Shown here piece after piece: positions 1 to 64,000 of a stretch of 64,000 nt of DNA (position 1 is the first letter of the stretch; the number at the start of each line of letters is the position of its first letter). The stretch is from the NCBI RefSeq assembly GCF_000243135.2, contig NC_019903.1, forward strand, positions 1,340,001-1,404,000, given 5' to 3'. A program made the translations under genes and the position numbers. Below the pieces are notes generated by a model that was not told the origin of the DNA, ran no database searches, and saw only the letters and a program-made list of their open reading frames with translations. Source of the DNA: Desulfitobacterium dichloroeliminans LMG P-21439 (GTDB lineage: Bacteria > Bacillota > Desulfitobacteriia > Desulfitobacteriales > Desulfitobacteriaceae).

Positions 1-1071
1 CCCCCTGTGCCGCCAGATTATACCTTTATGTGTCAGGATGAAGACGGAGAAAATGCCTCGGAAGTAAGAAACCGGGCCCTGGACATGTACATTGAAAGTG
101 TTGTTCAGCCGGAAAAGGACCTGATCATCAAGCTTTTAGCCTCAGGCCGTGAAGTCGCTCTGGTGGGTCAGGAGCAGGAATCCTTTTATTATGCCGGGCT
201 TCTGCAGATGAGAAATATCAAGAAAGCCGATAAATTGATCCGAACCTACAAAAACGATGTCGATAAACTGATCCCGGTAATGAACGCGTCACTGAAGATT
301 TTAAAAGAAGCCCAAACTCTGGGAGTGGATATCTCTATCCAACCTTATTTGGATACATTTTCCGACTGGATGGTCCGTGCCGCAGACAAGAAGATTAAAG
401 AAATCAGAGAAGAGCATAATTACAAAGCAATGGGACCGGCAGTGTCGCTGATCCAGAGCGCGTTGATTTTCACCTCAGACTTTCAGGTCTCCCAGGACTT
501 TTCCCGGAAGTACCTGCAGAAACTCAAAGATGCGATGACCTTCACTATAAACTATGACGTCTCGCTGCACTCCGGCATTGCCAACCAAAGAATGACGTTG
601 AAGGGCAAAGTGAAATTATCCTGGCTGGATGAAAACGACGAAAAAGTATTTACCGGAAAGGGTGAGGGAGAATATGTAAGCTATTCCAACAGTTCACCAA
701 ATACGACACGGATTGATTATCCTAACAAATATCCGGTGAATATGAAGTTTATCAACTTCTCTCCCTGCGACAGTAAAACGGTGGATGTTCAGGTCGATAT
801 GATCGGAGCGCAGACGAAAGTCTGGTATAACCCCGAGCTTGATCAAAAATCGTCCGATGAATACAGCTTTGTCAACTTTATGGCGGAACAATTATTCCAA
901 GATTACAAACAGGAAGACGGAAATTACCTTTTCCAAGTGCCCTTCACCAACAATAATGCAGTCATGGGCTCGGAAAGTTTCACTAAAACCGCTTCGATCG
1001 GCTATCCTGAAGAAGGCAGCGCCTCTGGAAGCATTACGTATACGATTGAGATTAAGCATACGCCCAAGTAA
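1..1071 (+). CDS. Hypothetical protein, 5' partial
   Basis: The reading frame is open from the first base, and the GTG at position 7 has no ribosome binding site, so this is probably the C-terminal 356 residues of a longer protein. I do not recognise the family. The visible part begins with a short proline-rich stretch. A charged, probably helical region follows (about residues 15-190, rich in Lys, Glu and Gln). The end (about 190-356) is beta-rich with many Ser, Thr, Asn and Tyr residues, as in extracellular or adhesin-like domains. No membrane segment is visible. It ends about 170 bases before the CWB2 surface protein and could belong to the same cell-surface gene group. No function can be assigned. 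Confidence 0.6.
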   Translation, partial: PPVPPDYTFMCQDEDGENASEVRNRALDMYIESVVQPEKDLIIKLLASGREVALVGQEQESFYYAGLLQMRNIKKADKLIRTYKNDVDKLIPVMNASLKILKEAQTLGVDISIQPYLDTFSDWMVRAADKKIKEIREEHNYKAMGPAVSLIQSALIFTSDFQVSQDFSRKYLQKLKDAMTFTINYDVSLHSGIANQRMTLKGKVKLSWLDENDEKVFTGKGEGEYVSYSNSSPNTTRIDYPNKYPVNMKFINFSPCDSKTVDVQVDMIGAQTKVWYNPELDQKSSDEYSFVNFMAEQLFQDYKQEDGNYLFQVPFTNNNAVMGSESFTKTASIGYPEEGSASGSITYTIEIKHTPK

Positions 1072-1084
1072 CTACTCCTTGTTT

Positions 1085-1241
1085 TTTAAGTATGTTTCAA
1101 CACAAAGCATACGGCATCGTGTAATAAATGAAATCCCACTACCCGTAAGCAGGAGAAATCAATAGGGATGGTATAAGCAAAGGCTTGTGCTATCTGCCTC
1201 GGTGAATGCCGAGAGTCTATATTATTTTTAGGAGGATTATC
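1085..1241 (+). other. Structured 5' leader of the CWB2 gene (class unknown)
   Basis: The 170-base leader contains several small hairpins: AAGC-AAAG-GCTT (1175-1186), CTCGG-N6-CCGAG (1198-1213), and ATCCC pairing with GGGAT farther apart. Surface-protein genes in Clostridia are often preceded by riboswitches, but I could not match this leader to a consensus such as the c-di-GMP classes. It is recorded only as potential structure. Confidence 0.2.
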
Positions 1242-2669
1242 ATGAAACAATCATCTGTTAGGACTTGTCTGCTGTTAATTGTGGCACTTCTCGTTACCGC
1301 ACTATTCCCGATCACTGCATTTGCAGCTTTGCCGGAAGGTGTTCCTTCATCCATAGAAGCTCCTTCAATCCAGAACATCGCGTTAAAGACATATGATGAC
1401 GGCAGGCCATATTTTGAAGCCCAGGTCTATTTCCCCCAGAGCGTTCTCAATCTCGACAGCGAGGCCCCTGGCGGCGGTTCTGTTTTCTGGGACTATTCGG
1501 TGAAGGTTGACGACGGATCCTGGAACGAGTTCGGCGGCGGCGGATATATTAATGTTTACACCGGCGGCGAGGACGGCGAAGCACCCGTTAGCGCCGGGAC
1601 CTTTGCAATTACCTTCGATCCCATTGACGAAGGTACCCTGACCTCTGTCGATATTAAAAGCCATATTTATTCCTACCAGCTCCGCGTCTACTACGATTAC
1701 TACGAGGGCTGGCCGGACGTGCAGCCTATATATTCTCCCGTCTCCAATGTGGTTACCATCGGATCCGGCAGCTTCTACGCCGATTCCAAAACGGATCGTT
1801 TGAGCGGAGCCAGCCGAATAGAAACCGCGATTGCGGTATCGCAAGAGGGCTGGCCAAGCGGCGCCGATACCATCATTTTGACACGAGAGGACAATTATCC
1901 CGATGCGCTTACCGGAACGCCCCTGTCCAAAAAATGCGACGCTCCCATTCTGTTTACGAACCGTCTGACGCTGACCCCTGCCACAGCTGCGGAAATTGCC
2001 CGCTTAGGAGCTAAAAAGGTCATTGTTCTGGGAGGCAGCGGCGCTGTTTCCGAGGCGATTGAGAACAAACTGAAACAGAGTTATACCGTGCAAAGGATTG
2101 GCGGCGCCGACCGCTATGCTACGGCGGCGAAAATTGCTTCGGAGCTTGGCTATAAAGGCAAGGTCGTCATTACAACAGGCCAGGATTTTCATGACGCGCT
2201 GGTGGTCGCACCGCTGGCAGCCAATCAAGAAATTCCCATTTTGTTGACACAGCCGAATTCCCTGCCGGCTGTTATTCAAGCGGCGCTGCTATCTATAACG
2301 CCGACAGAGACCATCGTGGTTGGAAATCAGAGTGCCGTCAGCAACACTGTTCTGGGCCAACTGACCAATGCCAAGCGCATCAGCGGCAGCGATATTTACG
2401 AGACGGCAATCCTGGTAGCGAAGAATTTTGAGGCGAATACGGAGAGAGTATTTCTGGCTACAGGCAAGGACTTCCCAGATGCGCTGTCCGGCTCTGCCGT
2501 CGCCGCTAAATTTAACAGTCCAATTCTGTTTGTGGGCGAACCGCTTTCTACTTATGTAAAACAATATTTAGGGGATAACAAGCAAAACACCACAAAAGTC
2601 CATCTTTTAGGCGGGACTGGTGCGATTGCAGACACAGTCCGCAATGAAGTCGAACGTATCTACGAGTAG
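1242..2669 (+). CDS. Secreted cell-wall protein with three CWB2 repeats
   Basis: This is an exported surface protein of 475 residues. The start is the ATG at 1242, preceded by AGGAGG; an in-frame ATG at 1206 has no binding site. A signal peptide covers residues 1-28 (Lys and Arg, then a long hydrophobic core, ending AFA-A). Residues about 30-180 form an unrecognised beta-rich, Gly/Tyr/Asp-rich domain that is probably the functional head. Residues about 185-475 hold three cell wall-binding type 2 repeats (PF04122), marked by R-x-S/G-G-A/S-x-R-Y/I-E-T-A, D-x-x-x-D/N-x-x-D-A-L and the final hydrophobic-GG-x-x-A-V/I motif. In the family these bind anionic wall polymers and hold the protein on the Gram-positive wall. 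It is monocistronic, with a terminator at 2823-2863. The ligand of the head domain is unknown. Confidence 0.9.
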   Translation: MKQSSVRTCLLLIVALLVTALFPITAFAALPEGVPSSIEAPSIQNIALKTYDDGRPYFEAQVYFPQSVLNLDSEAPGGGSVFWDYSVKVDDGSWNEFGGGGYINVYTGGEDGEAPVSAGTFAITFDPIDEGTLTSVDIKSHIYSYQLRVYYDYYEGWPDVQPIYSPVSNVVTIGSGSFYADSKTDRLSGASRIETAIAVSQEGWPSGADTIILTREDNYPDALTGTPLSKKCDAPILFTNRLTLTPATAAEIARLGAKKVIVLGGSGAVSEAIENKLKQSYTVQRIGGADRYATAAKIASELGYKGKVVITTGQDFHDALVVAPLAANQEIPILLTQPNSLPAVIQAALLSITPTETIVVGNQSAVSNTVLGQLTNAKRISGSDIYETAILVAKNFEANTERVFLATGKDFPDALSGSAVAAKFNSPILFVGEPLSTYVKQYLGDNKQNTTKVHLLGGTGAIADTVRNEVERIYE

Positions 2670-2822
2670 GTGTTAATAAGCGTGTAACAAAAAATGTAAA
2701 TTGAACGTGCTTGAATCTCAGATAAATCAAGGGCTTTAGATAAAAAAGATGACATCGTGCTTGATTTGATTGCTGCATTATTAAAAGCTAAAAACATGAA
2801 TGGATTGATATACAGTAACAGA

Positions 2823-2863
2823 AATCCACACTCCGTTTAGTCTGCGGAGCGTGGATTGTTTTT
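2823..2863 (+). terminator. Rho-independent terminator
   Basis: A 13-bp stem (one G-T pair; arms 2823-2835 and 2845-2857) with a 9-base loop is followed by GTTTTT. It lies about 150 bases after the CWB2 gene and fits as its terminator. Confidence 0.8.
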
Positions 2864-2897
2864 AGCACATGCGAAGATTAAGATAAGCTTGAGGTGA

Positions 2898-3179
2898 ACA
2901 GAAACAAAGTGTCTTATAGCCACCGGCAACAACTTTCCGGATGCCCTGGCCGGAAGTGTCTATGCAGCAAATCACAATGCCCCAATCATCCTAGCGGACA
3001 GCAAGTTGTCTGATCAGGTCAGGACTTATCTGAAGGGCAAGAAACTAACCGGAGCGACACTATTCGGAGGAGAGGCTGTAGTCAGTAAAAACATTGAGCA
3101 GCAGATTAGACAGTTGATGGCGAGATACGCGTTCACACCGAATGTCTGCTTAAACAATTACAAGTCATGTGACCCTTGA
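2898..3179 (+). pseudogene. Decayed CWB2 repeat fragment
   Basis: An open frame with no start codon, beginning after a TGA at 2895, encodes a clear CWB2 C-terminal repeat. It reads L-I-A-T-G-N-N-F-P-D-A-L-A-G-S, then a P-I-I-L-A strand, then L-F-G-G-E-A-V-V-S. This matches the last repeat of the intact protein upstream (F-L-A-T-G-K-D-F-P-D-A-L-S-G-S). There is no signal peptide, start or RBS. It is best read as the 3' remnant of a second CWB2 surface-protein gene lost by deletion, or as debris of a tandem duplication. The frame continues to a stop at 3177-3179, past the conserved end. The rest of 2670-3299 shows no other gene. Confidence 0.75.
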
Positions 3180-3299
3180 GTATATAAAAAGATACAAATG
3201 AATTGAACAGGGGTAATAAATTGTAATATTTTTCAAAATAGCATTGTGTGACAAGCGGTCAGGTTATATCAGTGCTATCCTTTTTTCAGGAGGTATAAT

Positions 3300-4652
3300 A
3301 TGCATGCATGGCAAGCAATACAAAACTCATTGAACTATATTGAAGACCATTTGTCAGAGAATATAAAGATGGAAACTCTTGCAAATGTAGCATCATTATC
3401 ACCGTATTATTTTCAGCGCTTGTTTGGGCGTTTAGTGAAAAAATCTGTAAATGAATACGTGAGGCTGCGTAGGTTGGCAAAAGCTTCGGAAGCTCTTAAA
3501 AGTAAAGAAAAGCGAATCATTGATGTGGCACTTGATTATGGATTTTCAGATCATGCCAACTTTACTCGTGCATTTAAAGATGCATATGGCATTACACCAG
3601 ATGCATATCGTGATTGTCCTGTTATACTCAATCATTTCATCAAACCAGATCTGCTTTTGAACTATATCATGGTTAATGAAGATGTATCGTTAATAGCTGA
3701 TGGTATTGTGGTTGAAGTGATTCGTAGAAAACTGGATGAACCGCGCACATTTATTGGAATTGAAGGGGAGGTGCCTGATACTGAATTAACAGGAGGCAAA
3801 GGTACCGGTATTGCTACTACCGGGATAATATGGGATGAGTTCCATCGTCAGAAATCGAACATTCTAAATTTACTGCCGAATGGCAATGAATTTGGTGTTT
3901 TTTATTTGGGAGATGCCAGAGAAGGTTGCTGTAACTACATGGCCGGTGCTGAAGCCACCGGAAATATACAGGAAGAGGGATATGCTTCATATACAATTCC
4001 AAGCGGTGAATATGCCGTTTGCTGCTTGGAGGCAGAAAACTTTGCAGAACTTATTGGTTCCGCAATTTTCAAAGCGTCCTCATTTATGAATTGCTGGATG
4101 AAAAAGCACAGCCTGACTTGTGGCGATTTCGCTGCCGAGATATATTATAATAAAAATCAGGATGCCAGCTATATGGAGTTATGGCTGCCATTAAGCTCAT
4201 CGCAAAGGATATTTAAAATTAAACAAACATGGGATAAAACCAATGGAACACAAAAGCCATCAATAACAACCATTAACACCTATGTGAATAGCCCTTTATT
4301 TGAATGCCTGTGCAAACATATGGAGACAGAATATCAGAGCAAGCCGGTGCTGGAATATAGTAGATGTTCCTTGCAGTACGGATGGAATGTGAAATATAAA
4401 AAGGCAGGACGTACATTATGTACCTTGTATCCAAAGGAGGGATACTTTATTGCCCTTATAGTCATTGGTGATCGTGAGCAGACAGAAACCGAATTTACAC
4501 TCCCTTTTTTCACAGAGTATTTGCAACAGTTGTACCACGAAACAAAAAGCGGTATGGGTCAGAAGTGGCTCATGATAAACGTGACGAATGACGCGGTATT
4601 AGAGGATGTTAAGCAATGTATCGCCATCCGTAGAGGTAAAAAAAAAAATTAA
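3300..4652 (+). CDS. AraC-family regulator with GyrI-like and DUF3788-like domains
   Basis: A transcriptional regulator of 450 residues; AGGAGG precedes the ATG at 3300. Residues about 8-105 form the AraC/XylS double helix-turn-helix, here at the N terminus (Y-Y-F-Q-R-L-F, then D-V-A-L-D-Y-G-F-S-D-H-A-N-F-T-R-A-F-K). Residues about 135-290 resemble the GyrI-like/AraC effector-binding domain, with F-I-G-I-E-G-E and later S-Y-T-I-P-S-G-E-Y-A. The last about 150 residues (W-N-V-K-Y-K-K-A-G, L-C-T-L-Y-P-K-E-G-Y-F) resemble DUF3788, normally a separate small protein. AraC plus GyrI proteins usually sense small hydrophobic or cationic drugs. The next gene is a stand-alone GyrI-like protein separated by 16 bases, so the two probably act together. 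Confidence 0.85.
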   Translation: MHAWQAIQNSLNYIEDHLSENIKMETLANVASLSPYYFQRLFGRLVKKSVNEYVRLRRLAKASEALKSKEKRIIDVALDYGFSDHANFTRAFKDAYGITPDAYRDCPVILNHFIKPDLLLNYIMVNEDVSLIADGIVVEVIRRKLDEPRTFIGIEGEVPDTELTGGKGTGIATTGIIWDEFHRQKSNILNLLPNGNEFGVFYLGDAREGCCNYMAGAEATGNIQEEGYASYTIPSGEYAVCCLEAENFAELIGSAIFKASSFMNCWMKKHSLTCGDFAAEIYYNKNQDASYMELWLPLSSSQRIFKIKQTWDKTNGTQKPSITTINTYVNSPLFECLCKHMETEYQSKPVLEYSRCSLQYGWNVKYKKAGRTLCTLYPKEGYFIALIVIGDREQTETEFTLPFFTEYLQQLYHETKSGMGQKWLMINVTNDAVLEDVKQCIAIRRGKKKN

Positions 4653-4668
4653 TCTGGAGGCAATTGAA

Positions 4669-5130
4669 ATGGCAATAATATCAAAAATCAATTTATTGGA
4701 ACAACCGGAGCAGCATGTCCTGTCTATCCGCACGACTATTCACTTCAATGATTACCCGGATACTGCTAAACAAGCCTATGGGGTAATTATGGAGTATGCA
4801 GCATGTAATGGTCTGCTGCTCTCCGGTGGTCCTTTTGTATGCTACCATAATGCTGATTTAGAAAACCTTGATGTAGAAATGGGTTTTCCTGTTGCAAAAT
4901 CAGTATTGGGAAATGATGACATCACAGGATATACTATTCCTGTTCAAAAAGCGGTGTCAGGCATATTCTTAGGTGCTTATGAAGATACTGATCCGATGAT
5001 GTTTGAAATTATACAGTGGATAATAGAGCATGGCTATGAACAGCAAGGAAAGATTTTCAATTATTATTTGAATGATGATAGTCGCAATGCAAGTGAACTG
5101 CTAACACAGATTGTTGTGCCGATAAAATAG
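4669..5130 (+). CDS. GyrI-like effector-binding domain protein
   Basis: A 153-residue cytoplasmic protein made of a single GyrI-like (AraC_E_bind, PF06445) domain. I chose the ATG at 4669 (CTGGAGG upstream) over the annotatable ATG at 4606, which lies inside the preceding gene. Typical features are the early L-S-I-R-T strand, a conserved turn before G-x-x-M-E-Y, G-G-P-F-V-C-Y in the middle, and the E-M-G-F-P-V strand, followed by Y-T-I-P. Family members bind small molecules and in some cases gyrase. It has no DNA-binding domain, so it may be a ligand buffer or partner of the AraC protein just upstream, with which it shares an operon. No target genes are evident. Confidence 0.8.
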   Translation: MAIISKINLLEQPEQHVLSIRTTIHFNDYPDTAKQAYGVIMEYAACNGLLLSGGPFVCYHNADLENLDVEMGFPVAKSVLGNDDITGYTIPVQKAVSGIFLGAYEDTDPMMFEIIQWIIEHGYEQQGKIFNYYLNDDSRNASELLTQIVVPIK

Positions 5131-5584
5131 GATTGACTCCCCTATAGATCATAAACATTACTGTGCGATACATTAAGAATAATCTATGAGGAGAGTTTAC
5201 AACTGCTCCTGTTTGTAAATTAGGCGAAATTTACCTTTCCGCCAAGGCCCTACTACGCTCAAGCAGCGGCATCTTTTTTGACCATTCAAGGCACGTTGAA
5301 ACGATAATAAAGATGACGAAATGTGGTTCGGAGGGCAAAAAGTAGACTTTGACCACAAGATGTTGTGGTTTGCAAGCCAAAAATGAGCAAAAAACGAAGC
5401 AAAAAAGTGCAAATTTTGGCCCGTTTTTTTGGCCGTTTTCATAGATGACAAAGGGTAGTTACCAAGATGGCATCGATTGTTTTATCATTGTTATTATAAA
5501 TTTTTCCATATATAATGTTTATGACCTTATGCGTTGAATGGCAACAGTATTTTAAATTCGAGTAGAGATGGAGGGATATACCCA
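5131..5584 (+). other. Gene-poor gap before mcrB
   Basis: About 450 bases with no convincing gene. A minus-strand 84-codon frame (5197-5451) lacks a good ribosome binding site and has a low-complexity composition, so I reject it as a gene. The stretch 5200-5450 has a Clostridium-like intergenic look (runs of A, alternating TTTT) and might be an interspersed repeat. The last 15 bases carry the ribosome binding site of mcrB (GGAGGG, 5570-5575). Confidence 0.4.
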
Positions 5585-7867
5585 GTGTTTTTCTTTTTCT
5601 TTAATAATGACGCTATCATAGAGGAATGCGATCGACTGTTAGAAAAAGGCGATATTAAGCCAGTTTCTCAAATAGATCAGGAATATATCATGTTTCGTAA
5701 GCGTTTCGGTCCTGATGTTTTAAAAAGCATTGAAGGCGAAGAATTAATAGAGACAATTTTCAATGTCATGAATCATGATGGGCTTGCCTATTGGCTTGAA
5801 TTTAAGAATGACGAGATGATAGACACGAGGCAATACGGCAGTATTGCTGGCGGCAGCTCTCTGAAGTACATCATGTACAAACGTAAAAGTGATAACAATT
5901 GGATGACCGGCAGCCCTCAAAAGCAGGTCGTCCTTTCGCTGGCAGACGCGATTGAAAAGGGCAAAAAGATTCGTGATGCCATAGTAAGAGGCGCTGAGCA
6001 AATTTCCAAGTTTGAGAATCCCGAGTACAAAGATTATATAGCTTTACAGCAGAGTTTGGATTCCGATGAAGATGTAAAAATCGGCGGATACGGATGGATT
6101 CACAAGTATTATCATATGCTTTTCCCGAATTACATTGACGCTTTCCATACAACCGGTTGGCAGAAGCATGCTCTTTTATGTTACGGCGAGAAGCCAGAGT
6201 CTGAATCGCTCTATGCATTGACAGGGCAGCTGATGAAAATTATCACGGAGACTGGCAGACCGTCTTCTCATATTGTACGAACTATGGTGCATATGTATGG
6301 CTCTCCAGTCAACTATTATCGCATAGGTACAAGAAGCGGATCGAGCAAAACAAGTATATGGCCCCTGATGCAGGAAAATAGCTATATCTCTATCGGTTGG
6401 GCAGAACTCGGCGACTTGACCCAATATGGCCAAGAGGATAGCGAGATACGAGATTCTTTGAAGGAGCCATTTGAGAAGCTCTATCCCAACCAACCCCAGA
6501 CAATATCTCGTGAACTGAATGAGATCATCAGGTTTTTTAAGACAATCAAGGAGAACGACATCGTCGTAGCCGGCGACGGGATGCAGACTCTTGGAATCGG
6601 CAGAGTCACAGGCGGCTATGAATACCGTGAAGGCTTGGAGTTTCCACATTTAAGGGAAGTTGAATGGATATTTGTTGAACAAACTCAACTGCCGGAAGCG
6701 AAAGAAGGACTTCGCACAACAGTAAATCCATATAGAAACATGGACAATTTACTTAAGATACGCGAATTATTATCAAAAGGCTCTACAGAACAAAAGAATA
6801 CTGTATCGTCAAAACCTGCTGAAAAACCGCTCCAATCGCTTGAAGGAATTATGAAAAAAATCGACGGTATCCTGGAACGTAAAAAGCAAATCATTCTTTA
6901 TGGGCCACCCGGTACAGGAAAAACATATCATGCTGAAAAAGCAGCGCAGGAATTGGCAGCGCGGAATATCTTTAGGAAATCATGGAAGGCTCTTTCTGAC
7001 GATGAGAGAAAAAGCATTTTGGGCGATGGCCGGACGAATGGATATGTCCGTATTTGCTGTTTTCATGCTTCCTACGGGTATGAGGATTTTATCGAAGGAA
7101 TAAAACCACGGGTTGAAAATGGACAAACCCTGTTTGAACTTCGTGATGGAATATTCAAAAGGCTTTGTTCGGATGCGATAAAGGAACCCAATAAATCGTT
7201 TTTCCTGATTATAGATGAAATTAATCGGGGAGATATTTCGCGCATCTTAGGCGAGCTTATTATGTTAATTGAGTCCGGAAAACGGGGGAAAACGTTATAT
7301 CTTCCCGTATCTGGTGAACCTTTTTCGGTACCGGGTAACGTTTTTATCATTGGAACTATGAATACAGCCGACAGGTCAATTGCTCTGTTGGACGCTGCGC
7401 TCCGCAGGCGTTTCGGTTTCCACGAATTAATGCCGGACTACAGTTTGCTTGAAGGGATTAACTTTGACGCACTGCCTGTCTCCGAATGGCTTAAGAGGCT
7501 GAACCAAAGAATCTGCCAGCATATCGGCAGAGATGCCCGCAACTTGCAAATTGGTCACTCTTATTTCATGGAGGGTGAAAAACCAATTACTTCTCAGAAT
7601 CGCTTCCGCCAGGTGATAGCGGAAGATATTCTTCCTTTAATCGAAGAATATTGTTATGGTGATTATGAGCGAATGGCAGCAATTTTAGATTCGGATTTTG
7701 TTGACGTTAAAAACCAAACTCTCCAATACTCCTTATGTGAGGGCGATTTTACAGAACTGATCGGCGCATTATTAAAGCCTTGTCCGGAAATACGTTTGAG
7801 CGAGGAACATGATACAAGCGATGCCGATGCCATTGTCGCCGGTCCCCCAGAGGAAGAAGAACAATGA
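5585..7867 (+). CDS. mcrB: McrB-like AAA+ GTPase of a type IV restriction system
   Basis: The motor and recognition subunit of an McrBC-type system, which cleaves DNA carrying modified cytosine. I start it at GTG 5585 with GGAGGG nine bases upstream, giving 760 residues; an ATG at 5534 has no binding site. The N-terminal about 240 residues are unrecognised and may read DNA. Residues about 245-400 (Y-Y-R-I-G-T-R-S-G-S, then I-S-I-G-W-A-E-L-G-D-L) resemble EVE/YTH-like modified-base readers. The C-terminal AAA+ domain has Walker A G-P-P-G-T-G-K-T (about 440), Walker B F-F-L-I-I-D-E-I-N-R-G-D (about 538) and the McrB hallmark M-N-T-A-D-R-S with A-L-R-R-R-F (about 590-605). Its stop overlaps the mcrC start (ATGA), indicating translational coupling. 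Confidence 0.92.
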   Translation: MFFFFFNNDAIIEECDRLLEKGDIKPVSQIDQEYIMFRKRFGPDVLKSIEGEELIETIFNVMNHDGLAYWLEFKNDEMIDTRQYGSIAGGSSLKYIMYKRKSDNNWMTGSPQKQVVLSLADAIEKGKKIRDAIVRGAEQISKFENPEYKDYIALQQSLDSDEDVKIGGYGWIHKYYHMLFPNYIDAFHTTGWQKHALLCYGEKPESESLYALTGQLMKIITETGRPSSHIVRTMVHMYGSPVNYYRIGTRSGSSKTSIWPLMQENSYISIGWAELGDLTQYGQEDSEIRDSLKEPFEKLYPNQPQTISRELNEIIRFFKTIKENDIVVAGDGMQTLGIGRVTGGYEYREGLEFPHLREVEWIFVEQTQLPEAKEGLRTTVNPYRNMDNLLKIRELLSKGSTEQKNTVSSKPAEKPLQSLEGIMKKIDGILERKKQIILYGPPGTGKTYHAEKAAQELAARNIFRKSWKALSDDERKSILGDGRTNGYVRICCFHASYGYEDFIEGIKPRVENGQTLFELRDGIFKRLCSDAIKEPNKSFFLIIDEINRGDISRILGELIMLIESGKRGKTLYLPVSGEPFSVPGNVFIIGTMNTADRSIALLDAALRRRFGFHELMPDYSLLEGINFDALPVSEWLKRLNQRICQHIGRDARNLQIGHSYFMEGEKPITSQNRFRQVIAEDILPLIEEYCYGDYERMAAILDSDFVDVKNQTLQYSLCEGDFTELIGALLKPCPEIRLSEEHDTSDADAIVAGPPEEEEQ

Positions 7868-9138
7868 GCGCGATAGTCCATTTAAAACTAACAGAATGGT
7901 CGGAACAATTTCTTGACGGTGTATACTTAAAAGATGGGACTGAACGCAAAGTTGCGCAAAAACTTACGGAGAGTAGCATCCTTGAAATCCTGGAAATGAG
8001 AAATGGTGTACTGATAAGAAGCAATTCATTTGTGGGCCGTTTATCGTTAGGCGATATTCGTATTCAAATCACCCCAAAGCTGCATGGGATGCCGTTAATT
8101 ACTTTGCTGCAGTACACCTATGGACTTCGAAACCTCAAATTATTCCACTATGCAAACTTTGATATCGACAATCTGAATTTCATTGATTTGCTGATATATA
8201 CGCTGTATACCTATGCTGAGAGCCTGCTTAACCGAGGGTTTATTAAAGGGTATACATTATTTGAGAATGATTTGTCCTGTGTAAAAGGACGAATCGATAT
8301 GAGCCGCCTTGCCAGCCGCGGTGGAGCAATTGCGGCGTGTCTGCCTTGTAATTATTATGAAAGAACAGAAAATACCCTCTTGAATCAGGTTCTTTTGGCA
8401 GGTTTAAGGCTCGCAGGCAAGCTTGCATCAGATATCAATCTTCGTCATGATGTGATGAGAATAAGCGACCAATTATCAATGCTGACTAAAGAAACTAGGC
8501 TCAGCAGGCCGATATTAAATGCGGCACAAAGATCAATATCGCGCCTAAATGATGTGTATAAGCCGGCCATAGAATTAATTAATATCCTGTTTGAGTCGCA
8601 ATCGGTTCAGATTGAGAATGGAGAGGAACACATTTCCTTGCCAGGCTACTTTTTTGATATGAACCTGTTTTTTGAGACTCTTGTATCCAAGCTATTAAAA
8701 AGCTTGCAGGATGAGTATTCTGTGATAGATCAGTATCGTCTTGGAATGCTTTTCGCTTATGAACCAAAACGCAATCCCAAAGGAAAGCGTTCACCGACTC
8801 CTCGTCCTGATTTCGCTTTGCTTAAAAATGGTTCGGTGGTGCAACTTCTTGATGCGAAATATCGTGATCTATGGGATAGAAACCTTCCGCGTGATATGCT
8901 TTATCAATTAGCTGTATATGCAGTCAGCGGAATTGGAAATAATTCCGCTACGATACTCTATCCAGCAATGAATGGGCTTCCAGTCCTGCAGCAGATTAAT
9001 ACTTATAATCCACTCACGAACGGGATTATGGCTAAAGTATTCATGAAACCCATTGACCTTATCAAGGTGGCAGGTTTTATTGATCGTGGCGAAAAAAGCG
9101 AGCTCTCATGTTATATTACGCAGATAGTATGTTCTTAG
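7864..9138 (+). CDS. mcrC: McrC-like nuclease subunit
   Basis: A 424-residue partner of McrB and the endonuclease of the type IV restriction complex. The N-terminal half is the McrC-specific region that contacts the McrB ring (I-T-P-K-L at about residue 70, and G-x-I-D-M at about 143). The C-terminal part carries a PD-(D/E)xK core: R-P-D-F-A-L (about 313), then L-L-D-A-K-Y (about 333), followed by Q-L-A-V-Y-A. Its ATG overlaps the mcrB stop codon. Length and order match the standard mcrBC arrangement. It would cut incoming DNA methylated on cytosine after GTP-driven translocation by McrB. The catalytic residues look intact, so I expect activity. Confidence 0.92.
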   Translation: MSAIVHLKLTEWSEQFLDGVYLKDGTERKVAQKLTESSILEILEMRNGVLIRSNSFVGRLSLGDIRIQITPKLHGMPLITLLQYTYGLRNLKLFHYANFDIDNLNFIDLLIYTLYTYAESLLNRGFIKGYTLFENDLSCVKGRIDMSRLASRGGAIAACLPCNYYERTENTLLNQVLLAGLRLAGKLASDINLRHDVMRISDQLSMLTKETRLSRPILNAAQRSISRLNDVYKPAIELINILFESQSVQIENGEEHISLPGYFFDMNLFFETLVSKLLKSLQDEYSVIDQYRLGMLFAYEPKRNPKGKRSPTPRPDFALLKNGSVVQLLDAKYRDLWDRNLPRDMLYQLAVYAVSGIGNNSATILYPAMNGLPVLQQINTYNPLTNGIMAKVFMKPIDLIKVAGFIDRGEKSELSCYITQIVCS

Positions 9139-9216
9139 AAATTAACAGCCTAATAAAGCATAATTTCTAGGAATGAATCTAGCCTAAGATATATATGGAA
9201 CTGTGAGGTGGTTTAA

Positions 9217-10254
9217 ATGAAGATTGAAATTGGTGAATCGCTACTTTTATCATGGCTTAAACATATTAAAGAATGCCAACTTGTGCAAACAAACTGGAAA
9301 GCTTCCTCCAAATGGGAGCTTAAGCACAAAGAAGCATTAGAGCAGCTAATGAAAAACTCATCTGAGGTCTTCAAAACTAAGTATGGTTATGATTTGTATA
9401 AAGGAAACAGCGGAATAGATCAGGTGCTTACTCAGGCTGAAATTGATGTAATGGGTATATCATTTGATGAAAATGAACAGCACATCTATGCCATTGATGT
9501 TGCGTTTCATGAAGCGGGTTTAAATTACGGGACAAAAGAAGAAACTGTAACCAGAGTTATCAAAAAATGTATCAGGACAGCAATGTGTATATATGGATAT
9601 TTTGATATTAATTCCGGGACAATCATTTTTACATCGCCTAGAATAAATCCATCTGTTATTAATGATATCAATATCTGCATTGACGATATTTCTTCTGTTC
9701 TGAGCACTTTAAATGTGAAATACAAAATCCGTATTATTGCTAATGAAGATTTCAGTGATAAGATTCTTGAACCGGTGCTTAATGTACTGGGGGATGTTGC
9801 AGATACTTCAGAGTTATTTATGCGAAGCTTACAAATGTATAATCTTTTTGCAGTTAAAAAACCAAAGCAGATTAATGGCGGAATCAGAAATACAGTACAG
9901 AAAAAGATATCACCAAATCTTGAAGCTATTGAGTATAACGGTATTGATGGACTTGAAGAAATGAAAATCGGCATAATTATAAGAACTGTTCTTCGTAAAA
10001 TGCTTGAAAACGGTGAGGTTACCAAGGAAGAAATAGAGAAAATGAAGACAAAGGAATATTCAAAAGAAACTTTTGATATTCAATATCCACTACTCCAAAA
10101 AGCCAGCTTAACGGATGGTGAAAGCCCAAAGAGGTACTATTCATCACCAGTAAAGATATATAATGAGGATTATTTTCTGTGCTCGGAGTGGTTTGAAGTG
10201 CCTGCAAATAATGACAGACCATTTTTATTAAAATGGATGGCGTTACATAAATGA
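9217..10254 (+). CDS. Hypothetical protein, possible PD-(D/E)xK-like nuclease, third gene of mcr locus
   Basis: A 345-residue soluble protein; the start ATG at 9217 follows GAGGTG. I do not know its exact family. The N-terminal third has the look of a restriction-type fold: an acidic E-I-D-V-M-G strand (about residue 76) and then I-Y-A-I-D-V-A-F-H-E (about 91), which resembles the core of PD-(D/E)xK nucleases although the usual Lys is not obvious. The rest (about 130-345) is helical and charged. Composition is more AT-rich than the element that follows at 10.4 kb. It begins 78 bases after mcrC, so it may belong to the same defence operon or be an independent defence gene. A terminator follows at 10311-10349. 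Confidence 0.6.
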   Translation: MKIEIGESLLLSWLKHIKECQLVQTNWKASSKWELKHKEALEQLMKNSSEVFKTKYGYDLYKGNSGIDQVLTQAEIDVMGISFDENEQHIYAIDVAFHEAGLNYGTKEETVTRVIKKCIRTAMCIYGYFDINSGTIIFTSPRINPSVINDINICIDDISSVLSTLNVKYKIRIIANEDFSDKILEPVLNVLGDVADTSELFMRSLQMYNLFAVKKPKQINGGIRNTVQKKISPNLEAIEYNGIDGLEEMKIGIIIRTVLRKMLENGEVTKEEIEKMKTKEYSKETFDIQYPLLQKASLTDGESPKRYYSSPVKIYNEDYFLCSEWFEVPANNDRPFLLKWMALHK

Positions 10255-10310
10255 GGTTAGCTGAAAAATGAAGATGAAAGCAATGGTTTGTAGATAAATT
10301 CCTGAAAATG

Positions 10311-10349
10311 AGCGGGTGTATTTTCTAACGAAGATACCCTGCTTTTTTT
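10311..10349 (+). terminator. Terminator-like hairpin
   Basis: AGCGGGTGTATTTT and AAGATACCCTGCT form an imperfect stem followed by a run of seven T. It closes the mcr region; the element-type accessory genes begin about 60 bases further on. Confidence 0.6.
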
Positions 10350-10406
10350 ATGCCCTTTTTTAGGGCTTCAAAATAATCACGCCAACTAAGAATGGAGGAA
10401 ATCAAA

Positions 10407-10916
10407 ATGGCAAACGAAAAAATGAGTATCTTTTTCCCTCTGAAGGTCGTCAGCTATCCTCAGTATGACTGCTCGGAGGATGAGCGGGAGGATATCACAC
10501 CCAGGGAAGCTGTGGCATATGAGGATCAGATTCTCGCTGCCATTGCCAAGGAGAATCGTTTCTTCGAAAACGATCGAGGTCTTGCCGAATACATCCACGA
10601 CGAAGCTCTCAACAAAAAAGTGTATAGCCTTTATCCATCAGTGGAGGTTGTTGACGGCGAGCTGTGGGGAGTTATGAATGCCGGACTGAAGGAGCCCCTC
10701 TCCGGCGAAGAAGTTGCCGCACTCTTGGATTATGTCTCTGGACAAAATTCTGACGGATACGGCGAAGGTTTTGAGCAGCGTCCCATCAAAACTCCTGACG
10801 GCGAGATTTACGTCAGTTTTTGGAATCATGAAAACTATTCCCTTAAGCTGGAGGATGAAATGAAAAACAAAGCTCCCGACCTTGAACACGGCGGTCCCGT
10901 GATGGGAGGGATGTGA
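10407..10916 (+). CDS. Hypothetical element accessory protein with Met-rich tail
   Basis: A small acidic cytoplasmic protein of 169 residues. I chose the ATG at 10407 (GGAGG ten bases upstream) over the one at 10392. I do not recognise a defined domain. The sequence alternates beta-like strands (S-I-F-F-P-L-K-V-V, Y-V-S-F-W-N-H-E-N-Y) with a long acidic segment, the kind of composition seen in DNA-mimic antirestriction proteins, but that is only suggestive. The C terminus is G-P-V-M-G-G-M, one of many Met-rich tails in this element (see findings). The stop overlaps the start of the next gene, so the two are translationally coupled. It is the first gene of the element-like block. Confidence 0.75.
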   Translation: MANEKMSIFFPLKVVSYPQYDCSEDEREDITPREAVAYEDQILAAIAKENRFFENDRGLAEYIHDEALNKKVYSLYPSVEVVDGELWGVMNAGLKEPLSGEEVAALLDYVSGQNSDGYGEGFEQRPIKTPDGEIYVSFWNHENYSLKLEDEMKNKAPDLEHGGPVMGGM

Positions 10917-11242
10917 TGAGCAAGATATTTTCACTCATCGGTTTAGAAACCAACACAGGCATCCGCGACGTTGCCATCATGGGCGGCATCCCTGAAGTGG
11001 AGGACATACAAAGATCGCAGTCATATCAGGAGCTGGTGGAGGACTGCGGCTGCTCGGAATACATCTCTGTGGTTGTCCAATCCTTCCGGTATGGACAAGG
11101 CCCGCCCGAGCCAGTTGCTCTGGAGGACTTACAGTGGATCGGCTCACATCACGAAATTATTAAAAACGGTGAGGCGGAAAAGCTGCAGACTGCACGCTTC
11201 GCCATCCTCTATCCCGATCAGGGATTGCAGATGAACATGTAG
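10916..11242 (+). CDS. Hypothetical element accessory protein
   Basis: A 108-residue protein starting at ATG 10916, which overlaps the TGA of the previous gene; GGAGGG at 10905-10910 is the binding site. No family recognised. It is acidic, with a Cys pair in D-C-G-C-S-E (about residues 41-46), and it ends L-Q-M-N-M, again the Met tail. Probably co-translated with the upstream protein and of related purpose. The operon ends at a hairpin just after the stop. Confidence 0.7.
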   Translation: MSKIFSLIGLETNTGIRDVAIMGGIPEVEDIQRSQSYQELVEDCGCSEYISVVVQSFRYGQGPPEPVALEDLQWIGSHHEIIKNGEAEKLQTARFAILYPDQGLQMNM

Positions 11243-11281
11243 CGCTCTTTGGTTTCTACCTGAAACTGAAGGGCGTTTTTT
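11243..11281 (+). terminator. Terminator hairpin
   Basis: GCGCTCTTTGGTTTC and GAAACTGAAGGGCG form an interrupted stem followed by seven T, just downstream of the two-gene unit. Confidence 0.6.
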
Positions 11282-11303
11282 TATTTCAAAAGGAGTTGAT
11301 CAA

Positions 11304-12509
11304 ATGCAGAAAGAAAAAGTGATGATCGTTACACTCATGCGGTCGGACTTATATGACGCGCTGGGATATGTCGGCGCTTACCTGAACCTTCCCGCCAGCC
11401 GGGACGAGATACAGGACGCAATGGATCGCGCCCGGATCAGGGATGGTCTGCCATATCAAATTGTCGAGTGCTTTAATATGCAGGGCGAGGAATTGAACTT
11501 CATTCAGGAGAAGCCTTCCCTCGACGAACTAAATTTTTTGGCACACCGCATCAGCGATCTGCCCACGCATGACCTGCTGGCTTTCAACGGGTGTGTGGCG
11601 ATGGGCGATGAACAGCCGGACATGAAAGCACTCATTAATCTAACTTATAGTCTGGAAGATGTCCATGTGGTTCCCGTGAACAATGATCGGGAGCTCGGAA
11701 AATTCTATGTGGACAACGATTTTATCGATGCGATCAATCATATACCGCCGGAGTATCAGAAGGAACTGCTGGAGCTGCTGGACTATGAGAAAATAGGCTG
11801 TGAACAGCGGAAAGCGGAAGGCGGTATATTCAAGAATGGCTATTATGTAGTGCATGGCTCCGGTGTTATGAACCAAATCTATGACGGCGCTCACCTTCCC
11901 GATCTGCCGGAGGAAGCACCATATATTTTCAAACTCCAGCTAGCCGAGGCGGATTTTAATATGGAAGATAAGGAACCGGATAAGACTGTGCCGCTTCTCC
12001 TGCCGGCTGGAGATAAGAAAATCCTCGCGGCACTGGAGCAGCTGGGTGCGGTATCACTGGAGGAATGTGTGTTTACCCATTGCTCCAGTCCCATTCCGAT
12101 GCTGGAGCAGGCGTTCTCTTTCAGTGAGGACATTGATAAAATGAATCTCCTTGCCGAACGTATCCGAGAACTGGAGAACGCCGGAGAGCTTCCGAAATTC
12201 AAAGCTGCCCTGGAAATCAGCGATTGCTCGGACATCGACCAGGCGTTGGACTTGACCAGAAACCTGGACTGCTATGATTTTAATCCTGACCTATCCTCAC
12301 CAGAAGAATATGCAAGGCAGGAATTCCTCCTACGCTATCACATTCCGGAAAGCGATCCCGACTTGAAGCTGCTCCACTTTTCACGCTGCGATTCCAAATG
12401 GATGCAGGAAGCAAAAGCCATCACTACTCCCTATGGCATCATCCGCCGCAACAACCAGGAAATGACCCTGGACTTTTCCATCAAGCAAACCGGCCAACAG
12501 ATGGGTTGA
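11304..12509 (+). CDS. ArdA-like antirestriction protein
   Basis: A 401-residue, strongly acidic protein; AAGGAG precedes the ATG at 11304. The C-terminal half (about 225-350) reads like ArdA proteins of Firmicute elements: L-E-Q-L-G-A-V-S-L-E-E-C-V-F, then I-D-K-M-N-L-L-A-E-R-I-R-E-L, then D-C-Y-D-F-N-P-D-L-S-S-P-E-E-Y-A. The N-terminal half has a similar layout (L-N-L-P-A-S-R-D-E-I-Q-D-A-M-D-R-A-R near residue 35), suggesting two ArdA-like units in tandem. ArdA mimics bent DNA and blocks type I restriction enzymes, protecting DNA entering a recipient. The C terminus T-G-Q-Q-M-G carries a version of the Met tail. Family assignment is from pattern recognition, not a search. Confidence 0.6.
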   Translation: MQKEKVMIVTLMRSDLYDALGYVGAYLNLPASRDEIQDAMDRARIRDGLPYQIVECFNMQGEELNFIQEKPSLDELNFLAHRISDLPTHDLLAFNGCVAMGDEQPDMKALINLTYSLEDVHVVPVNNDRELGKFYVDNDFIDAINHIPPEYQKELLELLDYEKIGCEQRKAEGGIFKNGYYVVHGSGVMNQIYDGAHLPDLPEEAPYIFKLQLAEADFNMEDKEPDKTVPLLLPAGDKKILAALEQLGAVSLEECVFTHCSSPIPMLEQAFSFSEDIDKMNLLAERIRELENAGELPKFKAALEISDCSDIDQALDLTRNLDCYDFNPDLSSPEEYARQEFLLRYHIPESDPDLKLLHFSRCDSKWMQEAKAITTPYGIIRRNNQEMTLDFSIKQTGQQMG

Positions 12510-12536
12510 CCGGCCAACTACATATCGGAACAGAAT

Positions 12537-12571
12537 GGCGCTGTCTTTACAAAAAAGGCAGCGCCTTTTTT
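12537..12571 (+). terminator. Rho-independent terminator
   Basis: GGCGCTG and CAGCGCC (12537-12543 and 12559-12565) form a perfect 7-bp stem followed by six T. It ends the ArdA-like transcript. Confidence 0.8.
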
Positions 12572-12596
12572 GTTTTCCGAGGAAGGAGCTGAAGCT

Positions 12597-12797
12597 ATGA
12601 ATCATGATTTAAAAACAGAAGAAAAAACAGTCGCGGAGATCACCGGACCTCCGAAGTTTACGATACCTTCCCCGAAGGAGCCTTCCCGCTGCGAGGGCTG
12701 TCCTTATCCCGGCGTCGGCTTTATCTGCTGGAGTCCTGACGGTTCCTGTTTAAAGACCGACCTGGATCGGATGCACGGCAAAAAGAAAGGCAGGTGA
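12597..12797 (+). CDS. Small Cys-containing hypothetical protein
   Basis: A 66-residue protein; GGAAGGAG precedes the ATG at 12597. The second half has four cysteines (R-C-E-G-C-P-Y, then F-I-C-W, then S-C-L-K), a pattern suited to a small zinc-binding knuckle, but no family is recognised. It sits four bases before the Dam methylase start and is presumably co-expressed with it. Confidence 0.6.
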   Translation: MNHDLKTEEKTVAEITGPPKFTIPSPKEPSRCEGCPYPGVGFICWSPDGSCLKTDLDRMHGKKKGR

Positions 12798-12801
12798 TGC
12801 G

Positions 12802-13734
12802 ATGAACAGCATCATCAGCTGGGTGGGCGGCAAGAAAGCATTGCGGGATCTCATTTACCAAAGGATGCCCAAGGAATACGGGCGGTATGTCGAAGTCTTC
12901 GGCGGCGGAGGCTGGGTGCTGTTTGGCCGTCCCCTAGGCACGGTCATGGAGGTGTACAACGATTATAATTCCGACCTGACGAATATGTTCCGCTGTGTCC
13001 GCGACCAGCCGATGGCGTTCCTGACGGAACTGGGATTCCTTCCATTAAACGGCCGCGACGAGTTTATGGTCCTAAAACGATATCTGGAGAAGGAGGAATT
13101 CACTAGCGAATTTATGCAGAAGGAACTGGAGCTGGCCCAGCGGCAGCTGACTCCGATCCAGTTCGAGGAAATCAAAACCATCCTCATTGAGAAGGCACAG
13201 ATGAATGACATCAAACGCGCCGCTGCCTTCTTTAAGCTCATACGCTACAGTTACGGAAGCGGCTGTACCAGCTACGGCTGCCAGCCCTTCGATATCCGTA
13301 AGACCTTTCATCTGCTCTGGCAGGGCAGCCGAAGATTAAAGGATACCGTCATCGAGAATAAGGACTTCGAGGATTTAATCAAGCAATACGACAGGGAGAA
13401 CGCCTTTATCTACTGCGACCCGCCGTACTATTTGACAGAAGGTCACTATGCGGTGGAATTTCTCAAGGAGGATCACTACCGCCTGCGGGATACGCTGGCA
13501 GGTTGTCAGGGCAAGTGGCTGGTCAGCTACAACGACTGTGAATTCATACGGGAGCTGTATCAGGACTTCCGGATCGAGGCAGTGAGTCGCCTGAACAATC
13601 TGGCCCAGCGTTATGACAACGGCAGCGAGTATGCCGAAGTCCTGATCTCCAACTACGACACCGGTGAACGGCTGCGGGATATGCCGACCCAGCTGGGTCT
13701 CTTCGACCTTGCCGGTTTTTATGGCATGGAATAA
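12802..13734 (+). CDS. DNA adenine N6-methyltransferase, D12 (Dam) class
   Basis: A 310-residue amino-methyltransferase. It has the D12-class motif order: N-terminal I-S-W-V-G-G-K-K at residues 4-11 and F-G-G-G-G-W at about 34 (SAM-binding motif I region), N-D-Y-N at about 53, and D-P-P-Y-Y at about 204 (catalytic motif IV). Between these lies the variable target-recognition region (about 65-170). The family methylates adenine on N6 and on mobile elements mainly protects the DNA from host restriction. The C terminus F-Y-G-M-E is a weak form of the tail seen elsewhere. No cognate nuclease lies next to it, so this is an orphan, protective enzyme. Confidence 0.9.
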   Translation: MNSIISWVGGKKALRDLIYQRMPKEYGRYVEVFGGGGWVLFGRPLGTVMEVYNDYNSDLTNMFRCVRDQPMAFLTELGFLPLNGRDEFMVLKRYLEKEEFTSEFMQKELELAQRQLTPIQFEEIKTILIEKAQMNDIKRAAAFFKLIRYSYGSGCTSYGCQPFDIRKTFHLLWQGSRRLKDTVIENKDFEDLIKQYDRENAFIYCDPPYYLTEGHYAVEFLKEDHYRLRDTLAGCQGKWLVSYNDCEFIRELYQDFRIEAVSRLNNLAQRYDNGSEYAEVLISNYDTGERLRDMPTQLGLFDLAGFYGME

Positions 13735-13768
13735 CCATTCAAAAATCAAATTTAGGAGGAAAACCATT

Positions 13769-14224
13769 ATGAAACTGATTGAAAAACGTATTTGCGTAGA
13801 CAAGGAAGGCCGCCTGTCGTTGCCCATGGAATTCATCAACGCTGCGGCTATCCAGCCAGACTCAGAGATGACCGTGACTCTGGCGATTTCAGAGGAAGGA
13901 CTGCTTCCCTGCCCGGTGATGGTCGTCTCGCCAGATACCCCGGTAACCTTTGCATTCGCTCCGGACTGTGACGAGGATGAGGATACAGAACAGAAGGACG
14001 GTGAGCCGGAGGATGACTTCGCGCTTCCTCATGAGCTTTTGAACGCCGCAGGCATTCCCATCGACAACGATCTGGACGTCACCTGCGTTCCCGGCGCCAT
14101 CATCATCAAGGAATCGGATATCCTGAACCGCCTGCCGGATGGTCTCAAAAACCTGTTTCAATCCTTCGGTATCCACCCCGAAACCGTTCGGGAGGTCATG
14201 AAAAAGGAGGGCTATTTCGTATGA
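13769..14224 (+). CDS. AbrB/SpoVT-like protein, large
   Basis: A 151-residue protein starting at ATG 13769 (TTAGGAGGA upstream); an upstream in-frame ATG lies inside the methylase gene. Residues 1-45 have the swapped-hairpin pattern R-I-C-V-D-K-E-G-R-L-S-L-P of AbrB/MazE-type DNA-binding domains. A central acidic stretch (D-E-D-E-D-T-E) is followed by a second hairpin-like part containing P-H-E-L-L-N-A-A-G-I, so there may be two AbrB-like units in one chain. The next gene, which starts four bases before this stop, is a conventional AbrB-like protein. The pair could be transcription regulators of the element. Confidence 0.65.
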   Translation: MKLIEKRICVDKEGRLSLPMEFINAAAIQPDSEMTVTLAISEEGLLPCPVMVVSPDTPVTFAFAPDCDEDEDTEQKDGEPEDDFALPHELLNAAGIPIDNDLDVTCVPGAIIIKESDILNRLPDGLKNLFQSFGIHPETVREVMKKEGYFV

Positions 14225-14514
14225 AAGCAAAGCCTATATACAAGATTATGGACGGCAAAGGCCGCGTCCTCATCCCCAAGGAGCTCCGCGCCGCAACTGG
14301 CATGGACTACGGCGATATCGTCAAGGTCGGCGTCAGCCAGGGAACCGTCAGCGTAAAGAAGGTCGATCTCATTGAGGTGGGCGACATGTCGCCGGAGGCA
14401 GTGGAAGCTTATGTCCATGCCGCCATCCGGGAGATGCCGGAGGAAAAGCAGATTTCCATTGCCGCAAAGCTCCTGGAACTCGTTGATCAGAGAAAGGGGC
14501 AACGCCATGAGTGA
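14221..14514 (+). CDS. AbrB/MazE/SpoVT-family DNA-binding protein
   Basis: A 97-residue protein whose ATG overlaps the preceding stop. Residues 5-50 are a clear AbrB-type swapped hairpin (K-I-M-D-G-K-G-R-V-L-I-P-K-E-L-R, then G-D-I-V-K-V). The C-terminal half (E-A-V-E-A-Y-V-H-A-A-I) is helical and would form the dimer or effector part. It probably binds DNA as a dimer and could regulate the element operons, or act as the antitoxin half of an otherwise missing pair. No toxin gene is adjacent. Confidence 0.8.
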   Translation: MKAKPIYKIMDGKGRVLIPKELRAATGMDYGDIVKVGVSQGTVSVKKVDLIEVGDMSPEAVEAYVHAAIREMPEEKQISIAAKLLELVDQRKGQRHE

Positions 14515-15091
14515 TAAAACCCTATTAACACAGGAGGACTGCCGGCAGGTCGGTTATGACATGTCCATCGCGGGAAAAGTGATCGTTCTTCACTCCTCCG
14601 CACTGCCGGAGGAATACAAAATTGCGGAACGGCAGCTCTATTTCTGCACCGGAGGCAACGGCAGCAATCCCTATCCCATTGGCCGTTCCATTTTCACTGT
14701 CTCTCTTGCGGATGGCGAACATGTTCGCTGGAACCGGAGCGACATCTTCGGCATCGCAAAACCGGAAGCCCTCTCCGAGAAGGCCCGCCTCCAGCTCTCT
14801 CAAATCCGGCCCATCGGCGCGCTGGATTTAAAGGGCAACGAGCCGCAGTTCAGCGGCTACTGCTACCTGCCGGACGGCCGCTACACCTCCGGCGTATGGC
14901 TGTGCAGCCCCAAGGAGGTACAGGATTACATCGAAATGCAGAAGGACTACCAGCACAGGATCATGATCTGTGACCGCGATGACTTTTGCGTCTTTGAAAT
15001 GGTGGAGGGAAAGGTCATCTACCCGACGCAGGAGATACTGGATGTACACCGCGATGGGCAGGAGCCGGGAGGCATGGAGCTGAAGCTATGA
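14507..15091 (+). CDS. Hypothetical protein sharing a C-terminal-type domain with the DUF3849 protein
   Basis: A 194-residue protein starting at ATG 14507, overlapping the AbrB gene. An upstream ATG at 14372 is in-frame but inside that gene. The segment from about residue 40 to 95 (C-T-G-G-N-G, then G-R-S-I-F-T-V, then L-A-D-G-E-H-V-R-W-N-R-S-D-I-F-G) closely parallels a segment of the protein at 42290 (A-T-G-G-F-G, L-G-D-G-E-E-T-R-W-N-R-H-D-F-I-G). The two proteins therefore share a domain that I cannot name. It ends G-G-M-E-L-K-L. Cytoplasmic; function unknown. Confidence 0.7.
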   Translation: MSDKTLLTQEDCRQVGYDMSIAGKVIVLHSSALPEEYKIAERQLYFCTGGNGSNPYPIGRSIFTVSLADGEHVRWNRSDIFGIAKPEALSEKARLQLSQIRPIGALDLKGNEPQFSGYCYLPDGRYTSGVWLCSPKEVQDYIEMQKDYQHRIMICDRDDFCVFEMVEGKVIYPTQEILDVHRDGQEPGGMELKL

Positions 15092-15110
15092 AAATATTAA
15101 GGACTTAAAG

Positions 15111-15140
15111 CCGGAATCGAGAATATGATTCCGGTTTTTT
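15111..15140 (+). terminator. Rho-independent terminator
   Basis: A perfect 8-bp stem (CCGGAATC and GATTCCGG) with an 8-base loop and six T ends the 12.6-15.1 kb operon. Confidence 0.85.
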
Positions 15141-15179
15141 CACAGTCAAATTTAAAAGGAAGAGAGGTATGAAAAATTT

Positions 15180-18100
15180 ATGAACCTGAAAGACAAAAGG
15201 AAATGTATCCTCGCGGTATTTCTTCTGGCGGTGCTGCTGGTGACCAGCGGCTTATATATTGCCTATCGCCTGCATCCTGAACTGTTCATAGGGCAGAACG
15301 ACATCATCACCCGCGGGGAATTCGCCGCGGAGCTGGCAAAGGAACTGAAGCTGGACACCGCCGGATCGGAAAAAGACACGCCCAGCTTTTCCGACATCGA
15401 CGGACATTGGGCGGAGAAGTACATCGAGGCCCTTGTTGACGCCGGCATCATTGACCCTGCCGATTACCCGGACGGCTTCAAGCCCGACGAGCCCATCACC
15501 CGCGCCGAGATCATTAAAATGATGGTGCGGGCCAAGGGCCAGGACGAGGAAGCGAAAAATACCCAGGGACACAGCGGCTACGATGACCAGTCGGATATCG
15601 CGGACGATGACAAGGGCTATGTCATCGTCGGAAAGGAGGACGGAATCATAGGGGACACTGATGACGACAAGATCCATCCCAACGATCCCGTTACCAAGGG
15701 AGAGGCTGATGATATGATCGACAAGGCCGATCCAAAACCATCCACACCGACACCATCCCCAACAACCCCGGCAACCGATACCACTACGCCGACACCGACC
15801 CCGATGCCTACCGACCCGGATAAGGAAAAGCCGACACCAACCCCGTCTCCGACCCCGACGCCGACACCCACGCCGGGCGGTGGTTCAGGCGGTGGTTCCT
15901 ATTACGTCCCGGATGCGCAGGTGCGGTTTGACCTGCCCGAAACCGCACACACCGATACTGAGATTAAGGTGATGCCCGTGTGGAAATATATGCAGAGCTT
16001 CACCTGGACAATGACGAAATCGGCAGTGGACGGCTCTGAGCAGCCGGTGGCGCTGGCCAACGCCGTCACCGGCAGCCTGGGACTTGAGGGCGGCACAATC
16101 CAGTTTAAAGAGGAAGGGAAATACACCCTCACGGCAACGGCGAAAAACGCCAGAGGAAAAGAAACGGTCTTAAGCAAAACGGTGACGGTCTATCCCGTGA
16201 TTGACCTGACCTTTGACATGCTGGAAACAACTCACACTGACAAGTCGGTCACCCTTACCTTCCCGCTCGAAAAGCTCTACGGCCACGACATCGTGTGGAC
16301 AGTGGTGAAGGATGGAGAAGCCGTCCAGACTGCAGACATACTGGATGGTACGCTGCGGAATGACGGCGGCACCTTTGTGTTCAAGACCAAGGGCAGCTAT
16401 ACGCTGACCGCCACCATAACCGATGAAACCGGGCGCATTTTTACGCATGCCGAGAGCACCAAGGTTTACCCGTTAGTCGGTATTACATTCACGCTGCCCG
16501 TTGCTTCCCATACGGACAAGACCGTGGAGGTATCCACCACGTTGACTGAAAACGGCGGCCTGTCCGTAGTGTGGAGCCTGACCAAGAACGGTAAAGCCGC
16601 TGTGTTATCCGACGAGCTGGAGGGCACCCTGACCGATGCGGGAGGAAGCATCCGGTTCAAGGACAAGGGCGTGTACATGCTGACCGGAACTCTCACCGAT
16701 GAAACCGGCCGTACCTTCGAAGCCTCACAGACCGTCACGGTCTACCCTGTGGGCTCCGTTGGTTTCTATCTGCCGGAGATCGCGCATACCGATACGAGTG
16801 TTCTTGTAAAGGCCACATTCCAGAATCTTGGGACTGCCGAAATCCAATGGTCACTGATAAAAGACGGCAAAGCTGTATCTGTTGCCGACTGCATCGAAGG
16901 AACGCTCACGGATATGAACAGCACCGTCCGCTTCAAGGAAAAGGGCGAATATGTGCTAAAAGCCGCCTTCGTCGACCCGGCGGGACGGACCTACAGCTAT
17001 ACCTCACCCATCAAGGTCTATCCGGTACCCAGCATCACATATAAGCTGCCGGAAACCGCACACACCGACACCGAAGTTTCTGTGATTCCAAAAACCTTGG
17101 AATTAGGGAACTTAAAAGTGGAATGGCTGTTGGAGAACGGCTTCGGATTCCAAGATCTTGCGACCTACATCGACGGGACTCTGGACAATGATGGAGGAAC
17201 CATCCGCTTTAAACATGCCGGAACCTATGAGCTCATTGCAAGGATCACCGATGAAACCGGGCGCGTGTTCCTCTACGAGGACGGCGGTAAGATCGTAGTC
17301 CTGCCGGTGCTGAATATTTCCTTTGAGCTGCCGGCATCAACGCATACCGACCGCACTGTCGACCTTCGAACCCGCGGCAACAATAATGTGCTGCCGGTGG
17401 AATGGACGATCACAAAGGACGGCAAGCCGAGAGAGCTCACCGATGCGCTGGAGGGCAGCCTGAACGCTTACGGCGGCAAAATCCAGTTCAAAGAGGTTGG
17501 AGAATACACCCTGACCGCCTCCATGACGGATGCCCTGGGCCGTGTGTTCTCTTACAGCGCCTCCACCACAGTCTATCCCATCCCGTCCATCCTGCTAGAT
17601 GTTCCGCAGATCTGGTACGCCGGTGAAACCGGAACGGTCAGTGTCAGCGGTACCGATCTGGATAACCTCACCGCAGACTGGACGATCATTCAGGGCGACG
17701 GCGGCGCACAGTCCTATTACATCCACACCTCCGGCACCCTGACGAAAACAGGCGGGACGATCACCTTCCCGACAAAAGGACAATACACGCTGATTCTCAC
17801 AATGACAGACCCCACCGGCCGCACCTTTGTACGAAGCCAGAGCTTTATCGTCTTTCCCATCCCAACAATGTCAGTCGGTCTCCCGCAGACCTGGCATGCC
17901 GGCGAAGCAGGAACGGTCAGCATCAGCGGTACCGATCTGGAAAACCTCACCGCAGATTGGACCATCAAGCAAGGAAATGGAGATGCAAAGCCGTATTCCA
18001 CTTACGCTACAGGCACGCTGACCAAGGACGGCGGCACAATCACTTTCCCCACGAAGGGACAGTATGAACTAATCCTGGCCATGACGGACACCAACGGCCG

Positions 18101-19787
18101 TACCTTTACGGAAACCCGGAGCTTCACGGTGTATCCCATCCCGACCATAAGCATCAGCATCCCGCAGCCCTGGTACACCGGGGAAGCCGGGACGGTCAGC
18201 GTCAGCGGTACCGATCTGGATAATCTCACCGGGGACTGGACGATCATTCAGGGCACTGGTGATGCCAAACCGTATTCTACTTATGTTTCCGGCACCCTGA
18301 CCAAGAATGGCGGCGCGATCACCTTCCCCTCGAAGGGCCAGTATGAACTCGTCCTGACCATGACGGACCCCACCGGCCGGACCTTTACGAGAAGCCGGAG
18401 CCTCACAATATCCCCCATCCCAACCATGAGCATCAGCATCCCATCGCTGACCTACAGCGGCGAGTCTATGGCAGTCACCGCCTCCGGCACCGAGCTGAGC
18501 GGAGCCTCTGTCAACTGGTATATCTCAGTGGATGGCGGTGGGGCGAAGCCCTACACGGAGTATGCAACAGGCACCCTCGGAATCAGCGGCGGCAGTCTGC
18601 GTATCTATACGGATAAAACCATCTCCGTGAAACTGCAGGCAGTGATCACCGATACCAACGGGCGGAATTTCACTTTCACCTCCGGAACCGGAATAGTCAA
18701 ACCCATTGCCAGCTTTGCGTTCACGCTTCCTTCCTCGGCTCACATCGGCTCCGGATTCAGCGTGTCGTTACCGTCGACCTCCGGGCTGGAGGGCAGAACC
18801 CTCAACTGGTCGCTGACAAAGGATGGCAGCGCGGCCAGCTATACCGGAAGCCTGTCAAACAGCGGCGGCACCATAGCCATCAGCAGCACCGGAAGCTATG
18901 TCCTGACGGCCAGCACTACCGACAGCGCAGGCAGAACCTTCATCTACTCGCAGGGCATTGCTATCACCAACAACGCGCCAAACAAGCCTTCAGGAAGCGC
19001 CTCGGTAACCAGAACAGCCAAGGATGGTAATCTCCTGGTCAACCTCTATGCCTACGCTTCCGACCCGGATGGGGATTCCGTTACCCTGGAATACTCCGGA
19101 AACACCTCCGACAGCTATTATGCCGTGGGTAGCCATACAGTCTATGTCCGGGCAAAGGATGCCTGGGGGCTTTATTCCGACTGGACTGCCATCTCCTTCA
19201 CAGTGACCAACTCGGCGCCGACCACGCCCGTCATTACCCGAACGCCGGATGGCAACAGTATAGCTCCCGGTGTAGCGATCACTATCACAGCAAGCAGCAC
19301 CGACCCGGACGGCGACGCCATCACCTATGTGTGGGAGGGTAGGCCGGCTCAAACCAGTACCGCCTACCCATTGGGCAAGAATGTGGTGCGCGTCAAGGCG
19401 GTGGACTCCACCGGAGCTGAGTCGCCCTGGGCAGCTATTGTATTTTTCGTATCTGATTCAACCCACGGTGGCGGCATGACGCTGACAGGTCCCGAATCGG
19501 TCATCCTGGAACAGGGTATCGCAGGCGCAACCATCACCAGCTATACGTTCACGGTGCCGCCGGTTGATGGGCACAGCGGTCAGGATTACGGCCGCGTCCG
19601 CGGGTACAACGTCCTGACCGGACAGTGGGACCAACTGGACTACCAGACCACCACCAACGGCATCACCTTCAGCCGTACACTGGCGGCCGGAATCTACAGC
19701 CAGCTGGAGTTTTACTACTACACGAACCATACGTGCATGTATAACAAGTCAAACATCACTTATTCCGTCACATTCTACTTTGAGTAA
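15180..19787 (+). CDS. Large SLH-anchored surface protein with Ig-like repeats
   Basis: A 1535-residue surface protein with a membrane-spanning signal segment (residues about 9-29). Residues about 40-185 carry SLH-type units (G-E-F-A-A-E-L, F-S-D-I-D-G-H-W-A-E-K-Y, I-T-R-A-E) that attach to secondary wall polymer. A Thr-Pro rich linker follows (about 190-240). About 11 tandem beta-sandwich units come next. The first six open with a L-P-E-T-A-H-T-D-T-like motif, the next three with L-P-Q-x-W-x-A-G-E-x-G-T-V-S, and two are divergent. Two PKD/FN3-like units (D-P-D-G-D) and an unrecognised C terminus end the protein. It is probably a long adhesin that brings donor and recipient together. The ATG at 15180 overlaps the stop of a four-codon frame starting at 15169, just after the RBS. 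Confidence 0.9.
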   Translation: MNLKDKRKCILAVFLLAVLLVTSGLYIAYRLHPELFIGQNDIITRGEFAAELAKELKLDTAGSEKDTPSFSDIDGHWAEKYIEALVDAGIIDPADYPDGFKPDEPITRAEIIKMMVRAKGQDEEAKNTQGHSGYDDQSDIADDDKGYVIVGKEDGIIGDTDDDKIHPNDPVTKGEADDMIDKADPKPSTPTPSPTTPATDTTTPTPTPMPTDPDKEKPTPTPSPTPTPTPTPGGGSGGGSYYVPDAQVRFDLPETAHTDTEIKVMPVWKYMQSFTWTMTKSAVDGSEQPVALANAVTGSLGLEGGTIQFKEEGKYTLTATAKNARGKETVLSKTVTVYPVIDLTFDMLETTHTDKSVTLTFPLEKLYGHDIVWTVVKDGEAVQTADILDGTLRNDGGTFVFKTKGSYTLTATITDETGRIFTHAESTKVYPLVGITFTLPVASHTDKTVEVSTTLTENGGLSVVWSLTKNGKAAVLSDELEGTLTDAGGSIRFKDKGVYMLTGTLTDETGRTFEASQTVTVYPVGSVGFYLPEIAHTDTSVLVKATFQNLGTAEIQWSLIKDGKAVSVADCIEGTLTDMNSTVRFKEKGEYVLKAAFVDPAGRTYSYTSPIKVYPVPSITYKLPETAHTDTEVSVIPKTLELGNLKVEWLLENGFGFQDLATYIDGTLDNDGGTIRFKHAGTYELIARITDETGRVFLYEDGGKIVVLPVLNISFELPASTHTDRTVDLRTRGNNNVLPVEWTITKDGKPRELTDALEGSLNAYGGKIQFKEVGEYTLTASMTDALGRVFSYSASTTVYPIPSILLDVPQIWYAGETGTVSVSGTDLDNLTADWTIIQGDGGAQSYYIHTSGTLTKTGGTITFPTKGQYTLILTMTDPTGRTFVRSQSFIVFPIPTMSVGLPQTWHAGEAGTVSISGTDLENLTADWTIKQGNGDAKPYSTYATGTLTKDGGTITFPTKGQYELILAMTDTNGRTFTETRSFTVYPIPTISISIPQPWYTGEAGTVSVSGTDLDNLTGDWTIIQGTGDAKPYSTYVSGTLTKNGGAITFPSKGQYELVLTMTDPTGRTFTRSRSLTISPIPTMSISIPSLTYSGESMAVTASGTELSGASVNWYISVDGGGAKPYTEYATGTLGISGGSLRIYTDKTISVKLQAVITDTNGRNFTFTSGTGIVKPIASFAFTLPSSAHIGSGFSVSLPSTSGLEGRTLNWSLTKDGSAASYTGSLSNSGGTIAISSTGSYVLTASTTDSAGRTFIYSQGIAITNNAPNKPSGSASVTRTAKDGNLLVNLYAYASDPDGDSVTLEYSGNTSDSYYAVGSHTVYVRAKDAWGLYSDWTAISFTVTNSAPTTPVITRTPDGNSIAPGVAITITASSTDPDGDAITYVWEGRPAQTSTAYPLGKNVVRVKAVDSTGAESPWAAIVFFVSDSTHGGGMTLTGPESVILEQGIAGATITSYTFTVPPVDGHSGQDYGRVRGYNVLTGQWDQLDYQTTTNGITFSRTLAAGIYSQLEFYYYTNHTCMYNKSNITYSVTFYFE

Positions 19788-19828
19788 CCTTGTAGAATTG
19801 ACGGAAAGCAGAAAAGGAGGAATCGCCA

Positions 19829-20557
19829 ATGAACGCTGAAAACCAAAGGCTTTGTCTGCGCCCCGCTTCGACTGAGGAAGCGGGGCTGTTCTATTCTCAG
19901 GATGAGAAGGATCATGAACTCGGAACGGTCGGCCACCTGCGCGTCGACTTTGGGCATGGAGGCAGGGAGTTCTTGTCAACCTGGTGGCCGCACAACGAGG
20001 ACGCGCTGAATACACCGGAATTCAAGTCGGAGCTTCAGTCCTTCGTGAACGAGCTTCGAAAGACTGGACCATTGAGAAATCTCTCCGTAATGTCGGAATA
20101 TTGCTACGACCATGGTGACAGCAAGCTGGGTGACGGCTCCAGAGGAAGCTATGGGTTTGTTGCAGAAAGCGAGCATTACCGTTACTGTCTGCGGTGTACG
20201 CCGATCCAGGGCGATTACAATGCCTATGTATATATCTACGACAAGCGTCAGCAGGAAATGAGCCAGCTTCAAAAGCTCCTGGATGCAGAACAGGATTTGC
20301 CGGAAATGTGCTTTTCTACCTTGACCAGTGATGGGAGCCTGATCTGCGTCAAGCATGGCGAAACCGGATACTACAAATCGGATTGGGATACCGGCAATCT
20401 GGAAAAGAACCGGGAGCTGGCCGATTACAACAACGAAAAGCTGGGCGTGTCCAAAATCCAGGAGGAAGCCATGGTCATCAAATCCATGACCGGATGGACT
20501 TCTCAGGAGTCTGCATCCCAGGAATCTGGCATGGAGCAGACAATGGGAGGAATGTGA
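19829..20557 (+). CDS. Hypothetical element protein with Met-rich tail
   Basis: A 242-residue cytoplasmic protein; AAAAGGAGG precedes the ATG at 19829. Family not recognised. Two similar-looking halves are visible. The first contains L-R-V-D-F-G-H-G-G-R-E-F and W-W-P-H-N. The second holds R-Y-C-L-R-C-T-P and Y-N-A-Y-V-Y-I-Y-D-K and ends M-E-Q-T-M-G-G-M. The end is Gln/Ser-rich and looks disordered. It is followed after 16 bases by the YodL-like gene. Confidence 0.7.
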   Translation: MNAENQRLCLRPASTEEAGLFYSQDEKDHELGTVGHLRVDFGHGGREFLSTWWPHNEDALNTPEFKSELQSFVNELRKTGPLRNLSVMSEYCYDHGDSKLGDGSRGSYGFVAESEHYRYCLRCTPIQGDYNAYVYIYDKRQQEMSQLQKLLDAEQDLPEMCFSTLTSDGSLICVKHGETGYYKSDWDTGNLEKNRELADYNNEKLGVSKIQEEAMVIKSMTGWTSQESASQESGMEQTMGGM

Positions 20558-20573
20558 TGCAAGGAGGTGCTAT

Positions 20574-21140
20574 ATGAACGGAATCCAAATCAAAAACAAC
20601 CGCATTCTCTACTATGGCAATACGGCGGGCTATCTAGACACCAAACGGGATACGGCCATAGTGGACCCGATGTTTGAAAACGATGAGCTGAAATCCTATC
20701 TTTCAAACACCAGAGGGCTTAACATCGAGTGGATGCCCGGTACCTTTGACCGTCTGGCGGCAGGTAAGCTCGACCCGGAGGGCAACCTGCAGGTGCTGAA
20801 GAAATGCAGGGTGCATCAGCTGAAGTCCGACGCCGATATCATGATGAAATTCATCGGATACGACGAACTCACGGAGCGCTTCGGGGAGCCGGACCCTGCC
20901 AATTACCAAGCGGTATACGACGGCGAAGTGGAAACCAACGATCTGGAGGAGCTCTATGCCAAATTCAACCTGGACCACCCGCCCGGCTACGAGGGACATA
21001 GCCTCTCTATGTCTGATGTAGTAGAGCTGTACGACGAGTCCGGCAGCTCCTTCCACTATGTCGACCGCTTCGGCTTCCGGGAGATACCGTTTCAGGGATC
21101 GGAGCAGGAACAGACACAAGGCCCGCAGATGAGTATGTGA
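20574..21140 (+). CDS. YodL-like domain protein
   Basis: A 188-residue protein (AAGGAGG before ATG 20574). The C-terminal half has the YodL domain pattern (PF14191): Y-Q-A-V-Y-D-G-E-V-E-T-N-D-L-E-E-L-Y, then F-N-x-D-H-P-x-G-Y-x-G-H-S-L-S-M-S-D-V-V-E-L, then F-H-Y-V-D-R-F-G-F. This family is common in Firmicute mobile elements, and its biochemical role is not known. The N-terminal half is an unassigned beta-rich domain. It ends G-P-Q-M-S-M. The gene is the last before a terminator. Confidence 0.75.
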   Translation: MNGIQIKNNRILYYGNTAGYLDTKRDTAIVDPMFENDELKSYLSNTRGLNIEWMPGTFDRLAAGKLDPEGNLQVLKKCRVHQLKSDADIMMKFIGYDELTERFGEPDPANYQAVYDGEVETNDLEELYAKFNLDHPPGYEGHSLSMSDVVELYDESGSSFHYVDRFGFREIPFQGSEQEQTQGPQMSM

Positions 21141-21153
21141 CCCAAGTAACCCT

Positions 21154-21173
21154 CAGCCGAAAGGCTGTTTTTT
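21154..21173 (+). terminator. Rho-independent terminator
   Basis: CAGCC-GAAA-GGCTG with a GNRA-type loop, followed by six T. It ends the transcript of the YodL-like gene. Confidence 0.85.
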
Positions 21174-21204
21174 CATCTCTAAATTATAAAAGGAGGAATC
21201 GACC

Positions 21205-21621
21205 ATGAGTAAAATCCAGGCAACGTCCAAGGCTCCCCAGCAGGATGCGCAGACCGCCGCGGAACAGCCCCTGCCCATGAAGGTGGATGTGAAGATCAGC
21301 TCCATCCGGCCGGAGGGCAATATCCGAGCCATCGCATCCGTCAATCTGAATGACTGCTTTGCCATCCGCAACGTGAAGGTGATGGACAGCACCAAGGGGC
21401 TGTTCGTCGCCATGCCCAGCTACAAGGCCGGAAGCGGTGAATACAAGGACATCTGCTTCCCGGTAACCAAGGAATTCCGGGAGCAGCTGAACAACGCCGT
21501 CATTGACGCTTACCATCAGGCTCTGACGCAGAGCCAGGCACAGAACCAGCAGAAGGCGGAAGCATCCCCTTTTGAACAGGCGCCGGAGCAGCGCTCCGGC
21601 ATGCAGATGGCGGGACTGTAG
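21205..21621 (+). CDS. SpoVG-family protein
   Basis: A 138-residue protein (AAAAGGAGG before the ATG at 21205). Residues 25-105 match SpoVG (PF04026): V-D-V-K-I-S-S-I-R-P, then I-R-A-I-A-S-V-N-L-N-D-C-F-A-I-R-N-V-K-V, then L-F-V-A-M-P-S-Y-K. Chromosomal SpoVG binds RNA or DNA and acts as a global regulator; element-borne copies such as this are frequent. This one has a Gln-rich N terminus and a C-terminal tail ending G-M-Q-M-A-G-L, absent from standard SpoVG, so it is the element's own version. It sits directly before the pilus genes and could control them. Confidence 0.85.
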   Translation: MSKIQATSKAPQQDAQTAAEQPLPMKVDVKISSIRPEGNIRAIASVNLNDCFAIRNVKVMDSTKGLFVAMPSYKAGSGEYKDICFPVTKEFREQLNNAVIDAYHQALTQSQAQNQQKAEASPFEQAPEQRSGMQMAGL

Positions 21622-21678
21622 GTCCCGCCATCCTTGTCACACAACAATTCTATCAAAACATATTGGAGGTATATTTAA

Positions 21679-21942
21679 ATGAAGAAATTCCTGAACAAGA
21701 TCAAGAGAAACCTGTCCAACACGGCGGTCAATATCCGTGACCATCTGACCTTGAAGTATCTGACGGCAAAGACCCTGCTCTGCTCCCAGCGCGGGGAGGG
21801 CTTTGTGGATACCGCCATTAAAATCCTGATGGCCGTGGTAATCGGCGCGCTTGTTCTCGCCGGGCTCTACGCCCTGTTCGGAGAAACGGTGCTTCCGACC
21901 CTGAAGCAGCGGATCACGGACATGTTCAACTATGGTAAGTAA
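21679..21942 (+). CDS. Flp-like pilin of the element Tad pilus (DUF6133-like)
   Basis: An 87-residue membrane protein; TTGGAGG precedes ATG 21679. A basic N-terminal part (about 1-35) is followed by C-S-Q-R-G-E-G-F-V-D-T-A-I-K-I-L and a transmembrane helix (about 45-68). The S-Q-R-G-E-G motif before a hydrophobic helix is repeated in the DUF4320 protein at 27666 and is likely the prepilin-peptidase processing site. It is the best candidate for the major pilin because it precedes the peptidase gene, which overlaps its last codons, and heads the Tad operon. The family (DUF6133) is widespread in clostridial elements. Confidence 0.75.
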   Translation: MKKFLNKIKRNLSNTAVNIRDHLTLKYLTAKTLLCSQRGEGFVDTAIKILMAVVIGALVLAGLYALFGETVLPTLKQRITDMFNYGK

Positions 21943-22357
21943 CTTGCCCTTGCTGCTGCAGGGCGGCCTTTTTACCGCTCTGCTGGTCGCGGCTTCAGTG
22001 AGTGACATCAGAAAACAGCTCATACCGGATTGTGTTTGTATTGGGATTGCTCTGACCGGGCTATTGACCCTCACGCCGGAAAAGCTGCTGGGGCTCGTGA
22101 CCGCCGTCCTTTTATTCGGCATTGCCCTCCGGTTAGGCGGATTGGACGGCGGGGATATCAAGTACACCGCTGCCGTTGGGCTGGTGCTGGGCCTTCACAA
22201 AAGCATGGCGGGGATCATCCTTGGATTTACCGCCATGCTGATATTTCATGCAATATATACCCTGATCCAAAAGGCGCGCGGAGGGGATATACGAAAATCA
22301 TATCCCCTAGCGCCTTTTTTCTCTCTCGGCTGCCTGACAGCCTATTTCTTTTTTTAG
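21932..22357 (+). CDS. Prepilin peptidase (A24 family, CpaA/TadV-like)
   Basis: A 141-residue polytopic membrane protein that overlaps the pilin gene by 11 bases. It has the two catalytic aspartates of type IV prepilin peptidases: S-D-I-R-K-Q-L-I-P-D (about residues 24-33) and L-D-G-G-D-I-K (about 70). There are about four transmembrane helices. It lacks the N-terminal methyltransferase domain, as is typical of TadV/CpaA. It would cleave the leader peptides of the Flp-like pilin and of the pseudopilins encoded downstream. A terminator-like hairpin lies inside its 3' end (see separate feature). Confidence 0.85.
   Translation: MVSNLPLLLQGGLFTALLVAASVSDIRKQLIPDCVCIGIALTGLLTLTPEKLLGLVTAVLLFGIALRLGGLDGGDIKYTAAVGLVLGLHKSMAGIILGFTAMLIFHAIYTLIQKARGGDIRKSYPLAPFFSLGCLTAYFFF
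22271..22320 (+). terminator. Terminator-like hairpin inside the prepilin peptidase gene
   Basis: A nine-bp perfect stem (AGGGGATAT and ATATCCCCT, 22282-22290 and 22300-22308) is extended by GGCGC/GCGCC and followed by six T. It lies in the coding sequence, about 35 bases before the stop codon. It looks like a true intrinsic terminator that would reduce transcription of the pilus assembly genes relative to the pilin. Confidence 0.7.
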
Positions 22358-22369
22358 GAGGAACATTCT

Positions 22370-23266
22370 ATGAGCTTTTTGAAAAACCGCACGGTGCTGG
22401 GGGCTATCTGCATCGTGCTTTCCCTGATTATCTGCTTTGCGCTGACGCCTCTCTTTAACCAGAGTGTGTCGCAGAAAACCACCGTAGTCCGGGTGGTCAA
22501 GGACATCCAAAACGGCGAACAAATCACCAAGGATATGGTGCAGACCGTGGAGGTAGGCGGCTACAACCTGCCCGAAAACGTCATGACGAAAGCCGATTCG
22601 GTGATCGGAAAGTATGCCAAGGCTGATTTGACGCCCGGCGATTACATCCTCGCCGCCAAGCTGTCGGACAGCCCGGCTTCGGAAAACGCCTACCTGTACG
22701 ATCTGAACGGAAGCAAACAGGCCATTTCCGTCACCATCAAGAGCTTCGCGGAGGGCTTATCCGGCAAGCTGACCTCGGGGGATATTGTCAGCGTCATTGC
22801 CCCGGACTACAAAAAGCAGGGCTCCACGGTCATCCCCACCGAGCTGACCTATGTGGAGGTTGTCGGCGTGACCGCCAGTTCCGGCTATGACACCGATCAG
22901 GCCGATACCCAAAAGGATAAATCCACAAGTTCGAATAATGAAAAGCAGCTTCCCGCCACCGTAACCCTTCTTGTATCGCCGGAGCAGGCGAAAATCTTGG
23001 CAGAGCTGGACTCTGAGGGCAAGCTCCACCTGTCCCTGGTATACCGCGGCACCAAGGATGGCGCCCAGAAATTCCTTGCCATTCAGGATAAACTGCTGGA
23101 AGCTCTGTATCCGAAGCCCTCGCAGAGCCAAAGCAGTACCTCCTCAACAGGCAGTACCACATCGACAAGCAGCGCTGCGGGCGGCACATCAACCAGCAGC
23201 TCAGCCAAAGCCGCCGCAGCCAATACCGCTGCAGAATCGCAAAGCATGGAAAGTGGGGGGCGCTGA
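22370..23266 (+). CDS. CpaB/RcpC-like pilus assembly protein (SAF domain)
   Basis: A 298-residue protein with one N-terminal transmembrane segment (about 10-30) and an SAF domain (about 38-105: V-V-R-V-V-K-D-I-Q-N-G-E-Q-I-T, then L-T-P-G-D-Y-I-L). A CpaB-type beta region follows (about 110-240) with S-V-T-I-K-S-F-A-E-G-L-S-G-K-L-T-S-G-D-I-V-S-V. The end is a Ser/Thr-rich tail of about 45 residues. In Tad systems this protein sits at the outer surface of the membrane and helps pilus assembly. AGGAGG precedes the ATG. Confidence 0.85.
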   Translation: MSFLKNRTVLGAICIVLSLIICFALTPLFNQSVSQKTTVVRVVKDIQNGEQITKDMVQTVEVGGYNLPENVMTKADSVIGKYAKADLTPGDYILAAKLSDSPASENAYLYDLNGSKQAISVTIKSFAEGLSGKLTSGDIVSVIAPDYKKQGSTVIPTELTYVEVVGVTASSGYDTDQADTQKDKSTSSNNEKQLPATVTLLVSPEQAKILAELDSEGKLHLSLVYRGTKDGAQKFLAIQDKLLEALYPKPSQSQSSTSSTGSTTSTSSAAGGTSTSSSAKAAAANTAAESQSMESGGR

Positions 23267-24078
23267 TGATGAATTTCATGAAAGGGAGTCTTTTCTCCCG
23301 AAACCAGCTGAAGCCGCCCCAGGAGGACTTGGAACCGGATGTTCAGGTTCTGGCCGTGTGGGGCAGCCCCGGCAGCGGCAAAACCACCGTCAGTGTGCGC
23401 CTTGCCAAGTATCTGGCCGATCATAAGCGCAACGTTGTGTTGCTTCTTTGTGACATGACGGCTCCGATGCTGCCATGCATTTGTCCGCCTGCCGATCTGG
23501 AATGCGAACGATCCCTGGGCAGTATTCTGGCGGCGACCCACATCACCGATACCCTCATCCGCCAGAACTGCATCACCCTCAAGAAGATGGGCTATCTGAC
23601 CATCATCGGTATGATGAAGGGCGAGAATATGTATACATATCCGCCCTATACTCCAGAGCTGGCGGTTGAACTCATTGACCACCTGCGGGATGTTGCCCCG
23701 TATGTCATCATCGACTGCGGCAGCTACATTGCCTATGATGTCCTCTCGGCGGTTGCGCTTCTGGAGGCCGATTCCGTCCTCCGGCTGGTGAACTGCGACC
23801 TTAAATCGGTCAGCTATCTGTCCAGCCAGCTCCCGTTGTTACAGGAACAGAAATGGGACGCTGATAAGCAATACAAGGCGGCATCAAACGTGAAAACCAA
23901 TCAGGCAGGGGAGCACATCGAGCAGGTGCTGGGCAACATGGCGTTTAAAATCCCGTATTCCTATGAGCTGGAGAATCTGGCGCTGGCAGGAAACCTGCTT
24001 GGGGAGCTGGCGCTCAAGGACAGCCGTGGCTTCCGCTTGGAGATCGCCAAAATCGCAAAGGAGGTGTTCGAGGTATGA
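23266..24078 (+). CDS. TadZ/CpaE-like ParA-family ATPase
   Basis: A 270-residue soluble ATPase. Residues about 27-40 have a P-loop G-S-P-G-S-G-K-T-T, and D-C-G-S-Y at about 150 fits the switch/Walker B region of the SIMIBI (MinD/ParA) family. In Tad systems TadZ localises the pilus machinery at the membrane. There is no receiver domain in front, unlike the longer CpaE. Its ATG overlaps the CpaB stop. Confidence 0.8.
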   Translation: MMNFMKGSLFSRNQLKPPQEDLEPDVQVLAVWGSPGSGKTTVSVRLAKYLADHKRNVVLLLCDMTAPMLPCICPPADLECERSLGSILAATHITDTLIRQNCITLKKMGYLTIIGMMKGENMYTYPPYTPELAVELIDHLRDVAPYVIIDCGSYIAYDVLSAVALLEADSVLRLVNCDLKSVSYLSSQLPLLQEQKWDADKQYKAASNVKTNQAGEHIEQVLGNMAFKIPYSYELENLALAGNLLGELALKDSRGFRLEIAKIAKEVFEV

Positions 24079-25475
24079 GAAAGGACTCTTTACAGCTGGA
24101 ACATTTGTCTGCGGCTGATATGACAGGCAATCAGGAGCTGTTCTTTTCGCCGGGCGGGGCCACCAGGGAATTTAATTCGGTGCTTCAAGAGGTACAGGAA
24201 TATATCACCGGCAAATATGCGACCCTCATCACCGACGGCGGTACGGAAGAAGTAAAAGCCCAAGTCAAGCGCTATATCACCAAATATGTGCAGGATTACC
24301 GCCTGGCAGTGGCCGGCATGGCGCAGGCCCAGCTGGTGGACGCCCTGTACACCGAGATGGCGGAATTCTCGTTTTTAACTAAGTACATCTTCGGCACCGG
24401 CATTGAGGAAATCGACGTCAACGCCTGGAACGATGTGGAGGTGCAGTACAGCAGCGGCGTCACCAAAAAGCTGAAGGAACGCTTCGATAGCCCGGAGCAT
24501 GCCGTCAATGTGGTGCGCCGCATGCTTCATGTATCTGGCATGGTGCTGGATAACGCCAGTCCCGCCGTGCTGGGGCATCTTTCCAAGAACATCCGCATCG
24601 CTGTGCTGAAAGCTCCGGTGGTGGATGAAGATGTAGGCGTAGCGGCAAGCATCCGTATCGTCAATCCGCAGTCCATGCAAAAAGAGGACTTCATCGGCGG
24701 CGGAACCGCCACCGAACCCATGCTGGACTTTTTGGCGGAATGCCTGCGTTACGGTGTTTCCACCTGCGTGGCGGGCGCCACCAGCTCCGGCAAGACCACG
24801 CTGGCCGGCTGGCTTCTCACCACGATACCCGACAGCAAGCGAATTTTTACCATTGAGAACGGCTCCCGTGAGCTGGCGCTGGTACGCCAGCGGGATGGAA
24901 GAGTCTGCAATAGCGTCATCCACACCCTGACCCGCGACAGCGAAAACGAACGGCAGCGGATCACGCAGACCACCCTGCTGGATATGTCCCTGCGCTTTAA
25001 TCCGGATTATGTGGTGGTCGGTGAGATGCGCAGCGCGGAAGCTAACGCCGCCCAGGAGGCCGCCCGAACCGGCATTACCGTGCTGACCACCATCCACTCC
25101 AACAGCTGCGAGGCGACATGGCGCAGGATGGTATCACTCTGCAAACGCGCCGTTGACATGTCTGACGAAACCCTCATGGCTTATGTGACGGAAGCCTATC
25201 CCCTGGTGGTGTTTTGCAAGCAGCTCGAAAACAAGGCGCGCCGCGTCATGGAGATCATGGAGTGCGAAATCCTGCCAGACGGCACAAGGAACTTCCGTCC
25301 TCTGTTCCAGTATCATATCACCGAAAACCGCATGGAAAACGGCAAATTCATCATCAGCGGCCGGCACGGCGTAATACAGGGGATTTCAGAAAGCCTGCAA
25401 AGACGTCTGCTGGAAAACGGCATGCCTCAGGATACCCTGAAACACATTCTTTCGATGGGAGGTGCTGTGGCATGA
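24075..25475 (+). CDS. TadA/CpaF pilus assembly ATPase
   Basis: A 466-residue type II/IV secretion ATPase that drives pilus extension. Walker A is G-A-T-S-S-G-K-T-T at about 233, and Walker B with the Glu finger is V-V-V-G-E-M-R-S-A-E-A at about 312. A His box (T-T-I-H-S-N-S) follows at about 335. The N-terminal domain (about 1-150) contains the CpaF pattern G-I-E-E-I-D-V-N. Its start overlaps the tadZ-like stop and its stop overlaps the tadB-like start, so this is a tightly coupled cluster. Confidence 0.92.
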   Translation: MRKDSLQLEHLSAADMTGNQELFFSPGGATREFNSVLQEVQEYITGKYATLITDGGTEEVKAQVKRYITKYVQDYRLAVAGMAQAQLVDALYTEMAEFSFLTKYIFGTGIEEIDVNAWNDVEVQYSSGVTKKLKERFDSPEHAVNVVRRMLHVSGMVLDNASPAVLGHLSKNIRIAVLKAPVVDEDVGVAASIRIVNPQSMQKEDFIGGGTATEPMLDFLAECLRYGVSTCVAGATSSGKTTLAGWLLTTIPDSKRIFTIENGSRELALVRQRDGRVCNSVIHTLTRDSENERQRITQTTLLDMSLRFNPDYVVVGEMRSAEANAAQEAARTGITVLTTIHSNSCEATWRRMVSLCKRAVDMSDETLMAYVTEAYPLVVFCKQLENKARRVMEIMECEILPDGTRNFRPLFQYHITENRMENGKFIISGRHGVIQGISESLQRRLLENGMPQDTLKHILSMGGAVA

Positions 25476-26401
25476 CCGCAATTCTCTTAGTTGCCTGCGT
25501 CGGCATGATCGCCGGCGCCTTCCTGTTACTTGGAATTTCACCGCTATCGTTTACTGACGGCCTGTTCGGGTTTCTGACCCGGAAAAACAAGAGCATCCGT
25601 TCAGAGATCAACGAGGCCGCCCGGCGTAAAAAAATGTCCTTTTTCCGGCGAGAGATCACGGAGGTGCAGGAAATCCTCAAGATCACCGGACGGAGCAGCC
25701 GCTTTTCCCTTATCTGCGCGGCATCCCTGCTGTGTTTTGCCGGCGGCGCCAGCCTTGCCATCCTCATGGGGAATGTTTTTCTGGTGCCGGTGCTGGCAGT
25801 CGGTATGATGTTTCTTCCGTTCTGGTACGTCCGATTGACATCAAGCCACTACAAAAAGAACATCGCTGCCGAGCTGGAAACGGCCTTATCCATCATCACC
25901 ACGGCATATCTGCGGAACGAGGATATCGTGACGGCGGTGGAGGAAAGTCTCCCCTATCTGAACCCACCGGTCCGGAGTGTTTTTGCCGGATTTCTGGCAC
26001 AGGTCAAGCTCATCAGTCCGGACATTGACGATGCCCTCCATGCAATGAAGCCGAAAATTGAAAACGAGGTTTTCAGGGAGTGGTGTGACGCCATCGCCGC
26101 CTGCCAGTACGACCGGAGCCTGAAAACCACCCTGACCCCTATTGTGTCGAAGCTCAGCGACATGCGCATTGTTAACGCGGAGCTGGAATACCTGGTATTC
26201 GAACCCCGGAAGGAATTCATTATCATGGCGATGCTGGTGGTCGGGAATGTACCCATCATGTATTTACTCAACAAGGACTGGTACCACACCTTGATGTATA
26301 CGGCGGTGGGGCAAATCATTCTGGCGGTTTGTGCGGCTGCCATCTTTATTTCCACTGCATTTGTAATCCGGCTGACCAAGCCCATTGAATACAGGAGGTG
26401 A
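25472..26401 (+). CDS. TadB-like inner membrane platform protein
   Basis: A 309-residue T2SSF-type protein. Start chosen at ATG 25472, which overlaps the TadA-like stop. Membrane segments lie at about 2-22, a pair near 90-130, and two at the C terminus (about 250-305). The cytosolic T2SSF fold (about 130-245) contains the A-L-S-I-I-T-T-A-Y helix pattern. It acts with the next protein to form the platform onto which the ATPase loads. Confidence 0.85.
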   Translation: MTAILLVACVGMIAGAFLLLGISPLSFTDGLFGFLTRKNKSIRSEINEAARRKKMSFFRREITEVQEILKITGRSSRFSLICAASLLCFAGGASLAILMGNVFLVPVLAVGMMFLPFWYVRLTSSHYKKNIAAELETALSIITTAYLRNEDIVTAVEESLPYLNPPVRSVFAGFLAQVKLISPDIDDALHAMKPKIENEVFREWCDAIAACQYDRSLKTTLTPIVSKLSDMRIVNAELEYLVFEPRKEFIIMAMLVVGNVPIMYLLNKDWYHTLMYTAVGQIILAVCAAAIFISTAFVIRLTKPIEYRR

Positions 26402-26406
26402 CGCAG

Positions 26407-27279
26407 ATGATGAAGCAATTATTTTTAGCAGGAATCCTGCTTGCAACGGGGTTGTTTTTTGTCCTTTCGGATATTCTGAAGCTGCCCACCATGAAAACGG
26501 CCAAGGCTATGCTGGGGGCAGGAAAAGGAAGCAAAAAAGCCGCAAAGACCATAGAAGCCTGGATCATGTCCGGCGCGGTCAGACTATCAAAGCATATCCG
26601 CATGGATGAGTACAAGCACAGCAGGATGGAAAACATCCTCAAGGCGGCAGGCTACTCCATGACCCCGGAGGTCTACACAGCCTACGCCATCACCAAGGCC
26701 GGAGCCATCCTGCTGGGCGTCATTCCATGTCTGATTCTGCTTCCTCTGGTCACGCCGATTCTGGTCATCCTCGCGATTCTGACCTACTTCAAGGAAATCC
26801 GCAAGGCCGATGAACGACTGAAAGCAAAGCGCGATCAGATCGAAAGCGAGCTGCCCCGGTTTGTGGCGACGGTTGAGCAGACCTTAAAATCCAGCCGGGA
26901 TGTACTCGCCATGCTTGAGAATTACAAGAAAAACGCCGGTCCTGCTTTCGTGCGGGAGCTGGATGTGCTGACGGCCGATATGCGCTCCTCATCCTACGAG
27001 GCCGCCTTGACCCGGTCTGAAGCAAGGCTCAACTCGCCCATGCTGTCCGATGTGGTAAGAGGACTCATCGGCGTCCTGCGGGGCGATGACAGCGCCGTGT
27101 ATTTTCAGATGCTGGCTCATGACTTCAAGGCACTGGAGCTCCAGCGGCTCAAGGGACAGGCGCAGAAAATCCCGCCGAAAATCCGCGTGTTTTCCTTCGT
27201 GATGCTGATGTGTTTTTTGCTGACATATATGGCGATCATCGCGGTTCAGATCTTAACGTCCCTTGGCAACATGTTTTAA
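26407..27279 (+). CDS. TadC-like platform protein
   Basis: A 290-residue membrane protein of the T2SSF group. ATG 26407 follows AGGAGGTG; the ORF could also begin at GTG 26398, which overlaps the tadB-like stop. Segments are at about 1-20, a pair near 90-125, and one at the C terminus (about 262-285). The cytosolic T2SSF region (L-P-R-F-V-A-T-V-E-Q-T-L-K-S-S-R-D-V) fits TadC. Together with the tadB-like gene it completes the platform. Confidence 0.85.
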   Translation: MMKQLFLAGILLATGLFFVLSDILKLPTMKTAKAMLGAGKGSKKAAKTIEAWIMSGAVRLSKHIRMDEYKHSRMENILKAAGYSMTPEVYTAYAITKAGAILLGVIPCLILLPLVTPILVILAILTYFKEIRKADERLKAKRDQIESELPRFVATVEQTLKSSRDVLAMLENYKKNAGPAFVRELDVLTADMRSSSYEAALTRSEARLNSPMLSDVVRGLIGVLRGDDSAVYFQMLAHDFKALELQRLKGQAQKIPPKIRVFSFVMLMCFLLTYMAIIAVQILTSLGNMF

Positions 27280-27294
27280 AAAGGAGGAACCCAT

Positions 27295-27672
27295 ATGGAT
27301 ATGGAAAGAAAAAAACTTGAAAAGAAGCTGCAGGAACGGATTGAGGCAAACTACCGCACCTACCTCCAGCAGCTCCAGGACCGACCCGCTTCCGACCTCA
27401 TTGAGCAGGCCGCGGAGATCGCCGCGGTAAAGCTCGTCTATGATGAGCTTATGGGTGGCTGTAATCCGGATTATGCGGATTACCTGCTCCGGTTTGATAA
27501 CCCGCTCCAGTTAGTGAGCGACCAGTGGCTGGCGGAGCAAAATGTATCCCATGCCGACGAAATGGATCATGTACTTTGGAGCATCACCGACAAGGGGCTG
27601 GGAGAGGGGGACTATGCCATGCTGGAGGACGGGCAGACCCCTGCGCAAAACGAGGGGGTACGCTTATGCTGA
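27295..27672 (+). CDS. DUF3848-like protein
   Basis: A 125-residue soluble, helical protein (AAAAGGAGG before ATG 27295). The pattern L-Q-E-R-I-E-A-N-Y-R-T-Y-L-Q-Q-L, then I-E-Q-A-A-E-I-A-A-V-K-L-V-Y-D-E-L and later L-L-R-F-D-N-P-L fits DUF3848. It sits inside the Tad operon between the tadC-like gene and a pseudopilin, but its role is unknown. Confidence 0.7.
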   Translation: MDMERKKLEKKLQERIEANYRTYLQQLQDRPASDLIEQAAEIAAVKLVYDELMGGCNPDYADYLLRFDNPLQLVSDQWLAEQNVSHADEMDHVLWSITDKGLGEGDYAMLEDGQTPAQNEGVRLC

Positions 27673-28061
27673 AGCTCCTCCGTTCCCAGCGCGGTGAGGG
27701 GTATATCGATGTGGCAGTGCTGGTGCTGTGTGTCATGCTGGTTATCGCTGTTGCTGTCAGCGTCCTGCCGGTATTCATAACGAAAAACAAGCTGGACACT
27801 TACGCCTCAGAGCTGTGCCGGGAAGCGGAGATCGCCGGGTGCGTCGGCACGGAAACCACCCTCCGGGCGCAGGTCCTGACGGAACAGACAGGGCTGACTC
27901 CAAGTATTACATGGTCTAAAACCGGAAGAATCCAGTTGAACGAGGAATTCACCGTAACGCTCACCACTCAGGCGGATATTGGGCTGTTCGGCGGCTTTGG
28001 AAGCTTCCCTGTTACTCTGAAGGCTGAAGCGTCCGGTAAAAGCGAGGTGTATTACAAGTGA
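27666..28061 (+). CDS. Pseudopilin-like DUF4320 protein
   Basis: A 131-residue protein. The ATG at 27666 overlaps the DUF3848 gene. N-terminal L-L-R-S-Q-R-G-E-G-Y-I-D-V-A-V-L-V-L, then a transmembrane helix (to about residue 35) and a beta-rich remainder, as in DUF4320. The S-Q-R-G-E-G motif is the same as in the Flp-like pilin. It probably serves as a minor pilin (TadE/F-type) and is processed by the prepilin peptidase encoded upstream. Confidence 0.75.
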   Translation: MLKLLRSQRGEGYIDVAVLVLCVMLVIAVAVSVLPVFITKNKLDTYASELCREAEIAGCVGTETTLRAQVLTEQTGLTPSITWSKTGRIQLNEEFTVTLTTQADIGLFGGFGSFPVTLKAEASGKSEVYYK

Positions 28062-28609
28062 CAAATGGAAAATTATGTGCTATACTCAAAAGCAAGAAAG
28101 GGACGGCCTTTCCCCTCACCGTTGCGGTCACCCTGGCCTTGCTGCTGTTCCTTTGTGCCGCTTCCGAAGGCATCCGGCTGATGATCATCGCCCAGGGTGT
28201 TAGGGATGCGGTTCAATCCGCTGTGATATCGACCGTAAATGATAATTATGAAAACGTGTATCACGGCGTGAGGGAGGGCTATAGCGGAGCATATCAGCCT
28301 TCGGCGGCCGAGTTCGAGCAAAGTCTCAATTACGGCGACATTTACAGCCGGCTGGACAAGGTGCTGGGGCTTACGCAGGAGAACGGCTACCAAGTGAAAT
28401 ATACCGGAAACAACGTGGAATTCAGGATATCCGGACTGTCAGTCAGCCTTCGGAACATGCCGCTGGCTCCGTCGAATCCTGACAATACGAACGGCTTTCT
28501 GGCTGATACAGTGATACGGCTGGAGGTTCCGGTATCCTTTGCCGGAAACCTTCTGCCGCCGATGATCATTAATGTTAAGGTTCAGGCAAAATATATGCCT
28601 TTATTTTAA
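28058..28609 (+). CDS. TadE/TadG-like minor pilin
   Basis: A 183-residue protein. The GTG at 28058 overlaps the DUF4320 stop (GTGA). A short basic head with K-S-K-K-G-T-A-F-P-L-T is followed by a hydrophobic segment (about 18-40) and then an extracellular beta-rich part. The pattern resembles TadE pseudopilins (charged K-K-G just before the helix). It ends before a hairpin at 28623-28651 that lacks a T run, so it may read through to the next gene. Confidence 0.65.
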   Translation: MTNGKLCAILKSKKGTAFPLTVAVTLALLLFLCAASEGIRLMIIAQGVRDAVQSAVISTVNDNYENVYHGVREGYSGAYQPSAAEFEQSLNYGDIYSRLDKVLGLTQENGYQVKYTGNNVEFRISGLSVSLRNMPLAPSNPDNTNGFLADTVIRLEVPVSFAGNLLPPMIINVKVQAKYMPLF

Positions 28610-28710
28610 GAACTTAAAAATGGCCCATAGACTTGCGGAAAAGTCTGTGGTAATGTGTGATACTGAAAAAAGGAAATTATCAACCAACGTTTAAAAGGAG
28701 GTAACATACC

Positions 28711-29256
28711 ATGAAACTGACAGAAAAAGCAAAAAAGCGGCTCACGCTTGCCGGACTCGGTGTCGTGTGTGTCGTCCTTGTCATAGCGATAGCCTCGCAG
28801 TTTATAGCAGTGGCACCCAAAGAAGCAGATGTGCAGCCTTCCACTATGGCAACAAACACTGTGACTCCCTCTGTTTCAACTCCTGCGACTGCGGGAACTC
28901 CGACTTCAACTCCGGAAGTCAGCGTAAAGCCCACGACCCCGACCGAATCAGCTTCTCAGGTGACAGATACCGGAAATTCCACTGGAACTGATCAGAGCAT
29001 TCAGGCAGAAGTGACGAAACCCACTGCGCCTTCGGAGGAAGCAAAAACTAATCCCTCTCAAAAGCCAGACGGACAGAAGGTCACCAATTCTGACAGCGGT
29101 ACATCGTCATCCTCAACACCGAAATCCGGAGATAAGAAGGACGGAAAAATCTATGTACCCGGTTTTGGATGGATTGACGATAATGGTGGGGGTGTCGATC
29201 AAGAAACCGTGGGCGGTGAAGGTGATATCAATAAACAGGTTGGCAACATGAACTGA
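28711..29256 (+). CDS. DUF6550-like membrane-anchored protein
   Basis: A 181-residue protein with AAAAGGAGG upstream. The short basic head and transmembrane segment (about 11-33) are followed by a Ser/Thr/Pro-rich, low-complexity stretch (about 36-135). A conserved end holds I-Y-V-P-G-F-G-W-I-D-D-N-G-G-G, the hallmark of DUF6550. It is probably a wall-spanning spacer protein of the pilus/mating region. Confidence 0.75.
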   Translation: MKLTEKAKKRLTLAGLGVVCVVLVIAIASQFIAVAPKEADVQPSTMATNTVTPSVSTPATAGTPTSTPEVSVKPTTPTESASQVTDTGNSTGTDQSIQAEVTKPTAPSEEAKTNPSQKPDGQKVTNSDSGTSSSSTPKSGDKKDGKIYVPGFGWIDDNGGGVDQETVGGEGDINKQVGNMN

Positions 29257-29278
29257 AGTATAGTTTTTTAATAAGCAA

Positions 29279-29303
29279 AAAGCACCGAGTTTCGGTGCTT
29301 TTT
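29279..29303 (+). terminator. Rho-independent terminator
   Basis: AAAGCACCGA and TCGGTGCTTT form a perfect 10-bp stem with a 3-base loop, followed by more T. It separates the DUF6550 gene from the next secreted protein. Confidence 0.85.
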
Positions 29304-29323
29304 GTTGTTTAAGGAGGGTATAA

Positions 29324-31018
29324 ATGAAACGACAACTCAGCATTTTCCTTACACTGGTACTGCTGATATTTTTGTTTTCGCCCATTAAAGCCTACGCTGA
29401 AGGTGATGGAAACATAGACCACGGAGGCGGTGGGATGGGCAGTGGTACCGGCGAAAATTACTGGAATTCCGGGGATGAGGGTGTCAGGATAACTGTTGTT
29501 CGGGCAAGTGATAAGACAGCAGTCACGACTCCCATTGACTTCACCAATATAACACCTACGGTGGCTGTACATTTCGGGAAAATATCAAAGTTAGCGTATA
29601 CAAATGGAAGATCTATTACACCATCTACTTCAAAGTATTTGTGTATAAAAGTTGATATACCTCTGCCACGAATTATTAGCTCTGGTAGCGGGCAATCCAG
29701 CATTGAGGAAATTAAACGATATTTTTGCTCGGAATATGTACTGATGCGCATTGCTGATGTTACTGGCATGAATTACGATATATTAATCAATGGCGAGTAT
29801 AAGATTCTACTAGAACCCATTGCGTACATGACTTTCGGCGGGATTAAGTACGCCCTGACCGCTACGGAGGCAGCACTTTTTGACCAGCAGCTGGATGGCG
29901 GTTTGCGAAGTAAGATGGTGTCTCTCAGCCACAAAAATCTGCCACTGGCGATGTTTCTCCAAACCGCGGATCTCGGTTATCCTGCATGGAGCGGCTCCAC
30001 AACTACTGCCGCCTCGGATACGGACATCATCTCATCCCTTGGGCTTGGTATCGTGCGGTTCAATGGAGCTGAAGCGGACCCTACCGAAGTCAGCACGGTT
30101 GACTACGAATACCGCGTCAACACAGATGTAATAACCTCTGTAACTGTGCGGGGCGGACAGGCCGATCCGGATCATCCTGTTACGGTTAAATTTACTATCG
30201 GCGGCCAAACCTATACGGTAAGCGGCGTCTATTATCCGTCAGGCGACAGTCAACTGGTGTGGGTGCGATGGACAACACCGGCCACTCCGCAAACGATGAC
30301 TATTCGCGTATCAGTAACTGGCGGCGGCTCGGCAAGCCAAGGGATTATCACAGCAAAGATCATCGATCTCTCAGGAAATGATCCGCCCAATCCAGTGGCG
30401 GATGACCGCAACAACTCCTACACCACACCATCTGTACCAAGCAAAGCGCAGAATACCTCTGCATCGTGGGGAATCTGGCGCCCCTGGTGGCATGCCAATT
30501 GGGTATGGATTTCTACGGGTGAAGATACCGGATATTGGGTAGACGAAGGCTGGTGGGAGTTCGACTGGATTTCCTATAGAGCAAGCCTTTCCGCCGTAAT
30601 GAGCATCGTTCCAGATGCCAAAGACCCCACCGCTTCGGGTAAGACCCTGAAATCCGGCTATGGCATCAACCAGACCACCACGGCAAATGTCAGTACCAAC
30701 CAGTCGTCGGCAGTGACAGATGCACAGACCGCCGTGACCTATTTCCCTGAATCTCAATATAAGACATACTGGCGGCTGCTGGAGCAAACGCAATCCGGAT
30801 ACAACGCCAAGTTTGAGTTCGCATCCAACAAATACTCGACCTATAATCGCCGGACACACTTCACACCCATTTGGTTCCCGGACGGAAGTTACACGGCGTA
30901 CACATGGCTCATTGACTGCTGGACGCCAGCCGGAATGTTGTCAGCGAACCTCACAGACTCTGTCAACATACAGGGCAACCTCTGGTCGGACTGGCATATC
31001 GCCCCTGTAAAACCCTAA
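29324..31018 (+). CDS. Large secreted protein of the Tad/mating region
   Basis: A 564-residue exported protein. Signal peptide of about 24 residues (ending A-Y-A-E), AAGGAGGG before the ATG. A Gly-rich segment follows (H-G-G-G-G-M-G-S-G-T-G). The rest is beta-rich. A W-rich stretch (G-I-W-R-P-W-W-H-A-N-W-V-W) stands out near residue 385-400. No family is recognised. It follows the Tad genes and precedes the VirB2-like gene. Because its ORF is intact and exported, a role at the cell surface in mating-pair formation or as a pilus-associated adhesin is plausible but not proven. Confidence 0.7.
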   Translation: MKRQLSIFLTLVLLIFLFSPIKAYAEGDGNIDHGGGGMGSGTGENYWNSGDEGVRITVVRASDKTAVTTPIDFTNITPTVAVHFGKISKLAYTNGRSITPSTSKYLCIKVDIPLPRIISSGSGQSSIEEIKRYFCSEYVLMRIADVTGMNYDILINGEYKILLEPIAYMTFGGIKYALTATEAALFDQQLDGGLRSKMVSLSHKNLPLAMFLQTADLGYPAWSGSTTTAASDTDIISSLGLGIVRFNGAEADPTEVSTVDYEYRVNTDVITSVTVRGGQADPDHPVTVKFTIGGQTYTVSGVYYPSGDSQLVWVRWTTPATPQTMTIRVSVTGGGSASQGIITAKIIDLSGNDPPNPVADDRNNSYTTPSVPSKAQNTSASWGIWRPWWHANWVWISTGEDTGYWVDEGWWEFDWISYRASLSAVMSIVPDAKDPTASGKTLKSGYGINQTTTANVSTNQSSAVTDAQTAVTYFPESQYKTYWRLLEQTQSGYNAKFEFASNKYSTYNRRTHFTPIWFPDGSYTAYTWLIDCWTPAGMLSANLTDSVNIQGNLWSDWHIAPVKP

Positions 31019-31031
31019 CCCTCAGAAAAGA

Positions 31032-31068
31032 AAAAGGATCGCAGAGTAACATCTTTGCGGTCCTTTTT
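31032..31068 (+). terminator. Rho-independent terminator
   Basis: AAAAGGATCGCA and TGCGGTCCTTTT pair over 12 positions (one mismatch or wobble), followed by T. It closes the transcript of the secreted protein. Confidence 0.8.
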
Positions 31069-31105
31069 CATGTAAAACAATTATATAGAAAGGTGGAATT
31101 ATTCT

Positions 31106-31444
31106 ATGAAACTGAAACGTATTCTCTCGGTTCTCTGCGTCGCTCTTCTTCTGACCTGCCTTTTTGCGACAAACGCATATGCCGCAGGTAGCGGCGACGT
31201 GGCTGGTGCGATACAGAGCACATGGAACGACGCTTCCAGCCAGATCAAAACCGTGGTCAACAAGGTTGTGTTTCCTGCCATTGACTTGGTCCTGGCCGTG
31301 TTCTTTTTTGCAAAGTTGGGTACGGCTTACTTTGATTATCGGAAACATGGTCAATTTGAATGGGCCGCGCCGGCGATCCTGTTCGCCTGTTTGGTGTTCA
31401 CGTTAACGGCTCCGCTCTATATCTGGTCTATACTTGGGATGTGA
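31106..31444 (+). CDS. VirB2-like pilin (DUF3852-like)
   Basis: A 112-residue protein with a signal peptide (cut near A-Y-A-A, about residue 26) and two transmembrane helices (about 50-70 and 85-108), the VirB2/TrbC plan. The family is DUF3852 in clostridial conjugative elements. It starts the type IV secretion block and probably lines the channel or forms a short pilus. GAAAGGTGG precedes the ATG. Confidence 0.75.
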   Translation: MKLKRILSVLCVALLLTCLFATNAYAAGSGDVAGAIQSTWNDASSQIKTVVNKVVFPAIDLVLAVFFFAKLGTAYFDYRKHGQFEWAAPAILFACLVFTLTAPLYIWSILGM

Positions 31445-31450
31445 CGAAAA

Positions 31451-31488
31451 GAGCAGGTCGACTCCTTTGATTAGGATTCGGCCTGCTC
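31451..31488. terminator. Likely bidirectional terminator hairpin
   Basis: GAGCAGG and CCTGCTC (perfect 7 bp, 31451-31457 and 31482-31488) with a long loop lie between the VirB2-like gene and the convergent minus-strand gene. No strong T run, so confidence is moderate. Confidence 0.5.
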
Positions 31489-31517
31489 AACAAATTGGAA
31501 GTTATCGAGTAGACGCA

Positions 31518-31958
31518 TTATGAATTTTTGATTTTGTTTTCAATCATTTCCCATGTAATTAATTTCTTGATTTTTTCATGTGCTTGTGAACGTTTGTTAT
31601 CGACGCAAAGTTTTTCAGCTTCTTGCATAGCCTCTGATATATTGTAGCCAGCAGCCTCTGCCATCCAAAGTAATAGTTCTGGACATATAAAACCTCCATT
31701 TTGCCATTTGAGGTCCCAGCACGTAGCTTTTGCATCTAAGTCTAGTTTTTTTTGCTCTTTCTTTTGACCATAATATGATTCTAACAAATGCCATCGCTGA
31801 TTTGGTTCCGCTAAAGACTTATTAACTGTTAATCCTAACTCTATAGCATATTCTATATATCCGCCTTTCGGTTGTTGATATTTTTTTACAAATTCATCTG
31901 ATAACTCATAGTGACTATTTTTGTTTTTGTAAAATGCTATTACTTCTCTATTTGTCAT
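31518..31958 (-). CDS. Antisense cargo gene, hypothetical
   Basis: A 146-residue soluble protein encoded opposite to the conjugation genes. I chose the ATG at 31958 (AGAGGTAAG upstream) over one 54 bases further out. AT-rich relative to its neighbours. It is Lys, Tyr and Glu-rich, with A-T-C-W-D-L-K-W-Q-N-G-G-F-I-C-P-E-L in the middle and long helices at the end; no family recognised. It sits between the VirB2-like gene and an HD-GYP gene and looks like later cargo. The terminator at 32110-32147 stands on the far side. Confidence 0.6.
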   Translation of the reverse strand: MTNREVIAFYKNKNSHYELSDEFVKKYQQPKGGYIEYAIELGLTVNKSLAEPNQRWHLLESYYGQKKEQKKLDLDAKATCWDLKWQNGGFICPELLLWMAEAAGYNISEAMQEAEKLCVDNKRSQAHEKIKKLITWEMIENKIKNS

Positions 31959-32109
31959 ATTCTTACCTCTATAGTAATAGTACAAATTCCTGTTTATCGA
32001 TATTTCGATCATATCACATGATGCTACTTATTTCCATCATCCTTATGCAAGTATTGCGGGGCAGGTTTCTGTCATAATTGGCCACGAACAATATTGTGCA
32101 GCGATCCAT

Positions 32110-32147
32110 GAGGGACAGGCAACAAACCTGTCCCTCTAATTTTTTTA
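32110..32147 (+). terminator. Rho-independent terminator
   Basis: GAGGGACAGG and CCTGTCCCTC form a perfect 10-bp stem with a 7-base loop, followed by a T-rich stretch ending in seven T. It lies 19 bases before the HD-GYP gene. Confidence 0.85.
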
Positions 32148-32165
32148 CACGAAAGGAAACGCTAA

Positions 32166-32822
32166 ATGAAAAAAGAAACGGAACGAAGAACCCACATTCG
32201 AGGCTTTGTCAATGTTCTGCCGGAGAAGGAAAAAGAGCATATGCGTCGGGTCGGGGTACTGACAGGTACGCTTACTGAAATGGCATATGAATCTGGGATT
32301 TACAAAGACGATGCAGCTTGGAATGGGTACAAACATTTTGGGGCGGCCGCATTTTACCACGATATCGGCAAGGTGTGGATTCCGCGGCAGTTATTGGTGA
32401 AGAACGGGGCGCTTACGAAAGAGGAAGAACGAATGATTCAACTTCATCCGGTGCATGCGAGAATACTGTACGAGGAATTCGAGGATGGCGTGGTTTTTGG
32501 GATTCCAAAGCACCTGTTGCTGCCGGCATTTCAAGCTGCGGAATATCATCACGAAAGATGGGACGGCAAAGGATATCCTTATGGGATTGGAACGGTTGAC
32601 ATTCCACTCATTGCCCGGATTATAGCAATATGCGATGCCTACGACACCATCACGAACAAAAGGACATATAAAGACGCAATGTCCCATGAAATTGCCTGTC
32701 GTGAGTTACAGGCAAACGCCGGAACTCAGTTTGATCCGGTGCTGACACAGATTTTTCTTGAAAATGAGAATGCCTTTGCCCGGCTGAAAGAAGATCAGAT
32801 TTGCGAACATCAATCAAAATAA
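32166..32822 (+). CDS. HD-GYP domain phosphodiesterase
   Basis: A 218-residue soluble protein. The HD motif is Y-H-D-I-G-K (about residue 63) and the GYP part is Y-H-H-E-R-W-D-G-K-G-Y-P (about 127-138), followed by A-R-I-I-A-I-C-D-A-Y-D-T-I-T. This fits HD-GYP enzymes, which degrade cyclic di-GMP to GMP. Its position inside the conjugation genes suggests that it may tune pilus or mating behaviour by lowering c-di-GMP. It has no sensor domain. Whether every metal ligand is present needs an alignment. Confidence 0.8.
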   Translation: MKKETERRTHIRGFVNVLPEKEKEHMRRVGVLTGTLTEMAYESGIYKDDAAWNGYKHFGAAAFYHDIGKVWIPRQLLVKNGALTKEEERMIQLHPVHARILYEEFEDGVVFGIPKHLLLPAFQAAEYHHERWDGKGYPYGIGTVDIPLIARIIAICDAYDTITNKRTYKDAMSHEIACRELQANAGTQFDPVLTQIFLENENAFARLKEDQICEHQSK

Positions 32823-32839
32823 TTCTCATTAACCATTTT

Positions 32840-32872
32840 GAGCCTATATAAGATCAGGCTCTTTATTTTTTT
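32840..32872 (+). terminator. Rho-independent terminator
   Basis: GAGCCT-N10-AGGCTC followed by TTTATTTTTTT, between the HD-GYP gene and the VirB6-like gene. Confidence 0.8.
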
Positions 32873-32890
32873 GTCAAGGAGGTGATGCCC

Positions 32891-33796
32891 ATGTTCATAT
32901 GGGACTTTGCAGCCGATACCGTGCTGAAACAGATTCTGGATTGGGTCTATGGTCAGATCATCGGCTTTCTCGGCAACTTTTTTTCTGCTATGGGCAATAT
33001 GGGCGCCGATCTGTTCGAAATGACCTGGGTGAAATCCATTGTCCTGTTCTTTTTTTATCTGGCTTGGGCGCTTTACGGCACAGGGCTGGTGGTATCCGTC
33101 TTTGAGTGCGGCATCGAGTATCAGTCCGGCCGGGGAAGCGTGAAGGATACAGCGCTCAACATTCTCAAGGGCTTTCTGGCGGTGGGGTTGTTTTCCACGG
33201 TGCCTGTGGAGCTGTATAAGCTCTCCGTTTCCCTGCAGAGCAGCTTCACGGCCGGCATTACCGGATATGGCTCCGGTGTGGATACTCTCGCGGGTAACAT
33301 CATCAATTCACTGTCATCAGCTGGAACATTGGAAGCTGCAGGAACGGCCGGCGTGTTTGGAGGTGCCGGAAGTACTATAAACCCCATCATGATGCTGTTC
33401 ATTCTCATCATGATGGGCTATGCAGTGATCAAGGTGTTTTTTGCAAATCTGAAGCGCGGCGGTATTCTGCTCATTCAGATCGCGGTTGGCAGCCTTTACA
33501 TGTTTAGCGTACCAAGGGGATACTTGGACGGTTTTGTGAGCTGGTGCAAGCAGATTGTCGGCTTGTGTCTGACGGCTTTTTTGCAGTCTACCATTCTCAT
33601 CGCAGGATTGATGGTAATCAAAGATCACGTTCTGCTGGGGCTGGGGTTGATGTTGGCAGCCGGAGAAATCCCACGCATCGCCGGAGCCTTCGGACTGGAC
33701 ACCAGCACCAAGGCCAACCTCATGAGTGCGGTATATACTGCTCAAACCGCTGTCAACATGACGCGCACTGTGGTAAAGGCGGTGGCAGCGAAATGA
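32891..33796 (+). CDS. VirB6/TrbL-like conjugal transfer membrane protein
   Basis: A 301-residue polytopic protein. ATG 32891 follows AAGGAGG; GTG 32882 and ATG 32885 are alternatives. Several transmembrane helices are visible: at about 50-75, a central pair near 165-205, and two at about 220-260. The family is a polytopic core subunit (VirB6/TrbL class) of the T4SS translocation channel. Its stop overlaps the DUF4406 gene start. Confidence 0.75.
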   Translation: MFIWDFAADTVLKQILDWVYGQIIGFLGNFFSAMGNMGADLFEMTWVKSIVLFFFYLAWALYGTGLVVSVFECGIEYQSGRGSVKDTALNILKGFLAVGLFSTVPVELYKLSVSLQSSFTAGITGYGSGVDTLAGNIINSLSSAGTLEAAGTAGVFGGAGSTINPIMMLFILIMMGYAVIKVFFANLKRGGILLIQIAVGSLYMFSVPRGYLDGFVSWCKQIVGLCLTAFLQSTILIAGLMVIKDHVLLGLGLMLAAGEIPRIAGAFGLDTSTKANLMSAVYTAQTAVNMTRTVVKAVAAK

Positions 33797-34353
33797 AACT
33801 GGTCTATATCTGTTCTCCTTATGCAGGAGATATCGAAAACAATCTTCGGTTTGCCAGAGCCGCCTGCCGCTACGCTGTAGATCAAGGGTGTGCGCCCATA
33901 GCTGTCCATATGCTGTACCCACAAATCTTGGATGACTCAGTCCCCGCTGAAAGAGAGGCCGGCATTCAGATGGGCTTGCGGGTATTGGCCTCTTGCGATG
34001 AGGTGTGGATTTGCGGTAAGCGGATCAGCCACGGAATGGGCTGTGAGATCGCGGAGGCCGAGCGGCTCGGCATACCAATACAGAACATATCGACAGAACA
34101 AATAAAGGGAGGAATCGCTATGAAACAGTACGGCATCTGGGCAAGACGGAGCGCCGGCTCAATATGCGGGGCGGCGGAAGCCTGGCTGAAGAATGACGGC
34201 AAGCCGATAACCTTTGATACCTATGAAGAAGCGGCAACGGAAGCCGAACGGTTGATGCGGGACATCCGTACACCCAATGTGTCCTACTTCCCGAAAGAAA
34301 GGGAGATCGAGCTGGAGGAAGCGCCCACCCCCGGCATGAAGCTGCAGCTGTGA
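33793..34353 (+). CDS. DUF4406-like protein with an extra C-terminal unit
   Basis: A 186-residue protein. Residues 1-105 fit DUF4406/nucleoside 2-deoxyribosyltransferase-like (M-K-L-V-Y-I-C-S-P-Y-A-G-D-I-E-N-N, then H-M-L-Y-P-Q, then H-G-M-G-C-E-I-A-E-A). Residues 110-186 are a separate unit that also has its own strong RBS and ATG (GGGAGGAATCGCT before 34120), so a 77-residue product may also be made. It ends P-G-M-K-L-Q-L, the Met/Leu tail. The start overlaps the VirB6-like stop; the end overlaps the dcm start (GTGA). Confidence 0.7.
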   Translation: MKLVYICSPYAGDIENNLRFARAACRYAVDQGCAPIAVHMLYPQILDDSVPAEREAGIQMGLRVLASCDEVWICGKRISHGMGCEIAEAERLGIPIQNISTEQIKGGIAMKQYGIWARRSAGSICGAAEAWLKNDGKPITFDTYEEAATEAERLMRDIRTPNVSYFPKEREIELEEAPTPGMKLQL

Positions 34354-36431
34354 CTTCACTGCTGACCCTCGGAAGCCTGTTCGACGGGATCGGTGGATTT
34401 CCGCTGGCAGGCGTCCGGCAGGGCTTTACCCCTGTATGGGCCAGTGAAATCGAACTGTTTCCCATTAAAGTCACGAAATTACGGTTTCCGGATATGCTCC
34501 ATGTTGGCGACATCACACAGCTGAAAGGTGCCGAACTGACTCCCGTGGATGTGGTCTGCGGGGGCTCACCCTGTCAGGATCTTAGTGTGGCAGGAAAACG
34601 TGCCGGCCTTCAGGGCGAGCGTTCCGGGCTGTTCATGGAGCAGGTTCGTGTCATCAAGGAGATGAGAGCGTATGACAAAGCAAACGGAAGGACAGCTGAC
34701 GCTATTCGACCTCGGTATATGTGCTGGGAAAATGTCCCCGGAGCCTTCAGTTCCTCAGACTCCGAGGACTTCAGGGCGGTACTCGAAGAAACCTGCAGAA
34801 TTGCTGACAGTACCGTATCTGTACCTCGACCTCCGGGAGGGGTATGGCAATCTGCTGGGGCCATATTGGGAGATCAATTCTCCGTTGCTTGGAGAGTATT
34901 GGATGCTCAATACTGGCCCCGCACCCCGCAACGGAGGAAACGCATCTACCTTGTCGCAGATTTTGCAGGCCGAACCGCACCCCAAATATTATTTGAGCAA
35001 GACCGCTTGTTTGGGGATTCTGCGGAGAGCGAAGAAACGCGGCAAGGAGCTGCCGCCTGTCCTGAAAAAGGCACTGGAAATACAGGCGGGAATCCGTCCG
35101 ATCACGGAGATAACGGCAGAGAATGTCTGACACCGTGGGATGTGCAGAGCCGCCGTATTTATGAAAGCGGCGGTGTTTGGCCCTCCCTCTACAGCGGCAG
35201 TGGTGGTGGCGGCGGACATGGTTATGTAACAACAGAAAAAGAAAACCTGTCCTGCTCGGATAATCTGCCAGTAGCCTTCGCCTGTAACCAGCGGGATGAA
35301 GTGCGGGAACTGAATGACGTGGCTGGTGCGATACAAGCTCAGCCTGGCATGAAGCAGCAGACCTTTATTGCCGAAACACTGAATCAGGACTGCTCAAATT
35401 GTTTAACACCTTGGGATACTCAACAGGATCGAATTTTTACTCAAGAAAGTATTGCTCCTACCTTGGCCGGCGCAGACGGCGGCGGTGGCAGAAATCCAGG
35501 TGGACTCCTGTTTGCGGCTGCTTTTTCTGCTGGGCAGGGTTCGAAAGCCGGAGGCATAGGTTATCAGGAAGAATGCGCGCCAACGCTAAAGGCTTCGGAA
35601 AGCGGTACAAACATGGTACCATCGGTGCTGTGCCTGAATGACCAGGGCGGCAACCGTATGGATATCACTGAAAATATTACAGCTACGCTGCGGGCGCAGA
35701 TGGACGGACATCCCCCTCTTGTATTGGGGAACCAACCGGAACTGTTCGAGAACCATGGCATTGACTCGCGCTATACTGGCCCCCATGAGATAGCCCCAAC
35801 GATGTCCGCCCGATATGGCACGGGGGGTAACAACGTGCCGCTGATTTCCCAGCCGGCTGTTCTTCCAGATGAAGAATGTGCCGATCTGTCACCTGACGAA
35901 ACCTACTGTATCGCCGGTAATATTATCGACCGGCAGGATCATAACGGCGGGAACGGCATCGGCGTACAGCCTGACATCAGCTATACCGTAACGGCCACTG
36001 ATCGGCATTGTGTCTTTTCCCAGCAGCGAAGTGACGAATACGCACAAAACGAGGTGGTCAGCACCCAAAGCGCAAGACAGTACAAGGATGCAACCGACCT
36101 GGTGTGCGAATCTGACGTCGCCGGGCTAGACTGCCGGAACGGTGTGGAAAACGGCGATCTGTGCGGGACGCTCCAGTCTAAAACGGATGGTGGGTACTCC
36201 CTCAACAACGTGCATCCTGTTCGCGTCGGTAAGCTGATCCGGAGGCTGACGCCGCTGGAATGCGAACGGCTTCAAGGGTTTCCGGATTATTGGACGGACA
36301 TCCCTGATGCATCGGACAGCGCCCGGTACAAAGCACTCGGCAATAGTGTAGCGATCCCCTGTGTGGAGCATGTGCTCCGGGGGATTGCCTATTTTTTACA
36401 GAAATTCAAGCAAGAAAAGGAGGCTTCCTGA
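34350..36431 (+). CDS. dcm: DNA cytosine C5-methyltransferase
   Basis: A 693-residue m5C methyltransferase, starting at GTG 34350. Motifs: F-D-G-I-G-G-F (I, about 11), G-S-P-C-Q-D-L-S with the catalytic Cys (IV, about 74), E-N-V (VI, about 126), R-R-K-R-I-Y-L-V (VIII, about 196) and G-N-S-V-A-I-P (X, about 664). The region between VIII and IX (about 230-630) is long and made of degenerate copies of a unit with A-P-T-L-x-A-x-x-G-x-G-G. Protection against restriction is the likely role. A second gene (34672-35130) lies inside it in the +1 frame. Confidence 0.92.
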   Translation: MTSLLTLGSLFDGIGGFPLAGVRQGFTPVWASEIELFPIKVTKLRFPDMLHVGDITQLKGAELTPVDVVCGGSPCQDLSVAGKRAGLQGERSGLFMEQVRVIKEMRAYDKANGRTADAIRPRYMCWENVPGAFSSSDSEDFRAVLEETCRIADSTVSVPRPPGGVWQSAGAILGDQFSVAWRVLDAQYWPRTPQRRKRIYLVADFAGRTAPQILFEQDRLFGDSAESEETRQGAAACPEKGTGNTGGNPSDHGDNGRECLTPWDVQSRRIYESGGVWPSLYSGSGGGGGHGYVTTEKENLSCSDNLPVAFACNQRDEVRELNDVAGAIQAQPGMKQQTFIAETLNQDCSNCLTPWDTQQDRIFTQESIAPTLAGADGGGGRNPGGLLFAAAFSAGQGSKAGGIGYQEECAPTLKASESGTNMVPSVLCLNDQGGNRMDITENITATLRAQMDGHPPLVLGNQPELFENHGIDSRYTGPHEIAPTMSARYGTGGNNVPLISQPAVLPDEECADLSPDETYCIAGNIIDRQDHNGGNGIGVQPDISYTVTATDRHCVFSQQRSDEYAQNEVVSTQSARQYKDATDLVCESDVAGLDCRNGVENGDLCGTLQSKTDGGYSLNNVHPVRVGKLIRRLTPLECERLQGFPDYWTDIPDASDSARYKALGNSVAIPCVEHVLRGIAYFLQKFKQEKEAS
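34672..35130 (+). CDS. Overprinted gene inside dcm (hypothetical)
   Basis: A 152-residue frame fully inside dcm, in the +1 frame. AAGGAG stands eleven bases before the ATG at 34672. The product contains the stretch L-S-Q-I-L-Q-A-E-P-H-P-K-Y-Y-L-S, then A-C-L-G-I-L-R-R-A-K-K-R-G-K-E-L-P-P. I recall such proteins being annotated beside phage and element methyltransferases (memory, not a search). It looks like a genuine dual-coding segment because both frames carry conserved-looking protein sequence here. Function unknown. Confidence 0.6.
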   Translation: MTKQTEGQLTLFDLGICAGKMSPEPSVPQTPRTSGRYSKKPAELLTVPYLYLDLREGYGNLLGPYWEINSPLLGEYWMLNTGPAPRNGGNASTLSQILQAEPHPKYYLSKTACLGILRRAKKRGKELPPVLKKALEIQAGIRPITEITAENV

Positions 36432-36432
36432 T

Positions 36433-36702
36433 ATGTACATTTACCCTGACAACCTGAAATCCAAGGCGGTGCTGTGGCTGTGGCAGCTCCGCGACATCGG
36501 CGTGATCGGCATCGGTCTTTTACTATCTGTGTTTGCGCTGGCTCAGCTCCGTTTCCTGCCGCCCATCGTCATCACCGCCCTGTATGCGTTTCTGACCATA
36601 CGGTTTGACGATACCAGCATCCTCGACTTTATCAAATATGCCTGCGCCTTTTTCTTTACGAAACAGCAGGTCTACGAATGGGGGTACACCAAGTATGAAT
36701 AA
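36433..36702 (+). CDS. VirB3/PrgI-like small membrane protein
   Basis: An 89-residue protein. AAAAGGAGG before ATG 36433. It has a basic amphipathic start and two transmembrane segments (about 21-58), then a conserved end rich in aromatic residues (F-F-F-T-K-Q-Q-V-Y-E-W-G-Y). Position directly before the VirB4-related genes fits VirB3/PrgI, which anchors the VirB4 ATPase. Its stop overlaps the next gene by 8 bases. Confidence 0.7.
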   Translation: MYIYPDNLKSKAVLWLWQLRDIGVIGIGLLLSVFALAQLRFLPPIVITALYAFLTIRFDDTSILDFIKYACAFFFTKQQVYEWGYTKYE

Positions 36703-37285
36703 AACAGAAAAGAAAAAAGCCAAGCAAAAGCAGTTTTCAAGACAGCTCATCAATACCAAGGCCGTCACCGACTACAGCCTGGCGACGAACCGGGGCGACG
36801 AGTTAGTATACTTCTGCGTCAAGCCGACCAATATTTCCGTTCTTTCCGAGGAAAGCATCTCCGCCAGGATCTACGCATTGATGACAGTGCTTAAGGGTAT
36901 GGCCGAGCTGGAGTTTTTATGTTTGAACAGCCGGGAGAACTTTGAGGATAACAAGCAGTTTCTCAGAACCCGGTTGGAACAGGAAGGTAACCCGGCAGTG
37001 AGAAGGATGCTGGAGCAGGATCTGACCCAGCTTGACCGGATACAGGTGCAGATGGCGACGGCCAGAGAATTCCTGGTGGTGATCCGGCTCCGAAATGAGA
37101 AAGAAAGCGAGGTATTCCCCTACTTAAACCGCATAGAAAAAACCCTGCGTGAGCAGGGCTTTTCTACAAAGCGTGCCGGCAAGGAGGACATTAAGCGCTT
37201 GCTGGCAATTTATTTTGAGCAGAACGTGACTACTGAAAAGTTTGAAGAATATGACGGTGAAAGATGGATAATTTTAAATGACTGA
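36695..37285 (+). CDS. T4SS-associated protein, possibly related to VirB4 N-terminal region
   Basis: A 196-residue soluble protein starting at ATG 36695, overlapping the VirB3-like gene. It has a basic head (K-K-K-A-K-Q-K-Q), then T-K-A-V-T-D-Y-S-L-A-T-N and V-Y-F-C-V-K-P-T-N-I-S-V-L, and a helical middle. Such proteins sit between VirB3 and VirB4 in clostridial elements. It has no P-loop, so it is not an ATPase; it may be a partner of VirB4. A terminator follows at 37325-37370. Confidence 0.6.
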   Translation: MNKTEKKKAKQKQFSRQLINTKAVTDYSLATNRGDELVYFCVKPTNISVLSEESISARIYALMTVLKGMAELEFLCLNSRENFEDNKQFLRTRLEQEGNPAVRRMLEQDLTQLDRIQVQMATAREFLVVIRLRNEKESEVFPYLNRIEKTLREQGFSTKRAGKEDIKRLLAIYFEQNVTTEKFEEYDGERWIILND

Positions 37286-37324
37286 TTTTCCCGCCTTTAC
37301 AGAGAGAAAAAACAGCACAAGAAA

Positions 37325-37370
37325 GCAACCGGCAAATGCTGCTGTCATAAGGCTTGCCGGTTGCCTTTTC
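37325..37370. terminator. Terminator hairpin
   Basis: GCAACCGGCAA and TTGCCGGTTGC form a perfect 11-bp stem (37325-37335 and 37354-37364), followed by CTTTTC. It lies between the convergent plus-strand T4SS gene and the minus-strand gene and may serve both. Confidence 0.75.
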
Positions 37371-37379
37371 ATATATGAA

Positions 37380-38042
37380 TTATTCTATAGACATGTCATC
37401 CATAATCAACTGAAATATTTGTCTGCTTGTTTCACTGTCACGATAGGTCAAACTGTATAAAAGATCGTTGGTGAGTCCCTGCATGAACCCTGCAACCACA
37501 GGCACAATAAAAAACCGTTCCTTAAGCGCGAGATTTAATTGTTCCATCAAGTTTTCATCAACAAGGAGAATGATTTTTTTATAAAGCTCGCATAGTTTTA
37601 CATCATCCAGGATATTCAACATACCAACCTGTTCCCGCACATAAGACTGAGTGGCATAATCCATAAACGTATCGGCTAATAAGACGCTGTGCAAGCTCAT
37701 AATTGTTGTTCTTTCCTGATAGGTGTCCTGTTGCAAATCGAAGGACTGTTTTACAGTTTGATAAAAAGGATGTTCTTCCAGTGCCCCGCTGCCATCCATC
37801 ACGGCATAGCAGAGATTTTGAAGCTCAGAACCTGCTTCAAAGCCTTTTTCAGCGGCTTCGTAGAGCAAGGTGTTGTTTGCGGCTTCCAGCACAGAGGATA
37901 GATAGCTGTCAAGCAGATAGCCTTGTTTGCCGAGCTTTTCACGGATTTCTTTTGCAAGTTTAAAGAGATTTTGAACAGAGTTTTTTGTACGCTCCGGTTC
38001 AAAGGTGCCAATAAAGCTGCTCCTGTTTTCAAAGATGTTCAT
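37380..38042 (-). CDS. Antisense cargo gene, hypothetical
   Basis: A 220-residue helical protein encoded opposite to the T4SS genes. I chose ATG 38042 (with AAAGG upstream) over a start 147 bases further out. It is rich in Glu, Leu and Gln (L-F-K-L-A-K-E-I-R-E-K-L-G-K-Q, then A-G-S-E-L-Q-N-L-C). No known family. It splits the VirB3-like/VirB4 gene order, so it is cargo inserted between two parts of the secretion system. Confidence 0.6.
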   Translation of the reverse strand: MNIFENRSSFIGTFEPERTKNSVQNLFKLAKEIREKLGKQGYLLDSYLSSVLEAANNTLLYEAAEKGFEAGSELQNLCYAVMDGSGALEEHPFYQTVKQSFDLQQDTYQERTTIMSLHSVLLADTFMDYATQSYVREQVGMLNILDDVKLCELYKKIILLVDENLMEQLNLALKERFFIVPVVAGFMQGLTNDLLYSLTYRDSETSRQIFQLIMDDMSIE

Positions 38043-38419
38043 ATGATCCCGACCTTTCATAATTTGGTCGGAAATTTCCCTAAGTATAAAAACGCATGCA
38101 AAGGCGGGGCTTGATTGCCCGGTTCCCTTGCACACGCGAAAGTTTATCCTTGTGCAGCCATAAAAAACAAGATAAAATAGCCTTGTCATGGTGCCGTTTA
38201 ACGGTTGTGCAGGGTGGTCTCTTCACCTTGTGCAGGGCGGATATGCTAGTAACATATCTGCCTGCCATGACGCTTTTATTTTTCCGAAAAATCTCCGTTG
38301 GTGTATATATCAACTCTGCAAGAAAGAAAAGTCAAGAGAAAATCGCTTTATTCCCATGCCGTCACAAAGGTGGCGGTCTTTTTTTTATTTCAATCAAGAC
38401 CAGAAAGGATGGTAAGCCA
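38043..38419 (+). other. Gap before VirB4 with a terminator
   Basis: About 375 bases without a gene. It includes near-repeats of G-T-T/C-T-T-GTGCAGGG (around 38205 and 38230) and a terminator-type hairpin, GCCGTCAC and GTGGCGGT followed by a long T run (38358-38387). The VirB4 frame is open upstream to 38096, but an ATG with a binding site first appears at 38420. Confidence 0.5.
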
Positions 38420-40249
38420 ATGTCAAGAAGAATCAAACCACAGAACACACCACAGGAGGATATCCGCATACAGGAATTCCTCGATATGATCGCTCCCTCC
38501 ATTGTAAAATTTAACACCGATCATTTTATCTGCGGCAACACTTACCGATGCGTGTGGGCATTGCGTGAATATCCAACGGAAACCGGTGAGCAGGCCATCC
38601 TGCGGCACCTGGGGGAAAAGGATGGTGTTACCCTGCACATCTATACCCGGCATGTGTCCCCTGTTGAGGAAAAGAAGATCATAAGCAATGCCGCTAATAA
38701 AAACCGGATGCAAAGAAGCAGCACCCAGGATCTCCAGCAGACGGTCACGGCAGAAAGCAACCTGCAGGACGTCGCCAATATCGTAGCGCAGATGCACCGG
38801 AGCAAAGAGCCGCTCCTGCACACAGCAGTATATATCGAGCTGTTCTCCAATGACCTTGACCAACTCAAGCTCCTGCAAACGGAGGTGCTAACCGAGCTTG
38901 TCAGGAGCAAGCTCAATGTGGACAGACTCCTGCTCCGTCAACAGCAGGGATTTCTTTCGGTCATGCCATCGGGCTGGAACGTGTTCGGGGATCAATTCGA
39001 ACGGGTGCTGCCTGCCAGCTCCGTTGCAAACCTCTACCCTTTTAATTATTCAGGGAAAACCGATCCCAATGGTTTCTGCATCGGGCGAGATAAGTTCGGC
39101 AGCAACATCCTCGTGGATTTCAACCGCCGCGCTGATGACAAGACCAATGCCAATATCCTCATCCTCGGAAACAGCGGCCAGGGTAAGAGCTATCTGCTAA
39201 AACTCATCCTGACCAACCTGCGGGAAACAGGTATGCATATCTTGGCGCTTGATCCTGAGATGGAGTACGAGGAACTGACCATAAACCTTGGCGGATGTTT
39301 CATTGACCTAATGAGCGGCGAATTTATCATCAATGTTCTGGAGCCGAAGTCATGGGATGAAAGTGGCGATCCCAAGGACACGGAAGCGCCCCAGGCGTTC
39401 CGTCAGACAAGCAAGCTCAGCCAGCACATCAGCTTCCTGAAAGATTTCTTCCGTGCCTATAAGGATTTTAATGACCGCCAGATCGACACCATAGAAATCA
39501 TGCTGGGCAAGCTCTACGACAAGTGGAGCATCACGGACCACAGCAACTTTGATCGCTTAAAGCCAACGGACTATCCGATCCTGTCCGACCTGTATGACCT
39601 GATCGAGCAAGAATACAAGATCTTTGATGAGGGCAGGCGTCAGCTCTATACCGCCGATATCCTGCGGGAAATCTGCCTTGGACTCCACTCCCTGTGTAAG
39701 GGCGCGGAGTCTAAATTTTTCAACGGACACACCAATATCGCCAGCAATGAATTTGTGACCTTCGGCGTCAAAGGGCTTCTGCAGGCAAGTAAAAACCTGC
39801 GAAACGCCCTGCTGTTTAATATTTTGTCGTACATGTCAAACGAGCTGCTCACTACAGGAAACACCGCTGCCAGCATCGACGAGCTGTACCTGTTCCTGAC
39901 CAACCTGACGGCTATCGAATACATCCGAAACTTTATGAAGCGTGTCCGCAAAAAGGAAAGTGCGGTCATACTGGCGTCGCAAAATCTGGAGGATTTCAAC
40001 GTGGAGCATATCCGGGAGCTGACGAAGCCCCTGTTCTCCATCCCGACTCACCAATTCCTGTTCAACGCCGGTTCTATCGACGCCCGATTCTATATGGATA
40101 CGCTTCAACTGGAGAAGTCTGAGTACGACCTTATCCGGTATCCGCAGCGCGGCGTGTGTTTATACAAATGCGGCAACGAGCGGTACAACCTCATGGTTCA
40201 GGCACCGGAATACAAGTCGGAGCTGTTTGGAAAGGCGGGTGGACGATGA
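38420..40249 (+). CDS. VirB4-like conjugation ATPase
   Basis: A 609-residue cytosolic ATPase of the T4SS. Start chosen at ATG 38420 (AGAAAGGATGG upstream). Walker A is G-N-S-G-Q-G-K-S (about 250); I-L-A-L-D-P-E-M-E-Y (about 275) is the VirB4 strand that follows it. Further typical elements are S-I-D-E-L-Y-L-F-L-T (Walker B, about 490) and I-L-A-S-Q-N-L-E-D-F (about 520). It powers assembly and substrate passage of the channel. Confidence 0.9.
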   Translation: MSRRIKPQNTPQEDIRIQEFLDMIAPSIVKFNTDHFICGNTYRCVWALREYPTETGEQAILRHLGEKDGVTLHIYTRHVSPVEEKKIISNAANKNRMQRSSTQDLQQTVTAESNLQDVANIVAQMHRSKEPLLHTAVYIELFSNDLDQLKLLQTEVLTELVRSKLNVDRLLLRQQQGFLSVMPSGWNVFGDQFERVLPASSVANLYPFNYSGKTDPNGFCIGRDKFGSNILVDFNRRADDKTNANILILGNSGQGKSYLLKLILTNLRETGMHILALDPEMEYEELTINLGGCFIDLMSGEFIINVLEPKSWDESGDPKDTEAPQAFRQTSKLSQHISFLKDFFRAYKDFNDRQIDTIEIMLGKLYDKWSITDHSNFDRLKPTDYPILSDLYDLIEQEYKIFDEGRRQLYTADILREICLGLHSLCKGAESKFFNGHTNIASNEFVTFGVKGLLQASKNLRNALLFNILSYMSNELLTTGNTAASIDELYLFLTNLTAIEYIRNFMKRVRKKESAVILASQNLEDFNVEHIRELTKPLFSIPTHQFLFNAGSIDARFYMDTLQLEKSEYDLIRYPQRGVCLYKCGNERYNLMVQAPEYKSELFGKAGGR

Positions 40250-40320
40250 ACATTGTGGGCTCGGTGACGGCACTAACAGCACTGCTATGCTAAATAGGTA
40301 TATACAAAGGAGGCATTCTC

Positions 40321-40389
40321 GTGGATACGGTGCGGTTTGCCCGTCACAAAGGCAAAGAAGTTCGGATGATTGATCCCATGAAGCTGTAA
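40321..40389 (+). CDS. Small peptide gene, 22 residues
   Basis: GTG 40321 is preceded by AAAGGAGG. The product M-D-T-V-R-F-A-R-H-K-G-K-E-V-R-M-I-D-P-M-K-L is basic and ends with P-M-K-L, like the tails of nearby proteins. It lies between VirB4 and the NlpC/P60 gene. It is too short to assign a family and could be a chance ORF. Confidence 0.35.
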   Translation: MDTVRFARHKGKEVRMIDPMKL

Positions 40390-40414
40390 GGCAGCAAAAT
40401 ATGAAGTACATAAG

Positions 40415-40457
40415 AACAGGGTGCTTTCCATTTAGTCGGAGGCACCCTGTTTCGTTT
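40415..40457 (+). terminator. Rho-independent terminator
   Basis: ACAGGGTGC and GCACCCTGT (perfect 9 bp) are followed by TTCGTTTT. It precedes the NlpC/P60 gene. Confidence 0.75.
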
Positions 40458-40475
40458 TGAAAGGAGGAAAACTCA

Positions 40476-41633
40476 GTGGCAGACCCTGCAACCATTACCC
40501 TGGCGGTAAAAGCCGCCATCGCCGCCGCTACCGACAAACGAACATGGAAGGCGGTAGGAATTCTGATAGCCACCATTCTGACACCCTTTATTTTGGTAAT
40601 TGTCATAATACTTAGCCTGCTCTCCGGTACCTCGGAGCATAACAACGCCGCCATTGACCTGTGTTTCAATGGTGGCGTTGCTGGTTCCTCTGTCCCTGCC
40701 GAATACACGGCTTACATTGAGGACATGAGCGGTTGCTTTTCTGTTCTGGATCAGGCAATCGCTGACACGGAGGTCGGAATGAACGGCGGCGCTCTGGACA
40801 ATGTACGTATCAAATCCATTTTTTATTCTCTGTATTTCGGCGCGGAAAATCTCTCCCTGTCCGACGCCGAGGCCCGTGCCTTCATGGACTGTTTTGTGAC
40901 TTATGAAAAGGACTCTGAGAATCATACGGTTGCTGTCCCAGTCAGTCTGGACACGGCATACGCAAATCTCTCAGCGTCAGGGATTCCGGTCACGAAGGAG
41001 TCAAGGGCCAACGCCCTGCAGATCTACCAAAGGATTGTCTATGGAGGCGCCGGATCGTATACCGGGGAGATCGAATACGGCGGCAAAGGCGGCACTGCAT
41101 TAGACGGGCTAACCCTGCTTCATCCAGAAACCAAGAACAACCTGGATCTAGTAACCTATGCCGAAAATGCCTTTAACGCTGGCTGGGGGTATGTATGGGG
41201 GACCTACGGCGACGTTCTGACGGAATCGCTGTTTGAATACAAGCTGGAGCAGTACCCGGACGGCGTTGGCAACTATGAAGATTTCATCCGCGAGAACTGG
41301 CTGGGCGGTAGGACAACGGACTGTGTCGGCCTCATCAAAGGCTATGGCTGGTATAACCCGGACACCAAGACAATTGAGTATGGAACCAACGGCATGCCGG
41401 ATGTGGGCGCGGACGGTATGTACAATGCCGCCACCGTCAAAGGTTCCATGGATACCATGCCTGATACACCGGGTCTGGCCGTTTGGAAATCGGGGCACAT
41501 CGGTGTATATATCGGCAATGGAGAAGTGATCGAAGCCATGGGAACAAAATACGGCGTCGTCAAAACAAAGCTCGAAGGCCGTGGCTGGAAAGCGTGGCTG
41601 GAGGTTCCGTACATCAGCTATGAAACCAAATAA
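40476..41633 (+). CDS. NlpC/P60-like peptidoglycan hydrolase
   Basis: A 385-residue membrane-anchored protein. GTG 40476 follows AAAGGAGG. There is a transmembrane segment at about 25-50, then an extracellular region. The C-terminal catalytic part has T-T-D-C-V-G-L-I-K-G-Y (Cys about 282) and G-H-I-G-V-Y-I-G-N (His about 341). It opens the wall for the secretion channel, taking the place of VirB1. Confidence 0.85.
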   Translation: MADPATITLAVKAAIAAATDKRTWKAVGILIATILTPFILVIVIILSLLSGTSEHNNAAIDLCFNGGVAGSSVPAEYTAYIEDMSGCFSVLDQAIADTEVGMNGGALDNVRIKSIFYSLYFGAENLSLSDAEARAFMDCFVTYEKDSENHTVAVPVSLDTAYANLSASGIPVTKESRANALQIYQRIVYGGAGSYTGEIEYGGKGGTALDGLTLLHPETKNNLDLVTYAENAFNAGWGYVWGTYGDVLTESLFEYKLEQYPDGVGNYEDFIRENWLGGRTTDCVGLIKGYGWYNPDTKTIEYGTNGMPDVGADGMYNAATVKGSMDTMPDTPGLAVWKSGHIGVYIGNGEVIEAMGTKYGVVKTKLEGRGWKAWLEVPYISYETK

Positions 41634-41679
41634 CATCAACCCATGGCCTGTCGGATGGACAGGCGGAAAGGAGAAAACC

Positions 41680-42276
41680 ATGCTGAATTTGAAGGCGGTC
41701 TTTGAGAGAAAGACCAATGAATTTCCTGAGAGAGACTGTGTCATCGAAAACATTGTGGAGCTTCCGGCAACTGAATATGCCCGTTTTCGCTCCAACCTGA
41801 TCCGGGATGCCGATTTCATCGCAGAGAATAAAAACAGGATGTATCAGGATGGAAACGGCATCCAACATTGCCTTCTGGTGCTTGGTGAAAATAGCACGGA
41901 AGGTATCCTAGTTCAAAGCGAAGGCTACGACTATGCAAGGTATGCCAGCCTCCTGCCGGGAGCGAGGGACTTTGTAACTGCCCGGCTGAATGAGTTGGCC
42001 GATCAGCTCGTCCGGGAGGGAACGCAAAACACCAGAAGCGGCGTCTGGGCCGTTCACTTTGAAGAACTCAGAGACAAGTACCAGATCAACCTTGATTCGA
42101 ACAGTACCATCACGGCCATGCTGATGGATGTTCTAGACACAAGACGTGAGATGGCGGAAGTCGAACCCATGGAGTACGGGTTCGACATGATTATGCTCTC
42201 GGCCTACTGTCCCAATATTCAGGAGGGCGCGACTGAGCAGGGACCGGAGGAATCCGGCATGACAATGAAATTTTAA
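41680..42276 (+). CDS. Hypothetical element protein (DUF6329-like, uncertain)
   Basis: A 198-residue soluble protein (GGAAAGGAG before ATG 41680). It begins L-K-A-V-F-E-R-K-T-N-E-F-P-E-R-D-C-V-I-E-N-I-V-E-L. The N-terminal part is reminiscent of small DUF6329-type proteins of clostridial elements. It ends E-S-G-M-T-M-K-F, a clear Met tail. Function unknown; it follows the wall hydrolase directly. Confidence 0.65.
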   Translation: MLNLKAVFERKTNEFPERDCVIENIVELPATEYARFRSNLIRDADFIAENKNRMYQDGNGIQHCLLVLGENSTEGILVQSEGYDYARYASLLPGARDFVTARLNELADQLVREGTQNTRSGVWAVHFEELRDKYQINLDSNSTITAMLMDVLDTRREMAEVEPMEYGFDMIMLSAYCPNIQEGATEQGPEESGMTMKF

Positions 42277-42289
42277 GGAGGAAGGGATT

Positions 42290-43045
42290 ATGACCGATAA
42301 ATTTCTTTATGTTTATTCATATTCTTGTGAAGAAGCAAAACATCTCGACCAGCTTGCCCTGTGGCGGGATAGTCGAAGGGAGAACATCTCCTGCAAAAAT
42401 GCTATTGAGGAAGCGATTCGCCGGGACTTCAACGGGATGCACCTCAGTGCCAGTTGTGCTGAGAGTATCATCGCGGAGCACGGATTTAAACGTGTTAATT
42501 GGGTGTTGGCAAATAGCGTACAGCAGAAGGAATGGGACGGACGCTTTTCTCATGACAATAAGTTATGGGCAAAACGAACTTATATTCCATTGGATATGGA
42601 CAGTTTCACAGGGAACAGCCGAAATCTTGATTTCGTAGTAGACAGCCATCCTGCCGTATTAGATGGCTTTATCAACCAGTACCGCCGCACATACCAAGCA
42701 CTGGGGCTGTTTGACTACACGCAATGTGAATCGGATTCCGGAGAAATAGACTATGAAGGCAGAGTGTTGGTGCTGTCTACTGACAGTCTCAAGGAAAGCT
42801 GCTGGAGTCAGCAGGATCAGCTCTGGCTGGCGACCGGGGGATTTGGCTGTAGGCCGACCGGCTCCGGTCGGGCAGTGTATGCGACCTGTCTTGGTGACGG
42901 AGAAGAAACCCGTTGGAACCGTCATGACTTTATCGGGGTACTTAAGGAAAACCATTTACCCGATTGGGCAAAGGAAAAGCGTATGGAGCTTCAGGGACAA
43001 TCCTCTGAAGATGCTCCACATATCGGCGGGATGAAAATGGAGTGA
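42290..43045 (+). CDS. DUF3849-like protein
   Basis: A 251-residue soluble protein (AAGGAGG before ATG 42290). The N-terminal half (Y-V-Y-S-Y-S-C-E-E-A, then R-E-N-I-S-C-K-N-A-I-E-E-A-I, then V-N-W-V-L-A-N-S-V-Q) fits DUF3849. The C-terminal half carries the domain shared with the protein at 14507 (L-G-D-G-E-E-T-R-W-N-R-H-D-F-I-G). It ends I-G-G-M-K-M-E, the Met tail. Confidence 0.7.
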   Translation: MTDKFLYVYSYSCEEAKHLDQLALWRDSRRENISCKNAIEEAIRRDFNGMHLSASCAESIIAEHGFKRVNWVLANSVQQKEWDGRFSHDNKLWAKRTYIPLDMDSFTGNSRNLDFVVDSHPAVLDGFINQYRRTYQALGLFDYTQCESDSGEIDYEGRVLVLSTDSLKESCWSQQDQLWLATGGFGCRPTGSGRAVYATCLGDGEETRWNRHDFIGVLKENHLPDWAKEKRMELQGQSSEDAPHIGGMKME

Positions 43046-43104
43046 CGATTGAAATAGCTCTTTTATTACTACAAATAATTAAATCTAATTAGGAGGAAAA
43101 AAAC

Positions 43105-43464
43105 ATGAGTATGACTGAACTAAATGTATCCTTCCCTACGGAGAAGCTGGAAGCTCTCCGCTTTTTTATCGGCAAAAAAGACCAGACCATTGAACAGGAG
43201 CTGCAGGATTACCTGGACAAGACTTACGAAAAAATGGTACCCGCACAGGTGCGGGAGTATGTGGAGAGCCGCACGGAACAGGCTCCTGTGCAACAGCAGG
43301 TACCGGTGCCGGAACAACCTGCCGACTCCAGGGAACGACCTACACGGCAGACCCGCCGCCAGCGGGAACAGGCTGCGCCCGAACCGTCCTCTGCTCCAGA
43401 AGCGCCTTCCGAGTCCGATGGCCCTGCAGAGCAGGAAAACCAGGGCATGACCATGAACATGTGA
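43105..43464 (+). CDS. DUF6103-like protein
   Basis: A 119-residue protein (TTAGGAGG before ATG 43105). Residues 1-60 form a small helical unit (F-P-T-E-K-L-E-A-L-R, then E-Q-E-L-Q-D-Y-L-D-K-T-Y-E-K-M-V-P-A-Q-V-R). The rest is Pro/Gln/Arg-rich and looks disordered, ending N-Q-G-M-T-M-N-M. A paralog lies at 44763. It precedes the actin-like gene. Confidence 0.75.
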   Translation: MSMTELNVSFPTEKLEALRFFIGKKDQTIEQELQDYLDKTYEKMVPAQVREYVESRTEQAPVQQQVPVPEQPADSRERPTRQTRRQREQAAPEPSSAPEAPSESDGPAEQENQGMTMNM

Positions 43465-43495
43465 TCTGCAGAAAAAGAAAAAGGGGGTGTCAATC

Positions 43496-44377
43496 ATGAT
43501 CAAGCTCGGAGTGGACAACGGCAACTACAACACCAAATCCTCTGAAGAAATGCTCTATACCTCCGGTTACGCGGTGAGCGACAAGGAATTCATCACGCCG
43601 GAGATGCAGCTCTTTTATGAAGGAAAATATTACGCTATCGGAGAACGCCGCCTTCGTTTCCAGCAGGACAAAACAAAGGAGCCGGATACCTTTCTTCTGA
43701 CGTTGCCGACCATCGCGGACGCCATGAAAAAAGCCGGCGTGACCAACACGGAAATAGCCTTGGGCGTCGGGCTGCCCATCGACAGCTATGGAACCCAAAA
43801 GGAAGCTTTCCGCAGGTACTTTCTGCGGAACAATATCTCGTTTATGTTCGAGGGCACCTCCTACCGTTGCCACATAACGGAATGTAAGGTGTTCGCCCAA
43901 GGGCATGCCGCACTGTGCCGGTATTATCCGCGGCTGTCAGAATACCGGGGCATAACGCTGGTAGACATCGGTGGATACACCGTGGATGTGCTCACAGTCC
44001 ACAATTTCAAGTTGGACAGGTCGAGCTGCGCCAGCCTGCGCATGGGGACCATCACTCTGTACAGCCGCATACAGGATGCGCTCCAGAAAAGTGATATCCT
44101 GCTATCCGATGAACTCATCACAGACGCCATCCGCGGCGAAATCCAGCACACCGACAGCAAGCAGATTGCGGCTGTGGTGGATCAGACGGTGGTGGCTTAT
44201 TGTAAGGAGCTGTTCAATGCTCTGCGAGAAAGGGGCTTGGACCTAAAGCTCCCCACGGTGTTCGCGGGCGGCGGCGCGGAGCTGCTGGAATCCCGGCTGT
44301 ACGATGATAACCTGAATACGGTAGCGGTGCTGAACCGGTTTGCCAACGCAGACGGGTATAAGCTCCTGCTGGGGTGA
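43496..44377 (+). CDS. parM: ParM-like actin-family ATPase
   Basis: A 293-residue actin-like protein. The ATG at 43496 follows AAAGGGGG; GTG 43487 is an alternative. Phosphate-binding loops: G-V-D-N-G-N-Y-N-T-K (about 4-13) and L-V-D-I-G-G-Y-T-V-D-V (about 156-166); adenosine loop A-G-G-G-A-E-L-L (about 257). It would form filaments that move plasmid-like DNA apart. On an integrated element it implies that the excised circle is kept during growth. Partner ParR-like gene follows five bases later. Confidence 0.85.
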   Translation: MIKLGVDNGNYNTKSSEEMLYTSGYAVSDKEFITPEMQLFYEGKYYAIGERRLRFQQDKTKEPDTFLLTLPTIADAMKKAGVTNTEIALGVGLPIDSYGTQKEAFRRYFLRNNISFMFEGTSYRCHITECKVFAQGHAALCRYYPRLSEYRGITLVDIGGYTVDVLTVHNFKLDRSSCASLRMGTITLYSRIQDALQKSDILLSDELITDAIRGEIQHTDSKQIAAVVDQTVVAYCKELFNALRERGLDLKLPTVFAGGGAELLESRLYDDNLNTVAVLNRFANADGYKLLLG

Positions 44378-44381
44378 TGAT

Positions 44382-44672
44382 ATGGCAGAACGAAAACGCT
44401 ACTTTTTATCCTTCGACAGGGACAATCCAAGACATCGGGAAGCCGAAGCCCTCTACTTAAAGCAGGCTGCCAGACAGCGTTCCGATTTTGTAGTCACCTG
44501 CATCCTTTCGGCAAATCAGGCAGAGCATCTGGAAAGGTGTGTTCGAAAAGCAATCAGGGATGAAATAAGAAAGCTACGACTGACTCCAACGGACGCACAG
44601 GAGGAACCGGGTGGGGCTGTTCAACTGAGCGATCTTCCCAGCAGCCTGATTAACGCACTGGATGAATTGTAA
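44382..44672 (+). CDS. ParR-like partner protein
   Basis: A 96-residue protein; ATG 44382 follows GGGGTGATGAT. Basic N terminus (E-R-K-R-Y-F-L-S-F-D-R-D-N-P-R), then L-K-Q-A-A-R-Q-R-S-D-F-V and C-V-R-K-A-I-R-D-E-I. Position directly after the ParM-like gene and its size fit ParR, the ribbon-helix-helix centromere-binding adaptor. An inverted repeat sits one base after the stop. Confidence 0.65.
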   Translation: MAERKRYFLSFDRDNPRHREAEALYLKQAARQRSDFVVTCILSANQAEHLERCVRKAIRDEIRKLRLTPTDAQEEPGGAVQLSDLPSSLINALDEL

Positions 44673-44721
44673 CCATGATGGTATACTTCCCGGCATTCGT
44701 CGTGAAAGTATACCATCATGG
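44673..44721. repeat. 16-bp perfect inverted repeat after parR
   Basis: CCATGATGGTATACTT and its complement AAGTATACCATCATGG (44673-44688 and 44706-44721), separated by 17 bases. It could be a terminator (only CAATTTTT follows), an operator, or a centromere-type site. Confidence 0.8.
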
Positions 44722-44762
44722 CAATTTTTACTCAAAAACACATGGAAAGGAGCGCGAAGCTC

Positions 44763-44945
44763 ATGAAGCAGGATACCATTCAAATCCGATATAACACTGA
44801 AAAGCTGTGCATCCTCCGGCATTATATGGATGACACAGCACTGCAGACCGAACTGCAAACTCAGCTGCAGACTCTTTATGAAAAGCATGTACCAGCTGAA
44901 ATCAGGGCTGGTATTGACAGTCAGGAAGGAGGCACCGACGTATGA
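44763..44945 (+). CDS. Second DUF6103-like protein
   Basis: A 60-residue protein, start ATG 44763 (GAAAGGAG upstream). It reads like the N-terminal unit of the protein at 43105: T-E-K-L-C-I-L-R, then L-Q-T-E-L-Q-T-Q-L-Q-T-L-Y-E-K-H-V-P-A-E-I-R. It is a shorter paralog without the disordered tail. Its stop overlaps the next gene. Confidence 0.65.
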   Translation: MKQDTIQIRYNTEKLCILRHYMDDTALQTELQTQLQTLYEKHVPAEIRAGIDSQEGGTDV

Positions 44946-45220
44946 AAGAACAGATGACGCTGGAGCAGTTCCGGCTGGAGCATCCGAACGAAGTGATCCA
45001 AATCATGTCACCCGGAGGCTACGTCACCCTCTCCCCCGACATACCACTCGATCAATTACAGGCACACGCAGGCGTGCGGGGGACTGAAATTCCGATCTCT
45101 TGGGAGGAACTCAAGGATCAGATTGTTGAAAGCTGCAATTTCAATGAGGCTGATGGAAACTGGTACCTGCTTACGGCAGAACCCTCGCTGGACTGCCCGA
45201 CGCAGACAATCGGCATGTAG
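44942..45220 (+). CDS. Hypothetical element protein
   Basis: A 92-residue protein whose ATG overlaps the previous stop (ATGA). It begins with E-Q-M-T-L-E-Q-F-R-L-E-H-P-N and has V-T-L-S-P-D-I-P-L. The end is C-P-T-Q-T-I-G-M, a short Met tail. No known family. It is the last gene before the probable oriT region. Confidence 0.65.
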   Translation: MKEQMTLEQFRLEHPNEVIQIMSPGGYVTLSPDIPLDQLQAHAGVRGTEIPISWEELKDQIVESCNFNEADGNWYLLTAEPSLDCPTQTIGM

Positions 45221-45745
45221 CTTTTTCTTTTTCTTTCTGCCGTTCGCGCTGCGGCCCCAGAGGGACATAGAACGGGGGAGCATATATGGGCATATCTATC
45301 TAGCTGTGGTTCAACAAATATCAGCATGATGCACTGGAGCGCATTCTTTCTCAGCCAGCTTCGCGCGTGTTGCCGCCTGTGCGCCCCTGTGTCGCGTTTT
45401 CCCGATAGGGATGACACAGTAACACCTTTGAGAAAGTAAGGCCCCGTGTTGGGGCTTTGTGCGACGGGTTGAGGGAAGCCATCATTCTGGTTTCCGGGGG
45501 TGAACCATGGTCATGAAAACGATGCTGGTTAAAGGAGCGGGGTTGCAAAGCTTCCCGCTCCTCTTCACACCGCCCCGCAATGCGGGTCGGGGGACGATTT
45601 GTGCCGGGGTCAGATTTTACCTCTTGGGGTCGTCTTCGGGGTTGGGACACAAAAACATACCCAAATAAGCCCCGAGTTTAAAGGATTTTCATGGGGTCTG
45701 CGGCAGGGGCTGCAGTCCTTATAAAAAGAAAGGAGGCTATGTATC
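45221..45745 (+). other. Probable oriT region
   Basis: A 525-base gene-free stretch just upstream of the RHH protein and relaxase, the usual position for an origin of transfer. It contains GCCCC-GTGTT-GGGGC (45441-45455), GGAGCGGG and CCCGCTCC (45534-45541 and 45554-45561), CCCGCA-A-TGCGGG (45574-45586) and a G-rich tract. The nick site cannot be placed from sequence alone. Confidence 0.5.
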
Positions 45746-46159
45746 TTGACTGAAGAAAACAAGAATAAAAAGAAGTTCGCTCTGTGGATCTATCCCGAAA
45801 CCAGGAAGCTGATATCGGACTGGTACAAGCGCGATAACTGCCAGAGCCAGAGCGAGTTCATCGAAAAGGCAATCAAGTTTTACTGCGGCTACATCTCAGC
45901 GGAGGAAGGCGTGAGGTTTCTGCCCGCCGCGATTACCACAGCCATGGCCGGTATGGTGGATAGTCTAGAAAACCGCATGGCACGTCTCGTCTTCAAGCTG
46001 GCAGTGGAGATGTCCATGATGATGAACATCCTGGCTTCTACTGCGGAGGTGGATGAAAACACCCTGCGCCGACTGCGCGGAAAATGCGTCGCCGACGTGA
46101 AGAAGTCCATCGGCTCTGTGAACTTCGAGGATGTCGCTAAATTCCAAAAGGGTGAATAA
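45746..46159 (+). CDS. Relaxosome accessory protein, ribbon-helix-helix (MobC-like)
   Basis: A 137-residue protein. TTG 45746 follows AAAGGAGG; an ATG at 45738 stops after four codons. The N-terminal F-A-L-W-I-Y-P-E-T-R-K-L-I and the following S-Q-S-E-F-I-E-K-A-I-K-F-Y fit a ribbon-helix-helix fold. The C-terminal half is helical. It lies three bases before the relaxase gene and probably binds oriT with it. Confidence 0.75.
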   Translation: MTEENKNKKKFALWIYPETRKLISDWYKRDNCQSQSEFIEKAIKFYCGYISAEEGVRFLPAAITTAMAGMVDSLENRMARLVFKLAVEMSMMMNILASTAEVDENTLRRLRGKCVADVKKSIGSVNFEDVAKFQKGE

Positions 46160-46161
46160 CC

Positions 46162-49068
46162 ATGCCGCGTATTATTTTAAAGTGCCGGTATATTAAAAAC
46201 GCCGTAGTGCATCTGGAGAACCTGGTGGAATACGTCGCGACGCGGGAAGGCGTGGAGATGGTATCACAGTATAAACGTAATATGCTAATTACAGAAAAAC
46301 AGGAGAAGCTCATGGCGGACATCCTGGCACAGCTTCCTGACACTGCGGATTTATTTGAGTATGAGGATTACCTGAATCAGCCGACTGCAGCAAATGCTTC
46401 AGAATTCATTACAGCTGCGCTGGATCAGAATCTGGATCGGCTGTCTCATCAGGAGGTCTATGTCAATTACATCGCCACCCGACCCCGAGCCGAAAAGCTG
46501 GGCAATCACGGACTGTTCTCCGATGAGGATACTCCGCTGGTGCTGTCAAGAGTAGCGGAGGAAGTCGGAGGTCATGCAGGAAACGTATGGACGCCTATTA
46601 TATCTCTGCGACGAGAGGATGCTGCCCGGTTGGGGTATGACAATACCTCTGCGTGGATGGCACTCATCCGCAAGCAGAGGAATATTTTTGCCGAGCAGAT
46701 GAAAATAGCTCCGGAAAACCTGCGCTGGTATGCTGCATTTCATAACGAAGGCCATCATCCTCACTGCCACATGATAGTATACTCGGTGAACCCCCGTGAA
46801 GGGTATGTCACAAAGTCTGCCATTGATAAGATGCGGAGCAGTCTGGCAAAGGAAATCTTTCAGCAGGATTTGATACAGATATATTCTGAGCAAACCGCTC
46901 AAAGAAACGAGCTTGCCGAAAAGAGCCGGGAAGCCCTGAAAGAAATTATAGGAAGAATGGACAGGGGCGTGTGCGAGAGCGAAACTATTGAGGCATTGCT
47001 CATGCATCTGGCAGAACGGTTGAAGCACACCTCCGGAAAGAAGCAGTACGGTTACCTCAAAGCGCCCCTTAAAGCCATCGTGGATCAGATTGTAGATGAA
47101 CTGGCGAAGAATGAGCAGGTGTCGGAAGCCTATGCAAAATGGCAGGAAATTCGGAACGAAGTCCTGCGAACATATACTGATAAGCTTCCTGACCCGCTGC
47201 CGCTTTCACGGCAGAAGGAATTTAAGCACATCAAGAATATGGTGATCTCCGAAGCCATGAATATCGGCGGTCACCATTTTACATTTGAAGGCGATGAGTC
47301 TGCGGATATATTAAATGAAGAAACTGTATCGACGGCCCAAGAATTCGATTCCATGATGACGGAGAATGAACTAACTCTGGTCACGGATGAAGCACCGGAG
47401 GATGGTGATGATATGCCGCCTCCTGCTTCGGAGGGTTCATTCCGTGCGGATTCCGAAGATGCTGGTTCCGGAAGACCTCACATCGCGTGGAGTGATCGAT
47501 ATAAGGAAGCCCGTGCTTTTCTCTATGGCAGTGATGAACTGGAGCCTTATTTTGAGCAGGCCCTCCGTTTGTTTTTGCCGGAAGCCGAAGCAGGCAACGC
47601 GCTCGCCATGCACGACCTCGGCAGAATGTACGCAGACGGGCTTGGCGTGGATATGGATGCCGAAGCCGCATTCAGTTGGTATGAAAAAGCACTCTCCACA
47701 TTTCTGGAAATAGAAGCAAATAAGGAAAATCGGTATGTGGAATACCGCATCGGGAAAATGCATGCGGCAGGACTTGGCACGAAGCAGGATTATGAGGAAG
47801 CGGCTGGATGGTTTGAAATGTCGGCTTCGAGAAACTACAAATATGCCCAATATTCTCTTGCTGGTCTGTACTACCGGGGACAGGGCGTAGACCAGAGTTT
47901 TGAAAACGCCTTTGAATTATACCGCAGGTCTGCCGGACAACGTGTGCCGTATGCCGATTACGAGCTGGCCAAGATGCATCGGGATGGAATCGGCACGGTG
48001 AAGAACGGCGAAGAAGCAGAGCTGCACTTCGAGGAAGCCTTTTACGGCTTCAAGCGGCTGGAGGAACAGAGCCATGACGATAAGCTCCAGTACCGACTGG
48101 GGCAGATGCTCTACAGCGGAACCGGTACGGAAAAGAATGTGGAAGTGGCCATTGTATATTTTGAAAAGGCTGCCCGGCTTGGCAATGTCCACGCACAATA
48201 CATGCTCAGCAAAATCTATCTGGATGTGGACAGTGGTCATGAAAATGCTGAAAGGGCCGTCCAGTGGCTGACCAAAGCCGCGGAGAACGGCAACAGTCTG
48301 GCGCAGTATGCTCTGGGCAAGCTCTATCGGGACGGCAGTCATGTGGAGCAAGATATGGAAAAAGCAATTACCCTGTTTATTCAGTCAGCGGATCAGGAGA
48401 ACCAGTACGCAGCCTATGCATTAGGTAAACTGTATCTTAACGGTGAGAATATTCCAAAGGACGCGGCTACCGCCGTCAAATGGCTGTCGGTTTCCACAGA
48501 GCTTGGAAATCAGTACGCGCAGTACACACTGGCAAAGCTGTACTTTACCGGCGAAGATGCGCCTCAAGATATTCCAAGAGCTGTGGAGCTGTTCACTAAA
48601 TCGGCATTGCAGAACAATTCATTCGCACAATATCAACTTGGAAAGCTCTATCTGCTTGGCGAGCATGTTACCAAGAATGCGGAGTCGGCCGTCAAGTGGC
48701 TGATTTTATCCGCAGAGCAAGGCAATCAATATGCTCAATATGCCCTTGGAAAGCTGTATCTCATAGGCAGAGATGTACCTCGTGACCGGGAGGCAGCCAT
48801 TAGATGGCTGACCTTGTCTGCCGAACAGGGCAATATCTATGCGCAGTTTTTCCTCGACCATCTTGACTCTTTCCGTGATCCTCCCCTGTTCCTTGCGGCA
48901 ACAAGACTTTTGCATCACTTAAGCCGGATCTTTCAGGAGGAACAGCGAAGGCATTCCGTCGAACCCGGCATGCAGGTGGAAAGCAAGCTGCGCCGCAAGC
49001 TCCGTGAGAAAAAGATCGCCCAGGGTCACGCTTCGGACGATCATGAGCTCAAGCAAACAACCTATTAA
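46162..49068 (+). CDS. MobP/MobL-type relaxase fused to Sel1-like repeats
   Basis: A 968-residue relaxase. The His cluster H-N-E-G-H-H-P-H-C-H (about 194-203) is the metal-binding site; the N-terminal about 370 residues form the nickase. It lacks any helicase motifs. From about residue 470 to 910 come 11 full Sel1-like repeats and a partial one, marked by A-Q-Y-x-L-G-K-L-Y and A-V-K-W-L. Those helical repeats usually bind proteins. The nicking Tyr was not located. It would cut oriT and lead the strand through the coupling protein. Confidence 0.9.
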   Translation: MPRIILKCRYIKNAVVHLENLVEYVATREGVEMVSQYKRNMLITEKQEKLMADILAQLPDTADLFEYEDYLNQPTAANASEFITAALDQNLDRLSHQEVYVNYIATRPRAEKLGNHGLFSDEDTPLVLSRVAEEVGGHAGNVWTPIISLRREDAARLGYDNTSAWMALIRKQRNIFAEQMKIAPENLRWYAAFHNEGHHPHCHMIVYSVNPREGYVTKSAIDKMRSSLAKEIFQQDLIQIYSEQTAQRNELAEKSREALKEIIGRMDRGVCESETIEALLMHLAERLKHTSGKKQYGYLKAPLKAIVDQIVDELAKNEQVSEAYAKWQEIRNEVLRTYTDKLPDPLPLSRQKEFKHIKNMVISEAMNIGGHHFTFEGDESADILNEETVSTAQEFDSMMTENELTLVTDEAPEDGDDMPPPASEGSFRADSEDAGSGRPHIAWSDRYKEARAFLYGSDELEPYFEQALRLFLPEAEAGNALAMHDLGRMYADGLGVDMDAEAAFSWYEKALSTFLEIEANKENRYVEYRIGKMHAAGLGTKQDYEEAAGWFEMSASRNYKYAQYSLAGLYYRGQGVDQSFENAFELYRRSAGQRVPYADYELAKMHRDGIGTVKNGEEAELHFEEAFYGFKRLEEQSHDDKLQYRLGQMLYSGTGTEKNVEVAIVYFEKAARLGNVHAQYMLSKIYLDVDSGHENAERAVQWLTKAAENGNSLAQYALGKLYRDGSHVEQDMEKAITLFIQSADQENQYAAYALGKLYLNGENIPKDAATAVKWLSVSTELGNQYAQYTLAKLYFTGEDAPQDIPRAVELFTKSALQNNSFAQYQLGKLYLLGEHVTKNAESAVKWLILSAEQGNQYAQYALGKLYLIGRDVPRDREAAIRWLTLSAEQGNIYAQFFLDHLDSFRDPPLFLAATRLLHHLSRIFQEEQRRHSVEPGMQVESKLRRKLREKKIAQGHASDDHELKQTTY

Positions 49069-49085
49069 TGCAAAGGAGGGTTTAC

Positions 49086-49217
49086 ATGCTGAGGTTACAA
49101 ACAAAACATCAGGAGAAAAAGAAACCGTTTCCCGAAAAACTCAATCCGGCGTTATTCAAGCCATCCGCTCATCGACGGGTGGCTTTTTTTCGCCGGTGCG
49201 GCAGGCGTAAACGCTGA
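49086..49217 (+). CDS. Small basic ORF overlapping a terminator
   Basis: 43 residues, ATG 49086 after AAAGGAGGG. It is rich in Lys and Arg (H-Q-E-K-K-K-P, then F-F-R-R-C-G-R-R-K-R). Its 3' part runs through a terminator, so the Arg-rich end may be an artefact. Could be a small gene or chance. Confidence 0.3.
   Translation: MLRLQTKHQEKKKPFPEKLNPALFKPSAHRRVAFFRRCGRRKR
49158..49190 (+). terminator. Rho-independent terminator
   Basis: AAGCCATCCG and CGGGTGGCTT (one wobble pair), loop of 8, then seven T. It ends the relaxase transcript. Confidence 0.8.
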
Positions 49218-49235
49218 CTAAGGGGGTAGTGGAGT

Positions 49236-50669
49236 ATGGCATATATTCATTTTACAGACGAGCAAAAGCAGCAGGCAAACTCTGTCGACCTGGTTGACTT
49301 CCTCCAGCGTCAGGGAGAACAGCTTGTGCGCTCCGGCCGCGAGTGGCGCTGGAAGCGTCATGACAGCGTGACCGTGCGCGGCAATCAGTGGTTTCGCCAC
49401 AGCCGGAAGGAAGGTGGTCATGCTATTGATTTTGTTCAGCAGTTCTATGACATGAGCTTTCCCGAAGCTGTGAGCTTCCTGCTCGGAGAGGACTCAGGCG
49501 TGGAATGGAATCAGACAGTAAAGAGTGCACCTGCTCCCCGTAAGGAATTTGCTCTTCCGGATGCCAATCCGGATATGCGCCGAGTGTTTGCCTATCTAAT
49601 CAAACAACGGTTCATTGACCGTGAGGTGCTGTCTCACTTTGCACATAAAAAGCTGATCTACGAGGACAAGGAATATCACAATGCTGTGTTTGTCGGATTG
49701 GATGAAAAAGGCATCCCCCGTCATGCCCACAAGCGAGGTACTTATACTCATGGAGAACCGTATAAGGGGAATGTGGAGGGCAGTGACCCGAAATACAGCT
49801 TTCATTGGATTGGAGAGAGCAGCGTCCTCTATGTATTTGAGGCGCCGGTGGATATGCTGTCCTTCATCACTTTGCATCAGGATGGCTGGAAGCGGCACAG
49901 TTATGTCACGCTGGACGGAGTATCGGAACACGCCTTGCTCTGTCAGTTGAAGCTTAATCCCTATCTGAAAAGCGTCGTGCTGTGCCTGGACCATGATGAG
50001 GCGGGCATTGAGGCTGTCGGTCGGCTGAAGGATATCCTGTATGAAAAGGGCTATAGGGATATTTCCGTAATGCAATCGCAGTACAAGGACTGGAATGAGG
50101 ATCTGAAAGCCAAAAACGGTGTAAGTCCCATTCCGGCGAGAGAGCATCGGAAGCTGGAGCTTCTGCCAAAGGTTATCGCAGAGCTGCACGATTTGTGCAA
50201 AGCTCTTGCAGCGCATAAAGACATTGACTCCTTCCTCGCGGAGTGCGCCGAGGCAGCGGAACCGCTTCTTGCCTCCGGTAAAACAGCAGCTCTTAATGCG
50301 GAAGCTACTCGGGAATGTCTACAGTGTATGGCAGCTGGCTCACTGACAGCCATGCAAAGGCAGTTGCGCCAGATGGAACAGCCAGTGACAATGGAGCAGC
50401 TAATTCAAAAGCTGCAAGACAGCTACCATCCTCATGAGGATCGGGGCTGGCTTCGCACTAAGGCGGAGCAGCTGCGACAGGATGTTTCCAATATCAGCCG
50501 TCAGCTTCATACATCCGGCATCCGTACATTGGAGGATAAGGAAAAGCTCCTATCCTCCTATCAGCTCCTTGCGCTGGACTGCGTCAAAACCATGATGTTT
50601 GTTGAGCTGGAATTGCCGACTATGCTTTCTGTACAGGAGCAAGCAGTAAATTTTTCTATGACCATGTAA
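49236..50669 (+). CDS. DNA primase-like protein (DUF3991/Toprim)
   Basis: A 477-residue soluble protein. The N-terminal part (V-D-L-V-D-F-L-Q-R-Q-G, then W-F-R-H-S-R-K-E-G-G-H-A-I-D-F-V) is the CHC2-like/DUF3991 region of element primases, without the metal Cys. The Toprim part has V-F-E-A-P-V-D (about 205-212) and L-C-L-D-H-D-E-A-G (about 245-255). The C-terminal third is helical. The C terminus N-F-S-M-T-M is a Met tail. It would prime the complementary strand, possibly in the recipient. Confidence 0.8.
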   Translation: MAYIHFTDEQKQQANSVDLVDFLQRQGEQLVRSGREWRWKRHDSVTVRGNQWFRHSRKEGGHAIDFVQQFYDMSFPEAVSFLLGEDSGVEWNQTVKSAPAPRKEFALPDANPDMRRVFAYLIKQRFIDREVLSHFAHKKLIYEDKEYHNAVFVGLDEKGIPRHAHKRGTYTHGEPYKGNVEGSDPKYSFHWIGESSVLYVFEAPVDMLSFITLHQDGWKRHSYVTLDGVSEHALLCQLKLNPYLKSVVLCLDHDEAGIEAVGRLKDILYEKGYRDISVMQSQYKDWNEDLKAKNGVSPIPAREHRKLELLPKVIAELHDLCKALAAHKDIDSFLAECAEAAEPLLASGKTAALNAEATRECLQCMAAGSLTAMQRQLRQMEQPVTMEQLIQKLQDSYHPHEDRGWLRTKAEQLRQDVSNISRQLHTSGIRTLEDKEKLLSSYQLLALDCVKTMMFVELELPTMLSVQEQAVNFSMTM

Positions 50670-50682
50670 AGGAGGGGTCACA

Positions 50683-52500
50683 TTGCAGACATCCCAAATC
50701 ATTATCTTAACCGCTGCCGGGCTGACCATGTTCGGCGTTATCGGAATGTTATCACTCATAGCGCATTACTACACCTTAAACGGGATCAAGTCCAAAATCG
50801 TCGGCGACGGCCAGCATGGTACGGCGCGCTGGGCAACAAAGCGGGAGATTAAAAAGACTTATACGGAAGTTCCCTACGAGCCGGAGAAGTGGAGAAAGGG
50901 CGAAAGTTTTCCGAAAGCGCAGGGTCTGATAGTTGGCTGGAGGAAAGCGTTGCTATTTGACAATACTGCTCCGCATGGATATGCGATGGTAGACGATGAC
51001 GATATCCACTGCCTGATGATCGGTGCGGCAGGCGTCGGTAAGACCGCTAACTTTCTCTATCCTAATCTGGAATATGCCTGCGCCTGTGGCATGAGCTTTG
51101 TGACCACCGACACCAAGGGCGACCTCTACCGCAACTATGCCGGAATTGCCAAAGACTTCTACGGCTATGATGTTGCTGTCATTGACCTAAGAAACCCTAC
51201 CCGCTCGGACGGAAACAATCTTCTCCACCTGGTCAACAGGTATATGGACGCATACTTGAAAAATCCTCAGAATCTTGCGTTTAAGGCTAGAGCTGAGAAG
51301 TATGCGAAGATTACCGCAAAGACCATCATCAACTCTGGAGGTTTTGATACAGCAATGGCCGGGCAAAATGCCTTTTTCTATGACGCAGCGGAAGGACTGC
51401 TGACATCCGTTATTCTGCTTATAGCGGAATACTGTGAACCAAAACAGAGGCACATCGTGTCCGTTTTCAAGCTCATTCAGGATCTGCTTGCGCCCAGCGG
51501 CGTCAAGGGCAGGACTTTGTTTCAACTGCTCCTTGCCCATCTGCCGGATGAGCATAAAACAAAATGGTTTGCTGGGGCGGCACTCAACACTGCGGAGCAG
51601 GCCATGCAAAGCGTTCTCTCCACTGCGCTGTCCCGGCTCAATGCATTTCTGGACTCTGAACTAGAGCAAATCCTGTGCTTTGACACAGCCATTGATGCGG
51701 AGAAGTTCTGTATCAATAAAAGTGCAATATTCCTGGTAATGCCGGAGGAAGACAACACCAAGTATTTCATTATCAGTCTGATCGTACAGCAGCTCTACCG
51801 TGAAATCCTGTCATTGGCCGACGAGCATGGCGGAAAGCTTCCCAACCGTGTGATGATGTTCCTCGACGAGATCGGAACCATCCCCAAAATCGAGTCGGCG
51901 GAGATGATGTTCTCGGCTTCCCGTTCCCGCCGTGTGTCCATTGTAGCCATCATCCAGAGCTTTGCACAGCTGGAGAAAAACTATGGCCGCGAAGGCTCTG
52001 CTATCATCATAGACAACTGCCAGGATACCGTGTTCGGGGGGTTTGCTCCCAATAGCGAATCAGCGCAGATTTTATCAAAAGCCATGGGAAGCAAGACGGT
52101 CATGAGCGGCTCCATCAGCCGGGGTAAAAACGATCCGTCGCAGAGTCTGCAGATGATTGAGCGTCCGCTGATGACGCCGGACGAGCTGAAGTCTATGCCA
52201 AAGGGCCATTTTATTGTCACCAAGACGGGCGCTTACCCGATGCGTACCAAATTAAAGCTATTTACGAAATGGGGCATAACCTTCGGCAAGCCTTATGAGA
52301 TTGCCGAGAAATCGGCTCGAAAGGTGGAGTATGCCGACAGGCGCAGAGTAGAGGAAGAAATCATCCGCCGTCACTCTGCCTGCGTTGATGTGGCGGAGGA
52401 AGCTGAAGCTGGTGCAGCCGCATCGGGCGGGTTACTGCATACACCGTTTCAGGAGCCTGAAGCGCCTGTCAGGACAAAATCGCCTGTTCGGATTGAATAG
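50683..52500 (+). CDS. VirD4/TraG-like coupling ATPase
   Basis: A 605-residue protein. TTG 50683 follows AAAGGAGGGG. A transmembrane segment is at residues about 5-28. Walker A is G-A-A-G-V-G-K-T (about 114-121), with T-T-D-T-K-G-D-L (about 141) and Walker B V-M-M-F-L-D-E-I-G-T-I-P (about 390). It links the relaxase-DNA complex to the secretion channel. The N-terminal segment is short, as is common in Gram-positive elements. Confidence 0.9.
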   Translation: MQTSQIIILTAAGLTMFGVIGMLSLIAHYYTLNGIKSKIVGDGQHGTARWATKREIKKTYTEVPYEPEKWRKGESFPKAQGLIVGWRKALLFDNTAPHGYAMVDDDDIHCLMIGAAGVGKTANFLYPNLEYACACGMSFVTTDTKGDLYRNYAGIAKDFYGYDVAVIDLRNPTRSDGNNLLHLVNRYMDAYLKNPQNLAFKARAEKYAKITAKTIINSGGFDTAMAGQNAFFYDAAEGLLTSVILLIAEYCEPKQRHIVSVFKLIQDLLAPSGVKGRTLFQLLLAHLPDEHKTKWFAGAALNTAEQAMQSVLSTALSRLNAFLDSELEQILCFDTAIDAEKFCINKSAIFLVMPEEDNTKYFIISLIVQQLYREILSLADEHGGKLPNRVMMFLDEIGTIPKIESAEMMFSASRSRRVSIVAIIQSFAQLEKNYGREGSAIIIDNCQDTVFGGFAPNSESAQILSKAMGSKTVMSGSISRGKNDPSQSLQMIERPLMTPDELKSMPKGHFIVTKTGAYPMRTKLKLFTKWGITFGKPYEIAEKSARKVEYADRRRVEEEIIRRHSACVDVAEEAEAGAAASGGLLHTPFQEPEAPVRTKSPVRIE

Positions 52501-52511
52501 GAGGTGAAGCT

Positions 52512-52781
52512 GTGGGTTACTTTTCTTCTCTTTATTCCTCGGAGCTTCCGCATCGTGCCAGGGCTGTCTATATGTACCTGCATGACCGAGCAGATAAGGA
52601 CGGCAAATGTTACCCGGCGATTGGTACCATCGCCAGAGAGCTGAAGCTGTCCCGAAGTACCGTTAAACGTGCCATAGCTGACCTTGAAAAAAGCGGCCGT
52701 CTGCGCAAGGAGCAAAGATGGCGTGAGAACGGCGGCAAGAGCAGCAATCTGTATTATTTGGTGCAGCCGAATTCAGGCTGA
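52512..52781 (+). CDS. Winged-helix DNA-binding protein
   Basis: An 89-residue protein. GTG 52512 follows AGGAGGTG just after the coupling-protein stop. Residues 15-75 fit a winged helix (A-R-A-V-Y-M-Y-L, then I-G-T-I-A-R-E-L-K-L-S-R-S-T-V-K-R-A-I-A-D-L-E-K-S-G), like the DNA-binding part of RepA or MarR-like proteins. It could regulate the transfer operon. Confidence 0.75.
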   Translation: MGYFSSLYSSELPHRARAVYMYLHDRADKDGKCYPAIGTIARELKLSRSTVKRAIADLEKSGRLRKEQRWRENGGKSSNLYYLVQPNSG

Positions 52782-52794
52782 TAGGCTAAAAATG

Positions 52795-52819
52795 ACCTTC
52801 CCCGCCGAGGGGAAGGTCT
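52795..52819. repeat. 10-bp perfect inverted repeat
   Basis: GACCTTCCCC-GCCGA-GGGGAAGGTC (52795-52819) without a T run. It may end the transfer operon. A second palindrome, GGTTCAT-G-ATGAACC, follows at 52843-52857. Confidence 0.7.
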
Positions 52820-52950
52820 GACTGCTTGCTGGACTATGGAAGGGTTCATGATGAACCATGAAGGCTAACCTATCACTCTAAGAAGATATACCGACAGAAA
52901 AAAGAACAACAAATAATAACTATCCGTTTTATTGGACACTAAAGTAGGAG

Positions 52951-53256
52951 TTGGCCAACCAAACAAAGGAAATCAGAAGGTATATCTTTCGTATTCTGCA
53001 GCAGACCAAAGAAGATGGGTACGCAATAAAGGATATTCGTGCTGGAGATATCAAAAAGGAAATGGGCTTGGGCAACATACCCAAATCAATTTGTGATGCA
53101 ATGCGTAGCATCCCTTGCTTTTCAAAATATGAAGTGCTGGTCACACCTCCAAGCGGAAACAGCACCACCCTAAAACTCAGGTACTACTTGGATGATGCAG
53201 CGCCTACACAGCTGGAGCGCCCAGCAATATTAACAAAAGGCCAAGCGAATTATTAA
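52951..53256 (+). CDS. Hypothetical protein near the right end
   Basis: A 101-residue soluble protein. TTG 52951 comes directly after AGGAG, giving almost no spacing, and a stop codon lies six bases upstream, so the true start may have been lost. The product (I-R-R-Y-I-F-R-I-L-Q-Q-T-K-E-D-G-Y, then S-I-C-D-A-M-R-S-I) is of unknown family. Its stop is immediately followed by the next ATG. Confidence 0.5.
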   Translation: MANQTKEIRRYIFRILQQTKEDGYAIKDIRAGDIKKEMGLGNIPKSICDAMRSIPCFSKYEVLVTPPSGNSTTLKLRYYLDDAAPTQLERPAILTKGQANY

Positions 53257-53649
53257 ATGATTGCAGGTCATAAACCAATACAGTGGAAGCAGGTTGATAT
53301 TGCCTTTCTGCTGAATAATGCACTTGTATTTCATGATAAGTCGGCCAAAATAGAGAAACACAGATATCGGTCATGGGAGCACTGCTATTCATTTTTTGCT
53401 AGGCATCAATCCGCAGCTGACGACGAAATCATCGGCTCAATGTGTCTGCATCTCTGTAACTATTTGAAAAGTTGGGGAATGTTCCGAGGCGCAGTGTTTC
53501 AAAAGGACTATAAGGTGCATTTTGAGGTTGTGTGTTTAATGCTTAACATGTCTTTTTTACGGTTTACTTTAATCCTTTTCCCCTGGCCAAGCACAGCGAG
53601 CATTCGAAATTTCCAAAGTACGAAAGATCCAGAAGCCTGTGGAACTTAG
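53257..53649 (+). pseudogene. Truncated hypothetical gene at the element's right end
   Basis: A 130-codon frame beginning directly after the previous stop. Residues 30-95 (H-R-Y-R-S-W-E-H-C-Y-S-F-F, then L-H-L-C-N-Y-L-K-S-W-G-M-F-R-G) match a hypothetical protein type that I recall as longer. After about position 53530 the sequence no longer looks coding in this frame, and it overlaps the tail of the minus-strand selenoprotein gene. The junction between element and chromosome probably lies near here. Confidence 0.55.
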
Positions 53650-53895
53650 TTTTAGGGGGTCCTCAGGATTGCGCAGCCGGATTCTAGAATCGAGGTGAAC
53701 TGTAATTTGATCGATTTGGTACGTAAGATATTCTGAATCGTCGGGTGTACCCCCTCGAACCGAGGGGACATGGCTTTCTATAGCCGTGCTGGAACTGCAT
53801 TTTCAGCCGCCTTCTAAAACACAATCAATGGTCACATGGGAATCGTACTTTTCGCTGATAAAAAGCCTGGCTTCTTCGGTAATGACAATGTACAT
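53569..53895 (-). CDS. Probable selenoprotein (in-frame UGA), CC/Se-motif-like
   Basis: Minus-strand gene of 108 residues from ATG 53895 to TAA 53569-53571. GGAGGAGA precedes the ATG. The frame is interrupted only by a TGA at 53803-53805 (codon 31), inside E-G-G-U-K-C-S-S. The continuation reads H-V-P-S-V-R-G-G-T-P-D-D-S-E-Y, then Q-I-T-V-H-L and F-W-I-F-R-T-L-E-I, all protein-like. A hairpin CCCCTCG-GTT-CGAGGGG lies 36 bases after UGA, slightly beyond the usual range for a bacterial SECIS. The start M-Y-I-V-I-T-E-E-A-R-L-F-I-S-E-K resembles the CC/Se motif (seleno)protein family as I remember it. Alternatively UGA may be a true stop, leaving a 30-residue peptide. Confidence 0.7.
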
Positions 53896-53920
53896 GGCTT
53901 ACTCTCCTCCACATCTTTAC

Positions 53921-53973
53921 TTATGAGTAGATGTTCATGTGTGTAGTTTACTCGTTAGAGTGTTTCTTTGCAA
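53921..53973 (-). promoter_or_regulatory. Promoter and ArsR-type operator of the selenoprotein gene
   Basis: On the minus strand, TTGCAA (53968-53973), 17 bases, TAAACT (53945-53950), then the imperfect palindrome whose plus strand is TTATGAGTAGATGTTCATGT (53921-53940). It matches the cadA operator at 16 of 20 positions. Confidence 0.7.
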
Positions 53974-54044
53974 TATTTTTCACGAAAAAAGAATTATTAA
54001 AAAAACTAATTTTTCTCATCCAATAAAATAATAATAAAAAAACC

Positions 54045-54095
54045 TTGTAAGGAAAATTTGCATTTGCTATACTACATATGAACAGATATTCATAT
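54045..54095 (+). promoter_or_regulatory. Promoter and ArsR-type operator of cadA
   Basis: TTGTAA (54045-54050), 17 bases, TATACT (54068-54073), then the operator ATATGAACAGATATTCATAT (54076-54095), with arms ATATGAA and TTCATAT. Such 7-6-7 palindromes are typical of ArsR/SmtB/CadC repressors, and one is encoded at 56696. Confidence 0.8.
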
Positions 54096-54150
54096 ATTAA
54101 ATTGAGAAGACAATAATAGATATTTTTTAAGTGTTTTGGAGGGAAAAGAG

Positions 54151-56577
54151 ATGCAAGATAATCAAACAAATCTGGGGGAGGAACGTGTAAAATACCGGAT
54201 TGAGGGAGAATTCTGTGCCAATTGTTCAGCGAAGATGGAGAGAGCCTTGAGTTCAACAGAAGGAATCGGGGAGACCAGCATCAATTATGCAATGAAAACA
54301 GTTTTTTTATCTCCATCAAGGATGGAACAAGCGCAAGAAATCATGGATAAAATTGAACCGGGAGTTAAGCTAGTTCCAGCAAACGATACGAAAGCGTCCA
54401 ATGCTTCGGACAAAGTAAAATACCGGATTGAAGGGGAATTCTGTGCGAATTGCTCAGCGAAAATGGAGCGTGCCCTCAGTGCGACCGAGGGAATCGGGGA
54501 AACTTCCATTAACTATGCTACGAAAACCGTTTTTTTACCGCCTTCGATGATGAATCAGGCGCAGGAAATCATGGAAAGAATTGAGCCTGGAGTAAAACTT
54601 GTACCCATTGAAGGTAAAAAAAGAAAGAAATCTGCTGACAACGAAGAGGCCGAAGGCAATGAAGCTCAGAAAAAAATCATAACCATTTCCGCAGCAGGAG
54701 TCCTCTTTGTTATTGGACTCATCTTCGGATCCCGTTGGCATGGCACATCTCTAGAGTTCCTAGAGTATCTCGTTTATTTAGTGGCCTATGTCTTAGTCGG
54801 GCATGAAGTTTTAGAGAAAGCGTTTCGGAATATTCTCCGTGGTTCGGTGTTTGATGAGAATTTTTTAATGGCGCTAGCCACGATTGGAGCGATCGCGATT
54901 CACGAGCTCCCGGAAGCAGTAGGGGTTATGCTTTTCTACTCCGTAGGTGAGTATTTCGAAGATCGCGCAGTGAATCGGTCCCGACGTTCAATTCAAGCGG
55001 TCCTTAATATTCGTCCGGACTATGCTAATCTCGTTCACCAATTGAGCGTAACTAAAGTGGACCCGGAAGAGGTTCACATCGGGCAGCAAATTTTGGTGCG
55101 ACCGGGTGAAAAAGTTCCCTTGGATGGGGAAATCGTTCATGGAAGCTCCTTTGTGGATACTTCGGCTTTAACCGGCGAATCCGTTCCTCGTAAAGTTGAG
55201 GTAGGGGATACCGTTCTTGCCGGGATGATCAATAGTTCGGGAGTGATCACGGTTCGTGTTACCCGTGAATTTGCCGATTCTTCCGTGCAAAAAATCCTTG
55301 ATCTTGTGGAGAATGCAAGTTCACGGAAGGCCAAGACGGAGAAATTTATCACGACGTTCGCGCGTTACTATACTCCGGCTGTCGTCGTTGTTTCCTTAGG
55401 AATTGCTTTGATTCCACCGCTCTTCATGGGAGGAGACTTTAAGGAATGGTTATACCGTGCGATGACGATTTTAGTTATTTCGTGCCCGTGTGCTTTAGTG
55501 ATTTCTGTTCCTCTTGGGTATTTTGGAGGAATTGGTGGCGCGTCTCGCCACGGGATTTTGGTTAAGGGAGCGAATTATTTAGAAGCATTGACTGATGTTC
55601 GTACGGTCATTTTTGATAAGACAGGAACGTTGACTCAGGGTGTTTTTGAAGTGAATAAGATTGAGGCTGTTAATGGATATACAGAGGATCAACTCCTTGA
55701 AATTGCAGCAACCGCTGAAGCACATTCCAGTCATCCGATTGCGAAATCCATCCGTAAGAAGCTCGCTAAAGAAATCAGTCAAGACCTTATTGAAAGCTAT
55801 GAAGAAATCGGTGGAAAGGGAATTCGGACAGTAATCAGTGGGAAAAGCGTATTGGCAGGAAAGAAAGATCTTTTGCTCAATAACTCAGTGATTGTTCCTG
55901 ACCAGGAAATAAGAGAAGCGGGTACACTCGTGTATATCTCAGTCGATGGAGAATATGCTGGGTACTTGATGATTTCTGACCGCGAGAAAGAAGGAGCCAA
56001 AGAGTCTGTAGCGGAGCTTAATAAAGCGGGGATTACCACGGTTATGCTCACCGGTGATCATGAAACCGTTGCTAAGACGGTATCCGAGAAGTTAGGGGTT
56101 AAAGAGTATCATGCCGATCTGCTGCCGGAAGATAAAGTGACCTGGCTCGAGAAATATTTGGAGAAAGAAAAGGGGAACGGAAAGGTTGTCTTTGTCGGTG
56201 ATGGAATCAATGATGCACCGGTCTTGACCCGCGCCGATATCGGAGTAGCTATGGGGGGCTTAGGATCTGATGCTGCAATTGAAGCAGCCGACGTTGTGCT
56301 CATGGAAGATCAGCCGAGTAAATTACTCGATGCGATGGATATTGCGCGGTTCACGAAAAAAATTATTTGGCAAAATATTGGGTTTGCCTTAGTGATCAAG
56401 CTCGGTTTCATTGTACTTGGAATGTTTGGTGTAGCCACCATGTGGGAAGCGGTCTTTGCGGATGTCGGAGTGGCCTTGCTTGCGATCTTCAATGCCACGC
56501 GAGTAAGACGGTATTCAAATCCTCAAAAAGCAGTGGTAGGAAGTAGCGTTCCAGTCAAAGAAGTAACCGCTCGCTAA
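54151..56577 (+). CDS. cadA: Cd/Zn/Pb-exporting P1B-type ATPase
   Basis: An 808-residue heavy-metal pump. ATG 54151 follows GGAGGG. Two N-terminal HMA domains in tandem each have C-A-N-C (Cys 22/25 and 98/101), and they are nearly identical. Membrane helices follow; the motifs are T-G-E-S (actuator), C-P-C-A-L (about 445-449, transport site), D-K-T-G-T (D489, phosphorylated) and G-D-G-I-N-D-A-P. The CPC motif and a C-terminal helix pattern point to Cd/Zn/Pb rather than Cu. It is regulated by the ArsR-type operator upstream. Confidence 0.9.
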   Translation: MQDNQTNLGEERVKYRIEGEFCANCSAKMERALSSTEGIGETSINYAMKTVFLSPSRMEQAQEIMDKIEPGVKLVPANDTKASNASDKVKYRIEGEFCANCSAKMERALSATEGIGETSINYATKTVFLPPSMMNQAQEIMERIEPGVKLVPIEGKKRKKSADNEEAEGNEAQKKIITISAAGVLFVIGLIFGSRWHGTSLEFLEYLVYLVAYVLVGHEVLEKAFRNILRGSVFDENFLMALATIGAIAIHELPEAVGVMLFYSVGEYFEDRAVNRSRRSIQAVLNIRPDYANLVHQLSVTKVDPEEVHIGQQILVRPGEKVPLDGEIVHGSSFVDTSALTGESVPRKVEVGDTVLAGMINSSGVITVRVTREFADSSVQKILDLVENASSRKAKTEKFITTFARYYTPAVVVVSLGIALIPPLFMGGDFKEWLYRAMTILVISCPCALVISVPLGYFGGIGGASRHGILVKGANYLEALTDVRTVIFDKTGTLTQGVFEVNKIEAVNGYTEDQLLEIAATAEAHSSHPIAKSIRKKLAKEISQDLIESYEEIGGKGIRTVISGKSVLAGKKDLLLNNSVIVPDQEIREAGTLVYISVDGEYAGYLMISDREKEGAKESVAELNKAGITTVMLTGDHETVAKTVSEKLGVKEYHADLLPEDKVTWLEKYLEKEKGNGKVVFVGDGINDAPVLTRADIGVAMGGLGSDAAIEAADVVLMEDQPSKLLDAMDIARFTKKIIWQNIGFALVIKLGFIVLGMFGVATMWEAVFADVGVALLAIFNATRVRRYSNPQKAVVGSSVPVKEVTAR

Positions 56578-56695
56578 GCTTTTGCTTTGATGAAATTGCC
56601 CGAATCGATCCTGCGTGAATCCGAATTCGCTTGTACGATTGGAGATTTACTGATATATTAACAAGTAGGGATTAGGATATTGAGGTGAATCTTGC

Positions 56696-57073
56696 GTGAT
56701 GCCGAATGATCAAAATAATGAGACTGAAAACCTAATCTGTGATGTTGTGTGTGTTCATCCGGATGTGGTTAGTTCGTATTCAAACCAAGTTCTAAGTCTT
56801 GATCGAGCAACCCAACTGGCGGAATTATTTAAGACGCTTGGAGATCCTACACGGATTCGGATTATGGATGCACTTGCGAAGTCGGAATTCTGCGTTTGTG
56901 ACTTAGCGGAGCTTTTGGACTTAAGTCAGTCTGCTACCTCACATCAGCTTCGAGTGCTTCGGAACAGTAATCTGGTCAAGTACCGGCGAGATGGGAAAAT
57001 GGTGTATTATTCCTTACAGGATAATCATGTGCAAGAGCTATACCGTCAGGGTCTAGAGCACATCGACGAGTAA
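56696..57073 (+). CDS. ArsR/CadC-family metal-responsive repressor
   Basis: A 125-residue repressor. GTG 56696 (GAGGTG eight bases upstream) or ATG 56699 could start it. N-terminal C-D-V-V-C-V-H-P; the helix alpha-3 has E-F-C-V-C-D-L-A-E, the CadC-type metal site; recognition helix S-Q-S-A-T-S-H-Q-L-R-V-L-R. It likely represses cadA and the divergent selenoprotein gene and releases in Cd, Zn or Pb. Confidence 0.88.
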   Translation: MMPNDQNNETENLICDVVCVHPDVVSSYSNQVLSLDRATQLAELFKTLGDPTRIRIMDALAKSEFCVCDLAELLDLSQSATSHQLRVLRNSNLVKYRRDGKMVYYSLQDNHVQELYRQGLEHIDE

Positions 57074-57097
57074 ATTGAATCCTTTAAATTGATTTCT

Positions 57098-57138
57098 ACC
57101 CTGTATCACGTTTACTGTGTGATACAGGGTTTTGTTTT
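57098..57138 (+). terminator. Rho-independent terminator
   Basis: ACCCTGTATCAC and GTGATACAGGGT, a perfect 12-bp stem with a 9-base loop, followed by TTTGTTTT. It ends the arsR-type gene. Confidence 0.85.
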
Positions 57139-57294
57139 GTAAACATATGAGCTTTGTACTATTAAATGTAGGAATATTTAAGACATGAGTGTAGGGCGCA
57201 CCAAGCCATTCAGTATAATCTCGGAATAGATGATAAATACTGTGCCTAAGCCGTATCTTAACTGCATAAAAAAGATAACCTAGGAGGAGTTACT

Positions 57295-58206
57295 ATGGGT
57301 TTTGGGCATAATCACGAGCAGGAGCATCATTCGCATTCTCAAACTTCGAATAAGAAATTACTCTCTATTGCACTCTTCATTACGGTAACATTCATGATTG
57401 CAGAAATTATCGGCGGAATCATTGCCAATAGCCTTGCTCTAATTTCGGATGCGGGTCATATGTTTAGTGATGCCTTTTCACTCGCTCTTAGTTTAATAGC
57501 TATGAGGCTGGCAGCACGGCCGGCATCAGCCAAACGGACTTTCGGGTTTTATCGATTCGAGATTCTTGCAGCCTTTGTGAATGGAGTGACCTTGGCGGTT
57601 ATTTCTCTCATCATATTTTATGAAGCCTATCGACGAATCCTAGAGCCCCCTATGGTTCAAAGTGGGATGATGATCGTCATCGCGGTGTTAGGACTTTTGG
57701 CAAATCTGGGATCTGCAGGCATTTTGATGAAGGGGGATACGAAAGGAAATCTCAATTTACGAAGTGCCTTTTTGCATGTGCTCGGGGATATGTTAGGTTC
57801 TGTCGGTGCTATTGTTGCCGGAATCTTAATTCTCTTGTTTGATTGGTATATGGCGGATCCGATTATCAGTATCATCGTTGGAGCTCTGGTATTGATAAGC
57901 GGGTGGAGAGTGACTAAGGAATCCGTTCACGTTTTAATTGAAGGGACTCCGGGACATATCAATGTGAATGAATTAAACCAGCAATTACATACAGTGGATG
58001 GGGTTCAAGGAATCCATGATTTGCATGTTTGGACGATTACTTCGGGTTTGGAATCTTTGAGCTGTCATATCGTCGTTGCTCCAACGAAGAATGCCCAAGA
58101 GATTCTCCTTGCTTGTAAACACATGATTCAGGAGCGTTTTGGAATCAATCATGTCACGTTGCAACTTGAGACCGAAGAATTAAAGAGACTTGAACCGAGT
58201 ATCTAA
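57295..58206 (+). CDS. czcD: CDF-family zinc/cadmium exporter
   Basis: A 303-residue cation diffusion facilitator (CTAGGAGG before ATG 57295). A His-rich start (H-N-H-E-Q-E-H-H-S-H-S) and six transmembrane helices, with L-I-S-D-A-G-H-M-F-S-D in helix 2 and a matching site in helix 5. The cytosolic C-terminal domain (about 205-300) contains the H-D-L-H-V-W-T strand. It moves Zn or Cd outward in exchange for protons and follows the cadA locus. Confidence 0.9.
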   Translation: MGFGHNHEQEHHSHSQTSNKKLLSIALFITVTFMIAEIIGGIIANSLALISDAGHMFSDAFSLALSLIAMRLAARPASAKRTFGFYRFEILAAFVNGVTLAVISLIIFYEAYRRILEPPMVQSGMMIVIAVLGLLANLGSAGILMKGDTKGNLNLRSAFLHVLGDMLGSVGAIVAGILILLFDWYMADPIISIIVGALVLISGWRVTKESVHVLIEGTPGHINVNELNQQLHTVDGVQGIHDLHVWTITSGLESLSCHIVVAPTKNAQEILLACKHMIQERFGINHVTLQLETEELKRLEPSI

Positions 58207-58229
58207 CTCAGATTGTTATGTAACAAAAT

Positions 58230-58260
58230 TGTTAAAATCCTGTAACTTGCCTGTAAAAAT
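58230..58260 (+). repeat. 11-bp-spaced direct repeats upstream of the DUF2680 gene
   Basis: TGTTAAAATCC, TGTAACTTGCC and TGTAAAAAT follow each other with an 11-bp period. Such repeats are typical binding sites of OmpR/PhoB-type response regulators. A matching set is at 58746-58778. Confidence 0.65.
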
Positions 58261-58302
58261 TACCATGTAAACTAAAGCCAATACGAAACAAGGAGGTATT
58301 AT

Positions 58303-58665
58303 TTGAAAATGAAAAGGTTTTTCATCATTCTGGCATCAGTCTTTATTCTCGCAATGGTCACAGTACCTACATACGCTGCCGTGACCGATCAGCAGAAAGC
58401 CGAAATTGACGCTTTAAACCAACAAATTGTCGACTTACAGAAACAGATCGTTGACAAATATGCTGAGGCGGGTGAAATTAGCAAGGCTCAAGCTGATGCA
58501 AGCAAAGCCAATATCGACCAAGCTGAGCAATACAGGCAGCAATATACCCAGCAGAATGGGGCGGTTGCACCTGTTCCAGGTTATGGTCCGGGTACCGGCT
58601 ATGGACGGGGTTACTGCGGAGGCTGGGGCGCGAATGCTGGCGGTTACTACGGTGGTTGCTGGTAA
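58303..58665 (+). CDS. Exported DUF2680-like protein
   Basis: A 120-residue secreted protein. TTG 58303 follows AAGGAGGTA; ATG 58309 is an alternative. Signal peptide of about 25 residues ending T-Y-A-A. A helical DUF2680 part follows (Q-Q-K-A-E-I-D-A-L-N-Q-Q-I-V-D-L-Q-K-Q-I-like), then a Gly/Tyr-rich tail with two Cys, ending G-G-C-W. Its function is unknown, but it is preceded by the direct repeats. Confidence 0.8.
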   Translation: MKMKRFFIILASVFILAMVTVPTYAAVTDQQKAEIDALNQQIVDLQKQIVDKYAEAGEISKAQADASKANIDQAEQYRQQYTQQNGAVAPVPGYGPGTGYGRGYCGGWGANAGGYYGGCW

Positions 58666-58691
58666 GTGATATTAGAAAGAAGTGATCAAGT

Positions 58692-58722
58692 AAAACGGCT
58701 TGCGTTGTGAGCCGTTTTTTTT
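58692..58722 (+). terminator. Rho-independent terminator
   Basis: AAAACGGCT and AGCCGTTTT form a perfect 9-bp stem with a loop of 9, in a run of eight T. It ends the DUF2680 gene. Confidence 0.85.
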
Positions 58723-58745
58723 GTGTACGCTATATTTAACAAATT

Positions 58746-58778
58746 TGTTAAAATGGTGTTAGAATTCTGTAATAAAGG
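58746..58778 (+). repeat. 11-bp-spaced direct repeats upstream of the zinc-ribbon gene
   Basis: TGTTAAAATGG, TGTTAGAATTC and TGTAATAAAGG are in perfect 11-bp register, matching the set at 58230. Likely binding site of an OmpR-type regulator such as that at 59442. Confidence 0.65.
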
Positions 58779-58841
58779 AAATCTATAATGAACATAGTCA
58801 AGCAAAGGATAAACTAAAAGGGAAATGGGTAGGTTTAAGAT

Positions 58842-59063
58842 TTGAGTGGAAGGTCGAGGTTCTTGAGAAATTGTGTTTTCTGTAAAGGAAATCAAATCGG
58901 AAAGATCGGACGGAACCGATATTTCTGTTCAGATTGCTGTCGTGAGTGGACCGATGGGAGCATGGGAATCCGTATATTTACGATTGAACCTGATGGAGCA
59001 TTGAAAATGACAAGAAAGAGGATGCAAAAAGAGGACGCAATGGATCAGGAGGGGTTCGGATGA
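58842..59063 (+). CDS. Small zinc-ribbon protein
   Basis: A 73-residue protein. TTG 58842 with a weak binding site (TAGGT). The four cysteines C-V-F-C and C-S-D-C-C (about 11-32) form a zinc-ribbon type site. The last codons overlap the next gene (ATGA). It probably has a regulatory or binding role, but the family is unknown. Confidence 0.65.
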   Translation: MSGRSRFLRNCVFCKGNQIGKIGRNRYFCSDCCREWTDGSMGIRIFTIEPDGALKMTRKRMQKEDAMDQEGFG

Positions 59064-59356
59064 GAAACAAAATACTAATCGTTTTCCTTGTCCTCTTGGC
59101 CTTTTTGGCAGGAGTGTTCATCCCTAAGGGCATCGCGATGCTTCATCCCCCAGTATGGAGTCAAAGTTTACCCGTGTCTCAAAGGGAGTCGGTTACGCAA
59201 AATTCCGGGTCTTCTTCCTCCACTACGGATGGAAATGGAGCGGGGGGCATGTGGTATAGTCCCAGTCCCATGACCCCGAATTATAATCCTCTATTTGATT
59301 GGTATACTCTTCCTAAGGACCAATGTGAAAATGGTCGGAATGATTGGTGCTGGTAA
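59060..59356 (+). CDS. Membrane-anchored small protein
   Basis: A 98-residue protein overlapping the zinc-ribbon gene. Residues 4-28 are a signal or anchor helix; the rest is Ser/Thr/Pro-rich and ends N-D-W-C-W. No known family. Its Cys-Trp end recalls the G-C-W end of the DUF2680 protein nearby. Confidence 0.65.
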   Translation: MRNKILIVFLVLLAFLAGVFIPKGIAMLHPPVWSQSLPVSQRESVTQNSGSSSSTTDGNGAGGMWYSPSPMTPNYNPLFDWYTLPKDQCENGRNDWCW

Positions 59357-59441
59357 AGGGGATTTTATAATTGGAAAGTGAAATATCTAAAGTAAAATTT
59401 TAAAGAAGTAATTTTATGAAAACGTCGTGGAGTGATAGGAT

Positions 59442-60125
59442 ATGAGAATTTTAGTCGTCGATGATGATGAGCGAATCCGAGAGATTGTCCGCCTCTATCT
59501 GGAAGCGGAAGGCTATGACATTGAAGAAGCGGACAATGGGAATAGTGCTTTGGAGAAGGTTCGCAAGGACTCCTTCGATCTCGTTATTCTCGATTTGATG
59601 ATGCCGGGTCTCGATGGGTGGACGGTCTGCAAAGTCTTACGGAAAGAAACTCAAATTCCGATTATTATGTTGACCGCTAAAGGGGAGGAAAATGATCGGG
59701 TCCTAGGGTTTGATTTAGGAGCGGATGATTATGTCGTCAAACCCTTTAGTCCAAGAGAATTGAGCGCTCGGGTCAAGGCTGTTCTCCGTCGACTGGAAGG
59801 GGAACAGACCAAAGAGCATTTAATTTCCTACCCGGATTTTACCATCAATCAAATTACCCGCGAAGTGATTGTGGAGGGGACAGAGGTTAAGCTCACAACA
59901 AAAGAGTTTGATCTCCTGTTAGTTTTAGCCAAGAAGCCAAACCGGATCTTTACGCGCGATCAATTGCTGAACACGGTCTGGGAGTATGATTATTGCGGAG
60001 ATTCAAGAACGGTTGATACGCATATCAATCGTTTACGTTCAAAATTTGAGAGTCAAGTTGGGTTTAGCGACTTTATTCAAACCGTTAGAGGAGTGGGGTA
60101 CAAATTCGAATGGAGTGGTCATTAA
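59442..60125 (+). CDS. OmpR/PhoB-family response regulator
   Basis: A 227-residue regulator. Receiver domain with acidic D-D-D (7-9), phosphorylated Asp 51 (V-I-L-D-L-M-M-P) and Lys about 101. C-terminal winged helix (about 130-225: T-K-E-F-D-L-L, then S-R-T-V-D-T-H-I-N-R-L-R). It pairs with the kinase overlapping its end by 16 bases. It may bind the 11-bp repeats upstream. Confidence 0.9.
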   Translation: MRILVVDDDERIREIVRLYLEAEGYDIEEADNGNSALEKVRKDSFDLVILDLMMPGLDGWTVCKVLRKETQIPIIMLTAKGEENDRVLGFDLGADDYVVKPFSPRELSARVKAVLRRLEGEQTKEHLISYPDFTINQITREVIVEGTEVKLTTKEFDLLLVLAKKPNRIFTRDQLLNTVWEYDYCGDSRTVDTHINRLRSKFESQVGFSDFIQTVRGVGYKFEWSGH

Positions 60126-61570
60126 GAAAGAGCCTGATCCTTAAACTTTGGTTGACTATTGTGGGCCTCATCTTGGGAGTTTTTTTGCTTTCCGTTCTCA
60201 TTCAAGCCCAACAGATTCGGACCCTTATTTATAATCAACAGGCTAAATTTTATATTTACGAGGCTGAAGAAGTCGTTACGATTTACAATACTTATCAGGA
60301 TACGGATCCGACATTGCTTAAGGAAAGGTTTCAGATCCTAGGGAGTTTCCTAAACGCAGATATTGTGATCGCCGATCTTAATGGAGAGCATTTAGCGGGA
60401 CAGCCGATTAGCGCATCCCTCAAACGGATTCTACAGGAGCCTGGTTTTAAGGGGAAAATCGCCAGTGGAAATAATGTGGTTTACTCTGGAATCTTTCCGG
60501 GCGGAGAGATTGAAATGTTTCTCGTTGCCGTTCCCTTAAGAGTCCAAGAGCAAATCCTAGGAACCGTGGTCATATGTACTCCTTTATCCTTGATTAAGCA
60601 ACATGTTCATAGCTTATTATGGATTGCTTTTTGGGGGGCACTCCTTGGCATTATCTTAGCAACGATTCTCAGCATGTTCATTTCCCGAAAGCTGATACGA
60701 CCTCTTGTTAACATGGAAGAAACAGCAAAGAACATCGCGGAAGGGGATTTCGGCCGACAAATTGAGGTCGCTTCAGAAGATGAAGTCGGACGTTTGGCCC
60801 ATTCCTTTAATGTTATGTCCGCCGAACTCAAGGCGAAAATTGAAGCGATCGAACGATATGACCGCTTACGTCAGGAACTTTTGTCTGATGTTTCTCACGA
60901 ACTGCGGACTCCATTGACGGTAATCCAGGGATTTTCTGAGGCGGTCCTAGATGGGTTGGTGAAATCGAAAGAGCAAGAGCAACACTACTTAAAATTGATC
61001 ATTGACGAAAGCGAGAGGCTAAGACGCCTCGTGGATGATTTGCTCGACCTTAAGGCCTTAGAAGCGGTTGAAACCTTTGAGATGGATTATGTGGTTCTGA
61101 ATAAGCTCGTTCAGATCTCTGTCGAGCGTTTCAAGCAATTGGCTGAGTCGAGAGAGATTGAATTGGAGATTATTCTACCGGAAGAGCCGGTTACGATTTG
61201 GGGTAATAGTGATCGACTGAAGCAGGTGCTTACCAATTTAGTGGATAATGCGATTAAGCATTCCGAATTCGGTACGAAGGTAAGAATTCAACTTGGGTTT
61301 GAAAATGACTGGGCGTTCATCTCCGTAAAGGATCAAGGTCCGGGGATTCCTCAAGAGGAACTTGAAAATATCTGGGAACGGTTTTACAAAGTCGATAAGT
61401 CGAGGTCAAGACGTGGAACCGGCACCGGCTTAGGGCTTTCCATCGTGAAAAAGATTATTGAAATGCACAAAGGCAAAGTGTTGGCAAGAAGCAGACTCGG
61501 ATGGGGTACTGTTTTTACGGTTTATCTACCTTTAATTGTGGGAGACGAAAGTCAAGGAATAAATGAATAA
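60110..61570 (+). CDS. Sensor histidine kinase
   Basis: A 486-residue membrane kinase. Two transmembrane segments (about 10-32 and 166-190) bracket an extracellular sensor of about 130 residues. Then HAMP (about 190-245), HisKA with S-H-E-L-R-T-P (His 262), and the HATPase domain with N-L-V-D-N-A-I-K-H and G-T-G-L-G-L-S. The signal is unknown; being next to metal genes, it may sense envelope or metal stress. Confidence 0.92.
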   Translation: MEWSLRKSLILKLWLTIVGLILGVFLLSVLIQAQQIRTLIYNQQAKFYIYEAEEVVTIYNTYQDTDPTLLKERFQILGSFLNADIVIADLNGEHLAGQPISASLKRILQEPGFKGKIASGNNVVYSGIFPGGEIEMFLVAVPLRVQEQILGTVVICTPLSLIKQHVHSLLWIAFWGALLGIILATILSMFISRKLIRPLVNMEETAKNIAEGDFGRQIEVASEDEVGRLAHSFNVMSAELKAKIEAIERYDRLRQELLSDVSHELRTPLTVIQGFSEAVLDGLVKSKEQEQHYLKLIIDESERLRRLVDDLLDLKALEAVETFEMDYVVLNKLVQISVERFKQLAESREIELEIILPEEPVTIWGNSDRLKQVLTNLVDNAIKHSEFGTKVRIQLGFENDWAFISVKDQGPGIPQEELENIWERFYKVDKSRSRRGTGTGLGLSIVKKIIEMHKGKVLARSRLGWGTVFTVYLPLIVGDESQGINE

Positions 61571-61578
61571 CGTTTAAA

Positions 61579-61620
61579 GAAAGGGAAGGTCTGGGAATTT
61601 CCCGACTTTCTCAATTTTAT
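61579..61620 (+). terminator. Terminator-like hairpin
   Basis: AAGGTC-T-GGGAA and TTCCC-GACTTT form a stem with one bulge, followed by TCAATTTTAT. It lies after the kinase gene. Confidence 0.5.
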
Positions 61621-61657
61621 TTATAGGAGATATCGAATCATAAAAGGAGGTTGTACG

Positions 61658-63346
61658 TTGAAAATTAGTTTCAAATTTGGCCTGGCGAATTTAATTATGG
61701 TCTTTCTGATTATTACCTTAGGAAGTGCCTTCGTCATTACCGAGCAAAAAACAATCGAAGGATTTAATGACCTTGCCGAGAATAACTATCCCTTCCAAGT
61801 TCTACTTAAGGACATACAAGCCAATATACAAGGTCGAGGGATGAGTGAATTAAGCTTTATTGTGACACAGAATCCCCAGTATTTAGAGAAAATTTCACAG
61901 CGAACCAAGGTGATTCAAGCAAACATACAGCAAGCTAAAACTCTAAAGATTGATTCGGAAGAGCGAGAGAAAATTGACCTTCTTGAAAAGGAACTTGAAG
62001 CATATTTAAGGCTCAGTGAAACGGTCCAGCGTAACGTTCAGGAAAATGATCTAGAGGGTGCCCAAACGATTCATTATGGGGAAGAAATGATGGCTGCGGA
62101 TGACTTAATTAAGGATGTCGATAAACTCCTTGAACATAAGACAGAAGCTGTGGCTACGAACATCGGCAACATTCGGCAGATTTCATCACGAGGACTCATG
62201 CTTGCTTTCACAATCACCCTTATTTCCATTTTGATTGCTGCTTTAAGCTGGCTGTGGTTATCGAGAAGTATAGTCAGCCCTTTGAGGAATTTAACAGAGA
62301 TCAGTTCGAAAATAGCTCGTGGAGATTTGACATTAAAGTTGAATCGACGTGAAACGGCAAAAGATGAAGTGCAACTGTTGTCAAATCATTTTGGAATAAT
62401 GGTAGACAATCTACGTGAGTTGATTAGGCAGGTACAAAGCAATGCACAGACAGCAAAACAAACCGTCGATAGCCTAGCGGGTCAAATAGAAGGAGCCCAA
62501 GCTGCTTCCGAAGAAGTAGCGGCTTCGATTGAAGAAGTTGCAGGGCACTTGCATGCTCAACAAAATGGCATTGAGGGTATATTTAAAGCGGTTAATCGAA
62601 CAGCGGAGGGAATTATTCATATTGAACAGATGGAGAAAAATACGCTTGATGTGGTAAGGCAAAATAGAGAGCGAGCCTTATCGGGGAACACTATTAATTC
62701 TAAAGCAATAGCCCAGATGAAAAATATTGTTCTTCAAGAGCAACACATGACCGAAAAGATTCAACAACTCGTAATGGAATCAGGACAAATACAAAGTATT
62801 GTGGAAATTATTACAGGATTAGCAGCTCAGACGAATCTTTTGGCTTTAAATGCGGCCATCGAGGCAGCACGTGCCGGTACACACGGACAAGGATTTGCTG
62901 TGGTGGCAGAAGAGGTTAGAAAATTAGCGGAGCAATCTGCGCGCTCTGCCAAAGAAATCGCAGGGATTGGATCCTCCATTCGTGAAGGAATGCAAAATGT
63001 TGTGGACGTGATGCAGGTTACGACTCAGGTCGTGGAACAGGGGATGGAGAGTGTTCGGGAGTCTGGGGAAGGCTTTGAACACATTTTAAGTGCTTCGGAT
63101 GAAGCAGTGAGAACGGTTGAACAAGTAAATCAAGCAATCCAACGGATTACTTCTGAAGCTCGGGTCATTGAAAAAACGATACAGGAAATCGCTTTGGCGA
63201 GTCGGAGTGTGAATGAATCAACCGAACAGATTCAAGCGGGGAGTCAAGAAGAAGCCGCAACCATGACGGCTCTATCGAGCCAAATGTTCGATTTTGTATC
63301 CATTTTGCAAGATTTACAGAAAAGAGTTGACCAATTTAAAGTGTAA
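61658..63346 (+). CDS. Methyl-accepting chemotaxis protein
   Basis: A 562-residue chemoreceptor. TTG 61658 follows AAAAGGAGG. Transmembrane helices at about 7-28 and 190-212 enclose a four-helix-bundle sensor. HAMP follows, then the signalling domain with the hairpin tip A-A-Q-T-N-L-L-A-L-N-A-A-I-E-A-A-R-A-G. It would signal to CheA through CheW. No che genes are nearby. Confidence 0.92.
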   Translation: MKISFKFGLANLIMVFLIITLGSAFVITEQKTIEGFNDLAENNYPFQVLLKDIQANIQGRGMSELSFIVTQNPQYLEKISQRTKVIQANIQQAKTLKIDSEEREKIDLLEKELEAYLRLSETVQRNVQENDLEGAQTIHYGEEMMAADDLIKDVDKLLEHKTEAVATNIGNIRQISSRGLMLAFTITLISILIAALSWLWLSRSIVSPLRNLTEISSKIARGDLTLKLNRRETAKDEVQLLSNHFGIMVDNLRELIRQVQSNAQTAKQTVDSLAGQIEGAQAASEEVAASIEEVAGHLHAQQNGIEGIFKAVNRTAEGIIHIEQMEKNTLDVVRQNRERALSGNTINSKAIAQMKNIVLQEQHMTEKIQQLVMESGQIQSIVEIITGLAAQTNLLALNAAIEAARAGTHGQGFAVVAEEVRKLAEQSARSAKEIAGIGSSIREGMQNVVDVMQVTTQVVEQGMESVRESGEGFEHILSASDEAVRTVEQVNQAIQRITSEARVIEKTIQEIALASRSVNESTEQIQAGSQEEAATMTALSSQMFDFVSILQDLQKRVDQFKV

Positions 63347-63409
63347 GCTATTCCAAAATCAGGAGAAAAGGAAAAATTGACTATCATATAAATGAATAAC
63401 GTTAAAAGT

Positions 63410-63446
63410 AAAGGAGAAGGTCGAGATGGTGCTCGCCTTCTCCTTT
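63410..63446. terminator. Bidirectional terminator
   Basis: AAAGGAGAAGG and CCTTCTCCTTT, a perfect 11-bp stem (63410-63420 and 63436-63446), between the convergent MCP and minus-strand genes. Confidence 0.8.
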
Positions 63447-63452
63447 AAGTGT

Positions 63453-64000
63453 TTACCAGGAACGATAGCTACCTTGATTCGAATCATGATTTGAAGGGGA
63501 ATCTTGCCAGGAGTTCATAGGCTGGGAAGATTGATACTTTTGGTCATGTTCTGTATCAGAATTCCAGTTTCTTCCTTGGGTATCGTCCAAAGCGTTGGAA
63601 TGCGGCATCTGGCTCTGTTGAGGAGGATTTTGAGGGGAATTTTGAGGCCTGGATGGGGGTGTGTTCATGTTCGTAGTGGGAGGTGCGCTCATATTCATTG
63701 ATGACGAATTCTCTGAATGATCTGGAGCACTCGATGGCTTGTTCATATTCATAGATGGTGGTTTGTTTGGATTGCTCGGTCCCATCATCGATTGATTTTG
63801 CGGATTCCCGCCCTTTGAATTCCACGTCGGTTTCCACGGTTCGGAGCGGTCTTGGTTGTGGGTTTCATTGTTCATGGATTGCTGTGGTAACTTGATTTCA
63901 ATGCTTTCATTGGGGAAAAGGTCCGTTACATTGGTTTTGACGTCAGATAACGCTTTTTGCAGATTACCGCTTTGGATTGCATCAGGATGAAGGTCAATTC
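63453..64000 (-). CDS. Hypothetical Pro/Asn/Gln-rich protein, 5' partial
   Basis: The minus-strand frame ends at 63453 and stays open past the ATG at 63875 to the window edge, so the gene starts outside. The visible N-terminal part (I-D-L-H-P-D-A-I-Q-S-G-N-L-Q-K-A-L-S-D-V, then N-E-S-I-E-I-K-L-P) looks like a folded segment. The last 140 residues are a low-complexity tail rich in Pro, Asn, Gln, Ser and Met, ending Q-G-S-Y-R-S-W. Function unknown. Confidence 0.65.
   Translation of the reverse strand, partial: IDLHPDAIQSGNLQKALSDVKTNVTDLFPNESIEIKLPQQSMNNETHNQDRSEPWKPTWNSKGGNPQNQSMMGPSNPNKPPSMNMNKPSSAPDHSENSSSMNMSAPPTTNMNTPPSRPQNSPQNPPQQSQMPHSNALDDTQGRNWNSDTEHDQKYQSSQPMNSWQDSPSNHDSNQGSYRSW

Follow-up and report, generated by a model that had tools for sequence, protein, structure and literature searches.

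Does the UGA that interrupts a short minus-strand reading frame of Desulfitobacterium dichloroeliminans specify selenocysteine (Sec) and, if so, what might a small selenoprotein be doing next to genes for heavy-metal efflux? The frame lies in the window, the 64,000-nucleotide stretch of genomic DNA that was analysed, in whose coordinates the features below are given. It starts at ATG 53895, stops at the TAA at 53571–53569, and encodes 108 residues when its TGA is taken as Sec: MYIVITEEARLFISEKYDSHVTIDCVLEGG-U-KCSSSTAIESHVPSVRGGTP...NARCAWPGEKD. The original prediction had described this frame, with its coordinates, its single TGA, its 77 open codons beyond the TGA and its ribosome binding site, and every one of these details is confirmed, with the ribosome binding site at 53910–53903.

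53569..53895, minus strand: selenoprotein gene, CC/Se motif family, subtype GGU[KR]CS; 108 residues plus stop
53803..53805, minus strand: in-frame UGA (codon 31), assigned to selenocysteine from paralog and ortholog alignments
53903..53910, minus strand: ribosome binding site GGAGGAGA, also kept before a second copy of the gene

A UGA-containing gene and its relatives

The frame alone is little proof of a gene, because a run of 77 open codons arises by chance in about 3% of trials with Markov-random sequence. The stronger argument is homology, which extends to either side of the UGA. Read through, the protein matches one NCBIfam model only, NF041239 ('CC/Se motif family (seleno)protein'), with residues 1–97 aligned at 43.6 bits (41.5 bits in a six-frame search of the genome); the family named in the original prediction is thus the correct one, if narrowly, at the curated cut-off of 40 bits. 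A Pfam search with the read-through protein gave no match, a sequence search of the PDB gave no relative, and a scan of genome contigs with the alignment of the two genomic copies as query gave no match. Among viral contigs and plasmids, neither the protein nor its subtype was found.

The second copy, at position 1149177 of the genome on the plus strand, is 71% identical and has a UGA at the same codon; beyond the UGA, the two copies differ with pN 0.13 and pS 0.29. Orthologs of the same subtype (GGU[KR]CS ... CAWPGE), also with UGA, are found in Desulforamulus aeronauticus DSM 10349, which has two copies close to the ends of a single contig, in the metagenome-assembled genome (MAG) of Gracilibacter sp. 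BRH_c7a (G058) and in genome G198; G198 and G229 both have UGA orthologs at the Sec column. More distant relatives have either UGA at that column (G074, G075, G026, G006 and others) or a Cys codon (G076–G078, G080 and G081), and Sec and Cys homologs alike align beyond the UGA. NF041239 members are present in 34 of the 46 genomes of the taxonomic family, and across the phylum the profile finds a relative in 82 of 398 genomes, most matches containing exactly one TGA. Three genomes of the same genus, G003–G005, are without the gene. Two or three family genes, each with one TGA, lie clustered at G119:C21:6375–10102 and at G431:C218:194–966.

The family is already on record as hypothetical: NF041239 appears in a 2026 review among hypothetical selenoproteins, with the motif CxxU and a predicted member in Moorella thermoacetica (PMC13188914). 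The protein described here shares with it the profile match, Sec or Cys at the motif column, small size and a P-x-V-x-x-G block. Members vary at the motif (CC, CU, UC, UxC, UxxC); unlike the listed CxxU, ours is GG-U-x-C, and C25, U31, C33 and C101 are invariant in its subtype (U31-x-C33). It also differs from the family at large in the longer spacing from U to P, in a displaced SECIS-like stem, and in its heavy-metal gene context.

The genome, one contig of 3.62 Mb, has the machinery that decoding would call for. The genes selA (496 bits), selB and selC (71.3 bits) adjoin each other at 3.025–3.029 Mb, and selD is found as well (382 bits), so that all four of the sel genes are accounted for. 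Both checks that could have overturned the original prediction, alignment of homologs beyond the UGA and a search for the sel genes, thus came out in its favour. Together with the NF041239 match, the second UGA copy and the UGA and Cys relatives, they bear out the central claim of the original prediction, a selenoprotein gene with a read-through UGA, and we regard that assignment as near certain. By the same comparisons, Sec would be inserted in vivo at residue 31. A gene caller would end the frame at codon 31, as if the UGA were a true stop and the remainder were decaying; we give this reading hardly any credence, in view of the UGA at the same codon of the paralog and of orthologs from other genera, all with the frame intact, the preference for synonymous changes, and the complete set of sel genes. 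Conservation of the UGA across lineages likewise led us to reject a pseudogene or a sequencing error. The same genome has an additional selenoprotein gene, HesB-like, at G000:C1:1547484–1547753 (L124), where an in-frame TGA occupies the position of the first conserved Cys (YGUGGP).

A displaced SECIS-like stem

The original prediction had also drawn attention to a stem downstream of the UGA. The stem is there, at 53767–53751, with its first base the 36th past the UGA as described; that position, however, is too distant for a standard SECIS. A further hairpin, at 53785–53772, went unmentioned.

53772..53785, minus strand: accessory hairpin GGCU-AUAGAA-AGCC between the UGA and the SECIS-like stem; putative spacer
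53751..53767, minus strand: SECIS-like hairpin CCCCTCG-GTT-CGAGGGG, with GU in the loop

The standard bSECIS model places the apical loop 16–37 nt past the UGA, with G in the first two loop bases and a stem of at least 4 bp. No hairpin of this gene qualifies at 16–37 nt; the GU loop is at 41–42 nt, and throughout the subtype at 41–44 nt. A subset of bSECIS elements is reported to depart from the standard model (PMC13188914), so the 16–37 nt spacing is usual, not universal. Relatives G074 and G075 have the same stem beginning 21 nt past the UGA and its loop at 27 nt, within the 16–37 nt range, because five codons are missing between the U and the P-S-V block, and in several further members of the family a loop with a G falls at 23 nt. 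The extra 15–18 nt of the window subtype contain the second hairpin, 14 nt long, which in D. aeronauticus takes the form GGCUAU-CA-AUAGCC. Subtracting these 14 nt from 41 leaves 27 nt, the very spacing of G074. Folding of the accessory hairpin would therefore restore a normal distance between UGA and SECIS, and we infer for it the role of a spacer.

The stem codes for part of VPSVRGG, and was compared with synonymous recodings of the same stretch. Total fold energy of the 63 nt past the UGA was not significant (46 of 500 recodings, window), and the test was accordingly exchanged for one of the specific hairpin. Recodings with a stem as strong are rare for the window gene (17 of 2000), for locus L166 (57 of 2000) and for G074 (2 of 2000); the excess is less clear for locus L168 (168 of 2000) and for the second copy (120 of 2000). 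Upstream of the UGA dS is 0.66; it is 0.15 in codons 32–50 and 0.46 in the codons that follow. One stem pair varies as UA, AU and GU, weak support from five sequences with small pair counts. An Rfam search gave no match. A terminator was considered for the stem and rejected: it lies inside a conserved coding frame, and no T run follows. Two of the Cys relatives, L099 and L100 (G077 and G078), show very strong RNA folding just past the GGC codon (2 of 500 recodings equal it), perhaps a relic of a SECIS.

Probable kinship with IscA, SufA and HesB

When 69 sequences of the family were aligned by hhalign with the HesB-like proteins of the relatives, the result was a probability of 95.8% and a score of 50.9 over 90 columns, with U31 placed on the first HesB Cys/Sec. 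Reversed, the comparison gave 8%, and eight column shuffles each gave less than 0.5%. Single subfamilies reach only 7–60%, and so the fold signal requires the family as a whole. AlphaFold2, run on the window protein with two orthologs, produced a model of pLDDT 85.6 and pTM 0.77, whose only significant structural neighbours (Foldseek E below 0.001) are SufA and IscA of Escherichia coli (PDB 1r94, 1x0g, 2d2a), SufA at E 1.8e-4. The best VIA match is IscA, with Z 7.8 over 84 residues at 3.1 Å, a value that, being below 8, is weak alone and could reflect a common arrangement. Because the structure match agrees with the profile comparison, homology to IscA is likely. On these profiles and this predicted structure, the CC/Se family is likely to be a distant relative of IscA, SufA and HesB, with Sec on the first cluster-binding Cys.

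The distance is considerable. The models for HesB-like and Fe-S_biosyn proteins (PF01521, TIGR01911) do not match the window protein. The proposed homology to them is full-length and puts Sec in the same Cys/Sec column, although the UxGP motif and the Cys-rich tail of the HesB-like selenoprotein (TIGR01911) are missing here. Identity to IscA and SufA is 9–15%, and the gene adjoins cadA rather than lying in an isc or suf operon. The ligands of E. coli IscA are Cys35, Cys99 and Cys101; in the window protein Sec31 would be the first, followed by a single conserved C-terminal Cys (C101). IscA binds zinc in vivo through its three cysteines, and zinc overload thereby stops Fe-S assembly (PMC6495748).

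Metal-efflux context and a possible function

Upstream of the selenoprotein gene, across 240 bp of intergenic DNA and divergent from it, is cadA, with an ArsR/SmtB gene and a CDF pump further downstream. The motifs FCVCDL and DxHx10HxxE of the regulator correspond to metal sites of the CadC/SmtB type.

53924..53937, minus strand: ArsR/SmtB-like operator TGAACATCTACTCA of the Sec gene, two mismatches to TGAACA-N2-TGTTCA
53945..53973, minus strand: sigma-70-like promoter TTGCAA-N17-TAAACT, found by eye and common to the second copy
54079..54092, no strand assigned: ArsR/SmtB-like operator before cadA, TGAACAGATATTCA on the plus strand
54136..56577, plus strand: CadA-type heavy-metal P-type ATPase (TIGR01512, 531 bits)
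56696..57073, plus strand: ArsR/SmtB metalloregulator with FCVCDL and DxHx10HxxE
57295..58206, plus strand: CDF cation efflux transporter

The second copy is in similar company: an ArsR protein (80% identical) comes next, and beyond it lie, in this order, a ZIP transporter, a further ArsR and a CadA. The gene order in D. aeronauticus is CadA, ArsR, CadA, M23 peptidase, Sec gene; in G198, CadA is followed by the Sec gene after about 136 bp; and in Gracilibacter, ArsR, CadA (with an internal stop), a kinase and two M23-type peptidases precede the Sec gene. The stop in the Gracilibacter CadA, in the 3' part of the gene (L196, about 2200–4640), points to decay or to an assembly error. The M23-type peptidase genes at L166:4794–7761 and L168:3326–5980 adjoin the Sec gene in both Desulforamulus and Gracilibacter, and so make a conserved neighbour. 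All five loci of the window subtype have a P1B ATPase no more than about 8 kb away, versus none of 21 loci of other subtypes; the Fisher p of 1.5e-5 is optimistic, since the five loci stand for about three independent lineages. The window genome has six such ATPases above the cut-off, and its two Sec genes sit beside the two that score best. Other subtypes lack metal contexts, and a metal role is therefore not to be extended to the whole family.

ArsR proteins are encoded in both clusters, and operator-like sites are found at both Sec promoters and at cadA. The genome contains TGAAYATCTGTTCA at exactly two places, one 24 bp before the ATG of the second copy and the other at 54079–54092 before cadA. 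In the cluster of the second copy, further operator-like sites, with single mismatches, precede the ZIP gene and are found at the second ArsR gene. At both Sec genes the operator-like site directly follows TTGCAA-N17-TAAACT, the arrangement expected for repression. A search for the motif did not find it at the Sec promoters of D. aeronauticus, Gracilibacter and G198. In D. dichloroeliminans, to judge from these sites, the Sec gene is probably switched on together with the metal-efflux genes.

What, then, might the protein do? Most likely, we think, it is an IscA-like carrier, either soft-metal-binding or metal-tolerant, that is induced with the Cd/Zn/Pb efflux system. SelA, SelB, SelC and SelD would decode the UGA at 53803–53805 as Sec31, guided by the GU-loop hairpin at 53767–53751, while the 14-nt accessory hairpin folds to bring the loop within reach. 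The protein would adopt an IscA/SufA/HesB-like fold in which Sec31 takes the position of the first Cys that binds cluster and metal in IscA; Cys25, Cys33 and Cys101 may be co-ligands. As long as no Cd, Pb or Zn is present, a CadC-like ArsR protein would, we infer, repress both the Sec gene and the divergent cadA. Once induced, the selenoprotein would bind soft metal, or carry Fe-S clusters so that they withstand displacement, while CadA and the CDF pump export the metal. The best explanation as a whole—decoding via two hairpins, an A-type fold, and an ArsR-controlled role in metal handling—strikes us as reasonably probable. Pressed further, to a selenium-based resistance to Cd, Pb and Zn in which an ArsR-controlled IscA-like protein with a two-hairpin SECIS uses Sec31 and Cys25, Cys33 and Cys101 for metal capture or metal-tolerant Fe-S delivery, the proposal becomes a tentative one. 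A Sec form of IscA with additional cysteines might capture soft metals or deliver Fe-S clusters in spite of them, and the data fit either.

If delivery were the whole of the job, the protein would be an A-type carrier proper, a metal-tolerant substitute for IscA under metal stress that sequesters no metal. Its fold and Sec position agree with this, and because IscA is inactivated, and Fe-S assembly stopped, when zinc is in excess (PMC6495748), a replacement induced along with cadA makes sense; yet of the usual C-terminal C-x-C there is only a single conserved Cys, and no isc or suf genes were seen beside the Sec gene. We consider this unlikely, though worth serious attention. Many selenoproteins are redox enzymes (PMC13188914), and U-x-C is similar to redox motifs, so one might picture a selenenylsulfide enzyme that reduces disulfides or peroxides arising from metal stress. 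The fold, however, is IscA-like and not thioredoxin-like, and some related Sec forms read GGU-T-P, with no Cys close downstream; among the alternatives for a functional protein this has the poorest prospects in our view. Slightly better, and still improbable, is an unrelated function, with proximity to cadA a matter of co-mobilisation on an integrative element. Immediately to its left, the window has genes of conjugation type, and the absence of the gene from G003–G005 fits such an origin. Against it stand the association with CadA at every locus of the subtype but at none of the others, in about three lineages, and the operator-like sites common to the Sec gene and cadA.

A carrier induced with metal efflux, the reading we prefer, would not be the first link between Sec and metals. 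SaoL/SaoC/SaoB, MbdU and the SO_0444 family transporter are Sec proteins proposed to handle heavy metals (PMC13188914). Ours resembles them in being a Sec protein with a proposed part in metal handling; they belong to different families, and that review describes none of them as IscA-like or as belonging to a cadA/ArsR cluster. As far as we have checked, the probable kinship with IscA, SufA and HesB, the CadA link of the subtype, and the over-distant SECIS-like stem with its intervening hairpin are new. Placement with IscA and HesB, and the link to CadA and ArsR, provide the first testable function for a family otherwise hypothetical, and the gene context suggests a selenium-based part in metal stress: possibly an instance of Sec serving soft-metal chemistry instead of classical redox catalysis. 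The tandem hairpins offer a way to probe how the limit on UGA-to-SECIS distance can be bypassed.

The surroundings of both copies have features of their own, all seen by eye. Relaxase-like, primase-like and TraG/VirD4-like ORFs occupy 46162–52500 of the window and end shortly to the left of the Sec gene, so that the metal cluster may be situated at or in an integrative element. One of these ORFs, at 46162–49068 (968 aa), appears to be an unusual fusion in which numerous Sel1-like repeats follow a relaxase-like N terminus. At L049:1350–1760, upstream of the second copy, the sequence resembles what is left of a group II intron, beside a piece of a MacB-like gene.
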